Assembly: GCF_900100335.1 (NCBI RefSeq)
Contig: NZ_FNFE01000007.1
Coordinates: 124,001 to 188,000, forward strand
Length of the DNA stretch: 64,000 nt
Source: Natronorubrum texcoconense
Lineage (GTDB): Archaea; Halobacteriota; Halobacteria; Halobacteriales; Natrialbaceae
Direction of reading: 5' to 3'
Shown here: positions 1 through 64,000 of the stretch, piece after piece
Layout of the letters: each line of letters begins with the position of its first letter
How positions within the stretch are numbered: the stretch's first letter is position 1
The notes under the pieces: generated by a model
What the model saw: the letters and a program-made list of their open reading frames with translations, nothing else
Database searches by the model: none
What the model was told of the DNA's origin: nothing
Program-made: the position numbers and the translations under genes

Positions 1-1
1 G

Positions 2-1339
<1,338 letters not shown>

Positions 1340-1375
1340 GCGGATCGATACCGGCCCGAGCGATCTCGGAATTGA

Positions 1376-1900
1376 CTACGCGATACCGTCGATCTCTTCG
1401 GCGTACGACTCGCGCTCGAGAACGTACGTACACTCCTGATAGTCATCGTCACCGATCGACACCGTCTCGACGTCGTCCCGCTCGAAGCCGAACGCACCGT
1501 AGAAGTCCTTGCCGAGTTCGTTCGCGTCGAGCACCATCGCGTTGACCTGCTCGACGCCCTGTTCGAAGAGCGAGCGACACGTCTCCTCGAGCAGCCGGCC
1601 GCCGGTTCCCTCGCCCCGAGCGTCCGGGGCGACGTAGACACGAAGGATGTTCCCGACTTCGGTCTCGTTGTCCCAGACGCCGTGTGCGAAGCCGACGATT
1701 TCGTCGTCCCGCTCGACGACCAGCATAAGCGCACGCGCCCAGACGATGGAATCTCGAACTCGCTCCTCGGAGTACCAGTCGTCGAGCCCCTCCTGTAACG
1801 ACTCTCGGCTCAGAATCTTTGGATAGTCCTGCGTCCACGACTGCTGTGCTACGTCCTGAATCGACTCGATGTCGTCGACGGTTGCTTCGCGGATTGCCAT
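1376..1900 (-). CDS. GNAT family N-acetyltransferase
   Basis: A 174-residue GCN5-related acetyltransferase. It starts [15 protein letters not shown], the usual GNAT beginning, and has the acetyl-CoA pyrophosphate loop [10 protein letters not shown] near residue 97 and a C-terminal tyrosine-containing motif ([13 protein letters not shown]). The substrate cannot be told from sequence. It lies antisense between the two mutase subunit genes and so interrupts what would otherwise be a mutase operon. The ATG at 1900 is supported by a TATA-like element 27 bp upstream. Confidence 0.88.
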
Positions 1901-1923
1901 ACAATACCAACCACGCTTGGGAG

Positions 1924-1930
1924 ATTAATC
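1924..1930 (-). promoter_or_regulatory. TATA-like element for the GNAT gene
   Basis: On the minus strand GATTAAT is centred about 27 bp before the ATG at 1900. This fits a haloarchaeal promoter giving a leaderless or nearly leaderless transcript. Confidence 0.5.
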
Positions 1931-2053
1931 CTTTTCTCCGATTCAGGAGACCCTCCCCGCAAACGATCCAACTCGAGTTTCACCGATGAAACGGGACTGT
2001 ATGTCATCCAGCGTTCCGATAGAACCATACGGGAATACGTGAAACACAGCGGT

Positions 2054-2470
2054 ATGAGTGCTGGCAGCGATCAGCAAAGTATCCGGTGTATGGTTGCGAA
2101 AGTCGGACTCGACGGTCACGACCGCGGCGCCCACGTCATCGCGCGGGCCTTCCGCGACGCCGGCTTCGAAGTTATCTACTCCGGACTGCACAAAGGGCCA
2201 GAGGAAATCGTCCAGGCGGCCGTCCAGGAGGACGTCGACGTCCTCGGGATCTCCATCCTCTCAGGCGCACACGACACGCTCGTCCCGAAGATCATGGACG
2301 GACTCGAGGAGTACGGCGCGAAGGAGGACACCCTCGTCCTCGTCGGCGGCGTGATTCCCGAAGAAGACCGCCAACCGCTCAGAGACGATGGCGTGGCGGC
2401 CATCTTCGGGCCCGGAACGTCGATCGAGGAGACGATCGAGTTCGTCCGCGAGAACGCCCCCGAGCGATGA
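2054..2470 (+). CDS. mcmA2: Methylmalonyl-CoA mutase, B12-binding (small) subunit
   Basis: A 138-residue stand-alone cobalamin-binding domain that completes the mutase encoded at 2-1339. The B12 motif DxHxxG is present as D20-G-H22-D-R-G25, where His22 would be the lower axial cobalt ligand; SGLHK and GGxIP follow as in MutA/MutB C-terminal domains. I chose the ATG at 2054 because the upstream GTG (2039) adds only five residues not seen in the family. The stop overlaps the ATG of meaB (ATGA), so the two are translationally coupled. Confidence 0.94.
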
Positions 2471-3540
2471 GCTCCGACGAGGAACTGCTCGAGGCGCTGC
2501 TCGCAGGCGAACACCGCGCGCTGGCTCGAGTGATTTCGAAGATCGAGAACCGCTCGCCGGGCTACCGGGACCTCGTTTCCGAGATATACGCCCACACCGG
2601 CGGGGCCGACGTCATCGGCATCACGGGCAGTCCCGGCGCGGGGAAATCGACCTTAGTCGACAAACTCGCCGAGACGTACCGCGACCGCGGCGAGACCGTC
2701 GGCGTCATTGCAATCGATCCCTCCTCGCCCTTTACGGGTGGCGCCGTCCTCGGCGACCGCATCCGAATGGCCTCCACCGTGGGCGATATGGACGTCTTCG
2801 TCAGATCGATGAGCGCCCGCGGCACCCTCGGCGGACTCTCGACGGCCACCGCCGACGCCGTCAAGGCGATGGACGCCTTCGGCAAGGACAAGATCATCAT
2901 CGAGACCGTCGGTGCCGGCCAAAACGAGATCGACATCGTCCGGACGGCTGATACTGTCGCCGTTCTCGTCCCGCCGGGATCCGGCGACGACATTCAGACC
3001 TTGAAGGCCGGCATTCTCGAGATAGCCGACGTTTTCGTAGTCAACAAGGCCGACAGACCCGGCTCGGATCGGACGGTCCAGGAACTGCGGGACATGATCC
3101 AACTCGGCGACGGCGGCGGTGGGATGAGCGGCGGCGATGGTCACCACAGCCAGGAGGTCATCGACGCCCACGACGACTGGGACGGTGAGGTTGCGGACGT
3201 TGAGGAGACGGCGGGCTGGACGACACCGATCGTCGAGACCGTCGCGACGAAAGGTGAGGGCGTCGACGACCTCATTAGCGAGTTCGCGAACCACCGTACC
3301 TACCTCGTCGACTCCGGCGAGCACGCCGAGCAGGTTCGCGGCCGCTACGCCGAGGAAATTCGGACACTCCTACGCGAGGACGTCCATGCCCTGCTCGAGG
3401 ACCGACTCGCCGAGCGCGGCGGGATCGACGACCTCGCCGAATCGGTTCGGCAGGGCGAGACCGATCCCTACTCGATCGCCGGCGAACTGCTCGATCCCGT
3501 CGAAGATTGTCTCGACGAACTCGAGACGGAAGACGCGTAG
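2467..3540 (+). CDS. meaB: Methylmalonyl-CoA mutase-associated GTPase MeaB (ArgK family)
   Basis: G3E-type P-loop GTPase of 357 residues that loads and protects B12 in methylmalonyl-CoA mutase. Visible motifs are Walker [10 protein letters not shown] (residues 54-62), the switch region [28 protein letters not shown], and the NKAD guanine-specificity motif. A Gly/His/Asp-rich loop follows the NKAD region (around 3110-3210). The start overlaps the B12-subunit stop by 4 bp, which fixes the ATG at 2467 and places this chaperone in one transcript with its client. Older databases call the family ArgK kinase; the context favours MeaB. Confidence 0.95.
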
Positions 3541-3623
3541 CACTCGCTCTGTCGGATCGTCATTCGTCAGAATTGCTCGGTCCACCGACGGATCGAACGA
3601 AAAACGGAGACCGCGGGCCGTCG

Positions 3624-4766
3624 TCAGTCCAGCAACTTCGCAGCGATCGTGTTTCGAAGTACTTCGCTCGTGCCCTCGTAGATCTCGTTGAGTTTCGCGT
3701 CGCGGTAGAACCGCTCGGCCGGGAAGTCCTTCGTGTAGCCGTAGCCGCCGTGGATCTGGATCCCCTCGTTGGCGACCTCGCGCGAGATTTCGCTGGCGTA
3801 CAGCTTCGCCTGTGCGGCCTCCTTGATGAAGTTCTCGCCGCGGATTTTCTTGTCGGCGGCGTCGTGCATGAGCAGTCGCGCGGCGCGCGTCTTCGTGTCC
3901 ATGTCGGCCAGTTTGTGCTGGATCGCCTGGAAGTCCGAAATCGGCTGGTCGAACTGCTCCCGATCCTGACTGTACGTCGTGGCCTCGTCTAAGGCTGCCT
4001 GTGCGATTCCAATCGACCGAGCGGCGATGGTGATTCGCCCGCCGTTGAGCGTCTTCAGCGCCTGGACGAACCCCTCGCCTTCCTCGCCCAGTCGGCGGTC
4101 CTCGGGGATCCAGAGGTCGTCGAACCGGAGTTCGGCGGTCGGACACCCTTTGTCGCCGAGTTTGTCCTCCGTCCCCTCGACGATGAAGCCGTCGTCCGCC
4201 TCGGGCCGGACGATAAACGAGGAGATTCCCTTGCTCCCCGCGTCTCGGTCGGTCTTCGCGAACAGCGTGACCGTATCCGCGACCGAGCCGTTCGAGATCC
4301 AGAGCTTGCCGCCGTTGATCCGGTAGCCGTCGCCCTCTCTCTCGGCGACCGTGTCCATCGCGGGCACGTCGCTGCCGGCTCCGGCTTCGGAGAGCGCGAA
4401 CGCGCCGATATCCGTTCCCTCGGCGACCGGCGTGAGGAACTCCTCCTTCTGTGACTCGTCGCCGAACTCGTAGAGCATGTTCCCCGCGAGCGAGATATGG
4501 GCGGCGACGATCGTTCCGAGACCGCCCGAGCCCCGCGAAATCTCCTCGAGGGCCGCCGGATAGGCGTGGTAGTCGAGTCCGGCGCCGCCGTACTCCTCGG
4601 GGAACGGCATCCCCATCAGTCCGAGTTCGGCGAGTTCGTCGACGAGTTCGCGGGGGAACTCGTCCTCGTGGTCGATCTCGTCGGCGATCGGGACGACCTC
4701 GTCGTCGACGAACTCCGCGACCATCTCGACGATCTGTCGCTGCTCGTCGGTGAATCGAAACTCCAT
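3624..4766 (-). CDS. Acyl-CoA dehydrogenase
   Basis: FAD-dependent acyl-CoA dehydrogenase of 380 residues, the standard length, catalysing the first step of acyl-CoA oxidation. Family signatures are ALSEAGAGSDVPAM, the LWISNG block, the RITIAARSIGIAQAAL helix, and the C-terminal IYEGTSEVLRNTIA, whose Glu is the catalytic base in short/medium-chain members. The gene is convergent with meaB. Chain-length preference cannot be read reliably; the neighbouring propionyl/methylmalonyl genes suggest short or branched substrates. Confidence 0.95.
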   Translation of the reverse strand: MEFRFTDEQRQIVEMVAEFVDDEVVPIADEIDHEDEFPRELVDELAELGLMGMPFPEEYGGAGLDYHAYPAALEEISRGSGGLGTIVAAHISLAGNMLYEFGDESQKEEFLTPVAEGTDIGAFALSEAGAGSDVPAMDTVAEREGDGYRINGGKLWISNGSVADTVTLFAKTDRDAGSKGISSFIVRPEADDGFIVEGTEDKLGDKGCPTAELRFDDLWIPEDRRLGEEGEGFVQALKTLNGGRITIAARSIGIAQAALDEATTYSQDREQFDQPISDFQAIQHKLADMDTKTRAARLLMHDAADKKIRGENFIKEAAQAKLYASEISREVANEGIQIHGGYGYTKDFPAERFYRDAKLNEIYEGTSEVLRNTIAAKLLD

Positions 4767-4960
4767 GCTAGAGGTGTTCAGTCGATCGGCCTATAGCTGT
4801 TCCTCTTCACGAACGTGACGGCTCCGTTCGGTCCGCCCTCGAGGGTGCCGCTTCGATCGATTCCACTCGCGAGCAGACCGATTCTCGTCTCCTCCCGTCT
4901 CGTCTTCGGCGGGTGACCGATCGCGACAAGGTATTTGTGGGTCGTCGAAGAGGTGCCGGT

Positions 4961-5440
4961 ATGGCCTACAGCTACGAGCCACACCACTTCGAGGCGTTCG
5001 AGGAGGGGCAGACGTTCCGGAGCCCCGGCCGAACGATCACCGAGACCGACGTGACGATGCAGGCGGCGCTGACCGGTGACTGGAACGAACTCCACACGAA
5101 CGCCGAGTTCGCGGAGGAGCGCGACTTCGGCGAGCGGATCGCCCACGGCGCGATGACGTTCAACTACGCGCTCGGGATGCTCATGAGCATCGGAATCCTC
5201 GAGCGAACAGCTTACGCGTTCCTCGGCATGGATTCCATGGAACTGCCGAACCCCGCCTCCATCGGCGACACCGTTTCGGCCGAGATCGAGGTCGCGGAGG
5301 CGAGAGCGCTCGAAAGCCGCGACGACGTCGGACTGGTCGTCTTCGAGACGGAGATGACGACGCAGGATGAGACCGTCGTCTTCCGGGGCGACCTGACGTT
5401 CTTCGTGTGTAAGACCGGGCAGGCGGAAATCGACTTCTGA
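4961..5440 (+). CDS. MaoC-family (R)-specific enoyl-CoA hydratase
   Basis: Hot-dog fold hydratase of 159 residues acting on trans-2-enoyl-CoA. The catalytic Asp and His lie in GDWNELHTNAEFAEE, matching the MaoC D-x-N-x-x-H core, followed by RIAHGAMTFN. It has one domain. The ATG at 4961 is preferred over an upstream in-frame start (4913) because the hot-dog fold begins directly after it and a TATA-like GTATTTGT lies about 30 bp upstream. It is divergent from the acyl-CoA dehydrogenase, and the pair may act in one acyl-CoA pathway. Confidence 0.9.
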   Translation: MAYSYEPHHFEAFEEGQTFRSPGRTITETDVTMQAALTGDWNELHTNAEFAEERDFGERIAHGAMTFNYALGMLMSIGILERTAYAFLGMDSMELPNPASIGDTVSAEIEVAEARALESRDDVGLVVFETEMTTQDETVVFRGDLTFFVCKTGQAEIDF

Positions 5441-5506
5441 GCGCGGGAGGACGGACGTGCTGAGGACCACCGAAACGGATTTGCGACTTGGCCGAACAGC
5501 TATCGT

Positions 5507-6400
5507 ATGACCGTGTTCACCGTTACCGAGGGAGTGTACGGAATCGACGTGGAGCTGTTCGATTCGGAGGTCGCCTCCGTCTACTGCTTCGACGACGACG
5601 AACCGACGCTGGTCGACGCGGGCGTGGCCGCCACCGCCGACGAACTCCTGGACGGACTCGACGCGTGTGGCGTCTCGCCGGCCGACCTGTCGAACGTCGT
5701 TCTCTCGCACGTACACGTCGACCACACCGGCGCCGCGAGCGCGCTCGTCGACGCCGCGCCCGACTGTGACGTCTACATCCACGAATCGACCGCGACGCAC
5801 CTCGAAAATCCCGCGGGGCTGATCGAGAGCAGCAGGCAAGCAATGGGCGACCACTTCGACTCGATGGGCGAGCAGGGACCCGTCCCCGCGGAGAACGTTG
5901 TCAGCGTCCCGGACGACGGGACGACGATCGATATCGGCTCGAACGGCCTCGAGTTGATCCACGCGCCCGGACACTCCCCCGACCATCTCGCGGTCTGGAA
6001 CCCCGAACGGGACCTCCTGTTCGCCGCCGAGTGTCTCGGCATCTACTTCGGGCGGGCCGACCAGTGGCTCCCGCCGGCGACGCTCCCTAACTTCGACGTC
6101 GACGTGATCGCGGAGACGATCGGTCGACTCGAGACGCTCGACCCCGACCGAATCATCTTCCCGCACTTCGGCGTCTGGCCGAACGACCCTGAAGAGGCGT
6201 TCGAGACGGCGAGAACCGAACTACACCGCTACGACGAACGGATCCTCGAGCTGTTCGAGGAGACCGATTCGCTCGAGGAGACGAAGCGAGCCGTCGCCGA
6301 TGAACTGCTCGACCTCTCGCCGCCGTACGATCCGGTCGTCGAGTCCTTCTTCGCGAAGCTGCTCACGGAAGGATATCTCAGACACCACGGTCGGATCTGA
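5507..6400 (+). CDS. MBL-fold metallo-hydrolase
   Basis: A 297-residue metallo-beta-lactamase fold hydrolase. The metal-binding signature is SHVHVDHTG (HxHxDH), with downstream ligands in APGHSPDH, in the AAECLG segment and in FPHFGVW. The long helical C-terminal tail (ILELFEETDSLEET) resembles the glyoxalase-II-like or lactamase-B branch. The substrate is unknown; thioester or lactone hydrolysis would fit the acyl-CoA context but is inference. Confidence 0.9.
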   Translation: MTVFTVTEGVYGIDVELFDSEVASVYCFDDDEPTLVDAGVAATADELLDGLDACGVSPADLSNVVLSHVHVDHTGAASALVDAAPDCDVYIHESTATHLENPAGLIESSRQAMGDHFDSMGEQGPVPAENVVSVPDDGTTIDIGSNGLELIHAPGHSPDHLAVWNPERDLLFAAECLGIYFGRADQWLPPATLPNFDVDVIAETIGRLETLDPDRIIFPHFGVWPNDPEEAFETARTELHRYDERILELFEETDSLEETKRAVADELLDLSPPYDPVVESFFAKLLTEGYLRHHGRI

Positions 6401-6507
6401 GTGGGAGCAGTCGGTGGATCTGAGCGGTAGCGGTCGATTCGTCTCGCTTCCGCGAGAGGTGCCCTCGGTGAATCTTTTTGTTCCTTGTTATCGACTACCG
6501 CAGTAGG

Positions 6508-8028
6508 ATGTCCGAGTCACCACCGAACGTACAACCGCCGACGACCGAGGAAATTCGAGCGTACGCAGCCCACCACCACATCGACCTCTCCGACGAAGAA
6601 GTCGAGGAGTTCGAAGCAGCGATCGTCGAGACGCTGGCCGGCTACGAACGACTGGACGAGCTTCCGGACCCCCGGCCTCGAGTCGAGTACACCGACCGCG
6701 ATCCCGGCTACAAACCGGGGCGCGACGAGGATCCGCTCAACGCGTTCGTCACTAAGTGCGAAGTGCGGGGAGCCGAGAGCGGCCCGCTCGAGGGCTACGA
6801 CGTCGGGCTCAAGGACAACGTCAACGTCGCCGGCGTCGAGATGACGCTCGGGTCGAAGCTCCTCGAGGGCTACGTGCCGTCGACGGACGCGACGATCGTC
6901 AGCCGACTGCTCGACGCCGGCGCGACCATCACCGGGAAGCTGAACATGGAGGACATGGCGTTTTCGGGGAGCGGCGAACTTTCCGCGACCGGCCCGGTTC
7001 TGAATCCCGTCGACTCGGATCACGTCGCGGGCGGCTCCTCGTCGGGGTCGGCCGCAGCCGTCGGCAACGGCGACGTCGATGTAGCCATCGGCGGCGATCA
7101 GGGCGGCTCGGTTCGCATTCCCGCCGCGTGGAGCGGGATCGTCGGCCACAAGCCCACCCACGGACTGGTTCCCTACACCGGAATCGCGGGGCTCGGTCGC
7201 TCGTTCGATCACGCCGGACCGATGTGTTCCACCGTCGAGGACTGCGCACGCGTGCTGGACGTGATCGCCGGTAAAGACGATCTCGACCCCCGGCAGGGCG
7301 CCGTTCCGACCGACGACTACACGGGGGCGCTCTCCGAGGACCCGTCCGACGTGACCGTCGGCGTCGTCGAGGAGGGGTTCGGCCACGCGGTCAGCGAGCC
7401 GGCGGCCGACGACGCCGTTCGCGACGCCCTCACCGAGTTCGAAGATGCTGGTGCGACGGTGACGGGGCTGTCCGTCCCGATGCACGTCGACGGGCTCACG
7501 ATCTGGAACGCCATCGCGACGGAGGAGACGGCCGCGACGGTCGACGCCGAGTGTATCGGCCACTACGGGAAGGGGTTCTACGACACCCAACTGGCGAACG
7601 CGTTCGGACGGGCGCGACGCGCTCACGCCGACGACTACCTGACGACGCTGAAACTCACGCTCGTACTCGGTCAGTACCTCTCCGAGGAGTACCGCGGCCA
7701 GTACTACGCGAAGGCGAAGAACCTCGGCCGACAGTTGGCCGACGCCTACGACGAGGCCCTCGAGGACGTCGACGTCCTCGCGATGCCGACGACGCCCCAG
7801 ACCGCCCACGAAGTCGACGACTCGATCTCGCGCCTCGAGGCGATCGACCGCGCGCTCAACATGTTGCACAACACGTCGCCGTTCGACGTCACCGGCCATC
7901 CGGCGATTTCGGTGCCCGCGGGCCGGGCGAACGACCTCCCGGTCGGACTCATGCTGATCGGCGAGCGCTTCGACGACGCGACGGTACTCTCGAGCGCCCG
8001 CGCGTTCGAACGACAGCGCGGGTCGTGA
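6508..8028 (+). CDS. Amidase (amidase signature family)
   Basis: Amidase-signature hydrolase of 506 residues. The Ser-cisSer-Lys triad region is visible: the Lys in VGLKDNVNVAG, the cis-Ser in the GGSSSGSAAAVG loop, and the nucleophile in GGDQGGSVRIPAAW. The N-terminal helix (PTTEEIRAYAAHHHIDL) resembles haloarchaeal amidases distinct from GatA. The ATG at 6508 is used; an extension to 6478 gives only MFLVIDYRSR. The substrate is not predictable. Confidence 0.92.
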   Translation: MSESPPNVQPPTTEEIRAYAAHHHIDLSDEEVEEFEAAIVETLAGYERLDELPDPRPRVEYTDRDPGYKPGRDEDPLNAFVTKCEVRGAESGPLEGYDVGLKDNVNVAGVEMTLGSKLLEGYVPSTDATIVSRLLDAGATITGKLNMEDMAFSGSGELSATGPVLNPVDSDHVAGGSSSGSAAAVGNGDVDVAIGGDQGGSVRIPAAWSGIVGHKPTHGLVPYTGIAGLGRSFDHAGPMCSTVEDCARVLDVIAGKDDLDPRQGAVPTDDYTGALSEDPSDVTVGVVEEGFGHAVSEPAADDAVRDALTEFEDAGATVTGLSVPMHVDGLTIWNAIATEETAATVDAECIGHYGKGFYDTQLANAFGRARRAHADDYLTTLKLTLVLGQYLSEEYRGQYYAKAKNLGRQLADAYDEALEDVDVLAMPTTPQTAHEVDDSISRLEAIDRALNMLHNTSPFDVTGHPAISVPAGRANDLPVGLMLIGERFDDATVLSSARAFERQRGS

Positions 8029-8824
8029 TCTCGGTCGCGGACGAACGCACCCAACCGTTCGGCGGGCCGCACACACGGCCCCGGTAGCTCTGTAGTGACG
8101 CGTTCGATCGACTATATGTCCATTACCATATATAGTTCGAAATACGGGTATTCGATATCAAACTACCGAATATTGTTCGATCGAATACCGACGGGATCGA
8201 TACGACAAGCGCCCAATAACTTCACCAGTAGACGAACTATATGCCATGTTATTCGAATTTAGGAAGCAACCTGGGCGTGGAATCTCGTTTTTACCTCCTT
8301 GAAACCAACTATTTTCGCGGCTCGACACCGAGATGGTTCTGTTTCCCGTGCTCGGTCGGAATCCCCTTCTATCGAGGCCTGTACCGGGCTACGTCGATCT
8401 ACCCAAACTGTCCTGGTTCTCCGGAGAGAACTAATCGAGATCTTCTCAAAACGTGTTTTGTAAATTGTAGGTTGAAAAAGTTACCGCATCTCTTATCTAT
8501 ATCTCCTCGAGACGGAACGACCGAAACAGCCCCGGATACGTCGCGCTCACGACGGGGTCACAGAGCGCGCTCGTTGAGTGACGGCGACCCGCCGCGACGC
8601 TGACTTCGATACGGGCTCTCGAGTGCACCCGCTCCCTCAGTCGACCCCGTTCTACGACCACCCGTCATATCAGCGGGCTCGGGAGTGATCACCTATCGCT
8701 CCGCAGCCCCGAATTCGGCATCCGTCGGCCACGGTAGCCCCCCGCGATTGATGCCTCCGATTGCGGCAATTCACAACCGGTGGGAAACCCTTATGCGCGA
8801 CGCGTTGGAACTAGCGATGAACCG
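8029..8824. other. Long intergenic region, no supported gene
   Basis: About 800 bp between the amidase and thioredoxin. The first 250 bp are AT-rich, with three copies of a CGAACTATATG-like element. A 120-codon frame at 8241-8603 lacks the acidic composition of neighbouring proteins and resembles no family, so it is not called. A TATA-like CTTATG at about 8790-8797 probably serves the thioredoxin gene. Confidence 0.5.
8111..8136. repeat. AT-rich inverted repeat ACTATAT...ATATAGT
   Basis: Arms ACTATAT (8111-8117) and ATATAGT (8130-8136) flank 12 nt. The right arm read on the minus strand is CGAACTATAT, and a further direct copy of CGAACTATATG lies at 8233-8243. It could be an operator or a remnant insertion end; no gene starts close by. 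Confidence 0.45.
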
Positions 8825-9094
8825 ATGACTGTCACACTGAAGGACTTCTACGCAGACTGGTGTGGCCCCTGCAAGACCCAGGATCCGATCCTCGAGGAGC
8901 TCGAGGACGACTGGGAGGGCCGATTCGAAGTCGAGAAAGTAAACGTGGACGAGCAACAGGATATCGCAAACGAGTACCAGGTTCGATCGCTGCCGACGCT
9001 CATCATCGAGAACGACGACGGCATCGTCGAGCGGTTCGTCGGCGTCACGCAGCGCGACGACATCGAAGACGCCCTCGAGTCCGCGGGCGCGTAA
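8825..9094 (+). CDS. Thioredoxin (short haloarchaeal type)
   Basis: A compact 89-residue thioredoxin with the redox motif WCGPCK (Cys13 and Cys16), the VNVDEQQDIANEYQVRSLPTL segment and the cis-proline in SLPTL. It lacks the first beta strand and helix of classical 105-residue thioredoxins, so MTVTLKDFYADWCGPC starts almost at the active-site strand. The in-frame upstream extension from 8780 is rejected because it overlaps the promoter region. It presumably acts as a cytoplasmic disulfide reductase; its partner is unknown. Confidence 0.93.
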   Translation: MTVTLKDFYADWCGPCKTQDPILEELEDDWEGRFEVEKVNVDEQQDIANEYQVRSLPTLIIENDDGIVERFVGVTQRDDIEDALESAGA

Positions 9095-9176
9095 GCGCGC
9101 TCGAACTCGAGATACCCGTTTTTGCGGTTCTACCGTCGATTAGCGGAAGCTGTCTCCCGCGAATCGCCGCACGTTG

Positions 9177-9770
9177 CTACGGCTCGTCCGGCTCGAAATC
9201 GTCGGTATCGGTGTCTTCGATATCGACGTCGTTGGTCGAGTGATCGAAACCGATCGGTTCGTCGTCCGGATCGGCCTCCGTTTCGCCCACCGATCCCTCC
9301 TCGATGTCGATCTCGGTCTCGCCAGTCGCTTCTTCCTCGATATCGAACTCGTCCGTGCGGAGTTCCTCGCCGTCGACGCCGACGCTGCCGTCCTGAATCT
9401 CGATAACGACCCCGTCGTGGTCCGCGCGGCGGCCGATCAACTGGTTGGTCGTCGCTTCAATCTCCTGATTGACCGACCAGACGAATCGGAGGACGCCCTC
9501 GAGATCGGTCCCCGCCTCCCGCATGCCGCGCTCGGGCGAGAGTTCGCCGAGGCTCTGCGCCCCTTCGGGGTGGAGATACTGGATCGGGTGACCGTTCGGT
9601 ACTTCGTGCAGATCGACGTCGAACGACCAGAGGTACGGCAACAACTGGATGGCGTACCCCTTCGGCTTCGGCACCTTTCGGCCGGCGGCCGTCATGGCCA
9701 CGCCGATCGCCGACGAGCCCGAATCGGTGTCGTAGTAGACGCCGGGAACGCCCGGGATGGAAACGCGCAT
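9177..9770 (-). CDS. Conserved haloarchaeal protein of unknown function with acidic C-terminal tail
   Basis: A 197-residue soluble protein. Residues 1 to about 125 form a folded-looking domain with aromatic segments (GVPGVYYDTDSG, IQLLPYLWSFDVDLHEVPNG); the rest is an Asp/Glu/Thr-rich low-complexity tail. There is no signal peptide or membrane segment. The ATG at 9770 is chosen because the longer frame upstream is arginine-rich, unlike a haloarchaeal protein. I do not recognise the family. Confidence 0.75.
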   Translation of the reverse strand: MRVSIPGVPGVYYDTDSGSSAIGVAMTAAGRKVPKPKGYAIQLLPYLWSFDVDLHEVPNGHPIQYLHPEGAQSLGELSPERGMREAGTDLEGVLRFVWSVNQEIEATTNQLIGRRADHDGVVIEIQDGSVGVDGEELRTDEFDIEEEATGETEIDIEEGSVGETEADPDDEPIGFDHSTNDVDIEDTDTDDFEPDEP

Positions 9771-9862
9771 ACGCGAGTTATGGCGGCGATTACGGGTCAG
9801 TCTGCACCCGGCACGCGCCGGCCGCGTTTTAAGCGCGCTCGGGGTTCCAAGCGGCGGCCGCG

Positions 9863-10606
9863 TCAGAAGCCGTCGGCGAACTTGTCTCGGCGATTGACGT
9901 CGATCTCGCTGACGCTCGAGCCCTCCCGACTTGCAGCAAAGAGAATCGCCTCGGCGACTTCTTCGGGTTCGCTGGCCTCGTCCTCGTCGAAGTGCTCCTC
10001 GAACGTCGTCCCGTCGGCCGCCTCGAACTCCGAACGGACTTCCGCAGGGTTGACGATCGAGACGCCGACGTCGTCGTCGCCGACCTGCGCGGCAACGCTC
10101 TTGGCGAAGCCGCGGGTCCACCACTTCGTGGCGGCGTAGACGGGGTTGAACGACCGCGGATACTGGCCTGCGAAACTCCCGACGAAGACGAGGTGGCCGT
10201 CCGTCTCGCGAACGTGTGGAATCGCGGCCCGCGTCGCGTAGAAGAGCCCGTCGACGTTGGTCTCCTGCATCGTCTCGTAGTCGTCGGTGCTCATCGATTC
10301 GACGTCGCTCCCCCGCGAGAGCCCCGCGTTGTTCACCAGCACGTCGATCCCGCCGAAGGTGTCGACGGTCTCCTCGATCAGGTGGTCGACCGCGTCCTCC
10401 TCGCGGACGTTCGTCGGGACGACCAGCGTCTCGACGTCGTGTTCGGTCTCGAGTTCGTCGGCGAGTTCGGTCAGTTTGTCCTCGCTGCGGGCCGCGAGGA
10501 CCACGTTCGCTCCCTCGGCCGCGAACGCGCGACAGGTCGCCGCGCCGATGCCCGAGCTCGCGCCGGTGACGATGGCGGTGTTACCCTCGAGTGACGTCTC
10601 GATCAT
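9863..10606 (-). CDS. Short-chain dehydrogenase/reductase (SDR)
   Basis: Classical SDR of 247 residues. The NAD(P)-binding TGASSGIGAA lies near residue 13, followed by NNAG, and the catalytic Tyr and Lys are in YAATK. An Arg shortly after strand 2 (LAARSEDK) favours NADP(H). I start at MIETSLEGNTAIVTG (10606) rather than 23 residues upstream; a T-rich TATA-like element lies about 29 bp before it. The substrate is unknown. Confidence 0.93.
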   Translation of the reverse strand: MIETSLEGNTAIVTGASSGIGAATCRAFAAEGANVVLAARSEDKLTELADELETEHDVETLVVPTNVREEDAVDHLIEETVDTFGGIDVLVNNAGLSRGSDVESMSTDDYETMQETNVDGLFYATRAAIPHVRETDGHLVFVGSFAGQYPRSFNPVYAATKWWTRGFAKSVAAQVGDDDVGVSIVNPAEVRSEFEAADGTTFEEHFDEDEASEPEEVAEAILFAASREGSSVSEIDVNRRDKFADGF

Positions 10607-11053
10607 GTCGGGAGGAGACGGCCACCGAGTCCTAAAAAACGCGGGTTGCGGAACCCGGTCGACGATGGTGTACAACTAGAGTAGTAAGGTAGGGAAATAG
10701 TGCTCCGGTACGAGGTCGGGTTCAGGCCATTTGCTGAAGCGGTAACCATACTGGCGAACTGTATTACTGATGAATTCTGTCTTATAGAATATGGACGTCT
10801 ATGCCGACGATGGGAAAGAGTACGCACACGAACGTCCGCAGAAGGCTTACAGACCGGGATAATTGACCTGATGCCCGATACAGGTGGTGAAAGTCACCTG
10901 GATACAGATACACACTAATACGCAGGGAGCCATCCCCATCGGTTTGTTCTCCACGATAAATTAAAATTGTTTTTAATTATAACTTTGTCAAATATGAATG
11001 GTATTATAATTACCATCACAAGAAATATATGGGTGATGAAATACCGTAGAAAT
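10607..11053. other. Intergenic boundary of an AT-rich island
   Basis: Base composition drops sharply from about 10690 onward. I see no frame with a haloarchaeal composition and no RNA gene. GGTGGTGAAAGTCACC near 10882 is a short imperfect palindrome. The stretch just before 11053 is very A/T-rich and probably holds the promoter of the lipoprotein gene. Confidence 0.4.
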
Positions 11054-11461
11054 ATGCCAAATTCGACTCGGCGAATTTTCGCTATGAAAGCGCTGTTTGG
11101 TCTCGGATTATTAGCTGGTTGTAGCCAAAGAGATAGTGCGACAGAACATAAATTAGATGAACTTCATTTGGTTAATAAATACTTGGAGAATCAAGAGATA
11201 GAGATAGGAATAATCGATAATGGCGAAGAGATATATGATGAGACACACACAATCTCCTCAGCCGATAATGGACGTGCAGGAAGTGAAGAGGTTAAACAAG
11301 TTTGGCCTGATAAATCGGATGAGATCAAACTAACAGCAGATCTCAAAGACAGCGATCAATACGAAGAGTTCAGGTTGGCAGATGCTGGAGAAGGAAAATT
11401 CACAGTACACTTTATGATCGAAGAAAATAGAAGAATTCACTTCTCTTACTCAATCGAATAA
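11054..11461 (+). CDS. Small Tat-type lipoprotein, unknown function
   Basis: A 135-residue predicted lipoprotein. The N-terminus MPNSTRRIFAMK has a twin-Arg motif, followed by a short hydrophobic stretch and the lipobox LAGC (Cys24), after which the mature acidic protein starts. The mature part looks like a small beta-sandwich with no recognisable motif. The gene is much richer in A/T than the flanking core genes, suggesting recent acquisition. The longer frame from 10967 is rejected because the Tat leader would be internal. It ends one base before the stop of the convergent Tat-protein gene. Confidence 0.65.
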   Translation: MPNSTRRIFAMKALFGLGLLAGCSQRDSATEHKLDELHLVNKYLENQEIEIGIIDNGEEIYDETHTISSADNGRAGSEEVKQVWPDKSDEIKLTADLKDSDQYEEFRLADAGEGKFTVHFMIEENRRIHFSYSIE

Positions 11462-12508
11462 TCAATCGTCAGTAGATGAACTAACGTTGAATGGGACATC
11501 AGCGGTGTATAACACGTCGTCTTCGTCTGCATAGTTCTCAGCAATAAATTCCTGAGAGGAAGTCATATTTTCAACATTATCCACAGGAATTTTCTTTATA
11601 TTCAGGTGCTCTTTCTGCTCCTTAGACATTTCCGCAGGATCATCTGGGAAAGAGGATGTCTCTACTGGATTATCGACACCGTCATCTTCTGAACCAAATG
11701 TTTCAAATTTGACTACGATCTCTTGAGAGTAATCTCTACCGTTGTTCTCAAATCCATCGTCCAAATAAACCCTAATTTCAAATTGTGGGTTGTTGACTAT
11801 GGTTTCGCTTTTAACGTAGCACCGCTGATAAAACGAGATTGCTTCGAGATTTTTCTTATTGCAATTGATACCGCCCCAGCTACAAGACTGCGGATAATGA
11901 TCCATAGCAAGTCCATCGCCACCGTGACTATCAGTTGCAGTTAAATCGTTGGCTACGTCTGCTGCTGATAGTCCCAGGCCAAGAGCCGGATTTACAACAC
12001 CAACTGATGCTGCAAGAACCGTCGTCGCTGCGCTTTCAACATCAACGCCATCTCCTGGACCACCTTCATCTTCTGGATAGACGCCAGACCAATCATCAAT
12101 AGTGGTATCGGCAAATTCGATCCCGTTATCAACGGCTGTTAATTCGTATCCGATTCGCTCAAGCTTTTCGTCAGTTAAGCTAGTTCCTGAAGCATCCTCG
12201 CCACCGGTTCCAGAAAACCGTATATCGTGTTGCCAGTAGCCCGACGATGGAATCTCAGTGGAACCGAAGTAAGTCACTCCAAGAGCCAGTTTCTGTGGAA
12301 TGTCCCAAGCAGGACTACTTCAAGTATGATCACTTTCGAACTCCCATTCTTCATTTGGAGAACTCCCACTTCCTCCCCCACAGCATGGCATGTAGTTGTC
12401 TGAATCCACTTCATCTGCCTTTGCTGTGGATACCAACGCAAGTCCTGCTGAACTTGCGCCGATCGATTTCAACATCGCCCTTCTATTCACATCCGAGTTA
12501 TCAGACAT
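11462..12508 (-). pseudogene. Tat-secreted protein gene interrupted by one in-frame TGA
   Basis: Two open segments share one reading frame. Segment 1 (12508-12320) encodes 62 residues with a clear Tat leader (NRRAMLKSIGASSAG, cleavage near AKA) and a CC-GGG-rich start of the mature part. Segment 2 (12277-11462, nominal GTG start) encodes 271 residues and lacks any leader. They are separated only by TGA at 12322-12320 and 14 sense codons (SSPAWDIPQKLALG) that continue naturally into segment 2. The simplest reading is one roughly 347-residue exported protein inactivated by a nonsense change, or a sequencing error. Function unknown; AT-rich like its neighbours. Confidence 0.7.
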
Positions 12509-12682
12509 ACATTAATTAAAAGACGTATTACTAATAAGTGTTTTTGAGAAACAGTTATTATGATCCAATATACTCTTCTAGAGATACAATAATGATTGTA
12601 ACATATGTATAAAACCTGTCAATGGTAGTGCCTAATTAGGCAAATTTAAGAAGCAAGCAGATCGTATAGTTGATTTAGAATA

Positions 12683-13137
12683 ATGCTCGCAGAATTGCTC
12701 AGCGAGTGCTACACAGCGGAATTAGATGACTGCTAAGAGCGCGGTTGGACGGCGACACCCGCCGAGGTGTTTTTTGTCCGCCTCCACGCAACCGTTTGTT
12801 CGCTCCAAGAGATACAAGTGATTCTTCACTCAATCGACGTGGATCGCTTTTTATCAAGCAATATATTATTCTATTTACTTGTTGGCGTATGCTATATTAG
12901 TCCCGACGACTGCGAAGACATTTTGGGTTGTCATTGATGAAACTACTTCACGATTTGCGGCGACTGAACTTGGATATACGCTGTAATAGACCCATACTCA
13001 CGGCCCACACCTGATACCACAGTGTTCGGACGACGAAACACCGATCCAGCCGCCACGTTCCTGCACCGTTTGACCAAGAAACACGATCACTCCGACACCG
13101 TTCGAAACTAGGCTCAAAATCGCACGTTCCACTCCTC
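12683..13137 (+). mobile_element. Decayed IS6-family transposase gene
   Basis: Reading + frames in order recovers pieces of a haloarchaeal IS6-type transposase. MLAELLSECYTAELDDC starts at 12683 and is cut by TAA at 12734, then continues in the same frame as GWTATPAEVFFVRLHAT and CSLQEIQVILHSIDVDR. After a degraded middle, VVIDETT (from 12930), the region of the first catalytic Asp, appears. Then, after a frameshift, WIYAVIDP begins at 12971 and runs on through GRRNTDPAATFLHRLTKKHD to a TAG at 13109. The C-terminal catalytic part is missing. It is a non-functional remnant. Confidence 0.75.
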
Positions 13138-13157
13138 AATTCCTGGCAACGACGTTT

Positions 13158-14735
13158 TCAGTACTCCTCGAGGTCGTACAGCTCGCCGTACTTCGATTTC
13201 ACGTACTCGAGGAAGTATTCGGCCGTGTACTCCTCGCCGGTCGCGCGCTCGATCAGTTCGGGCGTGGTGAACTGCTTGCCGTGCTGGTGGACGTTTTCGC
13301 GGAGCCAGCCGTTGAGTTCGCCGAACTCGCCGGCGCGGATGTCGTCGTCGAACTCGCCAAGGTCGTCTTCGGCGGCGTCGTAGAGCTGCGCCGCGAGCAC
13401 CGATCCCAGCGAGTACGTCGAGAAGTAGCCGAAGGAGCCGTGGGACCAGTGGATGTCCTGCAGACAGCCCTCCGCGTCGGTTTCGGGACGGACGCCGAGG
13501 TACTCCTCGTACTTGTCGTTCCAGACCTCCGGGACGTCTTCGACGGCGAGGTCGCCGCTAATGAGGTCGCGCTCGATCTCGAACCGAATCACGATGTGGA
13601 GGTGGTAGGTGAGTTCGTCCGCCTCGACCCGGATGAGGTTGTCGTCGTGGACCTGGTTGGCGGCCTCGTAGGCCGCTTCGGGGGAGACGTCCTCGAGGCT
13701 CGGGAACCGCTCCCGTGCGATCGGGAGGAAGTGCTCCCAGAAGGGCCGCGAGCGCCCGACGTGGTTCTCCCAGAGTCGCGACTGGGACTCGTGAACCGAG
13801 AGGTCCCGCGCCTCGCCGAGCGGCGTGCCGTAGCCCTCGTCGGGCAGTCCGAGGGTGTAATTCGCGTGGCCGAACTCGTGGATCGTCGACGTGATCGAAC
13901 CCAGCAGATCGTCCTCCTCGAAGCGAGTCGTCACGCGGGCGTCGAACTGCGTACCCGAGGAGAACGGATGCGGTGCCGTGTCCAGTCGGCCGCGACCCCA
14001 GTGGTAGCCCAGCGAGTCGAGGACGTCCCGCGCGAGGGCCTCCTGATCGTCGTCTTCGAACGTGCCCGCGAAGGCGTCGGTCTCGATCTCCGCACCGCTG
14101 TCGTCGATCGCGTCGATCAGCGGCACGAGTTCGTCGCGTAGCTTCTCGAGTACGCGCTCGGCCGTCTCGAGGTCGAGATACGGCTCGTAGTCCGAGAAGA
14201 GCACCTCGTAGGGATCGGCGTCGGGGTCGATGTGCTCTGCGTACTCGCGTTTGAGCTCGACCAGTTTCTCGAGCGTGGGCGCGAACTGCTCGAAGTCGTC
14301 CTCCTCCTTAGCCTGTTTCCACGTCGGGTGGGCGGTGGCCGTCGTCTCCGAAATCTCCTCGACGAGCTCCTGCGGGACGCTGGTCTCGCGGTCGTAGCGT
14401 CGCCGAACTTCGCGGACGACGGCTTCCTGCTCGTCGGACAGGTCGCTACTCGCGGTTTCACCGCTCGTTTTTCGAGACGACTCCGTCGTCTCGCCCTCGA
14501 GTTCCTCGAGCAACTCGCCCGTTTCGTCGTCGGTCAAGAGTTCGTGACCGATCGAGGAGAGCGCCGAGAGCTGCTGCGCTCGGGCTGGGGTCCCCTCCTC
14601 GGGCATCACGACCTCCTGATCCCACTGCAGGATGCCGGCCGCGTTCGATACGTTCGAAATCCGCCGCACGCGCTGCTCGAACTCCTCGTAGGTGTCGCTC
14701 GTAGCCGCCTCGCTCTGAGCCTGATCGGTCGCCAT
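13158..14735 (-). CDS. Carboxypeptidase Taq, peptidase family M32
   Basis: Zinc metallocarboxypeptidase of 525 residues. The catalytic HEFGH is at residues 286-290, followed by the family-specific HESQSRLWENHVGRS helix and the IRVEADELTYHLH block that is diagnostic of M32. Compared with the usual 500 residues there is a charged, Ser/Thr-rich insertion near residues 80-105. It is probably cytoplasmic, releasing C-terminal residues from peptides. The gene starts MATDQAQSEAATSDTYEEFEQRVRRIS, with a disordered acidic N-terminus. Confidence 0.96.
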   Translation of the reverse strand: MATDQAQSEAATSDTYEEFEQRVRRISNVSNAAGILQWDQEVVMPEEGTPARAQQLSALSSIGHELLTDDETGELLEELEGETTESSRKTSGETASSDLSDEQEAVVREVRRRYDRETSVPQELVEEISETTATAHPTWKQAKEEDDFEQFAPTLEKLVELKREYAEHIDPDADPYEVLFSDYEPYLDLETAERVLEKLRDELVPLIDAIDDSGAEIETDAFAGTFEDDDQEALARDVLDSLGYHWGRGRLDTAPHPFSSGTQFDARVTTRFEEDDLLGSITSTIHEFGHANYTLGLPDEGYGTPLGEARDLSVHESQSRLWENHVGRSRPFWEHFLPIARERFPSLEDVSPEAAYEAANQVHDDNLIRVEADELTYHLHIVIRFEIERDLISGDLAVEDVPEVWNDKYEEYLGVRPETDAEGCLQDIHWSHGSFGYFSTYSLGSVLAAQLYDAAEDDLGEFDDDIRAGEFGELNGWLRENVHQHGKQFTTPELIERATGEEYTAEYFLEYVKSKYGELYDLEEY

Positions 14736-14999
14736 TGGCGTTTCGTATGCGCGGGCATAGTATCAACGTCGTGGTTCCGGTGGTCTCGTCTCGTTGCGGT
14801 TTCGGTGGTCTCGCTGGGGTGCGTCTCCGCCTGCGGTCTCGGGCCAGCACTCGGAAATCTCTCGAGTTCGACGACAGTTCGGAGACCCGCGACGTGGCAC
14901 CTGCAAGGGGTCTCCGGCCGGAAATCGCTCACCCGTGAAAGCGGTGTGGAACTCGCAAGCAGTGAGCTATTCGGCCTATCTGACGTGTATCACGATGAT

Positions 15000-15356
15000 A
15001 TGGTAGTCGCATCAGCAATCGTCTTCCTCGCCAGCCTGTTGATCGGAGCACTGGGTATCTACGTCGGCGCGCGCGTCATCGTGGGCGCCGGCGACTACGA
15101 CCACGCGATCGTCACCGCGCTGATCGGGGCGGTGATATGGGCCGTCGTCGGCTTTTTCGTGGGATGGATCCCGCTGCTCGGACCGTTGCTGGCCCTGCTC
15201 GCGTACATCGCGGTGATCAACTTCCGGTACCCCGGCGACTGGACCGCGGCGGCGATGATCGGCCTGCTCGCCTGGGTGACGGTCCTGATCGTGCTCTACG
15301 CGCTCGCCGCGGTCGGCATCACCGGCTTCGAGGCCGTCGGCGTCCCCGGCGTATAG
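15000..15356 (+). CDS. Small four-helix membrane protein
   Basis: A 118-residue hydrophobic protein with about four membrane segments (residues 2-24, 35-53, 58-73 and 85-110). No family motif is recognised; proteins of this type are common in haloarchaea with unknown role. The ATG at 15000 is chosen because the much longer upstream frame is antisense to the M32 gene and arginine-rich. Confidence 0.7.
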   Translation: MVVASAIVFLASLLIGALGIYVGARVIVGAGDYDHAIVTALIGAVIWAVVGFFVGWIPLLGPLLALLAYIAVINFRYPGDWTAAAMIGLLAWVTVLIVLYALAAVGITGFEAVGVPGV

Positions 15357-15506
15357 AAGACTTCGCGCGAGGGCTCCCGTCGCCACGCCGCGGGAACTCC
15401 CAATTCGACGTTTTCTGTCAACACGCCCTGAACTACCGATAGACGTGCGACCGTCCGCCATCGATGTACGATGACGTGGACCCGAGAACGCGAGTGGAGA
15501 TGCGGG

Positions 15507-16643
15507 CTACTCGAGCCAGGACGCCGCCACCCGACGATACGTCTCCCGACACCGCTCGAGCACCTCGAGCGAGACGCTCTCGGCTTTCGTGTGGGCCTCG
15601 CCGGGCTCTGAGGCGCCGTAGATCACGCACTCCGTACCGGCTTCGGCGAGCCACCCCGCGTCGGTCGCGTGGGGTTTCGTCACCAGTTCCGGCGACCCCA
15701 CCTGTGCCTCGTCGGCGGCCTCGAGCACCCGCTCGGCGAATTTCTCGTCGTCGCAGCGCATCGGCGGCAGGTCCTGATCGACGGTCCACTCGACGCCGTC
15801 GACCGACTCGACGCGCTCGAGAGCCGCTCGCTCGCCCGGAACCGTCCGCTCGTCGACCGTCAGGGCACAGCGCTCGGGGATCACGTTCATCGCCGTCCCG
15901 CCGTCGATTTCGGTGACGACGAGGCTGCCCTCGAGGGTTTCGCCCGCGACGTCGACGGCGGGTGCCTCGAGGCCCCGAACGACGTCGACGGCGTCGGTCG
16001 CCCGATAGATGGCGTTCTCGCCCGCCTCGACCTCGCTGGCGTGGGCCGCGGTGCCGCGAGCGGTGATCGTGCTCCCGCGACGGCCCTTGTGGGCGACGAC
16101 GACGTCGGTGACGCCCGGTTCGGAGTAGTTGGTCGATCCCTCGCCGACGATGGCGTAGTCGGGTTCGAATCCCCGCTCGATGGCGTGGCGCGCACCGATT
16201 CCGCCGACCTCCTCGCCGACGAAACTGGCGAAGACGAGCGCGTTCGCGGCCGAATCGTCGCCGCCGACGCTGTCGACGTCCGAGAGCGCGAGTTCGGCGT
16301 CGCGAAAGGCGAGCATCGCGGCCGCGACGGCCCCCTTCATATCCGCCGTGCCGCGACCGTACAGTCGCCCGTCTCGCTGCTCGACGACGTACCCCCCGTC
16401 CTCGTCCACCTGCGACGCCGCGGGCGCGACGACGTCGTGGTGGCCGACGAGCGCCAGCGTTTCTCCGTCGGCGTGTGCTTCCTCGCGGGTTCCCGTTCTG
16501 GCGATCACGTTGCCCACCTCGTCTCGCCGCACGTCGGCGTCGGTTTCGGCGCGGAGCCACTCCTCGATGTAGTCGCCCGCGGCCGTCTCGTCCTCGTGGC
16601 TCGGGATCGAAACGAGGTCGCGGGTCAGCTCGACGACGTTCAT
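15507..16643 (-). CDS. M20-family metallopeptidase (ArgE/DapE/ACY1-like)
   Basis: Di-zinc deacylase/peptidase of 378 residues. Metal ligands and catalytic residues are visible in order: VGHHDVVAP (His-x-Asp), GRGTADMKGAV (bridging Asp), FVGEEVGGIG (catalytic Glu and ligand), and a C-terminal GEAHTKAESVSL (His). The dimerisation lid domain lies between about residues 175 and 285. It starts MNVVELTRDLVSIPS at 16643; the longer frame to 16802 overlaps the divergent exporter's upstream region. Acetylornithine- or succinyl-diaminopimelate-type activity is possible, but specificity cannot be assigned. Confidence 0.93.
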   Translation of the reverse strand: MNVVELTRDLVSIPSHEDETAAGDYIEEWLRAETDADVRRDEVGNVIARTGTREEAHADGETLALVGHHDVVAPAASQVDEDGGYVVEQRDGRLYGRGTADMKGAVAAAMLAFRDAELALSDVDSVGGDDSAANALVFASFVGEEVGGIGARHAIERGFEPDYAIVGEGSTNYSEPGVTDVVVAHKGRRGSTITARGTAAHASEVEAGENAIYRATDAVDVVRGLEAPAVDVAGETLEGSLVVTEIDGGTAMNVIPERCALTVDERTVPGERAALERVESVDGVEWTVDQDLPPMRCDDEKFAERVLEAADEAQVGSPELVTKPHATDAGWLAEAGTECVIYGASEPGEAHTKAESVSLEVLERCRETYRRVAASWLE

Positions 16644-16779
16644 ACGTCCCCTCTCATCGCTCGGCGAGTTGATTGCACCGGTCGAATCGTCGTCACCTTC
16701 GGATAGTAACACGTATGGACGGATTGTCCCTACGTGTCCGTCATGAACGCAGCCGAGACGACGCGAGGGGCGACCTGAC

Positions 16780-19563
16780 GTGTCGGTCGCCGATCGATTC
16801 ATTCGAGCGGTTACCCAGCAAGGACGGCTCGTCGTCGCCCTCGCGCTGGTGATGACGCTGGTGATGGGAGCTGGCGTCGGCTCGCTCGAGCAGACCTCCT
16901 CGCTCGATCAGTTCGAGACCGACAGCGAGGCCGCCGAGAAACTCGAGTACATCCAGGCCAACTACGGCGAGGACGACGACACGACGACGGTGCAGGTCGT
17001 CGTCCGCGGGGAGAACGTTCTCGACCGCGAGTCGCTGCTCGCGACGCTCGAGTTACAACAGGAGTTTCGGGAGGACGACCGGATCGAGCCGACGCTGACG
17101 GACGAGCCGTTCACCGACGTCGCCTCCATCGTCGCGATGACCGCGATGCAAGGGGAGGGGGCGGCGGGCGGACAGCAGGACGCCCCGGCGGAGGGTGGTG
17201 AGAACGGTAACGGCACCGATGCCGAGGACGGTGACGCAGATGCCGAGGACGGTGACACTGAGGGTGGCGACACAGAGGACGGCGACGAACCCGCCACCGG
17301 CACGGCACAGATGGACGGCGGAGAGGACGGACCGTCGCTCGAGGCCCAGATCGAGCAACTCGAGTCGATGAGCGACGAGGAGGTCGAAGACGTCGTCGCC
17401 GCCGTGCTGGGCGAGGACGCGGATCGACAGGTGCTGGCGTTCCTGCCGACGGACTACGAGCAGGGGTCGACGCAGGCCGACGCCCGGATGCTGTTCGTGA
17501 CTCAGCACGGCGATGGACAGGGCGGAATGGAGGGTGAAGCAGCCGATCACGTCGTCGACTCGCAGCTGGCGATGGCCGAACTGGTGGACGACCGCTTCGG
17601 TGACGGCGGCTTCGTCTTCGGTGCGGGGATCATCACCGACGAGATCGATCGATCGCTGACGGACAGTCTGATCATCGTGGTGCCGATGGCGTTGCTGTTC
17701 GTTTCGGCCGTGCTGGCCGTCGCCTACCGCGACCTGCTCGATATCGTGCTCGGGCTGGGCGGCGTCGCGCTGGTGCTCGTCTGGACCTTCGGCTTCCTCG
17801 GCTGGGCCGGAATCGACTTCAACCAGCTGATGATCGCGGTGCCGGTGTTGCTCGTCGGGTTGAGCGTCGACTACGCGATACACCTGTTTATGCGGCACAG
17901 AGAGGCGCGCGACGCGAGGCGCAACGCGCCTCGGAGCGGCGAGCGGGGAGCGGAGCGACCCGCGAGCGAGGACGCCACCGAGTCGACCAGATCCGCCATG
18001 GTCCTGGTCGTCGCCGGCCTCGGCGTCGCGTTCGTCTGGGTGACGGCGACGGCCGTCATCGGCTTCCTCTCGAATCTGGTCAGCCCGATCGGTCCGATCC
18101 GCGAGTTCGGGGTGGCCAGCGCGTTCGGCATCGTCTCGGCGCTCGTCGTCTTCGGGGCAGTCATCCCCGCGGCGAAAGTCGAACTCGACGCCCTCCTCGA
18201 GGCCCGCGGATACGACCGCCGCAAGCGAGCCTTCGGTACCGGCGGCGGCCGACTCAGCGGCGCACTCGCGGGCGGCCACCGTGCGGCTAAACGGATGCCG
18301 TGGGCGGTCGTCGCGGTCGCCGTCTTGCTGACGCTGGGCGGGGCCTACGGAGCCGCACAGATCGACACCACGTTCGATCAGGAGGACTTCATCGCGGACG
18401 ATCCGGCCGACTGGGCGAAGTCGCTCCCCGGACCGTTCGCCGCCGGCGACTACAGCGTCAAGGAGAACATGGGCTACGTCAACGAGCACTTCCTCCGGCA
18501 GGATACCCAGGCCCAACTGCTCGTCGAGGGCGATATCACGGACGATCGAACGCTCGAGCGGACCGACGAGATGCAGGCGTCGGCCGCCGAGACGGACGTC
18601 GCCGTCGTCCTCCCCAACGGCGAGGCCCACGTTAGAAGCCCGCTGACGGCGATGGAGTCCGTCGCCGCGGAGAACGAGTCCTTTGCCGCGACGTACGACG
18701 CGGCCGATACGACCGGCGACGGCGTCCCCGATCAGAATCTCGAGGCGGTGTACGACGAGTTCTTCGAGGTCGCCCCCGAGCAGGCACGGGACGTGATCCA
18801 CCGGACGGGCGGTGCGGGAGCCGACGGCGGCGAGTATCAGTCGCTTCGCGTCGTCGTCTCGACGCAGGGCGACGCCTCTGCCGGCGACGTAAACGACCAG
18901 TTGACAGGCGTGGCGTCGGCGGCCGACGGCGACGGCTTGCAGGTGACTGCGACGGGCCAGATCATCGTCTTCCACCTCATCGAACAGGAGCTGTTCGAGA
19001 CGGTCATCGAGAGCATGCTCGTCGCGTTGGTCGCCGTCGTGGCGTTCCTGATGGTCGCCTACCGATGGACCCACGGGAGCGCCCTGCTCGGCCTGCTCAC
19101 CATCGCCCCGATCGTTTTCGGCGTCGCGTGGATCCTCGGCACGATGTACCTGCTCGGAATTTCGTTCAACGTGATGACGGGGACGATCACGAGCCTGACG
19201 ATCGGGCTCGGGGTCGCGTACAACATCCACATGACCGAGCGCTACCTGCTCGAGCGAAAGCGGGGCGACGACCCGTTCGATGCGCTCTATCGCAGCGTCA
19301 CCGGCACCGGCGGTGCGCTCTTCGGCAGCGCGGCCACGACGGTCGGCGGCTTCGGCGTCCTCGTCTTCGCCATCCTCCCGCCGCTCCAGCAGTTCGGCCT
19401 GATCACCGGACTGACGATCATCTACGCGTTCCTGGGCAGCGTCTTCGTCCTCCCGAGCATGCTCGTGCTCTGGACGAACTACGTGGGCGGCGACGTGGCT
19501 ACCGACGCGCCGACCCCATCGGCCGACGCGAGCAGCGCAGACGCCGGCGGCGACGGCGAGTAA
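16780..19563 (+). CDS. RND/MMPL-family exporter
   Basis: A 927-residue membrane protein with two halves, each having one N-terminal membrane helix, a large extracellular loop and a cluster of five helices, the RND superfamily arrangement. The first loop carries an Asp/Glu/Gly-rich stretch from short DNA repeats (17210-17290). The SSD-like motifs VGLSVDYAIHL and GLGVAYNIHMTERY occupy equivalent positions in the two halves, but the Asp of the first (part of the usual proton relay) is replaced by Asn in the second. The start is a GTG at 16780 behind GAGGGG. Cargo may be lipids, terpenoids or drugs; it is unknown. Confidence 0.92.
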   Translation: MSVADRFIRAVTQQGRLVVALALVMTLVMGAGVGSLEQTSSLDQFETDSEAAEKLEYIQANYGEDDDTTTVQVVVRGENVLDRESLLATLELQQEFREDDRIEPTLTDEPFTDVASIVAMTAMQGEGAAGGQQDAPAEGGENGNGTDAEDGDADAEDGDTEGGDTEDGDEPATGTAQMDGGEDGPSLEAQIEQLESMSDEEVEDVVAAVLGEDADRQVLAFLPTDYEQGSTQADARMLFVTQHGDGQGGMEGEAADHVVDSQLAMAELVDDRFGDGGFVFGAGIITDEIDRSLTDSLIIVVPMALLFVSAVLAVAYRDLLDIVLGLGGVALVLVWTFGFLGWAGIDFNQLMIAVPVLLVGLSVDYAIHLFMRHREARDARRNAPRSGERGAERPASEDATESTRSAMVLVVAGLGVAFVWVTATAVIGFLSNLVSPIGPIREFGVASAFGIVSALVVFGAVIPAAKVELDALLEARGYDRRKRAFGTGGGRLSGALAGGHRAAKRMPWAVVAVAVLLTLGGAYGAAQIDTTFDQEDFIADDPADWAKSLPGPFAAGDYSVKENMGYVNEHFLRQDTQAQLLVEGDITDDRTLERTDEMQASAAETDVAVVLPNGEAHVRSPLTAMESVAAENESFAATYDAADTTGDGVPDQNLEAVYDEFFEVAPEQARDVIHRTGGAGADGGEYQSLRVVVSTQGDASAGDVNDQLTGVASAADGDGLQVTATGQIIVFHLIEQELFETVIESMLVALVAVVAFLMVAYRWTHGSALLGLLTIAPIVFGVAWILGTMYLLGISFNVMTGTITSLTIGLGVAYNIHMTERYLLERKRGDDPFDALYRSVTGTGGALFGSAATTVGGFGVLVFAILPPLQQFGLITGLTIIYAFLGSVFVLPSMLVLWTNYVGGDVATDAPTPSADASSADAGGDGE
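17911..17973 (+). repeat. In-frame basic insertion with perfect hairpin inside the RND exporter gene
   Basis: After VDYAIHLFMRHREA the coding sequence gains about 20 Arg/Ala/Gly-rich residues before ATESTRSAMVLV. At DNA level the segment contains the perfect hairpin GAGGCGCAACGCGCCTC (17916-17932) and the GAGCG-rich style of the intergenic repeats elsewhere in the window, unlike the surrounding coding sequence. Confidence 0.5.
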
Positions 19564-19665
19564 CGGCGCTGCTCGTCACCGTCGAAGTGGGGAGCCTCGG
19601 GCGACGGTCTCGATCGACCAGTTCTGCCAACAGGGCTTATATGATGGAGCAGTTACGAGTACGCA

Positions 19666-22600
19666 ATGGACGAGCGTGACCTCGAGACCCCCATTTTACT
19701 CGCTCTCCGCGAACGAGAGGCGAACGACGGCCCCGTCTTCGAGGCCTCGATTCGAACGATTGCGGCCGCGGTGGCTCTCGAGGACACGCTCGCTGACCGA
19801 CTCCGTCTCGCGTCGACGCTGTCGGCGCTCGAGTCGGACGGCCTCGTGACGAGCCGGGACGGCGAGCCCCGCAGCGACGAACCAACTGACGATGTTGTCG
19901 AAGTCGAAGCGCCTGCTCGGTCCGGCGAAACTGCCGATGGGACCGGTTCTAGCGGCGACAGGGCCGACGAAACGAGCTACCGACTGACCGCTGCGGGCCG
20001 CGAGCGGGCTGACGATCGGTGCGCTCGACTCGAGTCCGAGCGAGTCGACGTGATCACCGACGACGATCGCAGCGAACTGGCCCTCGGCGCGGTTCCCGAC
20101 GCGTACGGTATCCCACTCTCGAGGGCGCTCGCTGCCCGAACGCCCGACGGCACGATCTCGATCGAGTCCGCCCTCGAGCCGGCGTTCGTCGGCCGCGACT
20201 CCGAACGCGAACGGCTCACGACGCTGCTCGAGGGCGCTCGCGACGAACAGTCGTCGGTCGCGCTCATCGCGGGCGAACCGGGCATCGGCAAGACGGCGCT
20301 GATCGAACGGCTCTGTGCGGACGCGAGCGATGTGGGCTTCGAGACGGCGATCGGTCGTTGTCGACGCGACGGCGGCGGTCCCTACCACCCGTTCCGCGAC
20401 GCGTTCGACGACCGAGCGGACGCGGAGCCGCTCCCGTTCGTCGACTCGCCCTCGCCGCCGGTCCGCGACGACACCACCTACGACGCCCGTCTCGAAGCGG
20501 TCTACGATCGAACGGCAGCCTGGCTCGAAGACCGTGCAGCCGAACGGCCGCTCGTACTCGCAATCGACGATCTCCAGTGGGCCGATACGGCGACGGTCGA
20601 GTTGCTCACGCACCTCGTCGAGACGATCGACGAGGCACCCCTCGCTGTAATCTGTACCGCCCGACCGACGGGACCCGAGACCGACGGCCAGCTCACGTGG
20701 ATCTCCGAAGCCGTCGGTCGCGAGGAGTCGACCGTCCGGCTGGAACTGGGGCCGCTCGACCGCGAGCCGATCGCCGAACTCGTCGAACGACACGTCGGCG
20801 ACCGCGGCGTTCCCCCCGCGTTCGTCGATGCGATCGCCGAGGAGACGGGCGGCAATCCGCTGTTCGTCGTCGAAACCGTCGAACACATGCTCGAGGCGGG
20901 ACGGATCGATCCGACGCACGACTACTACCCCGAACGGCCCGACGAGATCGCCGTCGCCGACGTCGTCCAGACGACGATCGGGGCTCGACTCGAGCGCCTC
21001 GACCCGGCGACCCGCGCGGTGCTCGAGACCGGCGCCGTCGTCGGCGACGTCGTCCCGCTTTCCCTGTTGCAGACGGTGACCCGTTACGCCCCGTCGACCT
21101 GTCGGGAGCACGTCGATCGGCTGATCGAGTCGGGACTCTGGCGACGGACGGACGACGCGACGGTTCGGTTCGAAAGCGACGTTATCCGGTCGGTCGTCCG
21201 TGACGAGATCGACGAGGAGCACGCCAGCCGACTCCACCGGCGAATCGCGGATGCGATGGCCGACGACGACCGCCGGGAGACCGACGCCACGATCGCTCAC
21301 CACTACGACCGCGCCGACGAACCCGATCTCGCGCTCGAACACTGGATCGCCGCCGCGGATCACGCGACGACGCTCTACGCGCTCGAGGACGCCGTCGCGT
21401 GGTACGAGCGAGCCCTCCGACTCGCCCGCGAGCGCGGCCACGAGGAGACGATCCTCGCGGTGCTCGAATCCCTGGGCGACGTCCACTACACGCGCGGCGA
21501 GTACGAGACGGCGGACAAGCAGTTCCGGTACGTTCGCGACCGAACGACCGACCCAGACCGAATCCGTCGCACCTACCGCTATCAGGCCCGGGTTCGGTTC
21601 GAACGGAGCGAGTACGAGGCGACCGAACGGTACGCGACGGCGGGCCTCGACGTCGGCGGCGACGACGTGACGCGCGAAGTCTGCTGGCTGCACGACTATC
21701 GCGCAGGGGCGGACATGAAACGCGGCCACATCGAGGCGGCACTCGAGGAGTTTCGAACCCAACGAGCGCTGGCGGCGCGGATCGACGACGACCTCCTGCT
21801 CGGTCGCGCACACCAGAACATCGGGATCTGTTACATGCGACAGGGCGACGCCGACCGCGCAATCGGCCAGTTCGATCGAGGGGTTTCGCTGCTCGAGCGC
21901 GCCGGCGACGACCGCGAACTCGCTCGGTGTCTGAACGACCTCGGGATCGCCTACCTCCGCGACGACCGACTCCAGCGCGCGACGGAAACGTTCGAGCGCT
22001 GCCGCGATCTGGCGGCGAAAACCGGTAGCTTACGCGTGAAGATACTCGCGCTGAACAACCTGGCGATGGTCACCGTGACGCGGGCCCGGTGGGAGGAGGC
22101 CGATCCCGTCCTCGAGGAGGTCTTCGAGATCGCGACGCGAGTCGGCAACGACGAGATCGAAGCGATCACCCACGCGAAACTGGCGCTCGTCGAGCAGGCG
22201 ACCGGCAATCTCGAAACGGCGACCGACACGCTCGAGCGGGGGCTGGAGATGCTTCGTGAGACCGAGAGCACCTATCACCGCGCCAAGTACCGAATCGTCC
22301 TCGGAACGATCTCCCTCCAGCGCGGCGCGTTCGACCGGGCGGCCGAGCGGATCGACGCCGGTCTCGAGTTGGCGATCGACCGCGAGTTCACGAAGCTACA
22401 CGCCAAGGGGTTGCTGGCGCGGGGCGTGCTCGAACGCGAACGCGGGACCCTCGATGCGGCGCTGGAGGACCAGCGGGCGGGACTCGATCTCGCGACCGGA
22501 CTCGGCAGCGACAGCGACGTCGCAACCCATCGGACGGAACTCGCCGCGACGCTGGCTCGGACCGACGGCGACGACGCCGGACGAGCACTCGAGCAGAGCC

Positions 22601-22998
22601 GGCGTGCGATCGACGGCGTCCCCGAGGGGTATCGACTGGTCGACGTAACCGCCCGTATCGTCCACGCCGGAGCGCTTCGTCGAAGCGGCGACACCGAAGC
22701 GGCTCGAGAACTGCTCGAAACGGCGCTCGAAGACGCAACGGGGATGTCGAACGAAGCTACGCTGCGCTGTCTGTTGGAACTCGCCTCGTGCGACCGAGTC
22801 AGCGGTGACGAACGACTGCGCCGCGAGCGACTGGAAGTGGGACGCGAACTCGCCGGAGAAATCGGCGCGACGCTGTACGCCGATCGGTTCGCGGATCGTC
22901 TCGCGGACCGGCCAGCCGACGCGGCTCCCGAGGAAACGCCCGGCTCACCCCGCCGGCGTCCTGAGCGTGACGGTAAAGCGGGCACCGCCGATCGGTGA
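19666..22998 (+). CDS. Large signalling ATPase: N-terminal HTH-like region, AAA/NACHT-type ATPase, TPR array
   Basis: A 1110-residue cytoplasmic protein. Residues 1-65 look like a winged-helix (ETPILLALREREAND, then TLSALESDGLVTSRDG). Residues 165-480 are an AAA_16/STAND-type ATPase with Walker A GEPGIGKTAL, Walker B VLAIDDLQWAD and an ICTARP sensor. From about 560 to the end is a tetratricopeptide array (repeats such as LGDVHYTRGEYETADKQF and LNDLGIAYLRDDRL). The architecture resembles MalT/AfsR-type regulators but with the DNA-binding part at the N-terminus instead of a C-terminal LuxR domain. Its last 54 bp overlap the convergent histidine kinase gene. Ligand and targets are unknown. Confidence 0.85.
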   Translation: MDERDLETPILLALREREANDGPVFEASIRTIAAAVALEDTLADRLRLASTLSALESDGLVTSRDGEPRSDEPTDDVVEVEAPARSGETADGTGSSGDRADETSYRLTAAGRERADDRCARLESERVDVITDDDRSELALGAVPDAYGIPLSRALAARTPDGTISIESALEPAFVGRDSERERLTTLLEGARDEQSSVALIAGEPGIGKTALIERLCADASDVGFETAIGRCRRDGGGPYHPFRDAFDDRADAEPLPFVDSPSPPVRDDTTYDARLEAVYDRTAAWLEDRAAERPLVLAIDDLQWADTATVELLTHLVETIDEAPLAVICTARPTGPETDGQLTWISEAVGREESTVRLELGPLDREPIAELVERHVGDRGVPPAFVDAIAEETGGNPLFVVETVEHMLEAGRIDPTHDYYPERPDEIAVADVVQTTIGARLERLDPATRAVLETGAVVGDVVPLSLLQTVTRYAPSTCREHVDRLIESGLWRRTDDATVRFESDVIRSVVRDEIDEEHASRLHRRIADAMADDDRRETDATIAHHYDRADEPDLALEHWIAAADHATTLYALEDAVAWYERALRLARERGHEETILAVLESLGDVHYTRGEYETADKQFRYVRDRTTDPDRIRRTYRYQARVRFERSEYEATERYATAGLDVGGDDVTREVCWLHDYRAGADMKRGHIEAALEEFRTQRALAARIDDDLLLGRAHQNIGICYMRQGDADRAIGQFDRGVSLLERAGDDRELARCLNDLGIAYLRDDRLQRATETFERCRDLAAKTGSLRVKILALNNLAMVTVTRARWEEADPVLEEVFEIATRVGNDEIEAITHAKLALVEQATGNLETATDTLERGLEMLRETESTYHRAKYRIVLGTISLQRGAFDRAAERIDAGLELAIDREFTKLHAKGLLARGVLERERGTLDAALEDQRAGLDLATGLGSDSDVATHRTELAATLARTDGDDAGRALEQSRRAIDGVPEGYRLVDVTARIVHAGALRRSGDTEAARELLETALEDATGMSNEATLRCLLELASCDRVSGDERLRRERLEVGRELAGEIGATLYADRFADRLADRPADAAPEETPGSPRRRPERDGKAGTADR

Positions 22999-24060
22999 GT
23001 CGTCGACCGCAAGGTCGCCGCCGTAGCTGCTCGCGATTCTGGCGGCGAGATACGTTCCCAACCCGGTGCCGCCCGCCTCGCCGTCGGTCTCCCCGCGCTC
23101 GAGGATCGAATCCCGCCGATTCGGGGGGACGCCTCGGCCGTCGTCGTCGACGTGGACGCGGACCGTCGACTCGTGAGGTATCGTCGTGAGTCGGATCTCC
23201 GAGGCGTCGGCGTGGATCAGCGCGTTCTCGAGCAGGTTAGCAAAGAGCTCTTTGAGCAGGGCGCCGCCCAGGATGGCGACGTCCGCGTCCGCATCGATGC
23301 GAACGTCGACGTCCTGTCTGTCCGCCAGATCCGCGTGGCGGGCGACGCTCTCCTCGAGGACGGTGTGGAGATCGACCGCAGTAATCGACTCCTCCTCCTC
23401 GAGACGGTTGAGCGTTCGGACGTTCTCGACGAGGTTCATCGACTCCTCGACGCCCTCGCGAGCGTAGCTGCAGTACTGGCGTTCCTCCTCGGTGAGATCC
23501 GTGGCCGACTCCGCGAGCAGTTCCAGATAGCCGTAGGTGACCGTGAGCTTGTTCCCCAGATCGTGGCGCAACAGCGAGTGGAGAAAGGCGGCGCGCTCCT
23601 CGGCCTCCGTCCGTTCGCTGATGTCGGTGGCGACGCAGACGACGCCCTCGATGACGCCGTCGTCGTCGCGAAGGATCGACGCCGACAGACTCGTCGGTAT
23701 CTCCTCGCCTTCGGCGGTCACCAGCGCGGTCTCGTACTCGGTGATCCGATTCTCGCGCACCAGCGTCTCGACGAACTCGCCGGTGCTGACGGTCGACGAT
23801 GCGGACGGACCGCGCGGGCCGTCCGCGAGCACGTGGTCGATCGGCTTTCCGACGAGGACGTCCTGCTCGTAGCCGAGCACGTCCGTCGCGGCCGCGTTCA
23901 CCATCCGAATGCGGCCGTCCGGGCCGAGTTTCACCAGCACGTCGACCATCGTGTCCATCACGTTCTCGAGATCCGCCGTCCGCTGGCGAACGCGCTCCTC
24001 GAGTTCCGCTCGGGAGAGGATCGTGAGTTCGTCACTGCCGTCGAGGCCGGGGCCGTCCAT
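22945..24060 (-). CDS. PAS-domain sensor histidine kinase
   Basis: A soluble 371-residue kinase. A short N-terminal coiled coil (RAELEERVRQRTADLENV) leads into a PAS domain (to about residue 155), then a HisKA-type helix with the phosphoacceptor in FLHSLLRHDLGNKLTV. The HATPase_c domain has an N box at ELFANLLENALIHA and G boxes VDDDGRGVPP and GTGLGTYLAARI. It has no membrane segment and no receiver domain. I choose the ATG at 24060 (MDGPGLDGSDELT), not a GTG 63 bp upstream, because a TATA element lies 26 bp before it. Its 3' end overlaps the AAA-TPR gene by 54 bp. Confidence 0.93.
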   Translation of the reverse strand: MDGPGLDGSDELTILSRAELEERVRQRTADLENVMDTMVDVLVKLGPDGRIRMVNAAATDVLGYEQDVLVGKPIDHVLADGPRGPSASSTVSTGEFVETLVRENRITEYETALVTAEGEEIPTSLSASILRDDDGVIEGVVCVATDISERTEAEERAAFLHSLLRHDLGNKLTVTYGYLELLAESATDLTEEERQYCSYAREGVEESMNLVENVRTLNRLEEEESITAVDLHTVLEESVARHADLADRQDVDVRIDADADVAILGGALLKELFANLLENALIHADASEIRLTTIPHESTVRVHVDDDGRGVPPNRRDSILERGETDGEAGGTGLGTYLAARIASSYGGDLAVDDSPIGGARFTVTLRTPAG

Positions 24061-24082
24061 CACCGATGCAATCGAGGACCCA

Positions 24083-24090
24083 TTAGTTAA
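24083..24090 (-). promoter_or_regulatory. TATA box for the PAS histidine kinase
   Basis: TTAACTAA on the minus strand is centred 26-27 bp before the ATG at 24060. It decides the start, because an upstream GTG at 24123 would place this box inside the coding region. Confidence 0.55.
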
Positions 24091-24147
24091 GTATCGTGGC
24101 AGTTCGTCGACTCGCGTCGACACTCGATACGAGGGCAGGCTCCAGCG

Positions 24148-25785
24148 TCACTCGAGCCGTTCGTACACCGGTTCCCGGTCCTCGCCGTCTTCCTCGGTGA
24201 GCCTCGAGACCGTCTCGCCGACGTTGCGGAGACTCGCGGTCTGTTCCTGGCTCGCCGCGGCGGTCGACTCCGCGGCGGTAGCAACCTGATCGGCCGTTCC
24301 GGCGATCTCCTCGACGGTCGTCGCCGCCGCCTCGACGTTGCGCGCCTGTTGATCGGTCGCCGCTGCGACGTCCTCCATCCGCACAGCCGTCGTCTCCGCC
24401 GACTCGTGGATCCCCTCGAGCGAGGCCATCGTCTCGCGGACCCGGTCCGTGCCGTCGTCGACCCGATCGACGGTTTCCTCGGTCGTCTCGACCGTCTCGA
24501 GTGCGTCGTCGCGAACGCCCTCGACGGCGGTTTCGATCGCCGCGAGGTCGCGTTTCGTCCGCTCGGCGAACGATTCGACCTCGTCGGCGATGACGCCCAT
24601 CGTTCCCGAACCGGTGTGCTGTCCATCCGATCGGGCGGCCTCGATCTTCGCGTTCTTCGCCAGCACGGTCGTTCGCTCGGCGAGCGCGTCGAGTCGGTCG
24701 ACGACCGCGTCGATCTCCCGCGTTCGCTCCTCGAGATCGGCGACGGATCGAGAGACGGCCGTCGTCGCGTCCTCGATGGCCTCGAGTTCCGCCAGCGCGT
24801 CGTCGGCGGCCTCGACCCCCTCGGCGGCGAGTCGCTCGGTCCGATCGCTCTCTCGGCGAACCTCGTCGGTGACGCTCGCGACTTCCTCGACCGCGGCGCT
24901 CAGTTCACCGAGTTCGGTCGCGGCCCGATTCGTCTTCGTCGCCTGCGTCGCCGTGTGACTGCTGATGGTCTCCGCGCGGGTCGCGACCGCCTCGCTCGCC
25001 TCGTGCAGCTCTTCGATCGGCTGCTGGACGTCGGCTTCCACCTCGGCGGCGAGCCGCTCGCGGCGCTCGATCGACTCCTCGAGGCGCTGTGCGTAGGAGT
25101 CGACGTACGTCTCGGTCGCGATCTGCATGTCGAGATTGATGAGTCGCAACAGCGCGAGCACGTCCATCATGCCGTCGTCGACGGCTGCTCTGACGGTCTC
25201 CTCGAACGACTCCTCGAGTCCTGTCTCCCCGCCGTCGTCACCGAATCCGAGGGCCGAGACGAGTCCGCCGAGTCCGCCGTCGTCCTGTCGTTCCTCAGCC
25301 CACGCCTCGATCGCGTCGACCACCTGCTGCTGGACGCGCTCGTCGAGTCGCTCGAGGAGTAACTCGTAGTAGACGCCGTACTGACCCACGTACTGTTTCA
25401 ACGGCATATCGAGCAGTTCGTGGAGCTTTCCGATCCGTGCGCGGTTCGCGAAGAACTGACGGTCGTAGTCGCCCGTCGCGAGCGAGACCAGATACGCCCG
25501 TTGGGTTTGCTTGAGCGCGTCGACACCCTTCGGCGAGCGGTCGACGATCGCTCGCGTCTCGTCGTACTGCAACACGTTGTCGTAGAAGTCGTCCGCGATC
25601 TGGTGTTGGTTCTCCCGTAACAGCGTCTCGAGGTCGCTCAACCGTCGCTCGTCTTCCGCATCGAAGCCGATGTACGTCTTTCGCCAAGCGATCTCGTCGG
25701 CGTCCAGCCCGATACGGTCGACGAGATCGTCGGCGTCCAAAAAGCCGTTGAGTCCGCCCCGCCCGAACGATTGCTCCGGATTCAT
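24148..25785 (-). CDS. hemAT: Heme-based aerotactic transducer HemAT
   Basis: A soluble 545-residue chemotaxis transducer. Residues 30-195 form a globin-coupled sensor domain; the proximal heme ligand is His122 in RIGKLHELLDMPLKQY, matching the IGxxHxxIGLxPxWY pattern of HemAT sensors. A long coiled coil leads to a methyl-accepting signalling domain whose hairpin tip is NAKIEAARSDGQHTGSGTMG then VIADEVESFAERT, and a C-terminal helix rich in Glu/Ala/Thr carries likely methylation sites. There are no membrane segments, so oxygen is sensed in the cytoplasm. The much longer frame continuing to 27735 is antisense to the PIN-KH ATPase and is rejected. Confidence 0.93.
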   Translation of the reverse strand: MNPEQSFGRGGLNGFLDADDLVDRIGLDADEIAWRKTYIGFDAEDERRLSDLETLLRENQHQIADDFYDNVLQYDETRAIVDRSPKGVDALKQTQRAYLVSLATGDYDRQFFANRARIGKLHELLDMPLKQYVGQYGVYYELLLERLDERVQQQVVDAIEAWAEERQDDGGLGGLVSALGFGDDGGETGLEESFEETVRAAVDDGMMDVLALLRLINLDMQIATETYVDSYAQRLEESIERRERLAAEVEADVQQPIEELHEASEAVATRAETISSHTATQATKTNRAATELGELSAAVEEVASVTDEVRRESDRTERLAAEGVEAADDALAELEAIEDATTAVSRSVADLEERTREIDAVVDRLDALAERTTVLAKNAKIEAARSDGQHTGSGTMGVIADEVESFAERTKRDLAAIETAVEGVRDDALETVETTEETVDRVDDGTDRVRETMASLEGIHESAETTAVRMEDVAAATDQQARNVEAAATTVEEIAGTADQVATAAESTAAASQEQTASLRNVGETVSRLTEEDGEDREPVYERLE

Positions 25786-25957
25786 TACGTGAACGTGTTC
25801 GGTCCGAGAGTGAAGGGACAACGCGTCTTCCCATCGGCTGGGAAGACAGTACGGATTCTCGATAGGCGGGCCGCGGTCAGCCGACAAGGCCAATTCGTCG
25901 CGGATCGCGATCCGTGGCAACTCCCCACAGTCACGCCCGCTCCGGCGGTGGAACACC

Positions 25958-25965
25958 CTTATACG
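25958..25965 (+). promoter_or_regulatory. TATA box for the PIN-KH ATPase
   Basis: CTTATACG lies about 26 bp before the ATG at 25987, consistent with a leaderless transcript and with choosing that ATG over upstream in-frame starts. Confidence 0.55.
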
Positions 25966-25986
25966 TGTCCGTCGACCAGTTGTCGT

Positions 25987-27870
25987 ATGCACGTCGTGCC
26001 GGATACGAGCGTGGTCATCGACGGCCGCGTCTCGGCGACGATCGAAGACGGGCAGTTCGAGGGAGCGACGATTTCGGTGCCGGAAGCCGTCGTCGCGGAA
26101 CTCGAGGCGCAGGCGAACGACGGGATCGACAGCGGCTGGGACGGGCTGTCGGAACTCCAGCGGCTGGCCGATCTCGCCGACGAGGGCGTCATCGATCTCG
26201 AGTACATCGGCGAGCGGCCCAACGCCATCGAGCGCGGCCACGCCTCCGAGGGCGAGATCGACGCGCTGATCCGCGATCTGGCCGAGGAGCTCGACGCGAC
26301 CTTCCTCACCAGCGACATCGTTCAGGCCGAAGTCGCCGAAGCCAAGGGGCTCACGGTCGAGCACGTCTCGCCCGAGGTTCGCGAGGTCGGCAAGCTCACC
26401 GTCGAGAACTACTTCGACGATCAGACGATGAGCGTCCACCTCAGGACGGGGGCCGTGCCGAAGGCCAAGCGCGGCTCGATCGGCGAGATGCGCTACGAGC
26501 CGATCGCCGACGAACCGCTCGACGAGGAGACGATGGACGAGTACGCCCGCGAGGTCGTCGACGGCGCTAAGGAGGCCCCCGAAGGCTTCATCGAACTCTC
26601 GGAGCCGGGCATGCAGATCGTCCAGTTCCGCGATTACCGGATCGCCATCGGCCGGCCGCCATTCTCGGACGGCATCGAGATCACGGCCGTCCGCCCGATC
26701 GCTCAAACCGACATCGACGACTACGAGCACGCCGACGAGTTGAAAGAGCGACTGCTCGAGCACCAGCGCGGGGTCCTGATTTCGGGTGCCCCCGGTGCCG
26801 GGAAGTCGACGTTCGCACAGGCGGTCGCCCGCTACATTTCGGATCACGACTACTCGGTCAAGACGATGGAGAAGCCGAGGGACCTGCAGGTCGGCCCCGA
26901 GATCACGCAGTACACCGAACTGGCGGGCGACATGGCCAACACGGCCGACGCTCTCCTGATGGTTCGACCAGACTACACGATCTACGACGAGGTCCGAAAG
27001 ACCAACGACTTCGAGGTCTTCGCGGACATGCGACTCGCGGGCGTCGGCATGATCGGCGTCGTCCACGCGACGCGAGCGATCGACGCGCTCCAGCGACTCG
27101 TCGGCCGGGTCGAACTCGGGATGATTCCCCAGGTCGTCGACACCGTCGTCTACATCGAAGCCGGTGAGGTCCACACCGTCTACGACGTCAAGACGGAGGT
27201 CAAGGTGCCCGCCGGACTCACGGAGGAAGACCTGGCTCGACCGGTCATCCAGATCACGAACTTCCGGACCGGCGAGCCCGAGTACGAGATCTACACGTTC
27301 AACCGCCAGGTCGTCACCGTTCCGCTCAAAGACGAAGACGGCGGCCCGGCGAACGAGTCCGGCGTCGACCGGATCGCCAAACAGGAGATCGAACGGGAGA
27401 TTCGCTCGATCGCCCGCGGCTACGTCGACGTCGAACTCAGGAGCCAGGACAAAGCCGTCGTCTACGTCGAAGACGACGACATCTCGAGCGTCATCGGCAA
27501 GGGCGGCGGTCGAATCACCGACGTCGAGAACCGCCTCGGCATCGATATCGACGTCCGGACCCACGACGAGAACCCCAACTACGGTGCCGGCGGCGGTGGC
27601 GGCGGCGCTGCCAGCGCCGACGGCAGAGGCGCTGGCGGCGGACAGGCCGCCGGCCAGATGGTCACGCCCGAGATTACCTCGAGGCACATCGTCATCCCAG
27701 TCGACGGCAACCACGGCGAGACGGTCGAAGTGCAAGCCGGCGGCGACTACCTCTTCACCGCGACGGTCAGTCGCGGCGGCGAGATTCAGGTGTCGCGCGG
27801 GAGCGCGATCGCGGACGAGTTAGAGCACGCGGTCGATCGGAAGGAGCCGGTGACGGTCGTGCCGTCGTAA
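25987..27870 (+). CDS. PIN-domain, PilT-type ATPase with KH domain
   Basis: A 627-residue archaeal protein. The N-terminal PIN nuclease-like domain (residues 1-125) has acidic residues in VPDTSVVIDG and TSDIVQAE. A hexameric type II secretion/PilT-like ATPase follows (Walker A GAPGAGKST near 260, Walker B region MVRPDYTIYDEVRK). Then comes a KH RNA-binding domain with the GxxG loop in SVIGKGGGRI near 500, a Gly/Ala-rich linker, and a C-terminal TRAM-like beta domain. The domain set suggests RNA processing or RNA-guided mechanical work; the substrate is unknown. Its last 30 codons are repeated downstream. Confidence 0.92.
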   Translation: MHVVPDTSVVIDGRVSATIEDGQFEGATISVPEAVVAELEAQANDGIDSGWDGLSELQRLADLADEGVIDLEYIGERPNAIERGHASEGEIDALIRDLAEELDATFLTSDIVQAEVAEAKGLTVEHVSPEVREVGKLTVENYFDDQTMSVHLRTGAVPKAKRGSIGEMRYEPIADEPLDEETMDEYAREVVDGAKEAPEGFIELSEPGMQIVQFRDYRIAIGRPPFSDGIEITAVRPIAQTDIDDYEHADELKERLLEHQRGVLISGAPGAGKSTFAQAVARYISDHDYSVKTMEKPRDLQVGPEITQYTELAGDMANTADALLMVRPDYTIYDEVRKTNDFEVFADMRLAGVGMIGVVHATRAIDALQRLVGRVELGMIPQVVDTVVYIEAGEVHTVYDVKTEVKVPAGLTEEDLARPVIQITNFRTGEPEYEIYTFNRQVVTVPLKDEDGGPANESGVDRIAKQEIEREIRSIARGYVDVELRSQDKAVVYVEDDDISSVIGKGGGRITDVENRLGIDIDVRTHDENPNYGAGGGGGGAASADGRGAGGGQAAGQMVTPEITSRHIVIPVDGNHGETVEVQAGGDYLFTATVSRGGEIQVSRGSAIADELEHAVDRKEPVTVVPS

Positions 27871-27982
27871 GCAGACCGCGAGTGAGCGACGCGAACGAGC
27901 GGACTTTTTTGGTGCAGATTTTTTCGCGGGGTTCGAACGCACCATAGGTGCGTGAGGACCCCGTTAAAAAAGGTGCGTGTGT

Positions 27983-28072
27983 GAAATTCAGGTGTCTCGC
28001 GGAAGTGCGATCGCGGACGAGTTAGAGCAGGCGGTCGACCGGAAGGAGCCGGTGACGGTCGTGCCGTCGTAA
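27983..28072 (+). pseudogene. Duplicate 3' end of the PIN-KH ATPase gene, copy 2
   Basis: Thirty codons reading EIQVSRGSAIADELEQAV then DRKEPVTVVPS and stop. Of six codon differences from the intact end, five are synonymous and one is His to Gln. It has no start codon or promoter of its own; TGA occurs in the same frame just upstream (GTG CGT GTG TGA in the overlapping frame region). Confidence 0.8.
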
Positions 28073-28174
28073 GTCGTTGTACCGCGAGCGACCGTGGGAA
28101 GCGAGCGGCTTTTTGGTGGAGATTTTTGCGCGAGTGGTCGCCGTAGCGACCCGAGCGGAAAAAGGTCCATCGTG

Positions 28175-28204
28175 AAGGAGCCGGTGACTGTGGTGCCGTC
28201 GTAG
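28175..28204 (+). pseudogene. Duplicate 3' end of the PIN-KH ATPase gene, copy 3
   Basis: Ten codons reading KEPVTVVPS and stop. The differences from the intact end are silent (ACG/ACT, GTC/GTG, and TAA/TAG for the stop). It is too short to function. Confidence 0.7.
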
Positions 28205-28461
28205 GCGAACCGTGAACGAACGCACGGTTCGGAGGCTGAAAGCCGAGAACCGCGGAAAGACGAACGGGCAACGCCCGTGAGAAAGTGAGCGAGTGGCCGT
28301 TGTTAGCGTAGATTTTGTGGAGTTGAGCGGGACCGAAGGTCCCGCACACCGTGCGAACGGGTTCTTCGAATCCGTGAGCAGAGAGTGGGTCGCGAACGGA
28401 GTGAGCGAACCCGACGAGAAAAAGTCAGTGGCCTGAAAACGAACGGCCCAACGAAGGGGTA
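28205..28461. repeat. Hairpin-rich intergenic repeat, partial relative of the dispersed family (copy D)
   Basis: It holds three consecutive hairpins: CGGGCAACGCCCG (28264-28276), GCGGGACC-GAA-GGTCCCGC (28327-28345) and CGGGTTCTTCGAATCCG (28358-28374, followed by TGAGCAGAG). The last two correspond in order and spacing to the hairpins of the copies at 50.4 and 58.9 kb, with different arm sequences. Head and tail boxes of the full element are absent. No gene is seen. Confidence 0.65.
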
Positions 28462-29673
28462 TCAAACGATCGTATACCGGCTTCCGGGCGCTTTCCGGTA
28501 GCCGTAGACGGTCCCGTCAACGACGACGACCAGTCGATCGCCAACGAGCAAGAGGGTTCCCAGACAGCCACGTCCGTCGGCCGGTGACGCTTCCCACCAC
28601 CCGTCCCCATCACTCGTCACCGCGGCCAGTCCGCAGCCGTCCATCTCGGGCCCCGATCCCCAGCCGTATATTCCGTCACGGTCGGCGACCGGCGTCTCGC
28701 GGAACGAGTACTCGTCGCGTCGCCAGACGACGTCGCCGGCAGAGACGTCGATCGCCTCGAGCGTGCCGTCCGAATATTGATAACACCACTCTGTCTCCGA
28801 GACGGTGACGGGCGTAGCGCTCTCCGTCGATCCTTCGAGTGGAAGCGCGAACCGCCGGTCGCCGTCGGCCGCGACCGCCCACAGTTCGTCGTCGACGCCG
28901 AGCAGTGCGTCCGAACCGACCGTCTCGAGCCAGTGAGTGTCGACGGGCAGCGACCGACTCGCTTCGACGGTGCCGTCGTCGCCGATTCCGTACAGCGTCG
29001 GGGCCTCCGGCTCGTTGTCGGCATCCGTCTCGCCAGGACCCCTCGTGCTGAGCAGCCACAGGCGGTCGCCTGCGAGCGCGATGTCGGCGACTGCGTCAGC
29101 GGCGAGCGACTCGTCCTCGAGCGCGAACCGTTCGGTGCCGTCGTTCGCATCGAAGCCGACCACCCCGACCTCGTGGCGGCCGACGAGCGCGTCGCCGGCG
29201 GCGGACAGCGAGAGCGGTGGTCCCTCCCAGTCGGCCGTCCAGCGCGGTGTGGGATCGTCCTCGTCGTCCGCCGGCGCCTCGAGCGCCGTTACGCCGCCGT
29301 CCTCGAGCGCCAGATAAACACGACCGTCGGCGACCGCGGGTTCGCCGACGTACTGTCGGTCGGCGTTCTGACTCCAGCGCTGGTCGCCGGTTTCGTGATA
29401 GGTGGTGATGCGAGCGTCGTCGACGTCGACGAAGTTGACACCGGTATCGCCGCTTTGGAACGTACGGCCGCTACGGTTACGAATCCTGTAGCACGAGTCG
29501 CCGTCGGTGAGCCACGTCTCGTCGGACGGGCCGCCGGACGAAAGGCTACCGACATCGAACTGCCAGTCGAGTTCGCCGCCACCGGGTTGGTAGCCACAGC
29601 CGGCGAGCCCCGTCGTGAGGCCCGTTCCGACCGCTGCGAGCAGTCGGCGTCTACTGATTCGACCTCCAGTCAT
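28462..29673 (-). CDS. Tat lipoprotein with PQQ-like beta-propeller
   Basis: A 403-residue exported lipoprotein. The leader ISRRRLLAAVGTGLTTGLAGC has a twin-Arg motif and a lipobox (LAGC), so the mature protein is lipid-anchored outside the cell. The rest is a beta-propeller of PQQ/pyrrolo-quinoline-like repeats: recurring VYLALEDGGVTALE, LVGRHEVGVVGFDANDGTE and WCYQYSDGTLEAIDVSAGDVVW units. Such propellers often act as binding scaffolds (BamB-like) and need not bind PQQ. The start overlaps the stop of the upstream M48 protease gene by 4 bp, so the two form one transcript. Confidence 0.88.
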   Translation of the reverse strand: MTGGRISRRRLLAAVGTGLTTGLAGCGYQPGGGELDWQFDVGSLSSGGPSDETWLTDGDSCYRIRNRSGRTFQSGDTGVNFVDVDDARITTYHETGDQRWSQNADRQYVGEPAVADGRVYLALEDGGVTALEAPADDEDDPTPRWTADWEGPPLSLSAAGDALVGRHEVGVVGFDANDGTERFALEDESLAADAVADIALAGDRLWLLSTRGPGETDADNEPEAPTLYGIGDDGTVEASRSLPVDTHWLETVGSDALLGVDDELWAVAADGDRRFALPLEGSTESATPVTVSETEWCYQYSDGTLEAIDVSAGDVVWRRDEYSFRETPVADRDGIYGWGSGPEMDGCGLAAVTSDGDGWWEASPADGRGCLGTLLLVGDRLVVVVDGTVYGYRKAPGSRYTIV

Positions 29674-30710
29674 CTGCCCTCCCGTTCCAGTTCGCGAAGT
29701 CGGTCGATTCGCTCCGCCGTCGGCGGGTGCGTTTCGGGGAAGATGTCCGTGCTAACGAGTTCGTTCGAGCCGAAATCGCGACTCTCGAGCGGCGCGAGGT
29801 AGAGCGCCTCCGCCCCGCCGTCGAGCTTTCGTAGGTCTTTGTCTGGGACCTCGGGCATCGCCCCGTCGATCGTCTCGAGCGCGCTCGCGAGCGCCGCGGG
29901 GGAGCCAGTGATCGTCGCCGCGGCTTCGTCCGCCGCGTATTCGCGCTGTCGGGAGAGCACGCGATAGAACAGCACGCTCGCGAGCCAGAACATCGCCGAG
30001 ACGGTCAGCGTCACGACGGCACAGACGACGATGACCACGATGGCGACGAGCAGTCCGCGGCCGTCGCTGTCGCCGCCACCGCCGCTCGACCCACCGGTGA
30101 ATCCGCTCCCAAACAGCCGGACGAGCCCGTAGAGGACGTAGAACGCGACGACGGCGAGGTAGTAGGTGATCGTCGGCAACAGCCACGCGACGGTCATCAG
30201 GTTCGCGTCCCGATTCTTCAGGTGAGCGAGTTCGTGGGCCAGGACGGCCTCGAGTTCGTCGTCCGCGAGTTGGTCGAGGAGCGCGGTCGTGACGACGACG
30301 CGTTCGTGACCGCCGCCGGCCACGGCGAACGCATTGGGGGCCTCGCTTCGGATCACGGCGACGTCGGGTTTCGCGAGGTCGATTTGGGAGGCGAGTCGCG
30401 TGACCGTGGCGTGGAGGTCGGGGTACTCGCTCGCGTCGACGTCGCGCGCGTCGAGCGAGCCGAGAACGGTTCGCGGGCCGAACCGGTACTGGACGGCGAG
30501 ACCGCCGAGAACGACGACGGAGAGGACCAGCGGATCGACGTAGAACTCGCCGTGGTACGGCCGCTCGTTGGCCCACTCGAGAAGCGCGATGCCGACCGTG
30601 TTCGCGAGAAAAACGAACGTGTAGACGAACGCGAACGGCAGGCAGACGATCAGGCCGAGCGCGACGAGCATTCGGAGTCGGAGGGAGCGGTCCGCGAGAG
30701 AGGGGTTCAT
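29670..30710 (-). CDS. M48-family membrane metalloprotease (HtpX-like)
   Basis: A 346-residue zinc protease. Two N-terminal membrane segments (around residues 10-40 and 55-75) precede the catalytic HELAH (His159-His163) in VLAHELAHLKNRDANLMT. Two further membrane segments follow, and the third zinc ligand Glu is in REYAADEAAA. This is the HtpX/Ste24 layout, facing the cytoplasm and degrading damaged membrane proteins. It is the first gene of a coupled pair with the propeller lipoprotein, which suggests envelope quality control; that pairing is inference. Confidence 0.92.
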   Translation of the reverse strand: MNPSLADRSLRLRMLVALGLIVCLPFAFVYTFVFLANTVGIALLEWANERPYHGEFYVDPLVLSVVVLGGLAVQYRFGPRTVLGSLDARDVDASEYPDLHATVTRLASQIDLAKPDVAVIRSEAPNAFAVAGGGHERVVVTTALLDQLADDELEAVLAHELAHLKNRDANLMTVAWLLPTITYYLAVVAFYVLYGLVRLFGSGFTGGSSGGGGDSDGRGLLVAIVVIVVCAVVTLTVSAMFWLASVLFYRVLSRQREYAADEAAATITGSPAALASALETIDGAMPEVPDKDLRKLDGGAEALYLAPLESRDFGSNELVSTDIFPETHPPTAERIDRLRELEREGR

Positions 30711-31022
30711 GTCAACAGGGAGTTGTAACCGTCTTCGGAATCAAACTGTTCGAACATAATTGTATCCATCCGATATCGAACGGCGGTCGTGCGCCGTGAA
30801 ACGTGCCGGAGGCGGCTGTTGAAGCGTGGAAAGAGGCGATATCGACGACCCGTATACTGTGGAATCCGCCACACTCAGTAATGGTAAATACTAGCACGAA
30901 ATATCCCGTGTGCTGGCCGAGTGTCGTCCAATCTGACCAACTACTACTAGCTGTTTAAGGAGTAAGCATTTATACGAGACGAATGTTGAATAGAACGTAA
31001 CACAACATGGTGTTTGACCTCT
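30711..31022. other. Divergent intergenic region with nadE promoter
   Basis: No open frame is supported. GCATTTATACG at about 30966-30976 is a good TATA-type element for nadE, placing the start of transcription near 31000 and leaving a short leader. A GC-rich imperfect palindrome (CGGCGGTCGTGCGCCG) lies near 30780. Confidence 0.5.
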
Positions 31023-31916
31023 ATGGGAGCAGATAGGAAGACAGTCGTCTACTCGGACGTCGGACAGCCGGACAGATCGTTCATTACGGACCGACCGGGA
31101 CTCGAGACCGTGCGCTCGCGGATCGTGAGCGATATTCGGTCGACCGTCGAGGACGCGAGCGCCGAGGGCGCCGTCGTCGCGATGAGCGGCGGAATCGACT
31201 CGACCGTCACGGCCGCGCTGGCCGTCGAAGCGCTCGGCAGCGATCGCGTCCTCGGACTCGGTCTCCCCTGCCACAAATCCGAACAGACGGGCGTCAGCGA
31301 AGCCCGGACTATCGCGGAGGGGCTGGGGATCGAGTTCGAAGAGATCCAGCTGCGACCGATCCTCGAGGCGTTCGAGGGGACGGTCGTGGAGTCGCTCGAG
31401 CCCGCCGCCACCGATGACGACGACCGCCCACACGAGCGCACCCACGCGACCGGCAACGTCATCGCACGCCTGCGGATGATCTGTGCGTACTACGCGGCGA
31501 ACCGCCAGCGTCGACTCGTCCTCGGGACGGCGAACCGCTCCGAGTGGTTGCTCGGCTACTTCACCAAGTACGGCGACGGTGCGGCCGACACGTATCCGAT
31601 CGGCGACCTCTACAAGACGGAGGTGCGCGCGCTCGCCAAACGGATCGGGGTTCCGAAACGCATCGTCAGCAAGGAGCCGACGGCGGGGTTCTGGGCGGAT
31701 CAGACCGACGCCGACGAACTCGGGGCCTCCTACGAGGTCATCGACCCGTTCCTCCAGCGGCTCGTCGAACTGGACGAACCGATCGGCGACGCCGCGGACG
31801 CACTCGGTATCGATCGCGAGACCGCCCGCTCGATCGCGTGGCTCTGTGCCGAAACGCAGCACAAACGGGCTACCCCACCGACGCCGGGGATCGCCGGCCG
31901 AACCGACGATCCCTGA
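31023..31916 (+). CDS. nadE: NAD+ synthase, NH3-dependent type
   Basis: ATP-pyrophosphatase family enzyme of 297 residues that amidates nicotinic acid adenine dinucleotide. Visible are the PP-loop SGGIDSTVT, LGTANRSEWLLGYFTKYGDGAAD (substrate and Mg binding), the YKTEVRALAKRIGVP block and KEPTAGFW. No glutaminase domain is attached, so ammonia is the nitrogen donor or a separate glutaminase supplies it. The ATG at 31023 is preferred over the TTG at 31014; an ATG at 31006 is out of frame. Confidence 0.95.
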   Translation: MGADRKTVVYSDVGQPDRSFITDRPGLETVRSRIVSDIRSTVEDASAEGAVVAMSGGIDSTVTAALAVEALGSDRVLGLGLPCHKSEQTGVSEARTIAEGLGIEFEEIQLRPILEAFEGTVVESLEPAATDDDDRPHERTHATGNVIARLRMICAYYAANRQRRLVLGTANRSEWLLGYFTKYGDGAADTYPIGDLYKTEVRALAKRIGVPKRIVSKEPTAGFWADQTDADELGASYEVIDPFLQRLVELDEPIGDAADALGIDRETARSIAWLCAETQHKRATPPTPGIAGRTDDP

Positions 31917-32034
31917 CTGTCAGTCCGTACTCATTCCCAGATACGTCGCCTGAGGCAGTTACTGCCCTGTTTGCCAGTAGAAAGCTGCACGTGTGACCGC
32001 CAATACCGAGCTGTCACGCGCGACCGCCAGCCCG

Positions 32035-32439
32035 TTAGAGACCGCTGTAGACCTCCGTGTTGCGCCACCAGAACAGCCCCCACGAGAGCATGAACCCGGC
32101 CGCCATCGCGATGATGTCCTGGACGATACGCGGGAGACCGAGATCGACGATCGGGACGAGGACGATCGCCGACCCGATCGCGGCTCCCGTGACGACGAAC
32201 ACCAGATCACCCGCGATGTGTTCTCGCGTCTGCTCCCAGTACTCCTGTCGATCCTCGTCGTACCAGATCCCGATGTAGATCAACACCGGCGCCATCGAGG
32301 TGATCACGGTGATCACCTGATACTCGTCGGGTAGTCCCGCCGGCCCGAGAACGGCAATGTTGAGCGTGTTAGCGACGATCGCCATCCCGAACAGACCGAT
32401 TAGCAGCCATCCCCACCGCGGGAGCCTCTCCTTGTCCAT
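32035..32439 (-). CDS. Four-helix membrane protein, unknown function
   Basis: A 134-residue protein with four predicted membrane helices (about residues 9-31, 42-60, 76-100 and 103-125) and a charged loop (YDEDRQEYWEQTREH). It lies convergent to nadE and downstream of, on the same strand as, a small winged-helix gene. I do not recognise the family. Confidence 0.7.
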   Translation of the reverse strand: MDKERLPRWGWLLIGLFGMAIVANTLNIAVLGPAGLPDEYQVITVITSMAPVLIYIGIWYDEDRQEYWEQTREHIAGDLVFVVTGAAIGSAIVLVPIVDLGLPRIVQDIIAMAAGFMLSWGLFWWRNTEVYSGL

Positions 32440-32487
32440 GCAGGGGGACGGTTACGCCGTTAAAATAATCCTCCTGTTTGTCGTCCG

Positions 32488-32781
32488 CTATTCGGCACAG
32501 CAGGCGTCTTTTTTCGGTGACTCGTCGACGCCGTTGCCGTCGGCCGCGACAGGCTCTTCGATCCGGTAGAGACTCTGACGTGCGTCAGCAAAATAGATAT
32601 CCTCGTCGACGATCCCGATCTCCTCGAGTCGCTCGAGCGCGTATCGGACCGTTCGAGCCGACAGCATCGACTCCTCGACGATCTGTTTCTGGGTCAACGG
32701 CCCATCGTACTCGAGCACCTTGAAAACGAGTTTGGCACTCGGTGGCAAATCTTCGATGTCCTCCCCGTCGGTCTCTGCCAT
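32488..32781 (-). CDS. Small winged-helix transcriptional regulator
   Basis: A 97-residue MarR/ArsR-like winged-helix protein. LPPSAKLVFKVLEYDGPLTQKQIVEES is the first helix pair, MLSARTVRYALERLEEIGIVDED the recognition helix and wing entry, and ADARQSLYRI the wing. The tail ends with two adjacent Cys (DACCAE), which could bind metal or form disulfides, but this is speculation. The ATG at 32781 has a TTTTATG element about 30 bp upstream and an inverted repeat beyond it that may be its operator. Confidence 0.85.
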   Translation of the reverse strand: MAETDGEDIEDLPPSAKLVFKVLEYDGPLTQKQIVEESMLSARTVRYALERLEEIGIVDEDIYFADARQSLYRIEEPVAADGNGVDESPKKDACCAE

Positions 32782-33088
32782 ACTACGAATCGAAAGCACC
32801 CAGCAGCATAAAAGTTGAGCCTTACGAGCCGCGACTATCGTGAAAGATTACGATAGCGTACGTCCAGTAAAGTAGGCCGTGGTGGTTCGTAACTGCCGAA
32901 ATAGCGATTTGACCGGATAGTCAGGTTCTGGCGAAGCTTGCGGGAGTCGCGAGCGACTGTCCGTCTCGTTGTCAATTGCTCGGTGATCGCCGGCGTACTC
33001 CGTGCAACTCGGGGACCGTGGATCGCCGGTGGCCGTGTTGTGATCGGCTTCGCGTTCGAAACGTGTGCAGCTCGGGTCGCCACCGCTC
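32782..33088. other. Intergenic region, only regulatory signals seen
   Basis: Apart from the promoter and inverted repeat of the winged-helix gene I see no open frame or RNA structure. The segment after about 32930 is downstream of the DUF5305 gene and reads as ordinary non-coding GC-rich sequence. Confidence 0.4.
32835..32856. promoter_or_regulatory. Inverted repeat upstream of the winged-helix gene, possible operator
   Basis: CTATCGT and ACGATAG, perfect 7-bp arms with an 8-nt spacer, lie about 25 bp upstream of the TATA-like element for the regulator at 32488-32781. Position and symmetry suit a dimeric winged-helix protein; autoregulation is inferred. Confidence 0.45.
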
Positions 33089-34264
33089 TCACAGCTTCTG
33101 CCAGACGTCCTCGTCGTCGTCGAACCCGTCTTCGGGATCGGCGAACTCCTCGTTGCCCTCGAGTTCCATCTCGTCGGCCGAGAGCGCCGGCTCGCCGTCG
33201 GCGACCGCCGGCTGTTCCTCCAGGTTCATCTCCGGCCAGGCGGTCTCCTCCCAGAGCCCGCGTTCGCTGTAGTAGTAGACGACGCCGTCGTTGACGACGG
33301 CGAACAGACCGCGCTGCGTGTCGTGAACGACGCGCTCGTTCGTGTCGATCGCGACGTCGACGACGTCCTCTAAGGTGTCGAGCGAGACGTGATAGTCGCC
33401 GATCCACATCGGAATCGAACCGCGCGAGATCCACTCGGCGTAGCGCCGTTCGTGAACCGCACGCCGGGCGGCGTCCTCGTCGATCGGCGATCGTCGGGCG
33501 ACGAACGCACCGGCTGCGAGCGAGAGCGTCCCGAGCAGCGAGAGTCCCGCGATAGCGGCGAGACTCTGTGACTCGGTCGTCTCTATCGTTCCCGTCTGGT
33601 GGGTGTGCGTGTCGGACGCGGACACCGACTCCTCGAGCCAATAGGCGGTGTCGGTCACGCGAAACATCGTCGACTCGCGCTGGGTTCCCTGATTGGTTCC
33701 GGTATCGTACTCGACGTGGAGGACGAACGCCATGTCGACGTCGCCGACGCCGCTCAGCTCGCTCTCGAGTTCCTGCTGACGATCCCGGTAGGATTCGACG
33801 TCGACCGTCGTTTCGGACGTTGCGACGCCGTCCTCGACCGCCGGCGAGCCGTCGATCACGGTGTGGCTCTCGTTCCAGAACGACTGGTCGTTTCGGGTCG
33901 CCTCGTAGCGCACCTCGAGTTCGTGGGTCACCTCGCCGTCGTCGATCGGCGTCCCGCCGCTCTCGTTTCGCAGTTCGGTCCCGGCCTCGAGCGTCAGTTC
34001 GGGCGAGGCGTTCAGCATGTAGACTTCGCTGTTCTCGAGTCGATCGCCCTCGTTCCAGAGCGTCCCGTCCTGAACGACGACGGCGCTCGTCTGCAGGTCG
34101 CTCGAGACGCGCTCTTCGCCGTACTGGGCCTCGGTCGTCGTCGACGGGTTCGCAACGGCCCAACCGCTCGCGAGGAGCGCGAGCGCACCGATCACGACCA
34201 GAGCGATCACGATCGGACGGCCGTATTCGGCGAGCAGTAGTTCGAGACGCGGATTGTCGATCAC
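33089..34264 (-). CDS. DUF5305-type membrane protein of the surface locus
   Basis: A 391-residue protein with an N-terminal membrane helix (residues 18-38), a beta-rich extracellular domain with many Asn/Ser/Thr sites (40-220), a second membrane helix (about 229-253, SLAAIAGLSLLGTLSLAAGAF), and a cytoplasmic domain ending in a very acidic tail. This matches the haloarchaeal DUF5305 family, which I recall being found beside signal peptidase I. The start is a GTG at 34264. It is the last gene of a minus-strand series with the signal peptidase and the DUF1102/CARDB protein, so it probably takes part in export or assembly of the secreted proteins. Confidence 0.82.
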   Translation of the reverse strand: MIDNPRLELLLAEYGRPIVIALVVIGALALLASGWAVANPSTTTEAQYGEERVSSDLQTSAVVVQDGTLWNEGDRLENSEVYMLNASPELTLEAGTELRNESGGTPIDDGEVTHELEVRYEATRNDQSFWNESHTVIDGSPAVEDGVATSETTVDVESYRDRQQELESELSGVGDVDMAFVLHVEYDTGTNQGTQRESTMFRVTDTAYWLEESVSASDTHTHQTGTIETTESQSLAAIAGLSLLGTLSLAAGAFVARRSPIDEDAARRAVHERRYAEWISRGSIPMWIGDYHVSLDTLEDVVDVAIDTNERVVHDTQRGLFAVVNDGVVYYYSERGLWEETAWPEMNLEEQPAVADGEPALSADEMELEGNEEFADPEDGFDDDEDVWQKL

Positions 34265-34447
34265 AGTTCAAATTCCCCCGGAGCCAGTCCCCCTGGCGTC
34301 CGTTCCCCGCAGCGACCGGTTCGGGCCGTTCCCAGACCGATCGGAAGACACGTATGCGTACATTCATACAAGGCAACCATTATAACGATACTGGCTGACG
34401 ATGGCGTCTATTTTAAGCTATCGGCTACACCACCGTGTTACGCCCCC

Positions 34448-35617
34448 TCACAGCCACTCCCGAAGTTTCCGTTGGAGCCGAGTCGACAGCGAAACGTGGG
34501 ATCCCGCGGATCGAACGCGCAGGTCGTTGTACCCGAAAATCGCGAGGACGATCGCGACGGTGACGCCGACGATGACGCCGTTGACCGCGGCGATCGCCGC
34601 GAGCGGGTGCAGCCCGTGGAGCCAGACGATCACGGACGGCGGGAGCACGGCGAGATACCGGTACTCTCCGAGGTGTCGCGTGTACTCGCCGGTCTCCTCG
34701 GGTGCGGTAAGCGAGACCGTCGTCTCCCCGCTCGAGCGTATCCCGACCGTCTGCGAGCCGGGGTCCGCCGCGATGTTTCGACTCGCGGCGTCGTGGACGG
34801 CCACGATCGGGAGATAGCCCGCGTTGTCGACGGTCCGCGTAAGTTCTGCCGTCTCACCGGGAGCGAGTACCTGTGGATCGTCGGACGGCGAGTCCGTGCT
34901 CACGAGTTCGTACTCGGCGGTGCCGGCGGGAACGACCATCGCCGCGGTCGCGAACGTGACGAACACGAGCAAAACGAGCCCCAGCGCCGTCCAGAATGCG
35001 ATAACGTTCTCGCGGGAGCGCGAGCGGCGCGTCTCGCGTCGTCCAGGGCCGAGTCGCTCGAGGAGCGTTCCGAAGCCGAGCAGGGCCACGCCGAAGGCAA
35101 CCAGCATCGCGCCGAGTCCCTCCGAGTCGGCCGTCGTCGTCAGCCCGAGCACCGACGCGACCGTTCCGTAGGCCGACTCCGCGACGCTCTGGACGCCCAT
35201 GATCGCCGTGCCGAGGTACGGAAGCGTCACGGCCTCACCGTTGACTTGCCACGCCGTGGCGACGATCTGGCCGTCCGTGACGTGTGGCTCGCCGCCGTCC
35301 TGATCGGTGAAGGGGTTGGCGTCCCCTCTGGTGACGTAGCCCTCGTCGGTTTCGCCGATCACGCGATGGGTCGTCAGTTCGCCGTCGTGTAATTCACGGG
35401 CCTCGAAGACGACGATGTCCCCCTCCTCGACGTCGCCGGTCGCGATGCTCGGGACCGCGACGAAGCCGTCGCCGGCGTTCATCGTCGGCTCCATGCTGCC
35501 GGTCGCAACGTAGCCGAGCAGGATCGGCTGTCCTAATAATTGTCCGACCAGTAGGAGGACGATGCAGACGGCGACGGCCAGCCCCAACCCTCGTTTAAGA
35601 AGTGTGGCCGACGTCAT
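34448..35617 (-). CDS. Signal peptidase I with C-terminal exported domain
   Basis: A 389-residue type I signal peptidase. The catalytic Ser41 is in TGSMEPTM right after the first membrane helix, and His84 (TTHRVIGE) replaces the bacterial Lys, as in archaeal/ER enzymes; the GDANPFTDQD box supplies the Asp. After the catalytic domain come two membrane helices (about 165-185 and 205-230), a roughly 100-residue extracellular beta domain and a last helix (VNGVIVGVTVAIVLAIFG). That extra half is not part of an ordinary signal peptidase. Its place among DUF1102 genes suggests a dedicated enzyme for those substrates, analogous to SipW. Confidence 0.9.
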   Translation of the reverse strand: MTSATLLKRGLGLAVAVCIVLLLVGQLLGQPILLGYVATGSMEPTMNAGDGFVAVPSIATGDVEEGDIVVFEARELHDGELTTHRVIGETDEGYVTRGDANPFTDQDGGEPHVTDGQIVATAWQVNGEAVTLPYLGTAIMGVQSVAESAYGTVASVLGLTTTADSEGLGAMLVAFGVALLGFGTLLERLGPGRRETRRSRSRENVIAFWTALGLVLLVFVTFATAAMVVPAGTAEYELVSTDSPSDDPQVLAPGETAELTRTVDNAGYLPIVAVHDAASRNIAADPGSQTVGIRSSGETTVSLTAPEETGEYTRHLGEYRYLAVLPPSVIVWLHGLHPLAAIAAVNGVIVGVTVAIVLAIFGYNDLRVRSAGSHVSLSTRLQRKLREWL

Positions 35618-35741
35618 CGTGTTTGTTCGGAGAATATCATTCTGTACCGACTATTCAATTACTGATTCACTTAGAAAGCAAACACCTTAAACTCCCCGAG
35701 AGTCGGCGTTTGACCCTACGGGGCAGCCCTCCGGTGATTCG

Positions 35742-36884
35742 CTACCGCATCGGAACGAACGCCCACCGGCGGTTCGCGGCGATACCCAGGAACAGAAAGC
35801 CCATCGCCATCGGCGGCGCGAGGGCAGCCGTCGCCGCCGCCGACAGCTCGCGGTTCTGAATCGCGATCGTGGCTGGCTCCGTGACGGTGACCGACCCCGC
35901 TTCCACGCCGCTGATCGCAATATTGTACGTCCCCGCGTCGTCGAACTGCCGCTCGAACGTCACCGTCGTCTCCCCGTTCGGGTCGATCGGCACCGTCCTC
36001 GTGTCGACGACGATACCGTCGACCGCGAGCTCGAGCGTGCGCTGCACTCGCTGCTCGGTCGGGTTCGACACCGTGGCCTCGATCGTCGCGCTGTCGCCGG
36101 CCGTGATCTCGGTGGTGGTGACGGATGCCTCGAGGACGTCGATCGGCGGTCCTTCGACGGTGACCGTCTCGCTCGCGATCCCGTCGATACCGACCTCGTA
36201 CCGCCCGGGCCACTGCATCTGCCGCTCGAAGACGGCCGACTCGTTTTCGCCGGGTCCGATCTCGAGCGTTTCGGTGTCGACGACGGTGCCGTCGACGGTG
36301 AGCTGCGCCGTCGTTTCTTTGGTCGTCCGGCCGACATTCTCGTAGGTCGCGTTCGCAGTTACGTTTTCGCCTGTCTCGAGTTTGGTCGGCTCGACCTCGA
36401 AACTCGTGAGTTCAATGCCACTCGGATGGTCGTCGTCTTCCTCTTCGTCCTCGTACTCGACGTGGATCGTGAACGTCTCCGTGCCACTGTGAGCAATGTG
36501 CGTGTCGATTGCGACGCCGATATTTGTCGTCTCGGCGGCTGATGGCTCGAGAGGATTGGACTCCGTGAGTGTATCCGATTGGTCTCCGCCCTGGTAGAAC
36601 TCGAGACCCGTGATGTCGTTCTCGATCCAGACCCGTTCGACTGCATTGTCGTTGACGGTGATCGAGAAGACGTCATCGAACGTGGTGTGTGCCTGGTTGT
36701 TGAGTTTCTCGAGGTCGAGTTGGAGTTCGTCGTTGTCGTCGAGTGAGGCGTATTGGGAGGTTGGCTCGAGGACGACATCATCGGATGCCGTGTTTTCACC
36801 CACCGTAATTGCTACTGTTGGGACTGCAAGCGCGAGGAGAAAGCAGGCTGCTGCAGCGGTGAGTAGGATTTTGGTGGATGGCAT
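35742..36884 (-). CDS. Membrane-anchored DUF1102-like/CARDB surface protein
   Basis: A 380-residue exported protein. A Sec-type leader (KILLTAAAACFLLALAVPTVA) is followed by a DUF1102-like beta domain (to about 150), then two CARDB/Ig-like repeats (ELTSFEVEPTKLETGENVTANAT and LEASVTTTEITAGDSATIEAT are equivalent), each with NPTEQ/NVGR and FERQ strands. A C-terminal membrane helix (AALAPPMAMGFLFLGIAA) is followed by positive residues. It would display its domains outside the cell. It lies 124 bp upstream of the signal peptidase on the same strand. Confidence 0.8.
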   Translation of the reverse strand: MPSTKILLTAAAACFLLALAVPTVAITVGENTASDDVVLEPTSQYASLDDNDELQLDLEKLNNQAHTTFDDVFSITVNDNAVERVWIENDITGLEFYQGGDQSDTLTESNPLEPSAAETTNIGVAIDTHIAHSGTETFTIHVEYEDEEEDDDHPSGIELTSFEVEPTKLETGENVTANATYENVGRTTKETTAQLTVDGTVVDTETLEIGPGENESAVFERQMQWPGRYEVGIDGIASETVTVEGPPIDVLEASVTTTEITAGDSATIEATVSNPTEQRVQRTLELAVDGIVVDTRTVPIDPNGETTVTFERQFDDAGTYNIAISGVEAGSVTVTEPATIAIQNRELSAAATAALAPPMAMGFLFLGIAANRRWAFVPMR

Positions 36885-36980
36885 TCGGAATTGGCGTCTA
36901 TAGCACGGATCTATAGCTGGGGGAAGAGCCGTAGCTGATTCTCGTTGCGGAAGCCCACAGATGAGCCTTCTATCTGGTCA

Positions 36981-37502
36981 TTATGGGTCAGCTGCGTAGA
37001 GTGTTAGATCCTCAGGATCTCCTCCGCTCTCTAGCGGATCTTCTCTTGTATCAATTTCAGCATTAATCTCTACGCTCTCATTATTACTGAGGCTCTGGTA
37101 TTCTCCACCATTGGTTTCGTTCAGCGTGAACTCGACAACTGCACCGTCAATATCTATTTCAGCAGTAGAGGAGTGGGACTCATCATCTCCAAAGCTCACG
37201 TGAATCTCTTCATCATCAGCAGCGTTGTTTGTTAGAGTCAATACCCCGTTGACGGTCGTGACGGCATCGTCGTTGTAGCTTTCCCCGAGATTGATTTCGG
37301 CTGCACCATCTCCACTACTATCATCAGTAGCATAGTCGCCATCAACTGAAATACCGAGGTATGCATCTCCATCACCGGTAGTTTCGACGGTTACAGATCG
37401 ATCTGCTTCCACACTACTAAACGCACCCGTCCCAAGCGCAGCTCCGCCGCCCGCGACAATCGTACCCAGTCCAACTAACACGTTGCGTCGATTCATTCTC
37501 AT
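36981..37502 (-). CDS. DUF1102-family Tat-exported surface protein
   Basis: A 173-residue secreted protein. MRMNRRNVLVGLGTIVAGGG is a Tat leader, followed by GTGAFSSVEADRSVTVETT, a junction shared with the other DUF1102-like proteins here. The mature part is a single acidic beta sandwich (VLTLTNNAADDEEIHVSF). There is no C-terminal anchor. The first ATG (37502) is favoured over 37496 because GGAG lies about 9 nt before it. It is transcribed toward the CARDB protein and signal peptidase genes. Confidence 0.82.
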   Translation of the reverse strand: MRMNRRNVLVGLGTIVAGGGAALGTGAFSSVEADRSVTVETTGDGDAYLGISVDGDYATDDSSGDGAAEINLGESYNDDAVTTVNGVLTLTNNAADDEEIHVSFGDDESHSSTAEIDIDGAVVEFTLNETNGGEYQSLSNNESVEINAEIDTREDPLESGGDPEDLTLYAADP

Positions 37503-37918
37503 GGTTATGATCTCCATACAACCGCGTCGATATCCACCATCTCGAGGCGGGTTCGGAACGCGGTCCTTACCCCATACCAGAAACGCTACCCACTTTGTAT
37601 TAGGTTGCCAGAAGTACTGAAAGCCGATCAATACACTTGTTCAAGACAGTCCTGAACGGCTCTGTATCGACTTCTGACCCCTCGTAATCGGCACGATCAA
37701 ATTCGAGGCAGAACAGGGCTCTCGAGGCCGTTCCGGCTATGATGATGAGACCGATGAAATGTACCAGGCCAGAACGCTCATATGTTAGCCGTACAGAATG
37801 TATCCAGATAGCAATTGAGTAGAATCGACGAGTTAGCACTGGTCCATCGCTGCTCCAATCGAAGTTGGACTGATCTCTGTGGACGGCGGCTCCTACCGAT
37901 TGCTCGAACAGGTGTCAC
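37503..37918. other. Divergent intergenic region of the surface locus
   Basis: About 415 bp between two surface protein genes pointing away from each other. A 79-codon minus-strand frame (37839-37600) ends in LNKCIDRLSVLLAT but has no promoter or recognisable domain; it may be a fragment of something older. GC content is lower than in the core genes. Confidence 0.35.
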
Positions 37919-38524
37919 ATGCGTACGATAACGTATCTCGGATTGGGACTGCTCGTCTGTGGGGCGCTCGTCTTCGTCGCCTCGAGCGGCGCGTTCGATT
38001 CGACGCTCGCCGACCGGGGTGTCAGTGCCGGCACTGCAGACGACGAAGATGCCCTCGTCGGGCTCGATCACTCCGATACGATCCTCTCTGCGGAAGAGGG
38101 AGAGTTCATCTGTACAGAACAGAGTGGGTTCTTGTTTTTCCAGTACTGCTCCGACGGCGAGTTCACATACAATGAAATACTGCTCTCCGTTAGTGATCAG
38201 ACGGCAACAGCAGAGTTCGAGACAATCGATATCAACGAGATAGCAGGCTTCAATGATAATCCGTCGATCGAATCTACCGTGGTCGAGAGCGATGGAGACG
38301 AGTACACCCTCGAGGCTTCGATCCGGTGCAATGCAGAATGCACAGGTGGTTCCCTCGTCGGCGATGCGTGTCAGAGTCCGATTGGATCCGGCGAAGCCGT
38401 ACAACATTCCGCTAGTCAAACGGGAACGGTCGATCTCGAGGCGAATGGCCAAACCGTTTCCGTCGACCTCGACCGACCAGTCGAAATCGCGTGTGAGGCT
38501 GGAACGGTCACCGAACCTGGCTAG
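37919..38524 (+). CDS. DUF1102-like secreted protein with Cys pairs
   Basis: A 201-residue exported protein. The leader MRTITYLGLGLLVCGALVFV ends near SSGAFDSTLADRGV, the locus-wide junction motif, followed by ADDEDALVGL. The mature domain is beta-rich and contains at least six Cys (ICTEQ, YCSD, IRCNAECTGG, DACQ, IACE), unusual for haloarchaeal surface proteins and suggestive of disulfides. It ends with VDLDRPVEIAC, closely similar to the end of the frameshifted paralogue at 41909-42429. Role unknown; a structural subunit is inferred. Confidence 0.78.
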   Translation: MRTITYLGLGLLVCGALVFVASSGAFDSTLADRGVSAGTADDEDALVGLDHSDTILSAEEGEFICTEQSGFLFFQYCSDGEFTYNEILLSVSDQTATAEFETIDINEIAGFNDNPSIESTVVESDGDEYTLEASIRCNAECTGGSLVGDACQSPIGSGEAVQHSASQTGTVDLEANGQTVSVDLDRPVEIACEAGTVTEPG

Positions 38525-38690
38525 ATGTCGATTTTGTCTCTCGACTCCGTTTGGTCAGGGACTATTGATATCTGCTACCGCAACTTACCGTCCCACTTCG
38601 AAACCGCGTTCTCGAGGGTGTAGAGTCGAGACTGCCGATCAGTAAACGTTCCTGAATATATTTATAGTCACAATGTTTTAGTGGGATACA

Positions 38691-41600
38691 ATGGCTGGTG
38701 CAGGTGGGAACAACCAGGGGTCTTGCTCTCGGGAAAAGCGGGGAGTGAGCCCCATCGTCGGTCTCGTACTCCTCATAGGGATGGTGATTGCAGCGACAGC
38801 ACTGCTCTTTCTTATCGGTTCGCCGATGCTCGATACGTTCGAATCGGAGAGCGAACGCGAGCGAGCGCATCTCTGTATGGACGAAACGGATCACCAACTC
38901 GCGACGGTCGCCGGGACCGGTGAGCAGCGGTCGATGCCGTCGACCGATATTTCGGAGTGCCAGATCGACGTCGCCGACGAAGGACAGATCGAGTTCGTCT
39001 GGTACAACGACACCGAGGCTGATGATATCCCGTGGGACGACGACAATCGAACCGCGTCCGCAAAACTCGGTGCCCTCGAGTTCGAACTCGAGGACCGAAC
39101 GATTGCCCACCAGGGCGGTGCGATCTGGGAGGACACCGGTTCGGAGACGCGAATCATCTCGGAGCCCGGAATCAGCTACGAAAATGAATCCGACGAGGAG
39201 AATAGGTCCGTCCAGTTCAATATTATGCTCCTCGATCAGGACGAACTCTCGAGTTCTGATCCTGTTGCGCGGGCGGACCACGAACGAAGCGACGAATTGG
39301 CCGAAAACATCACCAATGCAGCCAGCGAATCCGATGGAAATAATGTCGCGATCCGAATCGAGAGTTCCTATCACGACGGGTGGAATCGGCACCTTGAGGA
39401 CACACTCGAGGGTGCCGAGATCTCGCACGATTCGGACGCCGAAACCGTCGAAGCAAAGGTAACAGGGGTTAGGGAGACATCAGATGATCCGGAACTGATT
39501 CTCGAGGAAGACAAAGGCCTGACGGACACGGTTGGAAGTAGCGATCAGCGAGTGGTCTTCGGTGACCAACTCCGCTTCGCAATGCAACTAAACAACACTG
39601 GCGGCTCAGCCCTTACACCAGATGCGACTGTCTCTATTCTCGGAACTCCAGTTTCCGAAACACAAAATTTGGGCGTCGGACCCGGTATTCGCGATCGAGA
39701 CGTTCGAATCAATTCAAACGTCTATCAAAACGATCTAATCCCTGGCCAAACCTACCAGTACCAGTATTCGTTTGACATCAACGACGAGTCGCTCGACACT
39801 CCCGGCGAGTTCTACCTCGGAAAACCAGGAACGCACTTCAACGTCACCGGCAATGAAACGACATCAGACGGCGAAAACATCACGATCAGCGCGGACATCT
39901 GGAACCAGGGTGTCGAGAACGCGACGGGTGCCGACGCTCAGGACATCTCACTCGAGTTCGATCACCCTGACATCGACGGCGTAAAACAGGAACTCGAGCT
40001 CGACTACGGAGCCGAGGGGACGGTCGAGTGGACGATAAACGAGAGCGCCTGGCCAGGCGGGGAGTATCCGTTCACCATCGCAACTGACAACGACAGCGCA
40101 CACGGCATACTCAACATCAGTGGCGGGCAGGAGGGAGACGGGATCGTCGTCACCGCGGACCACGGCGTGCTCGACGGACCCGGAGACACCGGCGACCAAC
40201 GCGTCGACGTGACGGAGGAGACGTTCACGATCGGAACGGAGGTCACGAACACGAATCTTACCACCGAAACGCAGGACGTGGCGCTGTCACTTCCGGGCGA
40301 ATCAGGTAGCGAACCCGAGCCCGAAACGGTGACGCTCGAGTCGAACGAATCCGAAACCGTCGCGTTCGAGATCGATACCGACGACTTCGAGGCCGGGTCA
40401 GTATACGAGTACAACGTTTCAACTGAAAACAGTTCGATGACCACACCCGGCACGTTCTACGCCGGCTACTCTGGCACGTACTTCGAGGCCTCGGAGACGA
40501 ACGCGACGCACGACGACGACTACGTCACGGTTACGTCCAACATCACGAACCTCGGCGTCGAATCCGGCTCTCAGGACATCGGCTTCGAACTCGAATATCT
40601 TGATGACCTTCCGGAGGAGCTCGAGGGAGACAGTCCCTACGGCTATCTCGGTGAGAACACCGTCGAACGATCGTTCGGCGAATCGGACACCATCGAACTG
40701 GCACTCAATGAGAGCAACCTCATCGATGGCGAGTACGAAGCGACGATTCACACGGATGATGGGACGGACAGTGTCACGTTCGATGTCGACGCCGGAATCG
40801 ACCCCGGACGAGTGGGGCTAGGTGAAATCGAAGACGCTGAAGTGACCGTCGAAGTCCTCGGCTCACAGGTGTCTGGTGACGGTACAATGTGGTCTGGCTT
40901 GTTCCCTCAATCGGTCCACAATCTGGCCCCGATGACGTTGGACATACTGGCTGACGAGAATGAGGTACACTCCTTCGAGAACCCCGACGGCGGAGATAAC
41001 ATCAACACCGGCCCGACTTGGCAGGACAAGAGCGACGACAGTTACCGGTACAATTTCTCCGTGGACGACGAGATCGAACTCACGTTGCGGAACACGAGAC
41101 ACAACACTTGTCAATCGCAGTCCACCGATCCGAACACGCTCCCGCACTATTCGGGTCCGACCGACCGGGACTTCATGTGGTGTACTGATGCACCAAGCGG
41201 CGAGGCGTTCGGACCGATCGACGCGTCCCAGGGCGAGAACTTGCAGAACGTTCGGGTTCGGAGCGCGGAAAACAACACGATTCCCGCCCTTCCCGCAGGT
41301 AACGACCAACAGCTGAGCGCAACTGAGGTCCTCGAGCAACAGGGACTGATCGCGGACAGCGGCGATGAGCTCGATCTCGGCCCCGGTGAGTTCGTGTTCC
41401 TCTTCGAGAACACGGAAACGACGGACGAGGACGGTATCGACGCGCTCTGGGACGACGCGATCGACACCTACGAGCAGTACCCCGATCAAACGTACGACCC
41501 GAACTTCAACGACCTGATCGTCTACGTTGAGGTCGAACGTGCAGGCGTCAATCCTGACACACCGAGTATTACGATCATACCCGGTGGCGGTGACGAAACT

Positions 41601-41789
41601 AACGTGAGTCACGGCGGCTCTGACGGTGTCGGTGAGGTCGGTGACGTCGATGTCGACCTCGGTGAGGGAAGTTCCAGTGCAGGTAACTCCCCTTCAGTTG
41701 GAACTGGGGAGTCCGCTGGCAGTACGGGAGATCATCAGTCGACCGAGACGGGAATCGACATCGATACCGATTACATTGTGATCGGCTAG
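38691..41789 (+). CDS. Giant surface protein with type IV pilin-like N-terminus and repeated CARDB-like domains
   Basis: A 1032-residue protein. Residues 16-45 (REKRGVSPIVGLVLLIGMVI, then AATALLFLIG) match the class III signal of haloarchaeal pilin-like proteins cut by prepilin peptidase, here of the DUF7289-like type (DETDHQLATVAGTG follows). Two CARDB/Ig-like units repeat in the middle; FYLGKPGTHFNVT and FYAGYSGTYFEAS mark equivalent strands. A Cys-containing region lies near 800-830 and a Ser/Gly/Asp-rich tail ends DYIVIG. There is no second membrane helix. It is likely cell-surface and anchored by the pilin helix. It is flanked on both sides by paralogous DUF1102-like genes. Confidence 0.85.
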   Translation: MAGAGGNNQGSCSREKRGVSPIVGLVLLIGMVIAATALLFLIGSPMLDTFESESERERAHLCMDETDHQLATVAGTGEQRSMPSTDISECQIDVADEGQIEFVWYNDTEADDIPWDDDNRTASAKLGALEFELEDRTIAHQGGAIWEDTGSETRIISEPGISYENESDEENRSVQFNIMLLDQDELSSSDPVARADHERSDELAENITNAASESDGNNVAIRIESSYHDGWNRHLEDTLEGAEISHDSDAETVEAKVTGVRETSDDPELILEEDKGLTDTVGSSDQRVVFGDQLRFAMQLNNTGGSALTPDATVSILGTPVSETQNLGVGPGIRDRDVRINSNVYQNDLIPGQTYQYQYSFDINDESLDTPGEFYLGKPGTHFNVTGNETTSDGENITISADIWNQGVENATGADAQDISLEFDHPDIDGVKQELELDYGAEGTVEWTINESAWPGGEYPFTIATDNDSAHGILNISGGQEGDGIVVTADHGVLDGPGDTGDQRVDVTEETFTIGTEVTNTNLTTETQDVALSLPGESGSEPEPETVTLESNESETVAFEIDTDDFEAGSVYEYNVSTENSSMTTPGTFYAGYSGTYFEASETNATHDDDYVTVTSNITNLGVESGSQDIGFELEYLDDLPEELEGDSPYGYLGENTVERSFGESDTIELALNESNLIDGEYEATIHTDDGTDSVTFDVDAGIDPGRVGLGEIEDAEVTVEVLGSQVSGDGTMWSGLFPQSVHNLAPMTLDILADENEVHSFENPDGGDNINTGPTWQDKSDDSYRYNFSVDDEIELTLRNTRHNTCQSQSTDPNTLPHYSGPTDRDFMWCTDAPSGEAFGPIDASQGENLQNVRVRSAENNTIPALPAGNDQQLSATEVLEQQGLIADSGDELDLGPGEFVFLFENTETTDEDGIDALWDDAIDTYEQYPDQTYDPNFNDLIVYVEVERAGVNPDTPSITIIPGGGDETNVSHGGSDGVGEVGDVDVDLGEGSSSAGNSPSVGTGESAGSTGDHQSTETGIDIDTDYIVIG

Positions 41790-41908
41790 CCCTGTCTAGA
41801 CCCGATTTAGACGCTGTAACGGCGCACTTGACGCCAAGAGTCAAGTCAACATCGTCGAATTATGAACTATTCGACCACTCGCCACACCAGCTCAATCAAC
41901 TAAAACAG

Positions 41909-42429
41909 ATGCGACAGGTCACATATCTCGGCGTCTCCTTCTCATCAGTGGGTTGGTGATGATCGGCTCGAGCGGTGCGTTCGACACGCAGGTCGCTGAC
42001 CGAGGTGTCGGAATTGAGACCGCTGACGACGCAAATGCGTTTCTCGGACTCGAGTACTCGAACGAGGCCAGAACGCTGGAACTGGCGAGCGACGATAGTG
42101 ACGGTGGCGGGTTTTGCTTTCTCGCCTGTGGCCCATACGAATACACCGAACGGGAACTCGTCGAAGTGAAAGATAACATACCATCTGGCGAACTCGTCGT
42201 CGAAGAGATCTCGTTTGAGGACGATGGTGACGATATAATCGATGACCTCGAATACACCGACGGAAATTTTGTACGTGGAGATTTTAGCTGCCCTGCGAGC
42301 GGTTCTCTGTTCGGGTATGGCGATCAAGAGGATTGGTCCGCGACGATAACGATCGGTATCGAAGCAAGTGGTGGGGCGGTAACAATCGACCTCGACCGAA
42401 CGGTCGATATCGAATGCGTTGGTGATTGA
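41909..42429 (+). pseudogene. DUF1102-like secreted protein, frameshifted in the leader
   Basis: The ATG at 41909 gives MRQVTYLGVSFSSVGW and stops. Adding one base near 41936-41941 gives MRQVTYLGVSLLISGLVMIG, continuing into SSGAFDTQVADRGVGIETAD, a close match to the leader and junction of the gene at 37919. The remaining frame (from 41953) is intact to 42429, with ADDANAFLGL, a CFLACG Cys pair and an end VTIDLDRTVDIEC. As it stands the product lacks a leader. It is either a recent pseudogene, a sequencing error, or an on/off frameshift. Confidence 0.72.
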
Positions 42430-42614
42430 GAACAGCCCCGGTGGGACCATATTCTTTCTACTTTTCGCCTCTCTAACTGGTTTCATTATCCATTTTTATT
42501 GAAGAATATAATGGGCTGCTGGAAAGATCGTGGCGAGTGAGTGTAGATGCCATCCTTCGGCGAGAAGGATTATGTATCGGAAAGGCGTTCTTTCACAACA
42601 GTACGGGGTATCAG

Positions 42615-43151
42615 ATGGCAGGCAAGATGGTTAAGGATTCGAACAGAGGTGAAATTTTCGACCTGCTGAGTAACCACCGTCGCCGGTACGCCATCCACTA
42701 CTGCAAGCGCGAGGACGAACCAGTAACGCTGGGCGACCTCGCCGAACACGTCGCTGCCTGGGAGCTCGACAAAGAGGTTCAGGAACTCACCTCCGCGGAG
42801 CGAAAGCGGGTCTACACGTCCTTACAACAGACCCACCTGCCGACGCTCGAGCGAGCCGACATGATCGAGTTCGACGACCGTACGATCGAACTCACCGAGG
42901 AAGCGACAGAGCTAGACGTCTACCTCGACGTCGTCCCGTCAGACTCGATTCCGTGGGGTATGTACTATCTAGGACTGACTGTTGTCGGTGCGATTGTGAT
43001 GGGAGGGCTGTGGCTCGAGGTCGTGCCAACGGAGACGGTTCCCGAACTCGGCTGGGCGACGCTGGTGTTCGCGCTGTTTGCGGTGTCTGCGATTGTGCAC
43101 GTGGTAGAGAGCCGGCGGATGCGACTAGGGGAAATGGAGCGGCCTCCGTAG
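42615..43151 (+). CDS. Winged-helix protein with two membrane helices (DUF7344-like)
   Basis: A 178-residue protein. Residues 1-100 form a winged-helix domain of the haloarchaeal DUF7344 type (GEIFDLLSNHRRRYAIHYC, VTLGDLAEHVAAWE, VYTSLQQTHLPTLERADMI). Two membrane helices follow (about 115-135 and 143-163). DNA-binding domains tied to the membrane often report envelope or surface-protein state. It sits between two secreted DUF1102-like genes, so local regulation is plausible but not shown. The start is chosen at MAGKMVKDSNRG. Confidence 0.8.
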   Translation: MAGKMVKDSNRGEIFDLLSNHRRRYAIHYCKREDEPVTLGDLAEHVAAWELDKEVQELTSAERKRVYTSLQQTHLPTLERADMIEFDDRTIELTEEATELDVYLDVVPSDSIPWGMYYLGLTVVGAIVMGGLWLEVVPTETVPELGWATLVFALFAVSAIVHVVESRRMRLGEMERPP

Positions 43152-43266
43152 TTTGGCGTACTACCTACCGTTCGTTGTGGTTGGGTTGGTTGTCCCGAAA
43201 GTGATACTGGTGGCTAACGTTTCTCTTGGGTACATAGTCGAACTCAACGAGCAGAGATAGGGACCG

Positions 43267-44100
43267 TTAGTCAAGGTCACAGCCATCGATACACAAGTCA
43301 GTAGTGCTCGTGAATGTTTCACCAGATGCTTCGAACTGAAACGTCACGCGCAGGTCTTCTCCATCCATACTGGCTGGACTATTCCCCGGCCCGCCACCTG
43401 GTCTGAACTGACCGAACCGTCCTTCGAAGTTATCTTGGCCAGCCTCTATCGTGACACCATCGAAGGAGACTAACGGGCCATCCTCACCGATGTGTAAATC
43501 GTTTTCGACGACCGTTTGATTATTTAATTCTAATCCCGCGGACCGAGTCGGCGACTCGGCTGTTGTTTGGTCAATTCGCACCCCTGTAAACGTAATATCA
43601 ACGTTTCCAACGTTTCTAAGGGTAAATCTATAGGTACCACTTCCACCGGGTGATCTCGCCTCACCAGTAAATTCGATCGATTCGGCTGGTGATACGCTGA
43701 AGTCGCGTTGTAGTGTGATCTGTCCCCTGCTGGTTCCGTTCTCGGATAAATCGGCTGTGATATCGACAAACGCGTTCTCAGAGTCGTCCGTTGCTTCTAT
43801 TTCTACACTCCTGATCTCGGTAGGTGGCAACGGAAAACTAAACGGCGATGAATTGCCATCGAAAGTGATCTCAGTGTCACTCTCTTCTAACGTTACTTCC
43901 ATTTCCAGTGACGTGTTGTTTATGAATACAGGATCATCACTCGAATCGACATTATCGATACCGAGGAGAGCATCTGTGCCGTCAGCGGCATTGACAGCCA
44001 CACCACGACCAGCGCTAGCGGACGTAAACGCGTTGGTACTGTACAGCGCCCCGGCGGCAATAGACATCGCACCGAGGCCTAGGAACGTCCGCCGTATCAT
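43267..44100 (-). CDS. DUF1102-like secreted protein, long form
   Basis: A 277-residue exported protein. MIRRTFLGLGAMSIAAGALYS is a Tat-like leader, followed by NAFTSASAGRGVAVNAAD and DALLGI, the same junction as the other paralogues. The mature part is beta-rich, Asn/Thr/Ser-rich, and ends in a Cys pair (DLCIDGCDLD). The ATG at 44100 is supported by a TATA box 28 bp upstream; an in-frame GTG at 44115 lies between. It is the outermost member of the surface locus. Confidence 0.8.
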   Translation of the reverse strand: MIRRTFLGLGAMSIAAGALYSTNAFTSASAGRGVAVNAADGTDALLGIDNVDSSDDPVFINNTSLEMEVTLEESDTEITFDGNSSPFSFPLPPTEIRSVEIEATDDSENAFVDITADLSENGTSRGQITLQRDFSVSPAESIEFTGEARSPGGSGTYRFTLRNVGNVDITFTGVRIDQTTAESPTRSAGLELNNQTVVENDLHIGEDGPLVSFDGVTIEAGQDNFEGRFGQFRPGGGPGNSPASMDGEDLRVTFQFEASGETFTSTTDLCIDGCDLD

Positions 44101-44124
44101 TGAGTGATGATTCACTCTCGAACG

Positions 44125-44132
44125 TTATAAAT
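44125..44132 (-). promoter_or_regulatory. TATA box for the long DUF1102-like gene
   Basis: ATTTATAA on the minus strand is centred about 28 bp before the ATG at 44100, giving an almost leaderless transcript and fixing the start. Confidence 0.6.
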
Positions 44133-44451
44133 CCTGTGACGTTTGTCCTGTCTGATCTGTTCGGAGATCATGAAAGCGACGCTTTGAGGACCCAAAAGTC
44201 CGGAAGAGACATTTAATTACTGGTTCTTTATATGTTTGAGTGAATCGCTTGACGCTGCTCTGGAAGGTCGTTGATATGGATGGTTGCGATGGCAACCTCG
44301 AAAGAAAACGTAGCTGTTGGCTTTCCCGCTTCAATGGGTGATCTCATCGTAGAGGAACTTTCCGTATTCACACGCCCCGCCAAAACAGACTGTTGGTCTA
44401 CTTCGAGACCAACCCGAACGCCTTTTTAGCCCCGCACTCGGACTTCTTCCC
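44133..44451. other. Divergent intergenic region
   Basis: No gene is supported. CCTTTTTAG at about 44420-44428 is a TATA-like element 28 bp before the ATG at 44452. A perfect hairpin lies just upstream of it. The middle is AT-rich, like the surface locus. Confidence 0.45.
44393..44412. promoter_or_regulatory. Perfect inverted repeat ahead of the rli1 operon promoter
   Basis: TTGGTCT (44393-44399) and AGACCAA (44406-44412) with a 6-nt ACTTCG centre lie directly upstream of the presumed BRE/TATA of the gene at 44452. This could be an operator for a repressor or activator; it could also be an RNA hairpin if transcription starts earlier. Confidence 0.4.
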
Positions 44452-44781
44452 ATGTCGACCGAATCGATCAGTGACCGACGCGAGCACATCCGCTCGATCA
44501 GCGTCACGTCGCTGTCAGCGCTGCTCGGCGTCGCCGCGGCACTCGCCTCGATGTCTATCACGGGCGACGCCGCCACGTTAGACGCGGCCGCGACCGATCT
44601 CCGCGCGCTCATGCTCGTCGCGGGGGCGATCCTCGCCCAGTTCATCCTCTTCGACTTCACGAGCATCTACGGTGAGGACGAGTTCGGGGCGAAACACTAC
44701 CTGTTCATCGTCTTCATGACGTTCTCGTTCTGGTTCGTGACGTGGGGCATCCTGCTGACCACGGCGGAGGCAGCAGCGTAA
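44452..44781 (+). CDS. Three-helix membrane protein, first gene of the rli1 operon
   Basis: A 109-residue protein with about three membrane segments (residues 15-35, 46-66 and 78-102) and a short charged loop (YGEDEFGAKHY). The function is not recognised. The stop is followed after only 2 nt by the ATG of the ABCE1 gene, so the two are cotranscribed. Confidence 0.75.
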   Translation: MSTESISDRREHIRSISVTSLSALLGVAAALASMSITGDAATLDAAATDLRALMLVAGAILAQFILFDFTSIYGEDEFGAKHYLFIVFMTFSFWFVTWGILLTTAEAAA

Positions 44782-44783
44782 CC

Positions 44784-46598
44784 ATGGCGGACGACAGCAT
44801 CGCCGTCGTAGACTTAGATCGGTGCCAGCCCGACCGCTGTAGCTACGAGTGTAAGAACTACTGCCCGCCGAACCGCACGGGCAAGGAGTGTATCACGCTT
44901 CGTGGCGAGGAAGCCGACGAAGGCCAGCCCGAACAGATCCACATCTCCGAAGAGATCTGTCTCGGAGAAACCTGCGGGATCTGCGTCGAGAAGTGCCCGT
45001 TCGACGCGATCGAGATCATCAACCTGCCCAAGGAACTGCAGGACGATCCGGCTCACCGCTACGGCGAGAACGCCTTCTCGCTGTACGGGCTGCCCGCGCC
45101 ACAGGAAGGAAAAGTAACCGGCATTCTCGGTCCGAACGGGATCGGGAAGACCACCGCCGTGCGCATCCTCGCGGGCGAACTCGAGCCCAACCTCGGCCGT
45201 CATGACGAGCCGGTCGACTGGGACGACGTCCTCGAGGCCTACCGCGGGACGGAACTGCAGGACTACATCGCGGACGTCCGCGACGGCGAGATGACCATCT
45301 CGCGAAAGCCTCAGTACGTCGATCAGATTCCGAACAGCTTCGACGGCAACACTCGTGAACTGCTCGAGCGAACGGACGAGCGGGGCGAACTCGACTATCT
45401 GGTCGAGCGGCTCTCGATCGGGCCCGTCATGGAGCAGGCGATCGACGACCTCTCCGGCGGCGAACTCCAGCGAGTCGCGATCGCCGCGACGCTGGCCCGC
45501 GATACGGACTTCTACTTCCTCGACGAGATCACGCCGTACCTCGACATCGGCCAGCGCGTGACGGTCGCGCGGCTGATCCGCGAACTCGCCGAAGAGGAGA
45601 ACCGCTCGATGCTCGTGGTCGAACACGACCTGGCGATTCTCGATCTGCTCGCGGATACGCTCCACGTCGCCTACGGTGAGCCCGGAGCGTACGGTGTCGT
45701 CACGGCACCGAAATCCGTCCGTAACGGGATCAACGAGTATCTCTCGGGCTACCTCGACAACGAAAACATGCGGATTCGGCCGAACCCGATCGAGTTCGAA
45801 GAGCACGCGCCCCGCAGCTCGGCCCGCGGGGAGACGCTCGTCGAGTACCCCGACCTCACCAAGAGCTACGGCGACGGCGAGTTCAGTCTGGACGTCGAGG
45901 GCGGCGAGATCAGACAAAACGAAGTGCTCGGCATCGTCGGCCCCAACGGGATCGGGAAGTCGACGTTCGCGAACCTCCTCACGGGCAACCTCGAGCCCGA
46001 CGAGGGCGACGCCGATCTGGACCTCGAGATCTCCTACAAACCGCAGTACGTCACCATCGACCAGCACATGCGGGTCGACGCCTTCCTCTCCTCGATCACG
46101 GACCAGTTCGGCTCCTCGTACTGGAACACCGAGATCGCCCAACCGCTCCAGCTCGAGCGGATCATGGAGCAGAACCTCTCGGATCTCTCCGGCGGTGAGC
46201 GCCAGCGGGTGGCCATCGCGGCCTGTCTCTCCGATTCCGCGGATCTCTACTTGCTCGACGAACCCTCGGCCCACCTCGACGTCGAACAGCGCGTGCAGGC
46301 GACGAGCGCGATCCGTCGGTACGCCGAACAGCAGGACGCCACCGTCCTGGTCATCGACCACGACATCTACATGATCGACCTCCTCGCGGACCGATTGATG
46401 GTCTTCGACGGCGAACCCGCCGTCCACGGTCGCGCCGGCACCCCACAGCCGATGCGCGACGGGATGAACGAGTTCCTCGCGAACCTCGAGGTCACCTTCC
46501 GTCGGGACGAGCGAACCTCTCGACCGCGGATCAACAAACCCGACTCCCAACTCGACCGCGAACAGAAGCGCGAGGGCGAGTACTACTACGCACCCTGA
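44784..46598 (+). CDS. rli1: Ribosome recycling factor ABCE1/Rli1
   Basis: A 604-residue twin ABC ATPase that splits ribosomes after termination. The N-terminal region has two ferredoxin-type 4Fe-4S clusters: Cys in RCQPDRCSYECKNYCPP and CLGETCGICVEKCPF. NBD1 has Walker A GPNGIGKTT, signature LSGGELQRVAI and Walker B YFLDEI; NBD2 has GPNGIGKST, LSGGERQRVAI and LLDEPSAHLD. The hinge motifs typical of ABCE1 are present near the C-terminus. The length is normal. It is cotranscribed with the small membrane protein upstream. Confidence 0.98.
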   Translation: MADDSIAVVDLDRCQPDRCSYECKNYCPPNRTGKECITLRGEEADEGQPEQIHISEEICLGETCGICVEKCPFDAIEIINLPKELQDDPAHRYGENAFSLYGLPAPQEGKVTGILGPNGIGKTTAVRILAGELEPNLGRHDEPVDWDDVLEAYRGTELQDYIADVRDGEMTISRKPQYVDQIPNSFDGNTRELLERTDERGELDYLVERLSIGPVMEQAIDDLSGGELQRVAIAATLARDTDFYFLDEITPYLDIGQRVTVARLIRELAEEENRSMLVVEHDLAILDLLADTLHVAYGEPGAYGVVTAPKSVRNGINEYLSGYLDNENMRIRPNPIEFEEHAPRSSARGETLVEYPDLTKSYGDGEFSLDVEGGEIRQNEVLGIVGPNGIGKSTFANLLTGNLEPDEGDADLDLEISYKPQYVTIDQHMRVDAFLSSITDQFGSSYWNTEIAQPLQLERIMEQNLSDLSGGERQRVAIAACLSDSADLYLLDEPSAHLDVEQRVQATSAIRRYAEQQDATVLVIDHDIYMIDLLADRLMVFDGEPAVHGRAGTPQPMRDGMNEFLANLEVTFRRDERTSRPRINKPDSQLDREQKREGEYYYAP

Positions 46599-46693
46599 GG
46601 ACGACTAACTGGTAACCTTGGCGTGGGCTGATTGTTTTCACGCGCGACTCGCTGGGCAACTTCTATAGTGATTCGGCCGGAATCTCCGATCGA

Positions 46694-46894
46694 ATGGATT
46701 GGGGGCTGCTGACTACCGGTCGCCCGAGCGCGGGTGATCTCGACGACGACAGCGATCGCCACCGGCCTCGCCGGTGGCTCGTCGCCGTCGGTGCGGGTCG
46801 ATTCGCTGCCGAGTTCGTCGACGGAAACGCGTTCCGTCGCGAGTCACGTCCACCCGTGGACGGACGACTCGAGACGTCTTCGAGCGGTCCATGA
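46694..46894 (+). CDS. Possible small protein translationally coupled to a response regulator
   Basis: A 66-codon frame (MDWGLLTTGRPSAGDLDDDS...). It is not recognised. Support is positional only: a TATA-like TCTATAG (about 46661-46667) sits about 30 bp before the ATG, and its stop overlaps the ATG of the response regulator in an ATGA quartet. The alternative is that the region is a leader and the response regulator has its own start. Confidence 0.35.
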   Translation: MDWGLLTTGRPSAGDLDDDSDRHRPRRWLVAVGAGRFAAEFVDGNAFRRESRPPVDGRLETSSSGP

Positions 46895-47403
46895 CCGCAC
46901 GAGAGAATCGTCCGAGCGGGCTCGACGGCGACACGAACGAGACGACGACCGACAGCGGATCGAGTGACGACGCTAACAAGCCGGCCGACACCGCCGCCGA
47001 CTGTTCAGCCGACACCGCCGCCGACCGCTCGCCCGAGACGCCACACATCCTGCTCCTCGAGGACGACGACTCGCTTCGCGAACTGCTGGTACATAAACTC
47101 GAATCGAACGGCTACGAGACGACCGCGCTTGCCGACGGGCGGGAGTGTTGGTCGTTTCTGGCGACCGGAGAGGCGCCGGATCTGGTGCTGCTCGACGTCA
47201 TGGTCCCCGGACTGGACGGCTTTCGCGTGCTCGGCCGGATTCGAAACGACGACCGACTCGAGGGCGTCCCGGTTATCGTGCTCTCGTCTCGCGGCCGGCA
47301 GGCGGACGTTCGCAGGGGGTTCGATCTCGGGGCCGACGACTACGTGACGAAACCGTTCAGTCCGGCCGCACTCGTCGCGCGGGTTCGGCGGGTGCTCTCG
47401 TGA
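46891..47403 (+). CDS. Response regulator, stand-alone receiver
   Basis: A 170-residue protein. The first 50 residues are acidic and disordered, with a repeated ADTAADCSADTAADRS unit. The rest is a CheY-like receiver: acidic pocket EDDD, phosphoacceptor Asp in VLLDVMVPG, conserved Ser in IVLSSRG and Lys in TKPFSP. There is no output domain. A long upstream extension (46774) is Arg-rich and rejected. The cognate kinase is not adjacent. Confidence 0.88.
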   Translation: MTARENRPSGLDGDTNETTTDSGSSDDANKPADTAADCSADTAADRSPETPHILLLEDDDSLRELLVHKLESNGYETTALADGRECWSFLATGEAPDLVLLDVMVPGLDGFRVLGRIRNDDRLEGVPVIVLSSRGRQADVRRGFDLGADDYVTKPFSPAALVARVRRVLS

Positions 47404-47520
47404 CCCGGGCATCCGTCCGTCGTCCGACGCTGACGCTGCGCTGGTACTGCCGGAACGAATCGGGCTGGTTTTCGGGAATACGATCAGAACGCGCCTCCGA
47501 GAAGGCGGTCTCGAGTGCCC

Positions 47521-48351
47521 TCAATCGTCGCCGCGGACGAGCGCAGCCCCACCGAGTAACGAGAGTACTACGCCCAAAAGCGCAACGCCGACGACCGTCG
47601 CCGAAAGTAGCAGTCCGCCGGTCAGTCCGTACGCGACGCCGACGGCGACGACGAGCGGCGCGAGCACGAGCAGCAACGCGCCGAGCATCGTCGTGTCGTG
47701 AGTTAGTCGGTCGCCGGCGTCTTCGTTCGACCGTCGCTCCCGTGGGTCGACCAGCCGCCACTCGGGTTCGACGTCCCGTTCGAGGCGGTATCGTCCGCCG
47801 GACAGCGAGGAGACGAGGATGTCCCAGCCGCCGGCGCGTGCCGACGACGGCCACGACCACCAGTCGCCCTCGCTCTCGTCTGTGGACTCCTCGAGGTCGA
47901 CTCGGGCCAGATAGACGCGCTCGTCGACCAGGTGGCCGATCGACGACGCGTCGTAACCGACGTCCTCGACGATCCGGGCCAGCAGAAACTCGTCGGACCA
48001 CGGGATCGGTTTGTCCAGCGTGAACGACACCGTCTCGCCGTGTGGCAGCGACGCGTCGAGCCGAACCGTCGTCTCGTCGATCGACTCGAGTCCGGTGACG
48101 TGTCCCTCGACGTACCCCTCGCTCGTCGTCGAGATATCGATCCGTCCGAGTTCGTCCTCGAGTCGCCGTTCGGGCGACGACTCGGCGCGATTGGCGCGGC
48201 TGCCTGCGGGCGGCGACGTTCCGGCCGATCCGCTCCGTTCCGTTCTCGGCGGCGCGTCGACGGTGTCGCGGTCGTCGCCGTCGCTCCCGCCGCGCTCCGC
48301 GCGCTCGATTTCGATCTCGATCTCGTCGGGTTCGTCGGTCGTATCGGTCAC
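47521..48351 (-). CDS. Haloarchaeal protein with C-terminal membrane hairpin
   Basis: A 276-residue protein if started at the GTG at 48351 (VTDTTDEPDEIEIEIE). The first 90 residues are acidic and disordered. The middle forms a soluble domain (ISTTSEGYVEGHVTGLESIDE, LPHGETVSFTLDKPIPWSDEFLL). Two membrane helices near the C-terminus (MLGALLLVLAPLVVAVGVAY and LLSATVVGVALLGVVLSLL) end in a short cytoplasmic tail. The family is not recognised. A longer frame to 48567 has an Arg-rich N-terminus and is unlikely. Confidence 0.72.
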   Translation of the reverse strand: MTDTTDEPDEIEIEIERAERGGSDGDDRDTVDAPPRTERSGSAGTSPPAGSRANRAESSPERRLEDELGRIDISTTSEGYVEGHVTGLESIDETTVRLDASLPHGETVSFTLDKPIPWSDEFLLARIVEDVGYDASSIGHLVDERVYLARVDLEESTDESEGDWWSWPSSARAGGWDILVSSLSGGRYRLERDVEPEWRLVDPRERRSNEDAGDRLTHDTTMLGALLLVLAPLVVAVGVAYGLTGGLLLSATVVGVALLGVVLSLLGGAALVRGDD

Positions 48352-48563
48352 GGTTCTATAGGGTGGAAACGTCGGTGACGATGCGTCTCCGATGCGCTCG
48401 AGCGGCGAGTCGCTAATCGAGCGAGCGTTTCGGTCGGCTCTGCTCGAGTCGATCGGTTCGGTTCCGATTCGTGCCGCGCGAGCGGAGCGGTCGTCACCCG
48501 CTCGTAGGATGGGACGGAATAAGTCGTTGTTCCCGTTCGCTCGCTCGCGATAGCGGACGCCGC

Positions 48564-49085
48564 TCAACTAATCAGCCGCTGGCAGGAGCCACAGAGGTTC
48601 TCCTCTTTGATGTCGACCTCTCGCACCGTCGGCGAGAAGTTCATCACGCAGCGGTTGTTGTCGCAGTGCTCGAGTCCGTAGGTGTGACCGATCTCGTGGA
48701 CAATCTCCTTGCGGACGCGGTCCTGGAAGATATCGTTCGCACTCTGGTTCGAGAAGCCGCCGTCGCTCGAGGTCTGGAGCCGGTATGTCGAGACGACGCT
48801 CCCGCTGCCGTCGAGGTAGGCGAGTCCGAAAACGTAGTTTCGCCGTCGGTAGAAGAGGTCGTGGGGCGTGACGGCGATGTTTTTCTCTCCGCGGCCGATC
48901 CGTTCGGCGAGCTGGATGAACGTTTCGGCGGCGTACTGATTCCGGTCGGCGTCGTACGCGCCGTTGGGGACCGACTGGGCGTCGTTGATCGTGACGTCGC
49001 AGTCGTATACCGATCGCAACGCGGAGGAAGCCGCCCGCTTGACGTTGGCGGGGACGTTGCCGACCGGCACGATATCGACGAGCAT
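48564..49085 (-). CDS. amzA: Archaemetzincin metalloprotease
   Basis: A 173-residue single-domain metzincin. The zinc site HEIGHTYGLEHC starts at His130, and the family-specific Cys ligands of a second zinc follow (HCDNNRCVM, and LCGSC at the C-terminus), matching HExxHxxGxxxC-x4-CxM-x17-CxxC. It is probably a cytoplasmic aminopeptidase. I start at MLVDIVPVGNVP (49085); a TATA element lies 27 bp upstream. It is divergent from the UPF0146 gene, sharing a 39-bp promoter region. Confidence 0.95.
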   Translation of the reverse strand: MLVDIVPVGNVPANVKRAASSALRSVYDCDVTINDAQSVPNGAYDADRNQYAAETFIQLAERIGRGEKNIAVTPHDLFYRRRNYVFGLAYLDGSGSVVSTYRLQTSSDGGFSNQSANDIFQDRVRKEIVHEIGHTYGLEHCDNNRCVMNFSPTVREVDIKEENLCGSCQRLIS

Positions 49086-49107
49086 GAAAACTGCTATGGC
49101 CGCGGAT

Positions 49108-49115
49108 GGCATAAA
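49108..49115 (-). promoter_or_regulatory. TATA box for amzA
   Basis: GTTTATGC on the minus strand, about 27 bp before the ATG at 49085. It lies within the very short spacer to the divergent UPF0146 gene, so the two promoters must overlap. Confidence 0.5.
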
Positions 49116-49124
49116 CGTCCCGCC

Positions 49125-49532
49125 GTGGCCCACTCTCGCCGGAACTCGGACCTACTCGAGACGCTTTCGGAGTACGATCGGGTCGTCGAGGTCGGAATCG
49201 GCCGCCGAACCGACGTCGCGGCGGCGCTCGCAGACTGCGGCGTCGCCGTCACCGCGACGGACGTTCACGACTTCGAGAGCCCGTCGAACGTGCGATTCGT
49301 CCGCGACGATATCGTCGATCCGGACCTCGACCGCTACGCCGACGCCGACGCGATATACGCGCTGAATCTCCCGCCGGAGCTCCACCGTCCGACGCTCGAG
49401 GTCGCTCGCGAGGTTGGCGCCGACTTCCTGTTTACGACGCTCGGCGGCGATCAGCCCGCGGTGCCGGTCGAACGTCGGACCGTCGACGCCGGGACGCTGT
49501 ACGTGGCTCGCTCGATGCGGGCAGATGACTGA
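49125..49532 (+). CDS. UPF0146 family protein (Rossmann, methyltransferase-like)
   Basis: A 135-residue protein with a GTG start (VAHSRRNSDLLETLSEYDR). VVEVGIGRRTDVAAAL is a SAM-type glycine-rich loop, followed by VTATDVHDF (acidic end of strand 2) and AIYALNLPPEL, as in UPF0146. It is shorter than an active methyltransferase, and the enzymatic role is unknown. The spacer to divergent amzA is 39 bp. Confidence 0.85.
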   Translation: MAHSRRNSDLLETLSEYDRVVEVGIGRRTDVAAALADCGVAVTATDVHDFESPSNVRFVRDDIVDPDLDRYADADAIYALNLPPELHRPTLEVAREVGADFLFTTLGGDQPAVPVERRTVDAGTLYVARSMRADD

Positions 49533-49604
49533 TCGATGCGCGTTCGACTCCCCTAATAGATCGGTCCGAACGAGTTATCGGGATGCGAACCCTTCCGGAA
49601 ACCG

Positions 49605-50264
49605 ATGCCCGCCGAGTACGCGTTGATCGCGGCTGCGGTCGTCGTCGCGCTCGTAGTGTTGACGGCCGCCATCGCCGGCGTCAGCTACCTGCTCTCGGCC
49701 GCGTTCGTCTGCTTCACCGCTCCCGGGGTCGTCGTCCACGAGTTCGCCCACAAGCAGGCCTGTGACCTCGTCGGCGTCCCCGTCGTCGAGGTCGTCTACT
49801 TCAGGTTCGGCAATCCGCCGGGCTACGTACGTCACCACCACCCCGAGCGCTATCGCACGTCGTTCGTCATCAGCGTCGCCCCGTTTCTGGTCAACACCGT
49901 CGTCGCGTTCGCCGCCTTCCTCGGCCTCGCGTGGCTCGTGAGCACGACGGGTGACGCCGGCTCGCCGGCCGCCGTTCTCGACACGCTCTCAGCGGCCTCG
50001 CGCGAGACGCTCGCGCTCGCAGGACTCTGGGGCTGGTGGGGGCTTTCCATCGGCATGCAGGCGTTTCCGAGCACCGGCGACGCGAACACGCTCTGGGCTC
50101 GCTCGAGGGCGGAGTGGCGACGGTCGCCGGTCGTGTTGCTCGGCGTCCCCGTCGTCCTCGTCATCTACCTCGCGAACCTGCTCTCGTGGCTCTGGGCCGA
50201 CGTGCTCTACGCGCTGGCGCTGGGCGTCGCCGCGTTCTACGTGGTCGGCTCGCTGGGATTCTGA
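49605..50264 (+). CDS. M50-like intramembrane zinc metalloprotease
   Basis: A 219-residue membrane protein. The zinc motif HEFAHKQ lies in the second hydrophobic region (VCFTAPGVVVHEFAHKQACDL); conserved RTSFVISVAPFLVNTVVAF and IGMQAFPSTGDANTLW follow, the latter placing an Asp in a membrane segment as in site-2-type proteases. There is no PDZ domain. A DUF3267-like protease without known substrate is the alternative. It starts 72 bp after the UPF0146 gene. Confidence 0.85.
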   Translation: MPAEYALIAAAVVVALVVLTAAIAGVSYLLSAAFVCFTAPGVVVHEFAHKQACDLVGVPVVEVVYFRFGNPPGYVRHHHPERYRTSFVISVAPFLVNTVVAFAAFLGLAWLVSTTGDAGSPAAVLDTLSAASRETLALAGLWGWWGLSIGMQAFPSTGDANTLWARSRAEWRRSPVVLLGVPVVLVIYLANLLSWLWADVLYALALGVAAFYVVGSLGF

Positions 50265-50279
50265 CGGCGCGTCGACCCA

Positions 50280-50540
50280 CGTGCGGTGGCGCGCGCTTTG
50301 GCACGGTGAGTCACTGACGAACCGTGCCTCAAAACCGTGCGAGGTCGTCGCGAGTGAACCGAGCGACTGCGTGGAAGACGCAAAGCGTCTTCCTGGGGAT
50401 GAACGAACGATCGGAGGGAGTGAGCGTAGCGCGGAACCAACGGTTCCGCGGACCATGCGAACGGGCGCTTCGCGCCCGTGAGCAGAAATCGGTTGGGGAA
50501 GGTGTGGAAATCACTGCTGCCAGCGTGAGCAGAACGCTCG
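50280..50540. repeat. Dispersed structured repeat, copy A
   Basis: The element fills the 367-bp gap between the M50-like protease and HAD genes. Head box CGTGCGGTGGCGCGCGCT (50280-) is followed by hairpins GGCACGGT/ACCGTGCC, GAAGACGC-AAA-GCGTCTTC (50374-50392), GCGGAACC/GGTTCCGC (50431-50449) and CGGGCGCTTCGCGCCCG (50462-50478, UUCG loop). The tail box begins CGGTTGGGG at 50490 and runs to TGCTGCCAGCG. No coding capacity is seen. Confidence 0.85.
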
Positions 50541-50631
50541 AGTTAGTCGATAACCGTTGCAACCCACTTGAGGAATTTTATCGAGAAGCGAATCCGATCC
50601 CCTTTATCCGTGGGACCCCGTCTGAACAGCC

Positions 50632-51507
50632 ATGAACGCAGATGCTGTCGTCCTCGATATCGACGGCGTGCTCGTCGACGTCGAAGACTCCTACCGGCGC
50701 GCGATCCTCGAGTCCATCGAGCACGTCTACGATCGGACGATCCGCAAGGCCGATATCCAGCAGTTCAAAGACGCCGGCGGGTTCAACAACGACTGGGAGC
50801 TGACCTACGCCGCGGCGCTGTACGTGCTCGCGACGAGCGAGAATTACGGCCAGTCGATCGACGAGTTTACCGACGAGATCGCGACTCGAGGCGGCGGTCT
50901 CGAGGCGGCCGAAGCCGCCGTTCGCGACGAACTCGGCGCGCAGGCGACCCAGCGCGTGACGAACCGCTGGGATCGCGAGCGACTCCGGGACGTGTTCCAG
51001 CAGTTGTATCTGGGTGCCGACCTGTATCGCGGTCTCGAGGGCGGCGACCCCGACATCGAGAGCCGCGGCTTCATCCACGACGAACCGATCCTGCTCGCCG
51101 ACGAAACGCGCGAGTACTTGCTCGAGGGCTACGACGTCGGCGTCGTGACCGGCCGGCCGGAAGCCGAGGCCGAAATCGCCCTCGAACGCGTCGGACTCGA
51201 GCGCGAGATCCCGCTCGAACACCGGTTTACGATGGACGACTGGGAGGAAGGGAAACCGCACCCGCACGCCCTCACGACGCTCGCCGACCGGTTCGACGCG
51301 GACACCGTGGTCTTCGTCGGCGATACGTTAGACGACGTTCGGACGGCTACCAACGCGGCCGAGGCAGACTCGGAGCGGGAGTATCACGGAGTCGGCGTCC
51401 TCACGGGCGGTCTCACCGGCGAGGCGGGCCGAGAGAAGTACGCCGCCGAAGACGCGGCGGCGGTCATCGAATCGATCGACGATCTCCCGGCGCTGCTCGA
51501 GGGCTGA
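50632..51507 (+). CDS. HAD-superfamily phosphatase (TIGR01548-like)
   Basis: A 291-residue HAD subfamily IA hydrolase. The nucleophile Asp is in [16 protein letters not shown], motif II Thr in [13 protein letters not shown], Lys in [10 protein letters not shown], and motif IV acidic pair in [14 protein letters not shown] large helical cap (residues 20-140, [16 protein letters not shown]) resembles the TIGR01548 group, often annotated as histidinol-phosphatase-like. CCCTTTATCC about 28 bp upstream is a probable TATA element. Confidence 0.9.
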
Positions 51508-51558
51508 GGTCAGTGGAGTGAGTGGGTTAGTAGAATGAGGAGAGGTTGGTGGAACGAG

Positions 51559-51614
51559 GTGAGGTCAGTGGGGAGAGGTGAGGTCGGTGAGGTCAGTGGG
51601 GAGAGGTGAGGTCG
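51559..51614 (+). repeat. Tandem 28-bp direct repeat in a C-poor tract
   Basis: Two identical 28-bp units, GTGAGGTCAGTGGGGAGAGG then TGAGGTCG, run head to tail (51559-51586 and 51587-51614). They are preceded by degenerate versions from about 51510. The + strand is almost free of C over about 100 bp. It lies between the HAD stop and the convergent receiver gene. Confidence 0.85.
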
Positions 51615-51686
51615 ATACCGGTCGGAGATACGAGAAGACGGGACCGGCTCGAGGAGAAACGGTGGTACCGGCCGACGGACAACGGT

Positions 51687-52133
51687 TCACGCGTTTGCCT
51701 TAGGATACCGGACGAACTCGAGCCAGAAACGCTCGATGAGACGAACGAGTGAGTCGACCCCCTCGGAACTGTCCGGCTTCTCCAGGACCGCGTTCGCGTG
51801 AAGCTCGTACGATCGGCGAATCTCCTCGTCGTCCGGAGCCGTCAGCACGAGTACGGGGATCGATTTCAGCGCCGGCTCGCCTTTGAGCTCGGAGAGGACG
51901 GCTTCGCCGCTGATCGCCGGCAGCCGGAACGGGAGCAACACGAGGTCCGGTCGAGGACTGTCGGCGTACTCGCCGCGCCGGTGAACGAACTCGAGTGCGG
52001 TCGCGCCGTCGGGAACGGTGTGAATCTCGGCTGGAGTGGGAACGTCCGCGAACGAATCGACGTACAGATCCGCGTTCTCGGGGTCCGGTTCCACGAGTAG
52101 TATCGAAATGACGTCCTCGGGCGACGGTGTCAT
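51687..52133 (-). CDS. Receiver-like protein lacking the phosphoacceptor Asp
   Basis: A 148-residue single receiver fold: LLVEPDPENADL at strand 1, PDLVLLPFRLPAISG at strand 3, VLVLTAPDDEE at strand 4 and the conserved Lys in LEKPDSSEG. In the strand 3 motif the phosphoacceptor Asp of normal receivers (LLD) is Pro (nt 51930-51932), so it cannot be phosphorylated there. Haloarchaea have many such pseudo-receivers. Start at MTPSPEDV (52133) or three codons earlier (52142). Confidence 0.82.
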   Translation of the reverse strand: MTPSPEDVISILLVEPDPENADLYVDSFADVPTPAEIHTVPDGATALEFVHRRGEYADSPRPDLVLLPFRLPAISGEAVLSELKGEPALKSIPVLVLTAPDDEEIRRSYELHANAVLEKPDSSEGVDSLVRLIERFWLEFVRYPKANA

Positions 52134-52277
52134 GACTCGCATAGGAACGTCGACACGATGAATGGCGCGGTCTTCGGGACCGACTACGAGAGCGAGGACG
52201 GTTCTCGATCGAGCGACCGACTTGCACCTCCGCCCGCCCCTTTTTTGCCTCCCGTCGGCGTAGCCCGCCGCAGATCA

Positions 52278-53888
52278 ATGCCCGAGTTCACCCGTAGCGA
52301 TCTTCCCGGCGATCCGACCTCGCCCTGGCTCGCGAGCACGCTCGAGTCCGAGGGCGACGGAGACCCAGCCGGAACCGACCCGGCGCGTGACGAATCGACG
52401 GCCGAGGAACGCGAAACCGACTCGCTCACGGGCGATCGGTCGGTCGACGTCGCCGTCGTCGGCGGCGGTATCGCCGGGCTCTCGACCGCGATCGAGCTCC
52501 GCGAGCGCGGCCGAACGGTTGCCGTCCTCGAGCGCGATCGAGTGGGGACCGGAATCACGGGCAAGTCGACGGCGAAACTGACCAGCCAGCACGGGACGAT
52601 CTACGACCACCTGCGCCGGGAGTTCGGCCGCAGGCAGGCGAGCCAGTACGCGCGGGTCCAGGAGGAGGCCATCGACGAGGTCGAACGCCGGATCGACGAG
52701 TTGGAAATCGACTGTGGGTTCGAACGCCAGCCGGCCTACCTCTACAGCAACGAACCCGACGCGATGCGGCGCGAAGCCGACGCCGCGCAGGCCGCAGGGC
52801 TCGACGCGACCTACGTAACCTCGGTTCCGCCGTTCGAACGCGCCGAAGCGGGCGTCCGGTTCGACGACCAGGCCTGGTTCCACCCGCGGAAGTACCTCCT
52901 CGGAATCGTGGACGAGCTTCGGGCGGACGACGGGGCGACAGTTTACGAACACACCCGCGTGACGGACGTCGAGCCGGGATCCCCGTGTCGCGTCCGAACA
53001 TCCGAGGGCTCGGTGACTGCCCGGCGCGTCGTTATCGCGACCGGCTTCCCCATCCTCGATCGAACGGGCTACTTCGCGCGGATGCACCCGAAACGCTCCT
53101 ACGTGCTCGGAATTCGCCTCGACGGCGAACCGCCGGAGGGGATGTACTACCGCTCGAGCGGCAGCTACCGTTCCGTGCGAACCCACCGCGATTCCGCGGG
53201 CGACCTCCTGCTCGTCGGCGGCGAGAACCACAAGACGGGTCAGGGTGGGTCGACCGCAGACCGGTACCGGCGACTCGAGCGCTGGGCGCGCGAGCGGTTC
53301 CCGGTCGACGAAATCGCCTACCGGTGGTCGACGCAGGACTACAAGCCGGTCGACAAGGTGCCGCTCGTCGGTCGAATCGGGGCCGCCGAGAACGTCCTCG
53401 TCGCGACCGGCTTTCGCGGCTGGGGGATGACCAACGGCGTGGCCGCCGGAAATCTGCTCGCCGCGACCATCGCCGGCGAGGAACCACCGGAGCGAGACCT
53501 CTTCTCGCCGCTGCGGTTTACGCCGAAGACGTCGGCCGGGACAGCCCTCACCGAGAACGCCGACGCGGCGAGTCAGTTCGTCACCGACTGGGCGCGGACG
53601 TTACTCTCGCCCGACCTCGAGTCGCTCGAGCCAGGGGAGGGCCGGATCATCCGCCGCGGTGGGAAGCCGATCGCCTGCTCGCGCGACGACGACGGCACCC
53701 TCCACGCCACGTCGGCGATCTGTACCCACCTGTACTGTCTCGTCGAGTGGAACGACGGCGAAGCCAGCTGGGACTGTCCCTGTCACGGCTCGCGATTTTC
53801 GCCCGACGGCGAGGTTCTCGAGGGGCCGGCGAACGAGCCGTTGCCGACGCGCCGAGCGTCCTCGGATCCGGACCTGAAACGTGAGTGA
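52278..53888 (+). CDS. FAD-dependent oxidoreductase fused to a Rieske 2Fe-2S domain
   Basis: A 536-residue protein. An acidic N-terminal segment (1-55) leads into a DadA/glycine-oxidase-like FAD domain: the dinucleotide loop VAVVGGGIAGLSTAIELRE, GKSTAKLTSQHG, and the FAD C-terminal motif LVATGFRGWGMTNG. From about 440 a Rieske domain has cluster ligands in CTHLYCL (Cys-x-His) and DCPCHGSRF (Cys-x-x-His). The fusion resembles Rieske-tailed oxidoreductases of Bacillus YhfW type. Substrate and electron acceptor are unknown. Confidence 0.93.
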   Translation: MPEFTRSDLPGDPTSPWLASTLESEGDGDPAGTDPARDESTAEERETDSLTGDRSVDVAVVGGGIAGLSTAIELRERGRTVAVLERDRVGTGITGKSTAKLTSQHGTIYDHLRREFGRRQASQYARVQEEAIDEVERRIDELEIDCGFERQPAYLYSNEPDAMRREADAAQAAGLDATYVTSVPPFERAEAGVRFDDQAWFHPRKYLLGIVDELRADDGATVYEHTRVTDVEPGSPCRVRTSEGSVTARRVVIATGFPILDRTGYFARMHPKRSYVLGIRLDGEPPEGMYYRSSGSYRSVRTHRDSAGDLLLVGGENHKTGQGGSTADRYRRLERWARERFPVDEIAYRWSTQDYKPVDKVPLVGRIGAAENVLVATGFRGWGMTNGVAAGNLLAATIAGEEPPERDLFSPLRFTPKTSAGTALTENADAASQFVTDWARTLLSPDLESLEPGEGRIIRRGGKPIACSRDDDGTLHATSAICTHLYCLVEWNDGEASWDCPCHGSRFSPDGEVLEGPANEPLPTRRASSDPDLKRE

Positions 53889-53993
53889 GCCCCGACCGAA
53901 TCCGAACTCGGCGCGACAGTTTCGTTTCACACATCCGTTCTAACCAGTCAATAAACCGAACAATTATGTAGCGGCCCGAACGAAATTGAGTCG

Positions 53994-54599
53994 ATGTCGA
54001 ACACGCGACGTGCTGGCGTCGGCGGTATCATCGTCGATCTCGGCCGCGCTATCGGGACGTTCTTCGGTCTCGCGTGGCTGTGTTTCGTCGTCGGGATCGT
54101 CCTCGCTCGAGCCACCGGCACGTCGATGGCGGCCGTCCCCCTCCCGGCCGAACTGGTCACGTTCGGGGTGCTCGCCGTCGCCTTCGTCGGCACGAGTTGG
54201 CTCGTCGACGGCGGCTACGAGCGACTCGGGGCCGATCCAAGCGGCGGTGCGACGTTCGCGTGGCTGGCTGTGTTGTTCGTTCCGCTCGCCTTTTTTCCGG
54301 CGCGGTTCGCGCTCGGATTCCTCGTCGGCGAACCCGGCGTGCTCGACGCCCTGTTCGTGCTGACGGCGACACTGTTTGCGGGCTGGCTCGCGTTTTACGG
54401 CGGGCTCGAGCGATTGGCCCTCGTGCCGGACGATTTCCTTCGCGTCGCCGTTTTCGCCGTCGCGCTCGGCTCGATTCCCGTCGCGGCGGTCCTCCTCGCC
54501 GATATCGGATGGCTGACGACCGATCTCGCCGCTGCGACTGTCGCCGCCGGCGTGCAGGGCGCAGCCTGCTGGTTCGGCTTTCGGACGGACGTTCTCTGA
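53994..54599 (+). CDS. Multi-spanning membrane protein, unknown function
   Basis: A 201-residue protein with five or six hydrophobic segments (around residues 10-35, 43-63, 75-100, 107-128, 137-165 and 172-195). No motif is recognised. CAATTATGTA about 28 bp upstream of the ATG serves as a likely TATA element. It is convergent with the GDPD gene. Confidence 0.72.
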   Translation: MSNTRRAGVGGIIVDLGRAIGTFFGLAWLCFVVGIVLARATGTSMAAVPLPAELVTFGVLAVAFVGTSWLVDGGYERLGADPSGGATFAWLAVLFVPLAFFPARFALGFLVGEPGVLDALFVLTATLFAGWLAFYGGLERLALVPDDFLRVAVFAVALGSIPVAAVLLADIGWLTTDLAAATVAAGVQGAACWFGFRTDVL

Positions 54600-54647
54600 T
54601 CGGAGTGAGTCGTTACGGCGTCGTCGCGATCGTTCTCAGCCCGGGAT

Positions 54648-55481
54648 CTACGACGTCTGCGAGACCGTTCCCAGCCCCGGATAGTCGGCGATAATGCCGT
54701 CGACCCCCGCCTCGGCGAGTTGCGCGAACTGCTGCCAGTTCGTGACCGTCCAGACGTTGACCGTTCGTCCGTCCGCGTGGGCTTCGGCGACGATATCGAT
54801 CTCCGGTTCGGCCTCCGGCGAGCCGTAGTACGGCGTCGTCGCCAGTGCGGTTCCGGCGATCGCGTTTCTGGGCGGATGGATCGCCTCGCAGTCGTACCGG
54901 CGCGCGATCTCGAGACCCGCCTCGAGGTCGTCCCAGACGAGCGTCGCGGCCGGATAGGTGGGGCCCGCCTCGCGGACGGCAGCCAGCGCGCCCTCACAGA
55001 ACGAGGAGTAGAGAATTTCGCCGTCGAACGCGCGACACTCCTCGACGACGCGCTCGACGAACGGCTCCCAGATCCCGCGTCGGTCGTCGCGCTCGTCCGG
55101 GGCGAGCGACTCGGCGAATCGAAGCTCCGTCGTCCCCGGATTCTTCAACTCGACGTTGACGCCGACCGTCTCGGGAATCGCCTCGAGGAACGCGGCGAGC
55201 GTCGGAATCGTCGCATCGGTGCCGAGCACGCGGGTCGTCTGGAGGGTCTCGAGATCGGTCTGCCAGACGAGCCCCGAGGCGTCGGTGAGCGGACGGCCGT
55301 CTCGAGTGCCGTCCAATCGCTCGTCGTGAACGACGACCGGGGTTCCACAGGCCGCCGGCTGGACGTCGATCTCGAGCATGGCAGTTTCGTCGAACTCGGC
55401 CGCGGCGAGCGCCGCCGCGACGGTGTTTTCGGGGGTGACGCCCGCGAAGCCGCGGTGAGCGATGACGGCTGGCGTGGTCAT
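54648..55481 (-). CDS. Glycerophosphodiester phosphodiesterase
   Basis: A 277-residue GDPD-family TIM barrel. The N-terminal IAHRGFAGVTPENT has the catalytic His-Arg and the Glu-Asn of the metal site; LEIDVQPAACGTPVVVHDERLDGT supplies Glu-x-Asp and the second His. VNVELKNPG and VNVWTVTNWQQF near the C-terminus are typical. No signal peptide is present, so a cytoplasmic role in recycling archaeal lipid head groups is inferred. Confidence 0.93.
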   Translation of the reverse strand: MTTPAVIAHRGFAGVTPENTVAAALAAAEFDETAMLEIDVQPAACGTPVVVHDERLDGTRDGRPLTDASGLVWQTDLETLQTTRVLGTDATIPTLAAFLEAIPETVGVNVELKNPGTTELRFAESLAPDERDDRRGIWEPFVERVVEECRAFDGEILYSSFCEGALAAVREAGPTYPAATLVWDDLEAGLEIARRYDCEAIHPPRNAIAGTALATTPYYGSPEAEPEIDIVAEAHADGRTVNVWTVTNWQQFAQLAEAGVDGIIADYPGLGTVSQTS

Positions 55482-55562
55482 GGTCGTGAGACGACGGCGA
55501 GGCTATTGGGTGCTGTGCTCGCTCGAGAACGGTGGCCGATGTGAACGCGCTGTGGCGATCGA

Positions 55563-56453
55563 TCAGGACTCGTACGTCTCCCGGTGGACCAGCAGTTCTT
55601 CGCCGTCGACGATCACCGTCACGACGATCTCGTCACCGTCGGGATCGAACTGCGAGGAGAACCAGGTCGACGGAATCGCGTAGTCGTCGTCGCTGTCTTC
55701 GGGCTCGTAGACGGAGCTTCCTCGCCCCTGACTCTCCGAGTACGCGACGATCTCCTCGATACTGCTGTCGATCGAGTCGACGAGGTTCACCCGCACCCTT
55801 TCGTCGTCGGTGTCGAACTCGAGGTCGTCGACGACGCGGTACGTCTCGTCGTCGACGGGGTCGCCGTCGGGAAGCTCGGTCGACTCTTCGTACGGGAGGA
55901 ACACGCGCCACTCACCGTCCTCGGTGAGCGCGACGAGTGTATCCGTCTTCGTGACCGTCTCGCCGGCGATGGTCGTTTCGGTCTCGACCGTCACCAGTGC
56001 GGCCTCCTCACCCTCCAGCGCGTCGTCGAGATCGACGTCCTGGAACCAGAACTCCGCGTACGGGAGGTCGTGAATCTCGTCAGTTTCGTATGACTCGTCG
56101 GCCAGTTCGACCGCGTAGTCGCCGACGGCGTCCATTTCGAAGGTCATGTCCTCGTCTTCCTCCGCCTCCGCCGCCATCTCCGCCGGATCGAACGGGTGGT
56201 GAGTATGCATCGCGTCGGCCATCGCGTCCAGGTCCTCGTCCGCCCCGGCCGCCATGTACGCCTCGACCGCCTCCACTGCGCCGTGCTCGTCGTCTTGCGC
56301 TTCGTTTCCGTCGGCGCCGTTTCCGGTATCGTCTCCGTTCCCGTCGTCATCGCCGCCGTTTCCGCCGTCGTCGGCGCCGAGCTCGCCGACACAGCCCGCG
56401 AATCCGGCCGCGGTTACCGCGCCGACGGCTGCCAGATACGAACGTCGTTCCAT
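55563..56453 (-). CDS. Secreted lipoprotein, unknown function
   Basis: A 296-residue protein. MERRSYLAAVGAVTAAGFAGC is a Tat-like leader ending in the lipobox FAGC (Cys21), followed by a 30-residue Gly/Asp/Asn spacer. The mature part contains an NTF2-like start (AVEAYMAAGADEDLDAMADAM) and a second beta-rich region ending in VIVDGEELLVHRE. TATA-like AACTTATTC lies about 28 bp upstream of the ATG. Function not recognised. Confidence 0.78.
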   Translation of the reverse strand: MERRSYLAAVGAVTAAGFAGCVGELGADDGGNGGDDDGNGDDTGNGADGNEAQDDEHGAVEAVEAYMAAGADEDLDAMADAMHTHHPFDPAEMAAEAEEDEDMTFEMDAVGDYAVELADESYETDEIHDLPYAEFWFQDVDLDDALEGEEAALVTVETETTIAGETVTKTDTLVALTEDGEWRVFLPYEESTELPDGDPVDDETYRVVDDLEFDTDDERVRVNLVDSIDSSIEEIVAYSESQGRGSSVYEPEDSDDDYAIPSTWFSSQFDPDGDEIVVTVIVDGEELLVHRETYES

Positions 56454-56573
56454 ACCGACGCTAACCTGTAGGACAGAATAAGTTTTTTCATGCGACTGTC
56501 GCTTCCTCGGTCGCTTGTCGTGTACGAATCGACGTCGGCCCGGCGGCGGAACCGCGAACTCGCAGTCTCACCG

Positions 56574-57611
56574 TTACCGCGCGGAAAGCCCGACCGCGTC
56601 GGCGAGCAACTCGTGCGACCGCAGCGTGTCCTCGGGATCGGCGATCTGGTTCTGGATGATGACCTCGTCGACGCCGACCTGTGCCGTGAGCTCCTCGAGT
56701 ACCGCCTGCATCGTCTCCGGGCTCCCGGAGATCGCCCGCGGCCACTCGCCGGGCTCGATCGGGAGCCGAGTCGGCTCGGGGACGTCGCCGAGAACGTCGA
56801 TCGCCTCCTCGACCGAACGGATCGGCAGCTTGTCCATCTGCCCGCTTCTGAGCAGCCGCGAGGAGGCTTCCGTCGTCGCGCGGAGTCGTGCGGCCTCCTC
56901 GTCGGTCTCGGCGCAGGTGGCGTTCACCGCGAGCATCCCGTGTGGCTCGTCCGGCCCGGCGCCGTAGGGAGACGGTTGGAAGTGTTCCCGGTACACCTCG
57001 AACGCTCGCACGGCCGGCTCGGGTCTGATGAACGCGGCGAAGCAGTACGGTAGCCCCAGTTCGCCGGCGATTTTCGCGCTGGAGGGACTCGAGCCCAGCA
57101 CCCACGGCTCCGGGGCGGTGTCTCGAGCGCGGGGGAGGTCCAGCCCGCTGAACGGGTGGTCCGGTTCGAAGCCGCCGAAGAGGTGTTTCGCGACTTCGTC
57201 GATCTTCTCTCGGTGGTCGCTCCCACCGCGGCGTCGCTCGCTGCGGTCGACCTGCAGGGCGTAGTCGCGCGTGGGGTTCCCCGTCGCCCGCCCGAGCCCG
57301 AGATCGATGCGGCCCGGAGCGAGCGCGTCGAGGACGCTGAACGTCTCCGCGACCTTGTACGGGCTGTAGTGGTTGAGCAGCACCGTCCCGGAGCCGACCC
57401 GGATCTCGTCGGTCTTCGCAGCGACGTGCGGGATGAGCGCTTCCGGGGTCGTGCTCGCGATCGACTGCGCGAAGTCGTGGTGCTCGGCGACCCAGAACCG
57501 CGAGTAGCCGAGCCGTTCGGCCTGTCGGGCACGTTCGACCGTCCCGTCGAACGCCTCCGTCGCGCTGCCGCCTTCCGGTATCGGTGCGAGATCGACGATC
57601 GAGAGATCCAT
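56574..57611 (-). CDS. LLM-class flavin-dependent oxidoreductase
   Basis: A 345-residue luciferase-like monooxygenase fold. SIVDLAPIPEGGSATEAF at the N-terminus, YSRFWVAEHHDF, the IRVGSGTVLLNHYSPYKVAE strand and GRIDLGLGRATGN match the MsnO8-like LLM group. Cofactor may be FMN or F420; both occur in haloarchaea. The start MDLSIVDL at 57611 excludes an Arg-rich upstream extension. It is divergent from the coiled-coil protein gene. Confidence 0.92.
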   Translation of the reverse strand: MDLSIVDLAPIPEGGSATEAFDGTVERARQAERLGYSRFWVAEHHDFAQSIASTTPEALIPHVAAKTDEIRVGSGTVLLNHYSPYKVAETFSVLDALAPGRIDLGLGRATGNPTRDYALQVDRSERRRGGSDHREKIDEVAKHLFGGFEPDHPFSGLDLPRARDTAPEPWVLGSSPSSAKIAGELGLPYCFAAFIRPEPAVRAFEVYREHFQPSPYGAGPDEPHGMLAVNATCAETDEEAARLRATTEASSRLLRSGQMDKLPIRSVEEAIDVLGDVPEPTRLPIEPGEWPRAISGSPETMQAVLEELTAQVGVDEVIIQNQIADPEDTLRSHELLADAVGLSAR

Positions 57612-57777
57612 ATCGGAGGGTGGGCGCAGCGTCGGAAGTGTTTGCGGATTCGCGGCCCGTCGCCGACCAACGCTTGGGACCTGGCGCCGACCTACGCGTT
57701 CGGTGACTCGTCGGGGACCGTCGCGCCCGACCACTGACGGCCCAGCATTCACGACGCTCCCCGCCGAAGCCACTGAC

Positions 57778-58035
57778 ATGACCGACACCACGCTCGAGGA
57801 CGTCGAACGAAATCTCGACCGCGCGACCGATCTCGAGGAGGAAGAGGCCCTCTCCGTGCTGCGAACGACGCGTCAGGACCTCGCGGATCTCGACACCGCC
57901 GCGGACGTCGACGAGGAGCGACGGCGGGAACTCGAGGATCGCCTCGACCAGCGCATCCGACAGGTCGAAGAGCGCGACGCCTACGATAGCGGGCTGGGCG
58001 CGTCGATGAACCCCGACGAGGACGAAGCGCCGTAG
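57778..58035 (+). CDS. Small acidic coiled-coil protein
   Basis: An 85-residue, highly charged protein (MTDTTLEDVERNLDRATDLE...) that looks entirely helical with heptad spacing, ending in a flexible acidic tail. It has no Cys, no signal and no membrane segment. Similar short conserved haloarchaeal proteins exist without known function. Confidence 0.7.
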   Translation: MTDTTLEDVERNLDRATDLEEEEALSVLRTTRQDLADLDTAADVDEERRRELEDRLDQRIRQVEERDAYDSGLGASMNPDEDEAP

Positions 58036-58166
58036 GTCAGGACGGGTCGCGCTCAGGGCGTCCGGATTCTCGCTCGCGGCGGTCGGCTTCTCGAGGGCGT
58101 CCGAGAACCCGGCGAGATCGGCCGACCTCCCACCCTTTTATTCGGATGCCGTCCCGAGAGTCGCGT

Positions 58167-58835
58167 ATGCGAATCGCACTACTCGGCGGAACCGGCGACA
58201 TCGGGCAGGGGCTGGCCCTGCGTTTTGCACACGACACGGACCACGAAGTCCTCATCGGCTCGCGCGATCCGGAGAAGGCCCGCGACGCGGTCGAGGGATA
58301 CGCGGACGAACTCGAGTCGCGCGACGTCGAGGCGAATATCAAGGGCTTCGATAACGAGATGGCGGCCGATCGCGCGGACGTCGTCATCCTCAGCGTGCCG
58401 CCGTACTACGCCGGCGACACCGTCGAGGCGGTCGAAGACGTCCTCGACTCGGAGACGATCCTGGTCACCCCCGCGGTCGGCATGCAGGGCGACGAGGACG
58501 GCCTGCACTACCATCCGCCGGGGACCGGCAGCGTCACCGAACTCGTCGCCGAGCGCGCGCCCGACGAGGTCCCCGTCGTCGGCGCGTTCCACAACCTCGC
58601 GGCCGACGCGCTCTCGGATCTCGACAACGACCTCGATCTGGACACCCTGCTCGTCGCGAACGACGACGACGCGAAGGAGACCGTCCGCAACCTGTCGAAC
58701 GAGATCGACGGCCTGCGCGCGCTGGACGTCGGCCCGCTCGCCAACGCCGCCGAAGTCGAGAGCGTCACCCCCCTCGTGATCAACATCGCGAAATACAACG
58801 AGGAGCTGCACGACGTCGGCGTGAAGTTCCACTAG
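58167..58835 (+). CDS. npdG: F420H2:NADP oxidoreductase
   Basis: A 222-residue enzyme passing hydride between reduced F420 and NADP. The dinucleotide loop LLGGTGDIGQGLALR is followed by IGSRDPEKA, where Ser-Arg favours NADP. VILSVPPYYAGDTVEAV, VTPAVGM and VVGAFHNLAADAL match F420-dependent NADP reductases. TATA-like CTTTTATTC lies about 28 bp before the ATG at 58167. The neighbouring LLM enzyme could use the same coenzyme. Confidence 0.93.
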   Translation: MRIALLGGTGDIGQGLALRFAHDTDHEVLIGSRDPEKARDAVEGYADELESRDVEANIKGFDNEMAADRADVVILSVPPYYAGDTVEAVEDVLDSETILVTPAVGMQGDEDGLHYHPPGTGSVTELVAERAPDEVPVVGAFHNLAADALSDLDNDLDLDTLLVANDDDAKETVRNLSNEIDGLRALDVGPLANAAEVESVTPLVINIAKYNEELHDVGVKFH

Positions 58836-58874
58836 GCGTCTCTCTGCCGTTTTTACAGCGTTTCGATCGAACCG

Positions 58875-59090
58875 CGTGCGGTGGCGCGCGCTGTCGAGGC
58901 ACCCGAGCAGTGTGAGGGTGCCTCGACGATGCTGCGCGAGGGATGAGCGAGTAGTGCGGGACCTCCGGTCCCGCATACCATGCGAACGGGCGCTTCGTGC
59001 CCGTGAGCAGATGAAACGAGCGAGTCGGCTGGGGAGGGCGTGGTACTCACCGTTGCCAGCGCGAGCAGCGTTGCGTCCTCGGTGCTCGAG
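58875..59090. repeat. Dispersed structured repeat, copy B
   Basis: The head box CGTGCGGTGGCGCGCGCT begins at 58875. Hairpins follow: GAGGCACC/GGTGCCTC (58894-58926 region), GCGGGACC-TCC-GGTCCCGC (58956-58974) and CGGGCGCTTCGTGCCCG (58987-59003, a G-U pair in the stem). The tail box CGGCTGGGGAGGG starts at 59026 and runs to CACCGTTGCCAGCG. It occupies most of the 373-bp gap between npdG and the B12-binding protein gene. Confidence 0.85.
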
Positions 59091-59208
59091 TCTCGAGTCA
59101 CCGTCCCCTTTTAATTTGAATCGCTATCGTTCCCGTCCGCTCTACGAACGTAGCGTCTGAACCGAACTCGAGCCAGCCGTTTTTCATCCCTCAACACCTA
59201 CGGAGACC

Positions 59209-60168
59209 ATGCGAATCGTCACGACGCTCCCCTCGGCGACCGAAACCGTGGCCGCGCTCGGCATAGAGCCGGTCGGCGTTTCCCACGAGTGCGACCACCC
59301 GCCCGGCGTCGAGGACCTGCCGTCGGTCACCGCCTCGAGAATCGACGCCGAGGCCTCGAGCGGCGAGATCGACCAGCAAGTCCTCGACAATTCCGAGGCG
59401 GGCGTCTACAGCGTCGACGTGGACCTTCTCGACTCGCTCGAGCCCGACCTCATCGTCACGCAGGGGATGTGCGACGTCTGTGCGGTCGACGAAGTCGTAA
59501 TCGAAAATGCCGTCGGCGAAATCGACGCGAACCCCGACATCATCACCACCGACCCCCACAACGTCGCGGACGTGCTCGAGGACCTCGAGCGAATCGGCCG
59601 CGCGACGGGTCGCGAGGATCGCGCCCGCGAGGTCCGCGCCGAACTCGAGTCCCGAATCGACGCCGTTCGAAACCGAACCGCGGACCTCGACCCCATCGAA
59701 CGCCCACGCATGGCCATCTTCGACTGGACCGACCCCGTCATGATCGCGGGCCACTGGACGGCCGACCTCGTACAGTGGGCCGGCGGGACGTACGGGCTGG
59801 CCGACTCGGGGGAGCGCTCGAGGCCCCGTGAATGGTCGGATATTCGCGAGTACGACCCCGAACTGATCGTCGTGGCGCCCTGTGGGTTCGGGCTCGCACA
59901 GACCGCCGAAAACACGGGAGACCTGACCGAGCGCGAAGGGTGGGAGGACCTCACCGCAGTACAGGAAGGCCGCGTCTGGGCGATGGACGGCCACCACTAC
60001 CTGAATCGGCCGGGACCGCGGCTGGTGGACACCCTCGAGGCGCTGGCGCCGATCGTCCAGCCCGAACTGTTCGACGAGGGAACGCCGCCAGTTGCGCTCG
60101 AGGAGGTTGCCGTCCCCTTCGAGACGCTGACGGACCGACGCGGGGCGACTGCAGAGCCGAAACCGTGA
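59209..60168 (+). CDS. Cobalamin-binding protein, BtuF-like, without signal peptide
   Basis: A 319-residue protein of the periplasmic-binding class III fold: MRIVTTLPSATETVAALG, then VGVSHECDHP, LIVTQGMCDVCAVD, a long linking helix (ARAVRAELESRIDAVRNRT region), and VVAPCGFGLAQT. Such proteins normally bind corrinoids for uptake, but there is no leader or lipobox, so it would stay in the cytoplasm. The start fits, with GTTTTTCATC about 27 bp upstream. Its stop overlaps the next gene's GTG (GTGA). Confidence 0.85.
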   Translation: MRIVTTLPSATETVAALGIEPVGVSHECDHPPGVEDLPSVTASRIDAEASSGEIDQQVLDNSEAGVYSVDVDLLDSLEPDLIVTQGMCDVCAVDEVVIENAVGEIDANPDIITTDPHNVADVLEDLERIGRATGREDRAREVRAELESRIDAVRNRTADLDPIERPRMAIFDWTDPVMIAGHWTADLVQWAGGTYGLADSGERSRPREWSDIREYDPELIVVAPCGFGLAQTAENTGDLTEREGWEDLTAVQEGRVWAMDGHHYLNRPGPRLVDTLEALAPIVQPELFDEGTPPVALEEVAVPFETLTDRRGATAEPKP

Positions 60169-60608
60169 CCAGTTCACCACCCGAGCTCGTCGTCCCGACC
60201 GCGATTCGCGATCGGATCCTCGAGCGCGCTCGCGAGGGGCAGCCAGAGGAAATCTGCGGGATCTTCGGCGGCGAGTACGATCCCGCCCCCGACGGCCGGA
60301 GCCGCGTTCGGTCGCAGTACCCCGCCGAAAACGTCGCCGAGACGCCGCGCACCCGGTATCGGATCGATCCCGAGGCCCAACTCGAGCTCTTCGAGGAACT
60401 CGAGGATCGCGGCGAAGAGATTGTCGGCTTCTATCACTCCCATCCCCGCGGCCCGCCGCGTCCGAGCGCGACCGACGAAGCGCAGGCGACCTGGCCCGAT
60501 CGGTCGTACCTGATCGTCTCGCTCGAGCCGCTCGAGGTCGGATCGTGGCGGTGGCGAGAGCGGGGGAACGAGGGGCGGTTCGAACGGGAGCGTCTCGTTC
60601 TCGATTGA
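60165..60608 (+). CDS. JAMM/MPN+ metalloprotease (desampylase-like)
   Basis: A 147-residue stand-alone JAMM domain. All active-site residues are present: Glu29 in PEEICGIFGG, and His91-x-His93 with Asp104 in HSHPRGPPRPSATD. Size and sequence match archaeal JAMM1, which removes ubiquitin-like SAMP proteins from targets. The GTG start overlaps the TGA of the B12-binding gene, so translation is coupled, an unexpected partnership. A small-molecule JAMM role is a less likely alternative. Confidence 0.92.
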   Translation: MTSSPPELVVPTAIRDRILERAREGQPEEICGIFGGEYDPAPDGRSRVRSQYPAENVAETPRTRYRIDPEAQLELFEELEDRGEEIVGFYHSHPRGPPRPSATDEAQATWPDRSYLIVSLEPLEVGSWRWRERGNEGRFERERLVLD

Positions 60609-60659
60609 ACGCCGTCGACCGCGGCGGGCGTCCGAACGCCGTCGACCGTGATGAGTGTC

Positions 60660-60790
60660 CTGCTATCGTGGCAACGGTGAGAGCCACTCCCTCCCCAGCC
60701 GATTCGCTCACTTCGTTCGCTCATCCCTCGCACGACTTCGAGCCACGGCTCGTGGTTCACTCGCCGTGGCACAGCGCGCGCCACCGCACG
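60660..60790. repeat. Dispersed structured repeat, copy C (inverted, shorter)
   Basis: On the minus strand the head box CGTGCGGTGGCGCGCGCT begins at 60790, followed by hairpin GCCACGGC/GCCGTGGC, a TGCGAGGGATGAGCGA linker and the tail box CGGCTGGGGAGGG (60701 down to 60668, ending CACCGTTGCCA). The UUCG hairpin module of copies A and B is missing. It lies between convergent jamm and sulfatase genes. Confidence 0.82.
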
Positions 60791-60805
60791 TCTTCTGGTC
60801 GGTCG

Positions 60806-62314
60806 TCACGACGCGTTTCTGAGCACGTCCGGCACCCAGCCTTGGTTCGTGTCGTCCGTCTTCTTCATCCACTCGATCAATCGCTCGCGCATCTTCCGGC
60901 GCACCTCGTCGTACTCGGGGTGGTCGATCAGGTTCTGCAGTTCGGCGGGGTCACCCTCGAGATCGTACAGCTCGTCGATATCCGGTCCGTTGTAGACGTA
61001 CTTGAACTGCCGCGTCCGAACCATCCGCTGGGTGTAGAGACCGAACTCGTCGCCGTGGTACTGGGCGAACGTGGAGTCGGGCCATCCGGGGACGACGTCC
61101 GGGTCGCCGCCGGACTCGAGCAACGGCACGAGACTCCGCGAGTCGAAGCTCTCGGGTACCGCCACGTCGCCCATCTCGAGGAACGTCGCCGCCAGATCGT
61201 GCAGGTGGACAGGTACCTCGCAGACCGTTCCTGGCTCGACGACGCCGGGCCAGCGCACCTGTAACGGGATCCGATAGGTGTCGTCGTACATCAGCGGGCC
61301 CTTGTTGAACTGGCGGTGGCCGCCGACGAAGTCGCCGTGATCGGCGGCGTGGACGACCGCCGTTTCTTCCGCGAGCCCGTACCCCTCGAGCGCCTCGAGA
61401 ATCCGCTCGAGTTGGTCGTCGATCAGCGTCACGAACCCCCAGTACTTCGCGGTGGCTTCGGCCCAGTGTTCCCAGTCGAAGCCGTCGGCTCCGCGGTAGT
61501 GCAGGTAGTTCTCGTGGACCCGCGGTTTCCCCTCGAAGGTCTCGGCGTAGCTCGCGGGCGGTTCGATCGCCTCGGGATCGTACATCGAGGCGTAGGGCTC
61601 GGGGACGACGTAGGGGTGGTGCGGGCCGTAGAAGTCCGCGCGGTGGAAGAAGGGGGCATCGCTGTTGCCGCCCTCGGTATCGGCACTGGCACCCGATCGA
61701 CCCCCCTCGGCGTGCTCCTCAATCGCCTCGATCGTCCGCTCGGCGAGGAAGTGCGCGCGGGTCTCCTCGACGTCGACCGGCGTTTTGGCGGCCACGAGCG
61801 TCCCCTCGCTGGCGTCTCGAGGATCGCTACCGGTGTAGAGTTCCTCCTCGAGATCGACCTCGCCCGGGGGCACACCGCGCTCCTCGCGGTGCTCGCGGAA
61901 CGCGTCGTCGATGTCGTCGTGGTGAACGTCGCTGCCGCCGAGATACGAGAAGCCGAAGTCCTCGGGCGTCTGATCGCGGCCGACGTGCCACTTCCCGGTG
62001 TAGCTACACTCGTACCCGCTCTCGACCAGCGCCTCCGAAAACGTCTCCATCTCAGCAGGCAGATTCGGCCGAATTGCGTCGGCCTCGTGGCTGTTGTTGA
62101 GCATCCCGTGGTCGTGGGGGAACCGGCCGGTCATGAGCGACGCGCGGGCGCTCGTACAGATGCTGATCGGGGTGAACGCCTGCGAAAAGTGCATTCCCTC
62201 CCTCGAGAGCCGATCCATCGTCTCGGTCTCGACCGGCGGCCCGTCGGGCGCGCTACAGTCGTATCGCTCCTGGTCAGTGAGGACGAAGAGGACGTTCGGT
62301 CGGCTGTCAGCCAT
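60806..62314 (-). CDS. Sulfatase (arylsulfatase family)
   Basis: A 502-residue alkaline-phosphatase-fold sulfatase. NVLFVLTDQERYD has the first metal ligands; the formylglycine motif is C53-T-S-A-R in ICTSARASLMTGRFPH, where Ser stands at the usual Pro/Ala position; HAADHGDFVGGH gives the second metal pair. Substrate unknown, possibly sulfated exopolysaccharide. No leader is seen. Start MADSRPNVLF at 62314 has TAATTAAT about 26 bp upstream. Confidence 0.93.
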   Translation of the reverse strand: MADSRPNVLFVLTDQERYDCSAPDGPPVETETMDRLSREGMHFSQAFTPISICTSARASLMTGRFPHDHGMLNNSHEADAIRPNLPAEMETFSEALVESGYECSYTGKWHVGRDQTPEDFGFSYLGGSDVHHDDIDDAFREHREERGVPPGEVDLEEELYTGSDPRDASEGTLVAAKTPVDVEETRAHFLAERTIEAIEEHAEGGRSGASADTEGGNSDAPFFHRADFYGPHHPYVVPEPYASMYDPEAIEPPASYAETFEGKPRVHENYLHYRGADGFDWEHWAEATAKYWGFVTLIDDQLERILEALEGYGLAEETAVVHAADHGDFVGGHRQFNKGPLMYDDTYRIPLQVRWPGVVEPGTVCEVPVHLHDLAATFLEMGDVAVPESFDSRSLVPLLESGGDPDVVPGWPDSTFAQYHGDEFGLYTQRMVRTRQFKYVYNGPDIDELYDLEGDPAELQNLIDHPEYDEVRRKMRERLIEWMKKTDDTNQGWVPDVLRNAS

Positions 62315-62508
62315 CGGACGTGCTACGCCGACGCCGTAATTAATGCTGGGGGCTGCAGGAATACGACCGACGGTTCTCGAGTCGGACACGACGACCGTGG
62401 CGGCTTGGACTCGAGTCGACGGCCACCCACGCTCGACTCGATCACGCAGATAACGTCCGTCTATGTCAAGGCTGACCGTTGAGTCGATCGGCGTCGAAGT
62501 ACCGAATA

Positions 62509-62703
62509 GTGCCGATCGCGTACTGTGCGGCGTGTGAGTGGGAGCGACGAGCGGACGAGGACTCGAGCGAAGATCTCAACCGGCCGATGATCAACCACTA
62601 CGTCGAGACCGGCCACGGTCCGATCGAACGGCTCGACCTCGCGGACTCGCTCTCGACGCTATCGGCGCGTCACGACTCCTGGGACCGTCACGAACGCGAG
62701 TAG
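62509..62703 (+). CDS. Zinc-finger microprotein
   Basis: A 64-residue protein with a GTG start (VPIAYCAACEWERRADEDSS). CAAC near the N-terminus and NHYVETGH later form a plausible C2H2 zinc site. It resembles small haloarchaeal zinc-finger proteins, which are numerous and mostly of unknown role. A TTG ten codons earlier (62479) is an alternative start. Confidence 0.7.
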   Translation: MPIAYCAACEWERRADEDSSEDLNRPMINHYVETGHGPIERLDLADSLSTLSARHDSWDRHERE

Positions 62704-62840
62704 CCGCTGCCGAAAGACAGGGATCGGCTGTGAACGGCTCTGTGCTCGTGACTCCCAAGACGATCAGCGCCCGCTCGAAATCGTCGACCGGCAGCCGAGG
62801 GCTCCCTCTTCGAGACCGGTGATCGGTGACCGAGAGTGCC

Positions 62841-64000
62841 CTACTCGAAATCGTCGATCGTCGGTCGCTCGAGGTCCCCGGGGAAGGAGTCGACCGGCAC
62901 CTGAATCTGGTCGCCCGATTCCATATCCTTGATCGTGACTTCGTCGTTCTCGAGATCCTGCTCGCCGACGATGACGACCGTCTCGGCGTTGATCGAGTCG
63001 GCGTAGTTCAACTGCGCGCCGAAGGATCGACCGGCGACGTCGGTCTCGACGACGTGGCCCGTCTCGCGCAGGTCGCGGGAGATCCGGGCTGCTTCCGTCC
63101 GCGTGTCGCCGACCTGGAGCACGTAGTACTCCGTTTGGACTTCTTCCTCGGGCCAGACGCCCGCACGCTGACACAACAGCGACAGCGTCGCGTGGCCGGG
63201 CGCGACGCCGACCGCGGGCGTCGGCTGGCCGCCGAAGCTCTCGATCAGGTCGTCGTAGCGGCCGCCACCGAAGATCGACCGCGAGACCTCGCCCGTCGAG
63301 TCGAAGCACTCGAAGACGACGCCGGTGTAGTAGTCGAGTCCGCGCGCGGTCTCGAGCGAGATCGTACAGTACTCGCGAGCGCCGAAGTCCTCCGCAGCGG
63401 CGAGCACGTTTTGCAGGTTCTCGACGGCATCGGTCACGCGCTCGCTGTCGGCAAACGCTTCGACGTCCTCGAGGTCGCCGCCCGCGATGAGGTCGGCGAA
63501 CTCGGCGGCCTGATCGGCCGTCAGCCCGGCACCGATCAGCAGGTCGTGGTACTCGACCTGCGAGAGCTTGTCCGATTTGTCGACCGCGCGGATCGCGGCG
63601 TCGGTATCGAGATCCGTATCGTAGCTCTCGAGGACGCCGCCCAGAATATCTCGGTGCGAGATTCGGAACTCGAAGTGCTCGCCCGTCAGGCCGAGGCCGG
63701 TCAGCGCGTCGGCGGCCCACGCCAGAATCTCGGCGTCTGCTTCGGGTTCCGAGGAACCGAAGATGTCGACGTTGGTCTGGTAGAACTCGCGCTGGCGGCC
63801 CTGTTGGACCTGCTCGTAGCGCCAGAACGGCCGCGTCGAGAACCACTTGATCGGCTTCGAGAGCGCTTGCTGTTTCGCGACGACCATCCGCGCGACGGTC
63901 GGAGTCAGTTCCGGCGTGAGCGTGACGTGGCGACCGCCCTGGTCCTCGAACGAGTAGAGTTCGTCGACGATGTCGTCGCCGCTCTTGTCGGTCCACAGCT
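62841..64000 (-). CDS. hisS: Histidyl-tRNA synthetase, N-terminus beyond window
   Basis: Class II aminoacyl-tRNA synthetase charging tRNA-His. The frame is open to the window edge; the internal Met at 63887 is not the start, since the upstream codons read ELYSFEDQGGRHVTLTPELTPTVAR, motif 2 of HisRS. Then come KPIKWFSTRPFWRYEQVQQGRQREFYQ, the HisA signature LETARGLDYYTGVVFE, motif 3 GGGRYDDLIESFGGQPTPAVG and the C-terminal anticodon-binding domain. About 50 residues are missing at the N-terminus. Confidence 0.96.
   Translation of the reverse strand, partial: LWTDKSGDDIVDELYSFEDQGGRHVTLTPELTPTVARMVVAKQQALSKPIKWFSTRPFWRYEQVQQGRQREFYQTNVDIFGSSEPEADAEILAWAADALTGLGLTGEHFEFRISHRDILGGVLESYDTDLDTDAAIRAVDKSDKLSQVEYHDLLIGAGLTADQAAEFADLIAGGDLEDVEAFADSERVTDAVENLQNVLAAAEDFGAREYCTISLETARGLDYYTGVVFECFDSTGEVSRSIFGGGRYDDLIESFGGQPTPAVGVAPGHATLSLLCQRAGVWPEEEVQTEYYVLQVGDTRTEAARISRDLRETGHVVETDVAGRSFGAQLNYADSINAETVVIVGEQDLENDEVTIKDMESGDQIQVPVDSFPGDLERPTIDDFE

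Follow-up and report, generated by a model that had tools for sequence, protein, structure and literature searches.

Results

The PINA-like gene and the copies of its 3' end

The window, i.e. the whole stretch of 64,000 nucleotides of Natronorubrum texcoconense DNA that was analysed (genome G000), contains a gene for a PINA-like protein followed by two further copies of its own tail, and the whole locus can be written as a short (tail–E)n–tail array, where E denotes the element lying between the copies (Table 1). The product of the gene matches the NCBIfam ATPase model NF010335 above the cut-off and the PINA model NF053733 below it. The initial annotation had called it a PIN-KH ATPase; the PIN and ATPase domains were found by Pfam, but no domain family was given for the KH part. 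Its description of the repeat, in which the last 30 codons recur 202 bp downstream and the last 10 codons once more, is correct in coordinates and counts.

Table 1. Position of the PINA-like gene, the tail copies and the E elements in the window.
Feature	Position	Strand	Basis
PINA-like PIN-domain/T2SSE-type ATPase gene, 627 aa	25987..27870	+	Pfam PIN, T2SSE; NCBIfam NF010335
Tail copy 1, genuine 3' end of the PINA-like gene, 29 codons + stop	27781..27870	+	
E1, GC type	27878..27982	+	Fold; class-wide pattern; closing-pair covariation
Tail copy 2, 90-nt type, own stop codon	27983..28072	+	6/90 mismatches with copy 1
E2, GG type	28079..28173	+	Fold; likeness to the element of G005
Tail copy 3, 31-nt type, own stop TAG	28174..28204	+	3 differences from the gene end
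E3, GT type, degenerate (TTAGCGTAGATTTTG ... CCCGACGAGAAAAAGTCAGT)	28300..28429	+	Direct reading against intact GT-type elements

All the mismatches between copies 1 and 2 fall at third codon positions (five synonymous, one His/Gln), and so do the differences between copy 3 and the last 31 nt of the gene, one of which is the TAA/TAG exchange at the stop. The changes seen at these positions (G/A, G/T, C/T, C/G and T/C) are not adenine-specific. An in-frame GTG stands before copies 2 and 3. No tRNA is present within the window, which discards a tRNA-type attachment site at this locus.

Structure of element E

The spacers between the tail copies (101–112 bp) correspond to a conserved structured element whose consensus comprises a GA-rich leader, a T5-6 tract, an 8-nt box (RGY-XX-AGA), a second T5-6 tract, a variable stem-loop, an A5-6 tract and a closing GGT-X'X'. 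The closing pairs covary: of 119 distinct elements, 109 have an X'X' that is the reverse complement of their XX; with the partners shuffled, such cases averaged 32 and never exceeded 48. The T5/T6 tracts are placed 24–40 nt 3' of the stop codon.

In E1 the GA-rich leader is followed by a T-tract (27905–27910), the box GGTGCAGA, a further T-tract (27919–27924), the stem-loop, an A-tract (27966–27971), GGTGC and the right end GTGTGT. E2 has the same order, with T-tracts at 28110–28114 and 28123–28127 on either side of GGTGGAGA, then the stem-loop, an A-tract (28159–28163), GGTCC and the right end ATCGT. The predicted RNA folds are stable in comparison with shuffled sequences (E1, −38.5 kcal/mol, z −6.95; E2, −31.4 kcal/mol, z −5.47), and for both elements the gene strand gives the better fold of the two. 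E1 is a clear homologue of the corresponding element of G003, and E2 shows 97% identity over 70 nt to that of G005. The degenerate E3, placed 3' of copy 3, reads as the remnant of an older unit. A search of Rfam 15 with positions 27500–28600 gave no family match up to E=1, and the option that E is a known RNA family was discarded.

Distribution of E

A strict pattern for E matches 214 of 392 haloarchaeal genomes, with 1–18 copies in each, and the reversed pattern used as control gave no match; the former figure is a lower bound, because variants of the form T5-CRYXXACG-T5 found in Haloarculaceae (loci L300–L306 and L321) escape the strict pattern. E is therein dispersed, with structured ends. 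Among the non-duplicated E loci that have a convergent gene, belonging to several families, the right end of the element lies 1–6 nt from the stop of that gene in 29 out of 61. This placement at convergent stops, together with T-tracts available to either strand, gives E the appearance of a two-way transcription terminator, and it may act as one. As in the intrinsic terminators of Haloferax volcanii, where T5C alone stops 95% of transcripts (PMC7237163), T5–T6 tracts are found after the stop, on both strands and between convergent genes; unlike them, E is a defined, conserved structure of 60–110 nt with covarying closing pairs and attached gene-tail copies.

No credible E was found in the IMG/VR viral contigs, the two matches obtained being chance occurrences in AT-rich phage contigs, and a viral carrier was accordingly discarded. 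No account of E, or of tail copies linked to it, was found in the literature covered, a scope that leaves aside most subscription papers, and the T-tract motif searched there as a literal sequence returned nothing relevant.

In Natronococcus and its relatives the GT-type elements (TTTTTAGCGTAGATTTTT) lie at the centre of a larger dispersed repeat (loci L160, L166, L167, L175, L189, L193, L199, L208, L212, L226 and similar). The flanks of this repeat are conserved, on the left as ACAGGCGGAGGCGGTATCACTGC... and on the right as GGTACGTGTGCATCTCTACGTAACG, and gene-tail copies are never present. It is possibly a true MITE family.

Tail copies linked to E at other genes

The genome to which the window belongs has four further strict matches to E, two of which lie after other genes and precede a diverged copy of the last ~50 nt of the respective gene, complete with its own stop. 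Searching 84,980 species genomes for the core of E yielded 75 haloarchaeal loci, ~25 of them with a tail copy; the scores of these copies range from 28 to 280, the maximum in a control of randomly paired flanks being 25.5. The scores of a second, independent class-wide sample split likewise, into values of at least 33 and values of at most 13. Among 1,360 genes examined out to 420 nt, 59 tail copies were found, nearly all directly 3' of an E or a degenerate E, and none in the reversed-tail control; this sample is enriched for E loci, with the neighbouring genes at the same loci serving as internal control. The reversed-tail, random-pairing and control-window checks were all clean, and chance or low complexity was rejected as the origin of the copies.

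Besides PINA, a tail copy flanks E at no fewer than 11 further genes, mostly housekeeping ones. They include those for IleS, EtfA, GatB, HisH, HisF, SufS, PurH, ArgF, Dph6, a radical-SAM protein and DUF7533, as well as a metallo-hydrolase-like gene to which NCBIfam gave no name. Duplications range in length from ~27 to >110 nt and are in every case anchored at the gene tail, and many copies of E have none. The repeat in the window exemplifies a copying of gene ends that is widespread in haloarchaea.

Recurrence of the copies at PINA

The regions downstream of PINA gene ends, located with the C-terminal 44 aa of the PINA-like protein, were compared across 125 genomes of the same family. In many genera the last ~90 or ~31 nt of the gene recur 115–300 bp downstream, the copies starting nearly always at the same two points. 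The 90-nt type of junction, eroded examples included, is present at about 36 of 122 loci in 14 genera (three more matches at the loosest threshold are really 31-nt junctions), and the 31-nt type in 12 genomes of 6 genera; the loosest junction patterns match 2 and 0, respectively, of 1,475 control windows. Beyond the stop, similarity frequently continues into the 3' UTR, over 0 to >80 nt and with no fixed edge. In G048 the repeat consists of 92 nt plus 17 nt beyond the stop, after which E starts sharply.

A strict search for the 90-nt junction in the 392 genomes found it in the family of the window and in one genome assigned by inference to the Haloarculaceae (G371). Both tails of the latter seem native, with 3 mismatches between them and at least 20 to any Natrialbaceae end, and its element is of the local style. 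PINA in 26 further Haloarculaceae genomes is mostly found, species by species, with neither E nor a copy; where copies exist the tails look native and the breakpoints vary, at ~57 nt (G157, G189), ~63 nt (G295, G348), ~90 nt (G348) and ~30 nt (G344, where two exact units precede the final tail). The presence of PINA copies with several breakpoints in two families indicates that they arose repeatedly; one genome was taken per species, and gains and losses are therefore those inferred across species. Some breakpoints are common to several genera, as are the 57-nt type in G157 and G189 and the one at EtfA in three genera.

Divergence and exchange of the copies

In the copy pairs of 24 genomes with at most 8 mismatches, the mismatches at codon positions 1, 2 and 3 number 0, 1 and 41. 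Pairs of genes at a like divergence have 88% of their differences at the third position, and a simulated, neutrally drifting copy has 46%. This formal count bears out the initial proposal that the copies diverge like coding alleles. Copies confined to a single strain and free of third-position bias, the pattern which that proposal had set against itself, were not what was seen: dozens of genomes have related copies, a single-strain tandem duplication is discarded, and the proposal stands on this point.

The distance between copy and gene within a genome is 0–7 in 17 of the 24 genomes, compared with 8–20 between most genomes. Most copies thus lie nearer their own gene than the genomes lie to one another, as in concerted evolution. 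Exact arrays of the type (tail–E)n–tail, found in G065, G080 and G344 and at loci L185, L222 and L158, point to unequal exchange. New units adjoin the gene, and older ones are placed further out and are decaying.

G071 differs from this pattern of local likeness. Its gene body, copy and downstream flank match those of the relatives G074 and G085, but the last 90 nt of the gene itself do not; compared with the gene end of G085, the copy has 4 mismatches and the gene's own end 10. The clear reading of this arrangement is that a foreign tail has displaced the resident one downstream. The earlier suggestion of repeated replacement of the 3' end by a diverged allele is accordingly retained as to serial displacement and to the foreign end of G071; since most copies are nearest to the gene of their own genome, local copying or homogenisation has to be considered as well, and not all copies would be imported.

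DNA between the copies

No cargo of the integrase type was observed in ~50 PINA loci, where the spacer is E itself with the exception of G063 and G076. In these two genomes (L092 and L105) a gene for a putative lipoprotein of ~500 aa extends from about +190 to +1710 after the PINA stop, before an eroded 90-nt copy. DNA between the copies, which the initial annotation had expected some genomes to have, thus exists at two loci, neither of which has an integrase. A ~1.9-kb tandem duplication, also devoid of an integrase, is found in the region +1 to +2300 after the stop in G091 (L120) and includes the 3' part of PINA, two tail–E units and a rhodopsin-like gene.

Other arrangements were seen 3' of PINA. 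The start of a similar putative lipoprotein gene is present in G082. A ~75-bp unit (GCGCGGTTCGGAACGAGCGAAGCGAGTGAGAACCGCG...) occurs in at least three tandem repeats directly after the gene in G039 (L067). A sequence like the end of an IS200/IS605-type element (TGACATCCTCCCCGCCCTGAAGGGCGAGGATTCC) abuts the stop in G001 (L034), with a candidate TnpB-like region downstream.

Discussion

The explanation that we favour, and that we consider about equally likely to be right or wrong, is a duplication of the gene tail linked to E, followed by unequal exchange, gene conversion and import of alleles. Comparison of sequences documents the structure of E, its link with the copies, their recurrence, the arrays, the coding-like divergence and one clear case of an imported 3' end. 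Comparison also shows that, many times and at many genes, DNA at the right base of the hairpin (A5-GGT-X'X' and a few more nt) has become joined to a point within the last 30–90 nt of the gene, leaving the gene whole, E after its stop and a spare tail after E. In the likely course of events the hairpin triggers a template switch during replication, or an illegitimate joining, back into the nearby tail. Unequal exchange would then multiply or delete the direct repeats, gene conversion with the gene would keep them alike, and homologous recombination would at times import the 3' end of another strain and displace the resident tail downstream, leaving the repeats mismatched; these later steps are likewise considered likely. 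Gene conversion is reported to be extremely efficient in Haloferax volcanii (PMC8223754), and the present repeats resemble haloarchaeal concerted evolution as described there in being more alike within than between genomes and in their exact tandem multiplication. They depart from the usual case in that the process acts between the coding end of a gene and a spare copy that is non-coding. The extra tail probably represents a by-product rather than a translated product.

Two features fit this explanation poorly. After a simple tandem duplication the last tail should be followed by a second E, but in most arrays no E comes after the final tail, so that an E-linked duplication has to be combined with frequent secondary loss of E. 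In addition, the 90-nt junction GYGYGY|GAG recurs in 14 genera and once in another family; this recurrence and the breakpoints shared between genera are more regular than would be expected of random template switching and count against it.

The main alternative takes E as a mobile hairpin, similar to MITEs or REP sequences, which inserts near gene ends and doubles the tail through a long target-site duplication of variable length, the gene surviving. This is possible, if rather improbable in our judgement. It accommodates the arrays that end in an E-less tail, where E lies between two direct repeats, its dispersal in several copies per genome, the recurrence of junction positions at one gene in two families, the sharp start of E in G048 and the larger dispersed repeat with conserved flanks of Natronococcus. 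E is indeed, as REP sequences and MITEs are, a dispersed intergenic imperfect palindrome; it differs from them in being anchored at gene ends and flanked by gene tails of variable length, with no transposase or other partner enzyme identified and no credible copy in viral contigs. The wide range of duplication lengths, always at the gene tail, and the many unduplicated copies abutting convergent stop codons also speak against mobility. A target-site duplication of fixed length is rejected, given the range of repeat lengths, the loci with no repeat and the variable edge past the stop; similarity beyond the stop with no fixed edge is better accounted for by the E-linked duplication, since it is expected of a duplication followed by loss. 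A single ancient duplication per gene, inherited and kept gene-like by concerted evolution, is unlikely. It would agree with the same 90-nt junction and its eroded remnants in the 14 Natrialbaceae genera, with the homology of E1 between G000 and G003 and with copies nearer to their own gene than to each other, but not with the several PINA breakpoints within one genus of Haloarculaceae, where most species have neither E nor copy and gains must therefore recur; as the sole account it is contradicted by these breakpoints. The 31-nt copies, moreover, remain gene-like though short for gene conversion.

Insertion of phage 21 or e14 into icd of Escherichia coli replaces the 3' end of the gene with a mostly synonymous version carried by the element. 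The initial annotation had likened the repeat in the window to the footprint of such integrating elements, with the cargo since lost. At both kinds of locus the gene is whole, the old tail has been pushed downstream and the differences are mostly synonymous, and the third-position divergence, the foreign tail of G071 and the gene between the copies in G063 and G076 would suit this origin too. What separates the copies here is nevertheless a hairpin element of ~100 bp at all of at least 12 genes (the ~50 PINA loci and at least 11 others), never an integrase remnant, and neither a tRNA in the window nor a copy of E in a halovirus contig assists the comparison; lost integrative cargo is thus rejected, and elements borne by an integrase are a very improbable source. 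Expression of the tail copy as a short peptide under coding selection could explain the third-position bias and the GTG before copies 2 and 3 of the window. This start codon is not kept, having become GCG in G041, G048, G051 and G057 with the copies intact, which makes a translated spare tail unlikely; many copies are eroded and all lie downstream of a terminator-like element, so that we give this option very little weight. Copying by reverse transcription, through a diversity-generating retroelement or the retrohoming of an mRNA 3' end, has the appeal of geometry, as the succession of gene 3' end, hairpin and downstream copy recalls the VR–hairpin–TR order and the copied segment runs from within the gene to its 3' end. 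A reverse transcriptase domain (PF00078) is, however, absent from G000 and was found in only 2 of the 125 family genomes (G048, contig C6; G056, contig C37), and the differences between the copies of G000 lack the adenine specificity of such systems; this route is rejected as extremely improbable.

E-linked copying of gene tails is a widespread phenomenon, and the mechanism given above is an unproven proposal. A bolder suggestion, advanced tentatively, is that E is central to an active system, widespread in haloarchaea, which is mobile or homes by homology and which places a terminator hairpin after housekeeping genes while it rebuilds the gene end, with the spare tail as the right-hand homology arm for its spread between strains and species. 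The findings tie a class-wide, uncatalogued 3'-end structure to the repeated copying of coding sequence, and they raise the directly testable question of whether a hairpin at the gene end provokes duplication of that end. E is also a candidate portable two-way terminator. The common picture of gene ends is a static one; core genes here have their tails doubled, homogenised and swapped, and in haloarchaea the tail copies provide a natural record, open to counting, of gene conversion and of recombination across species.
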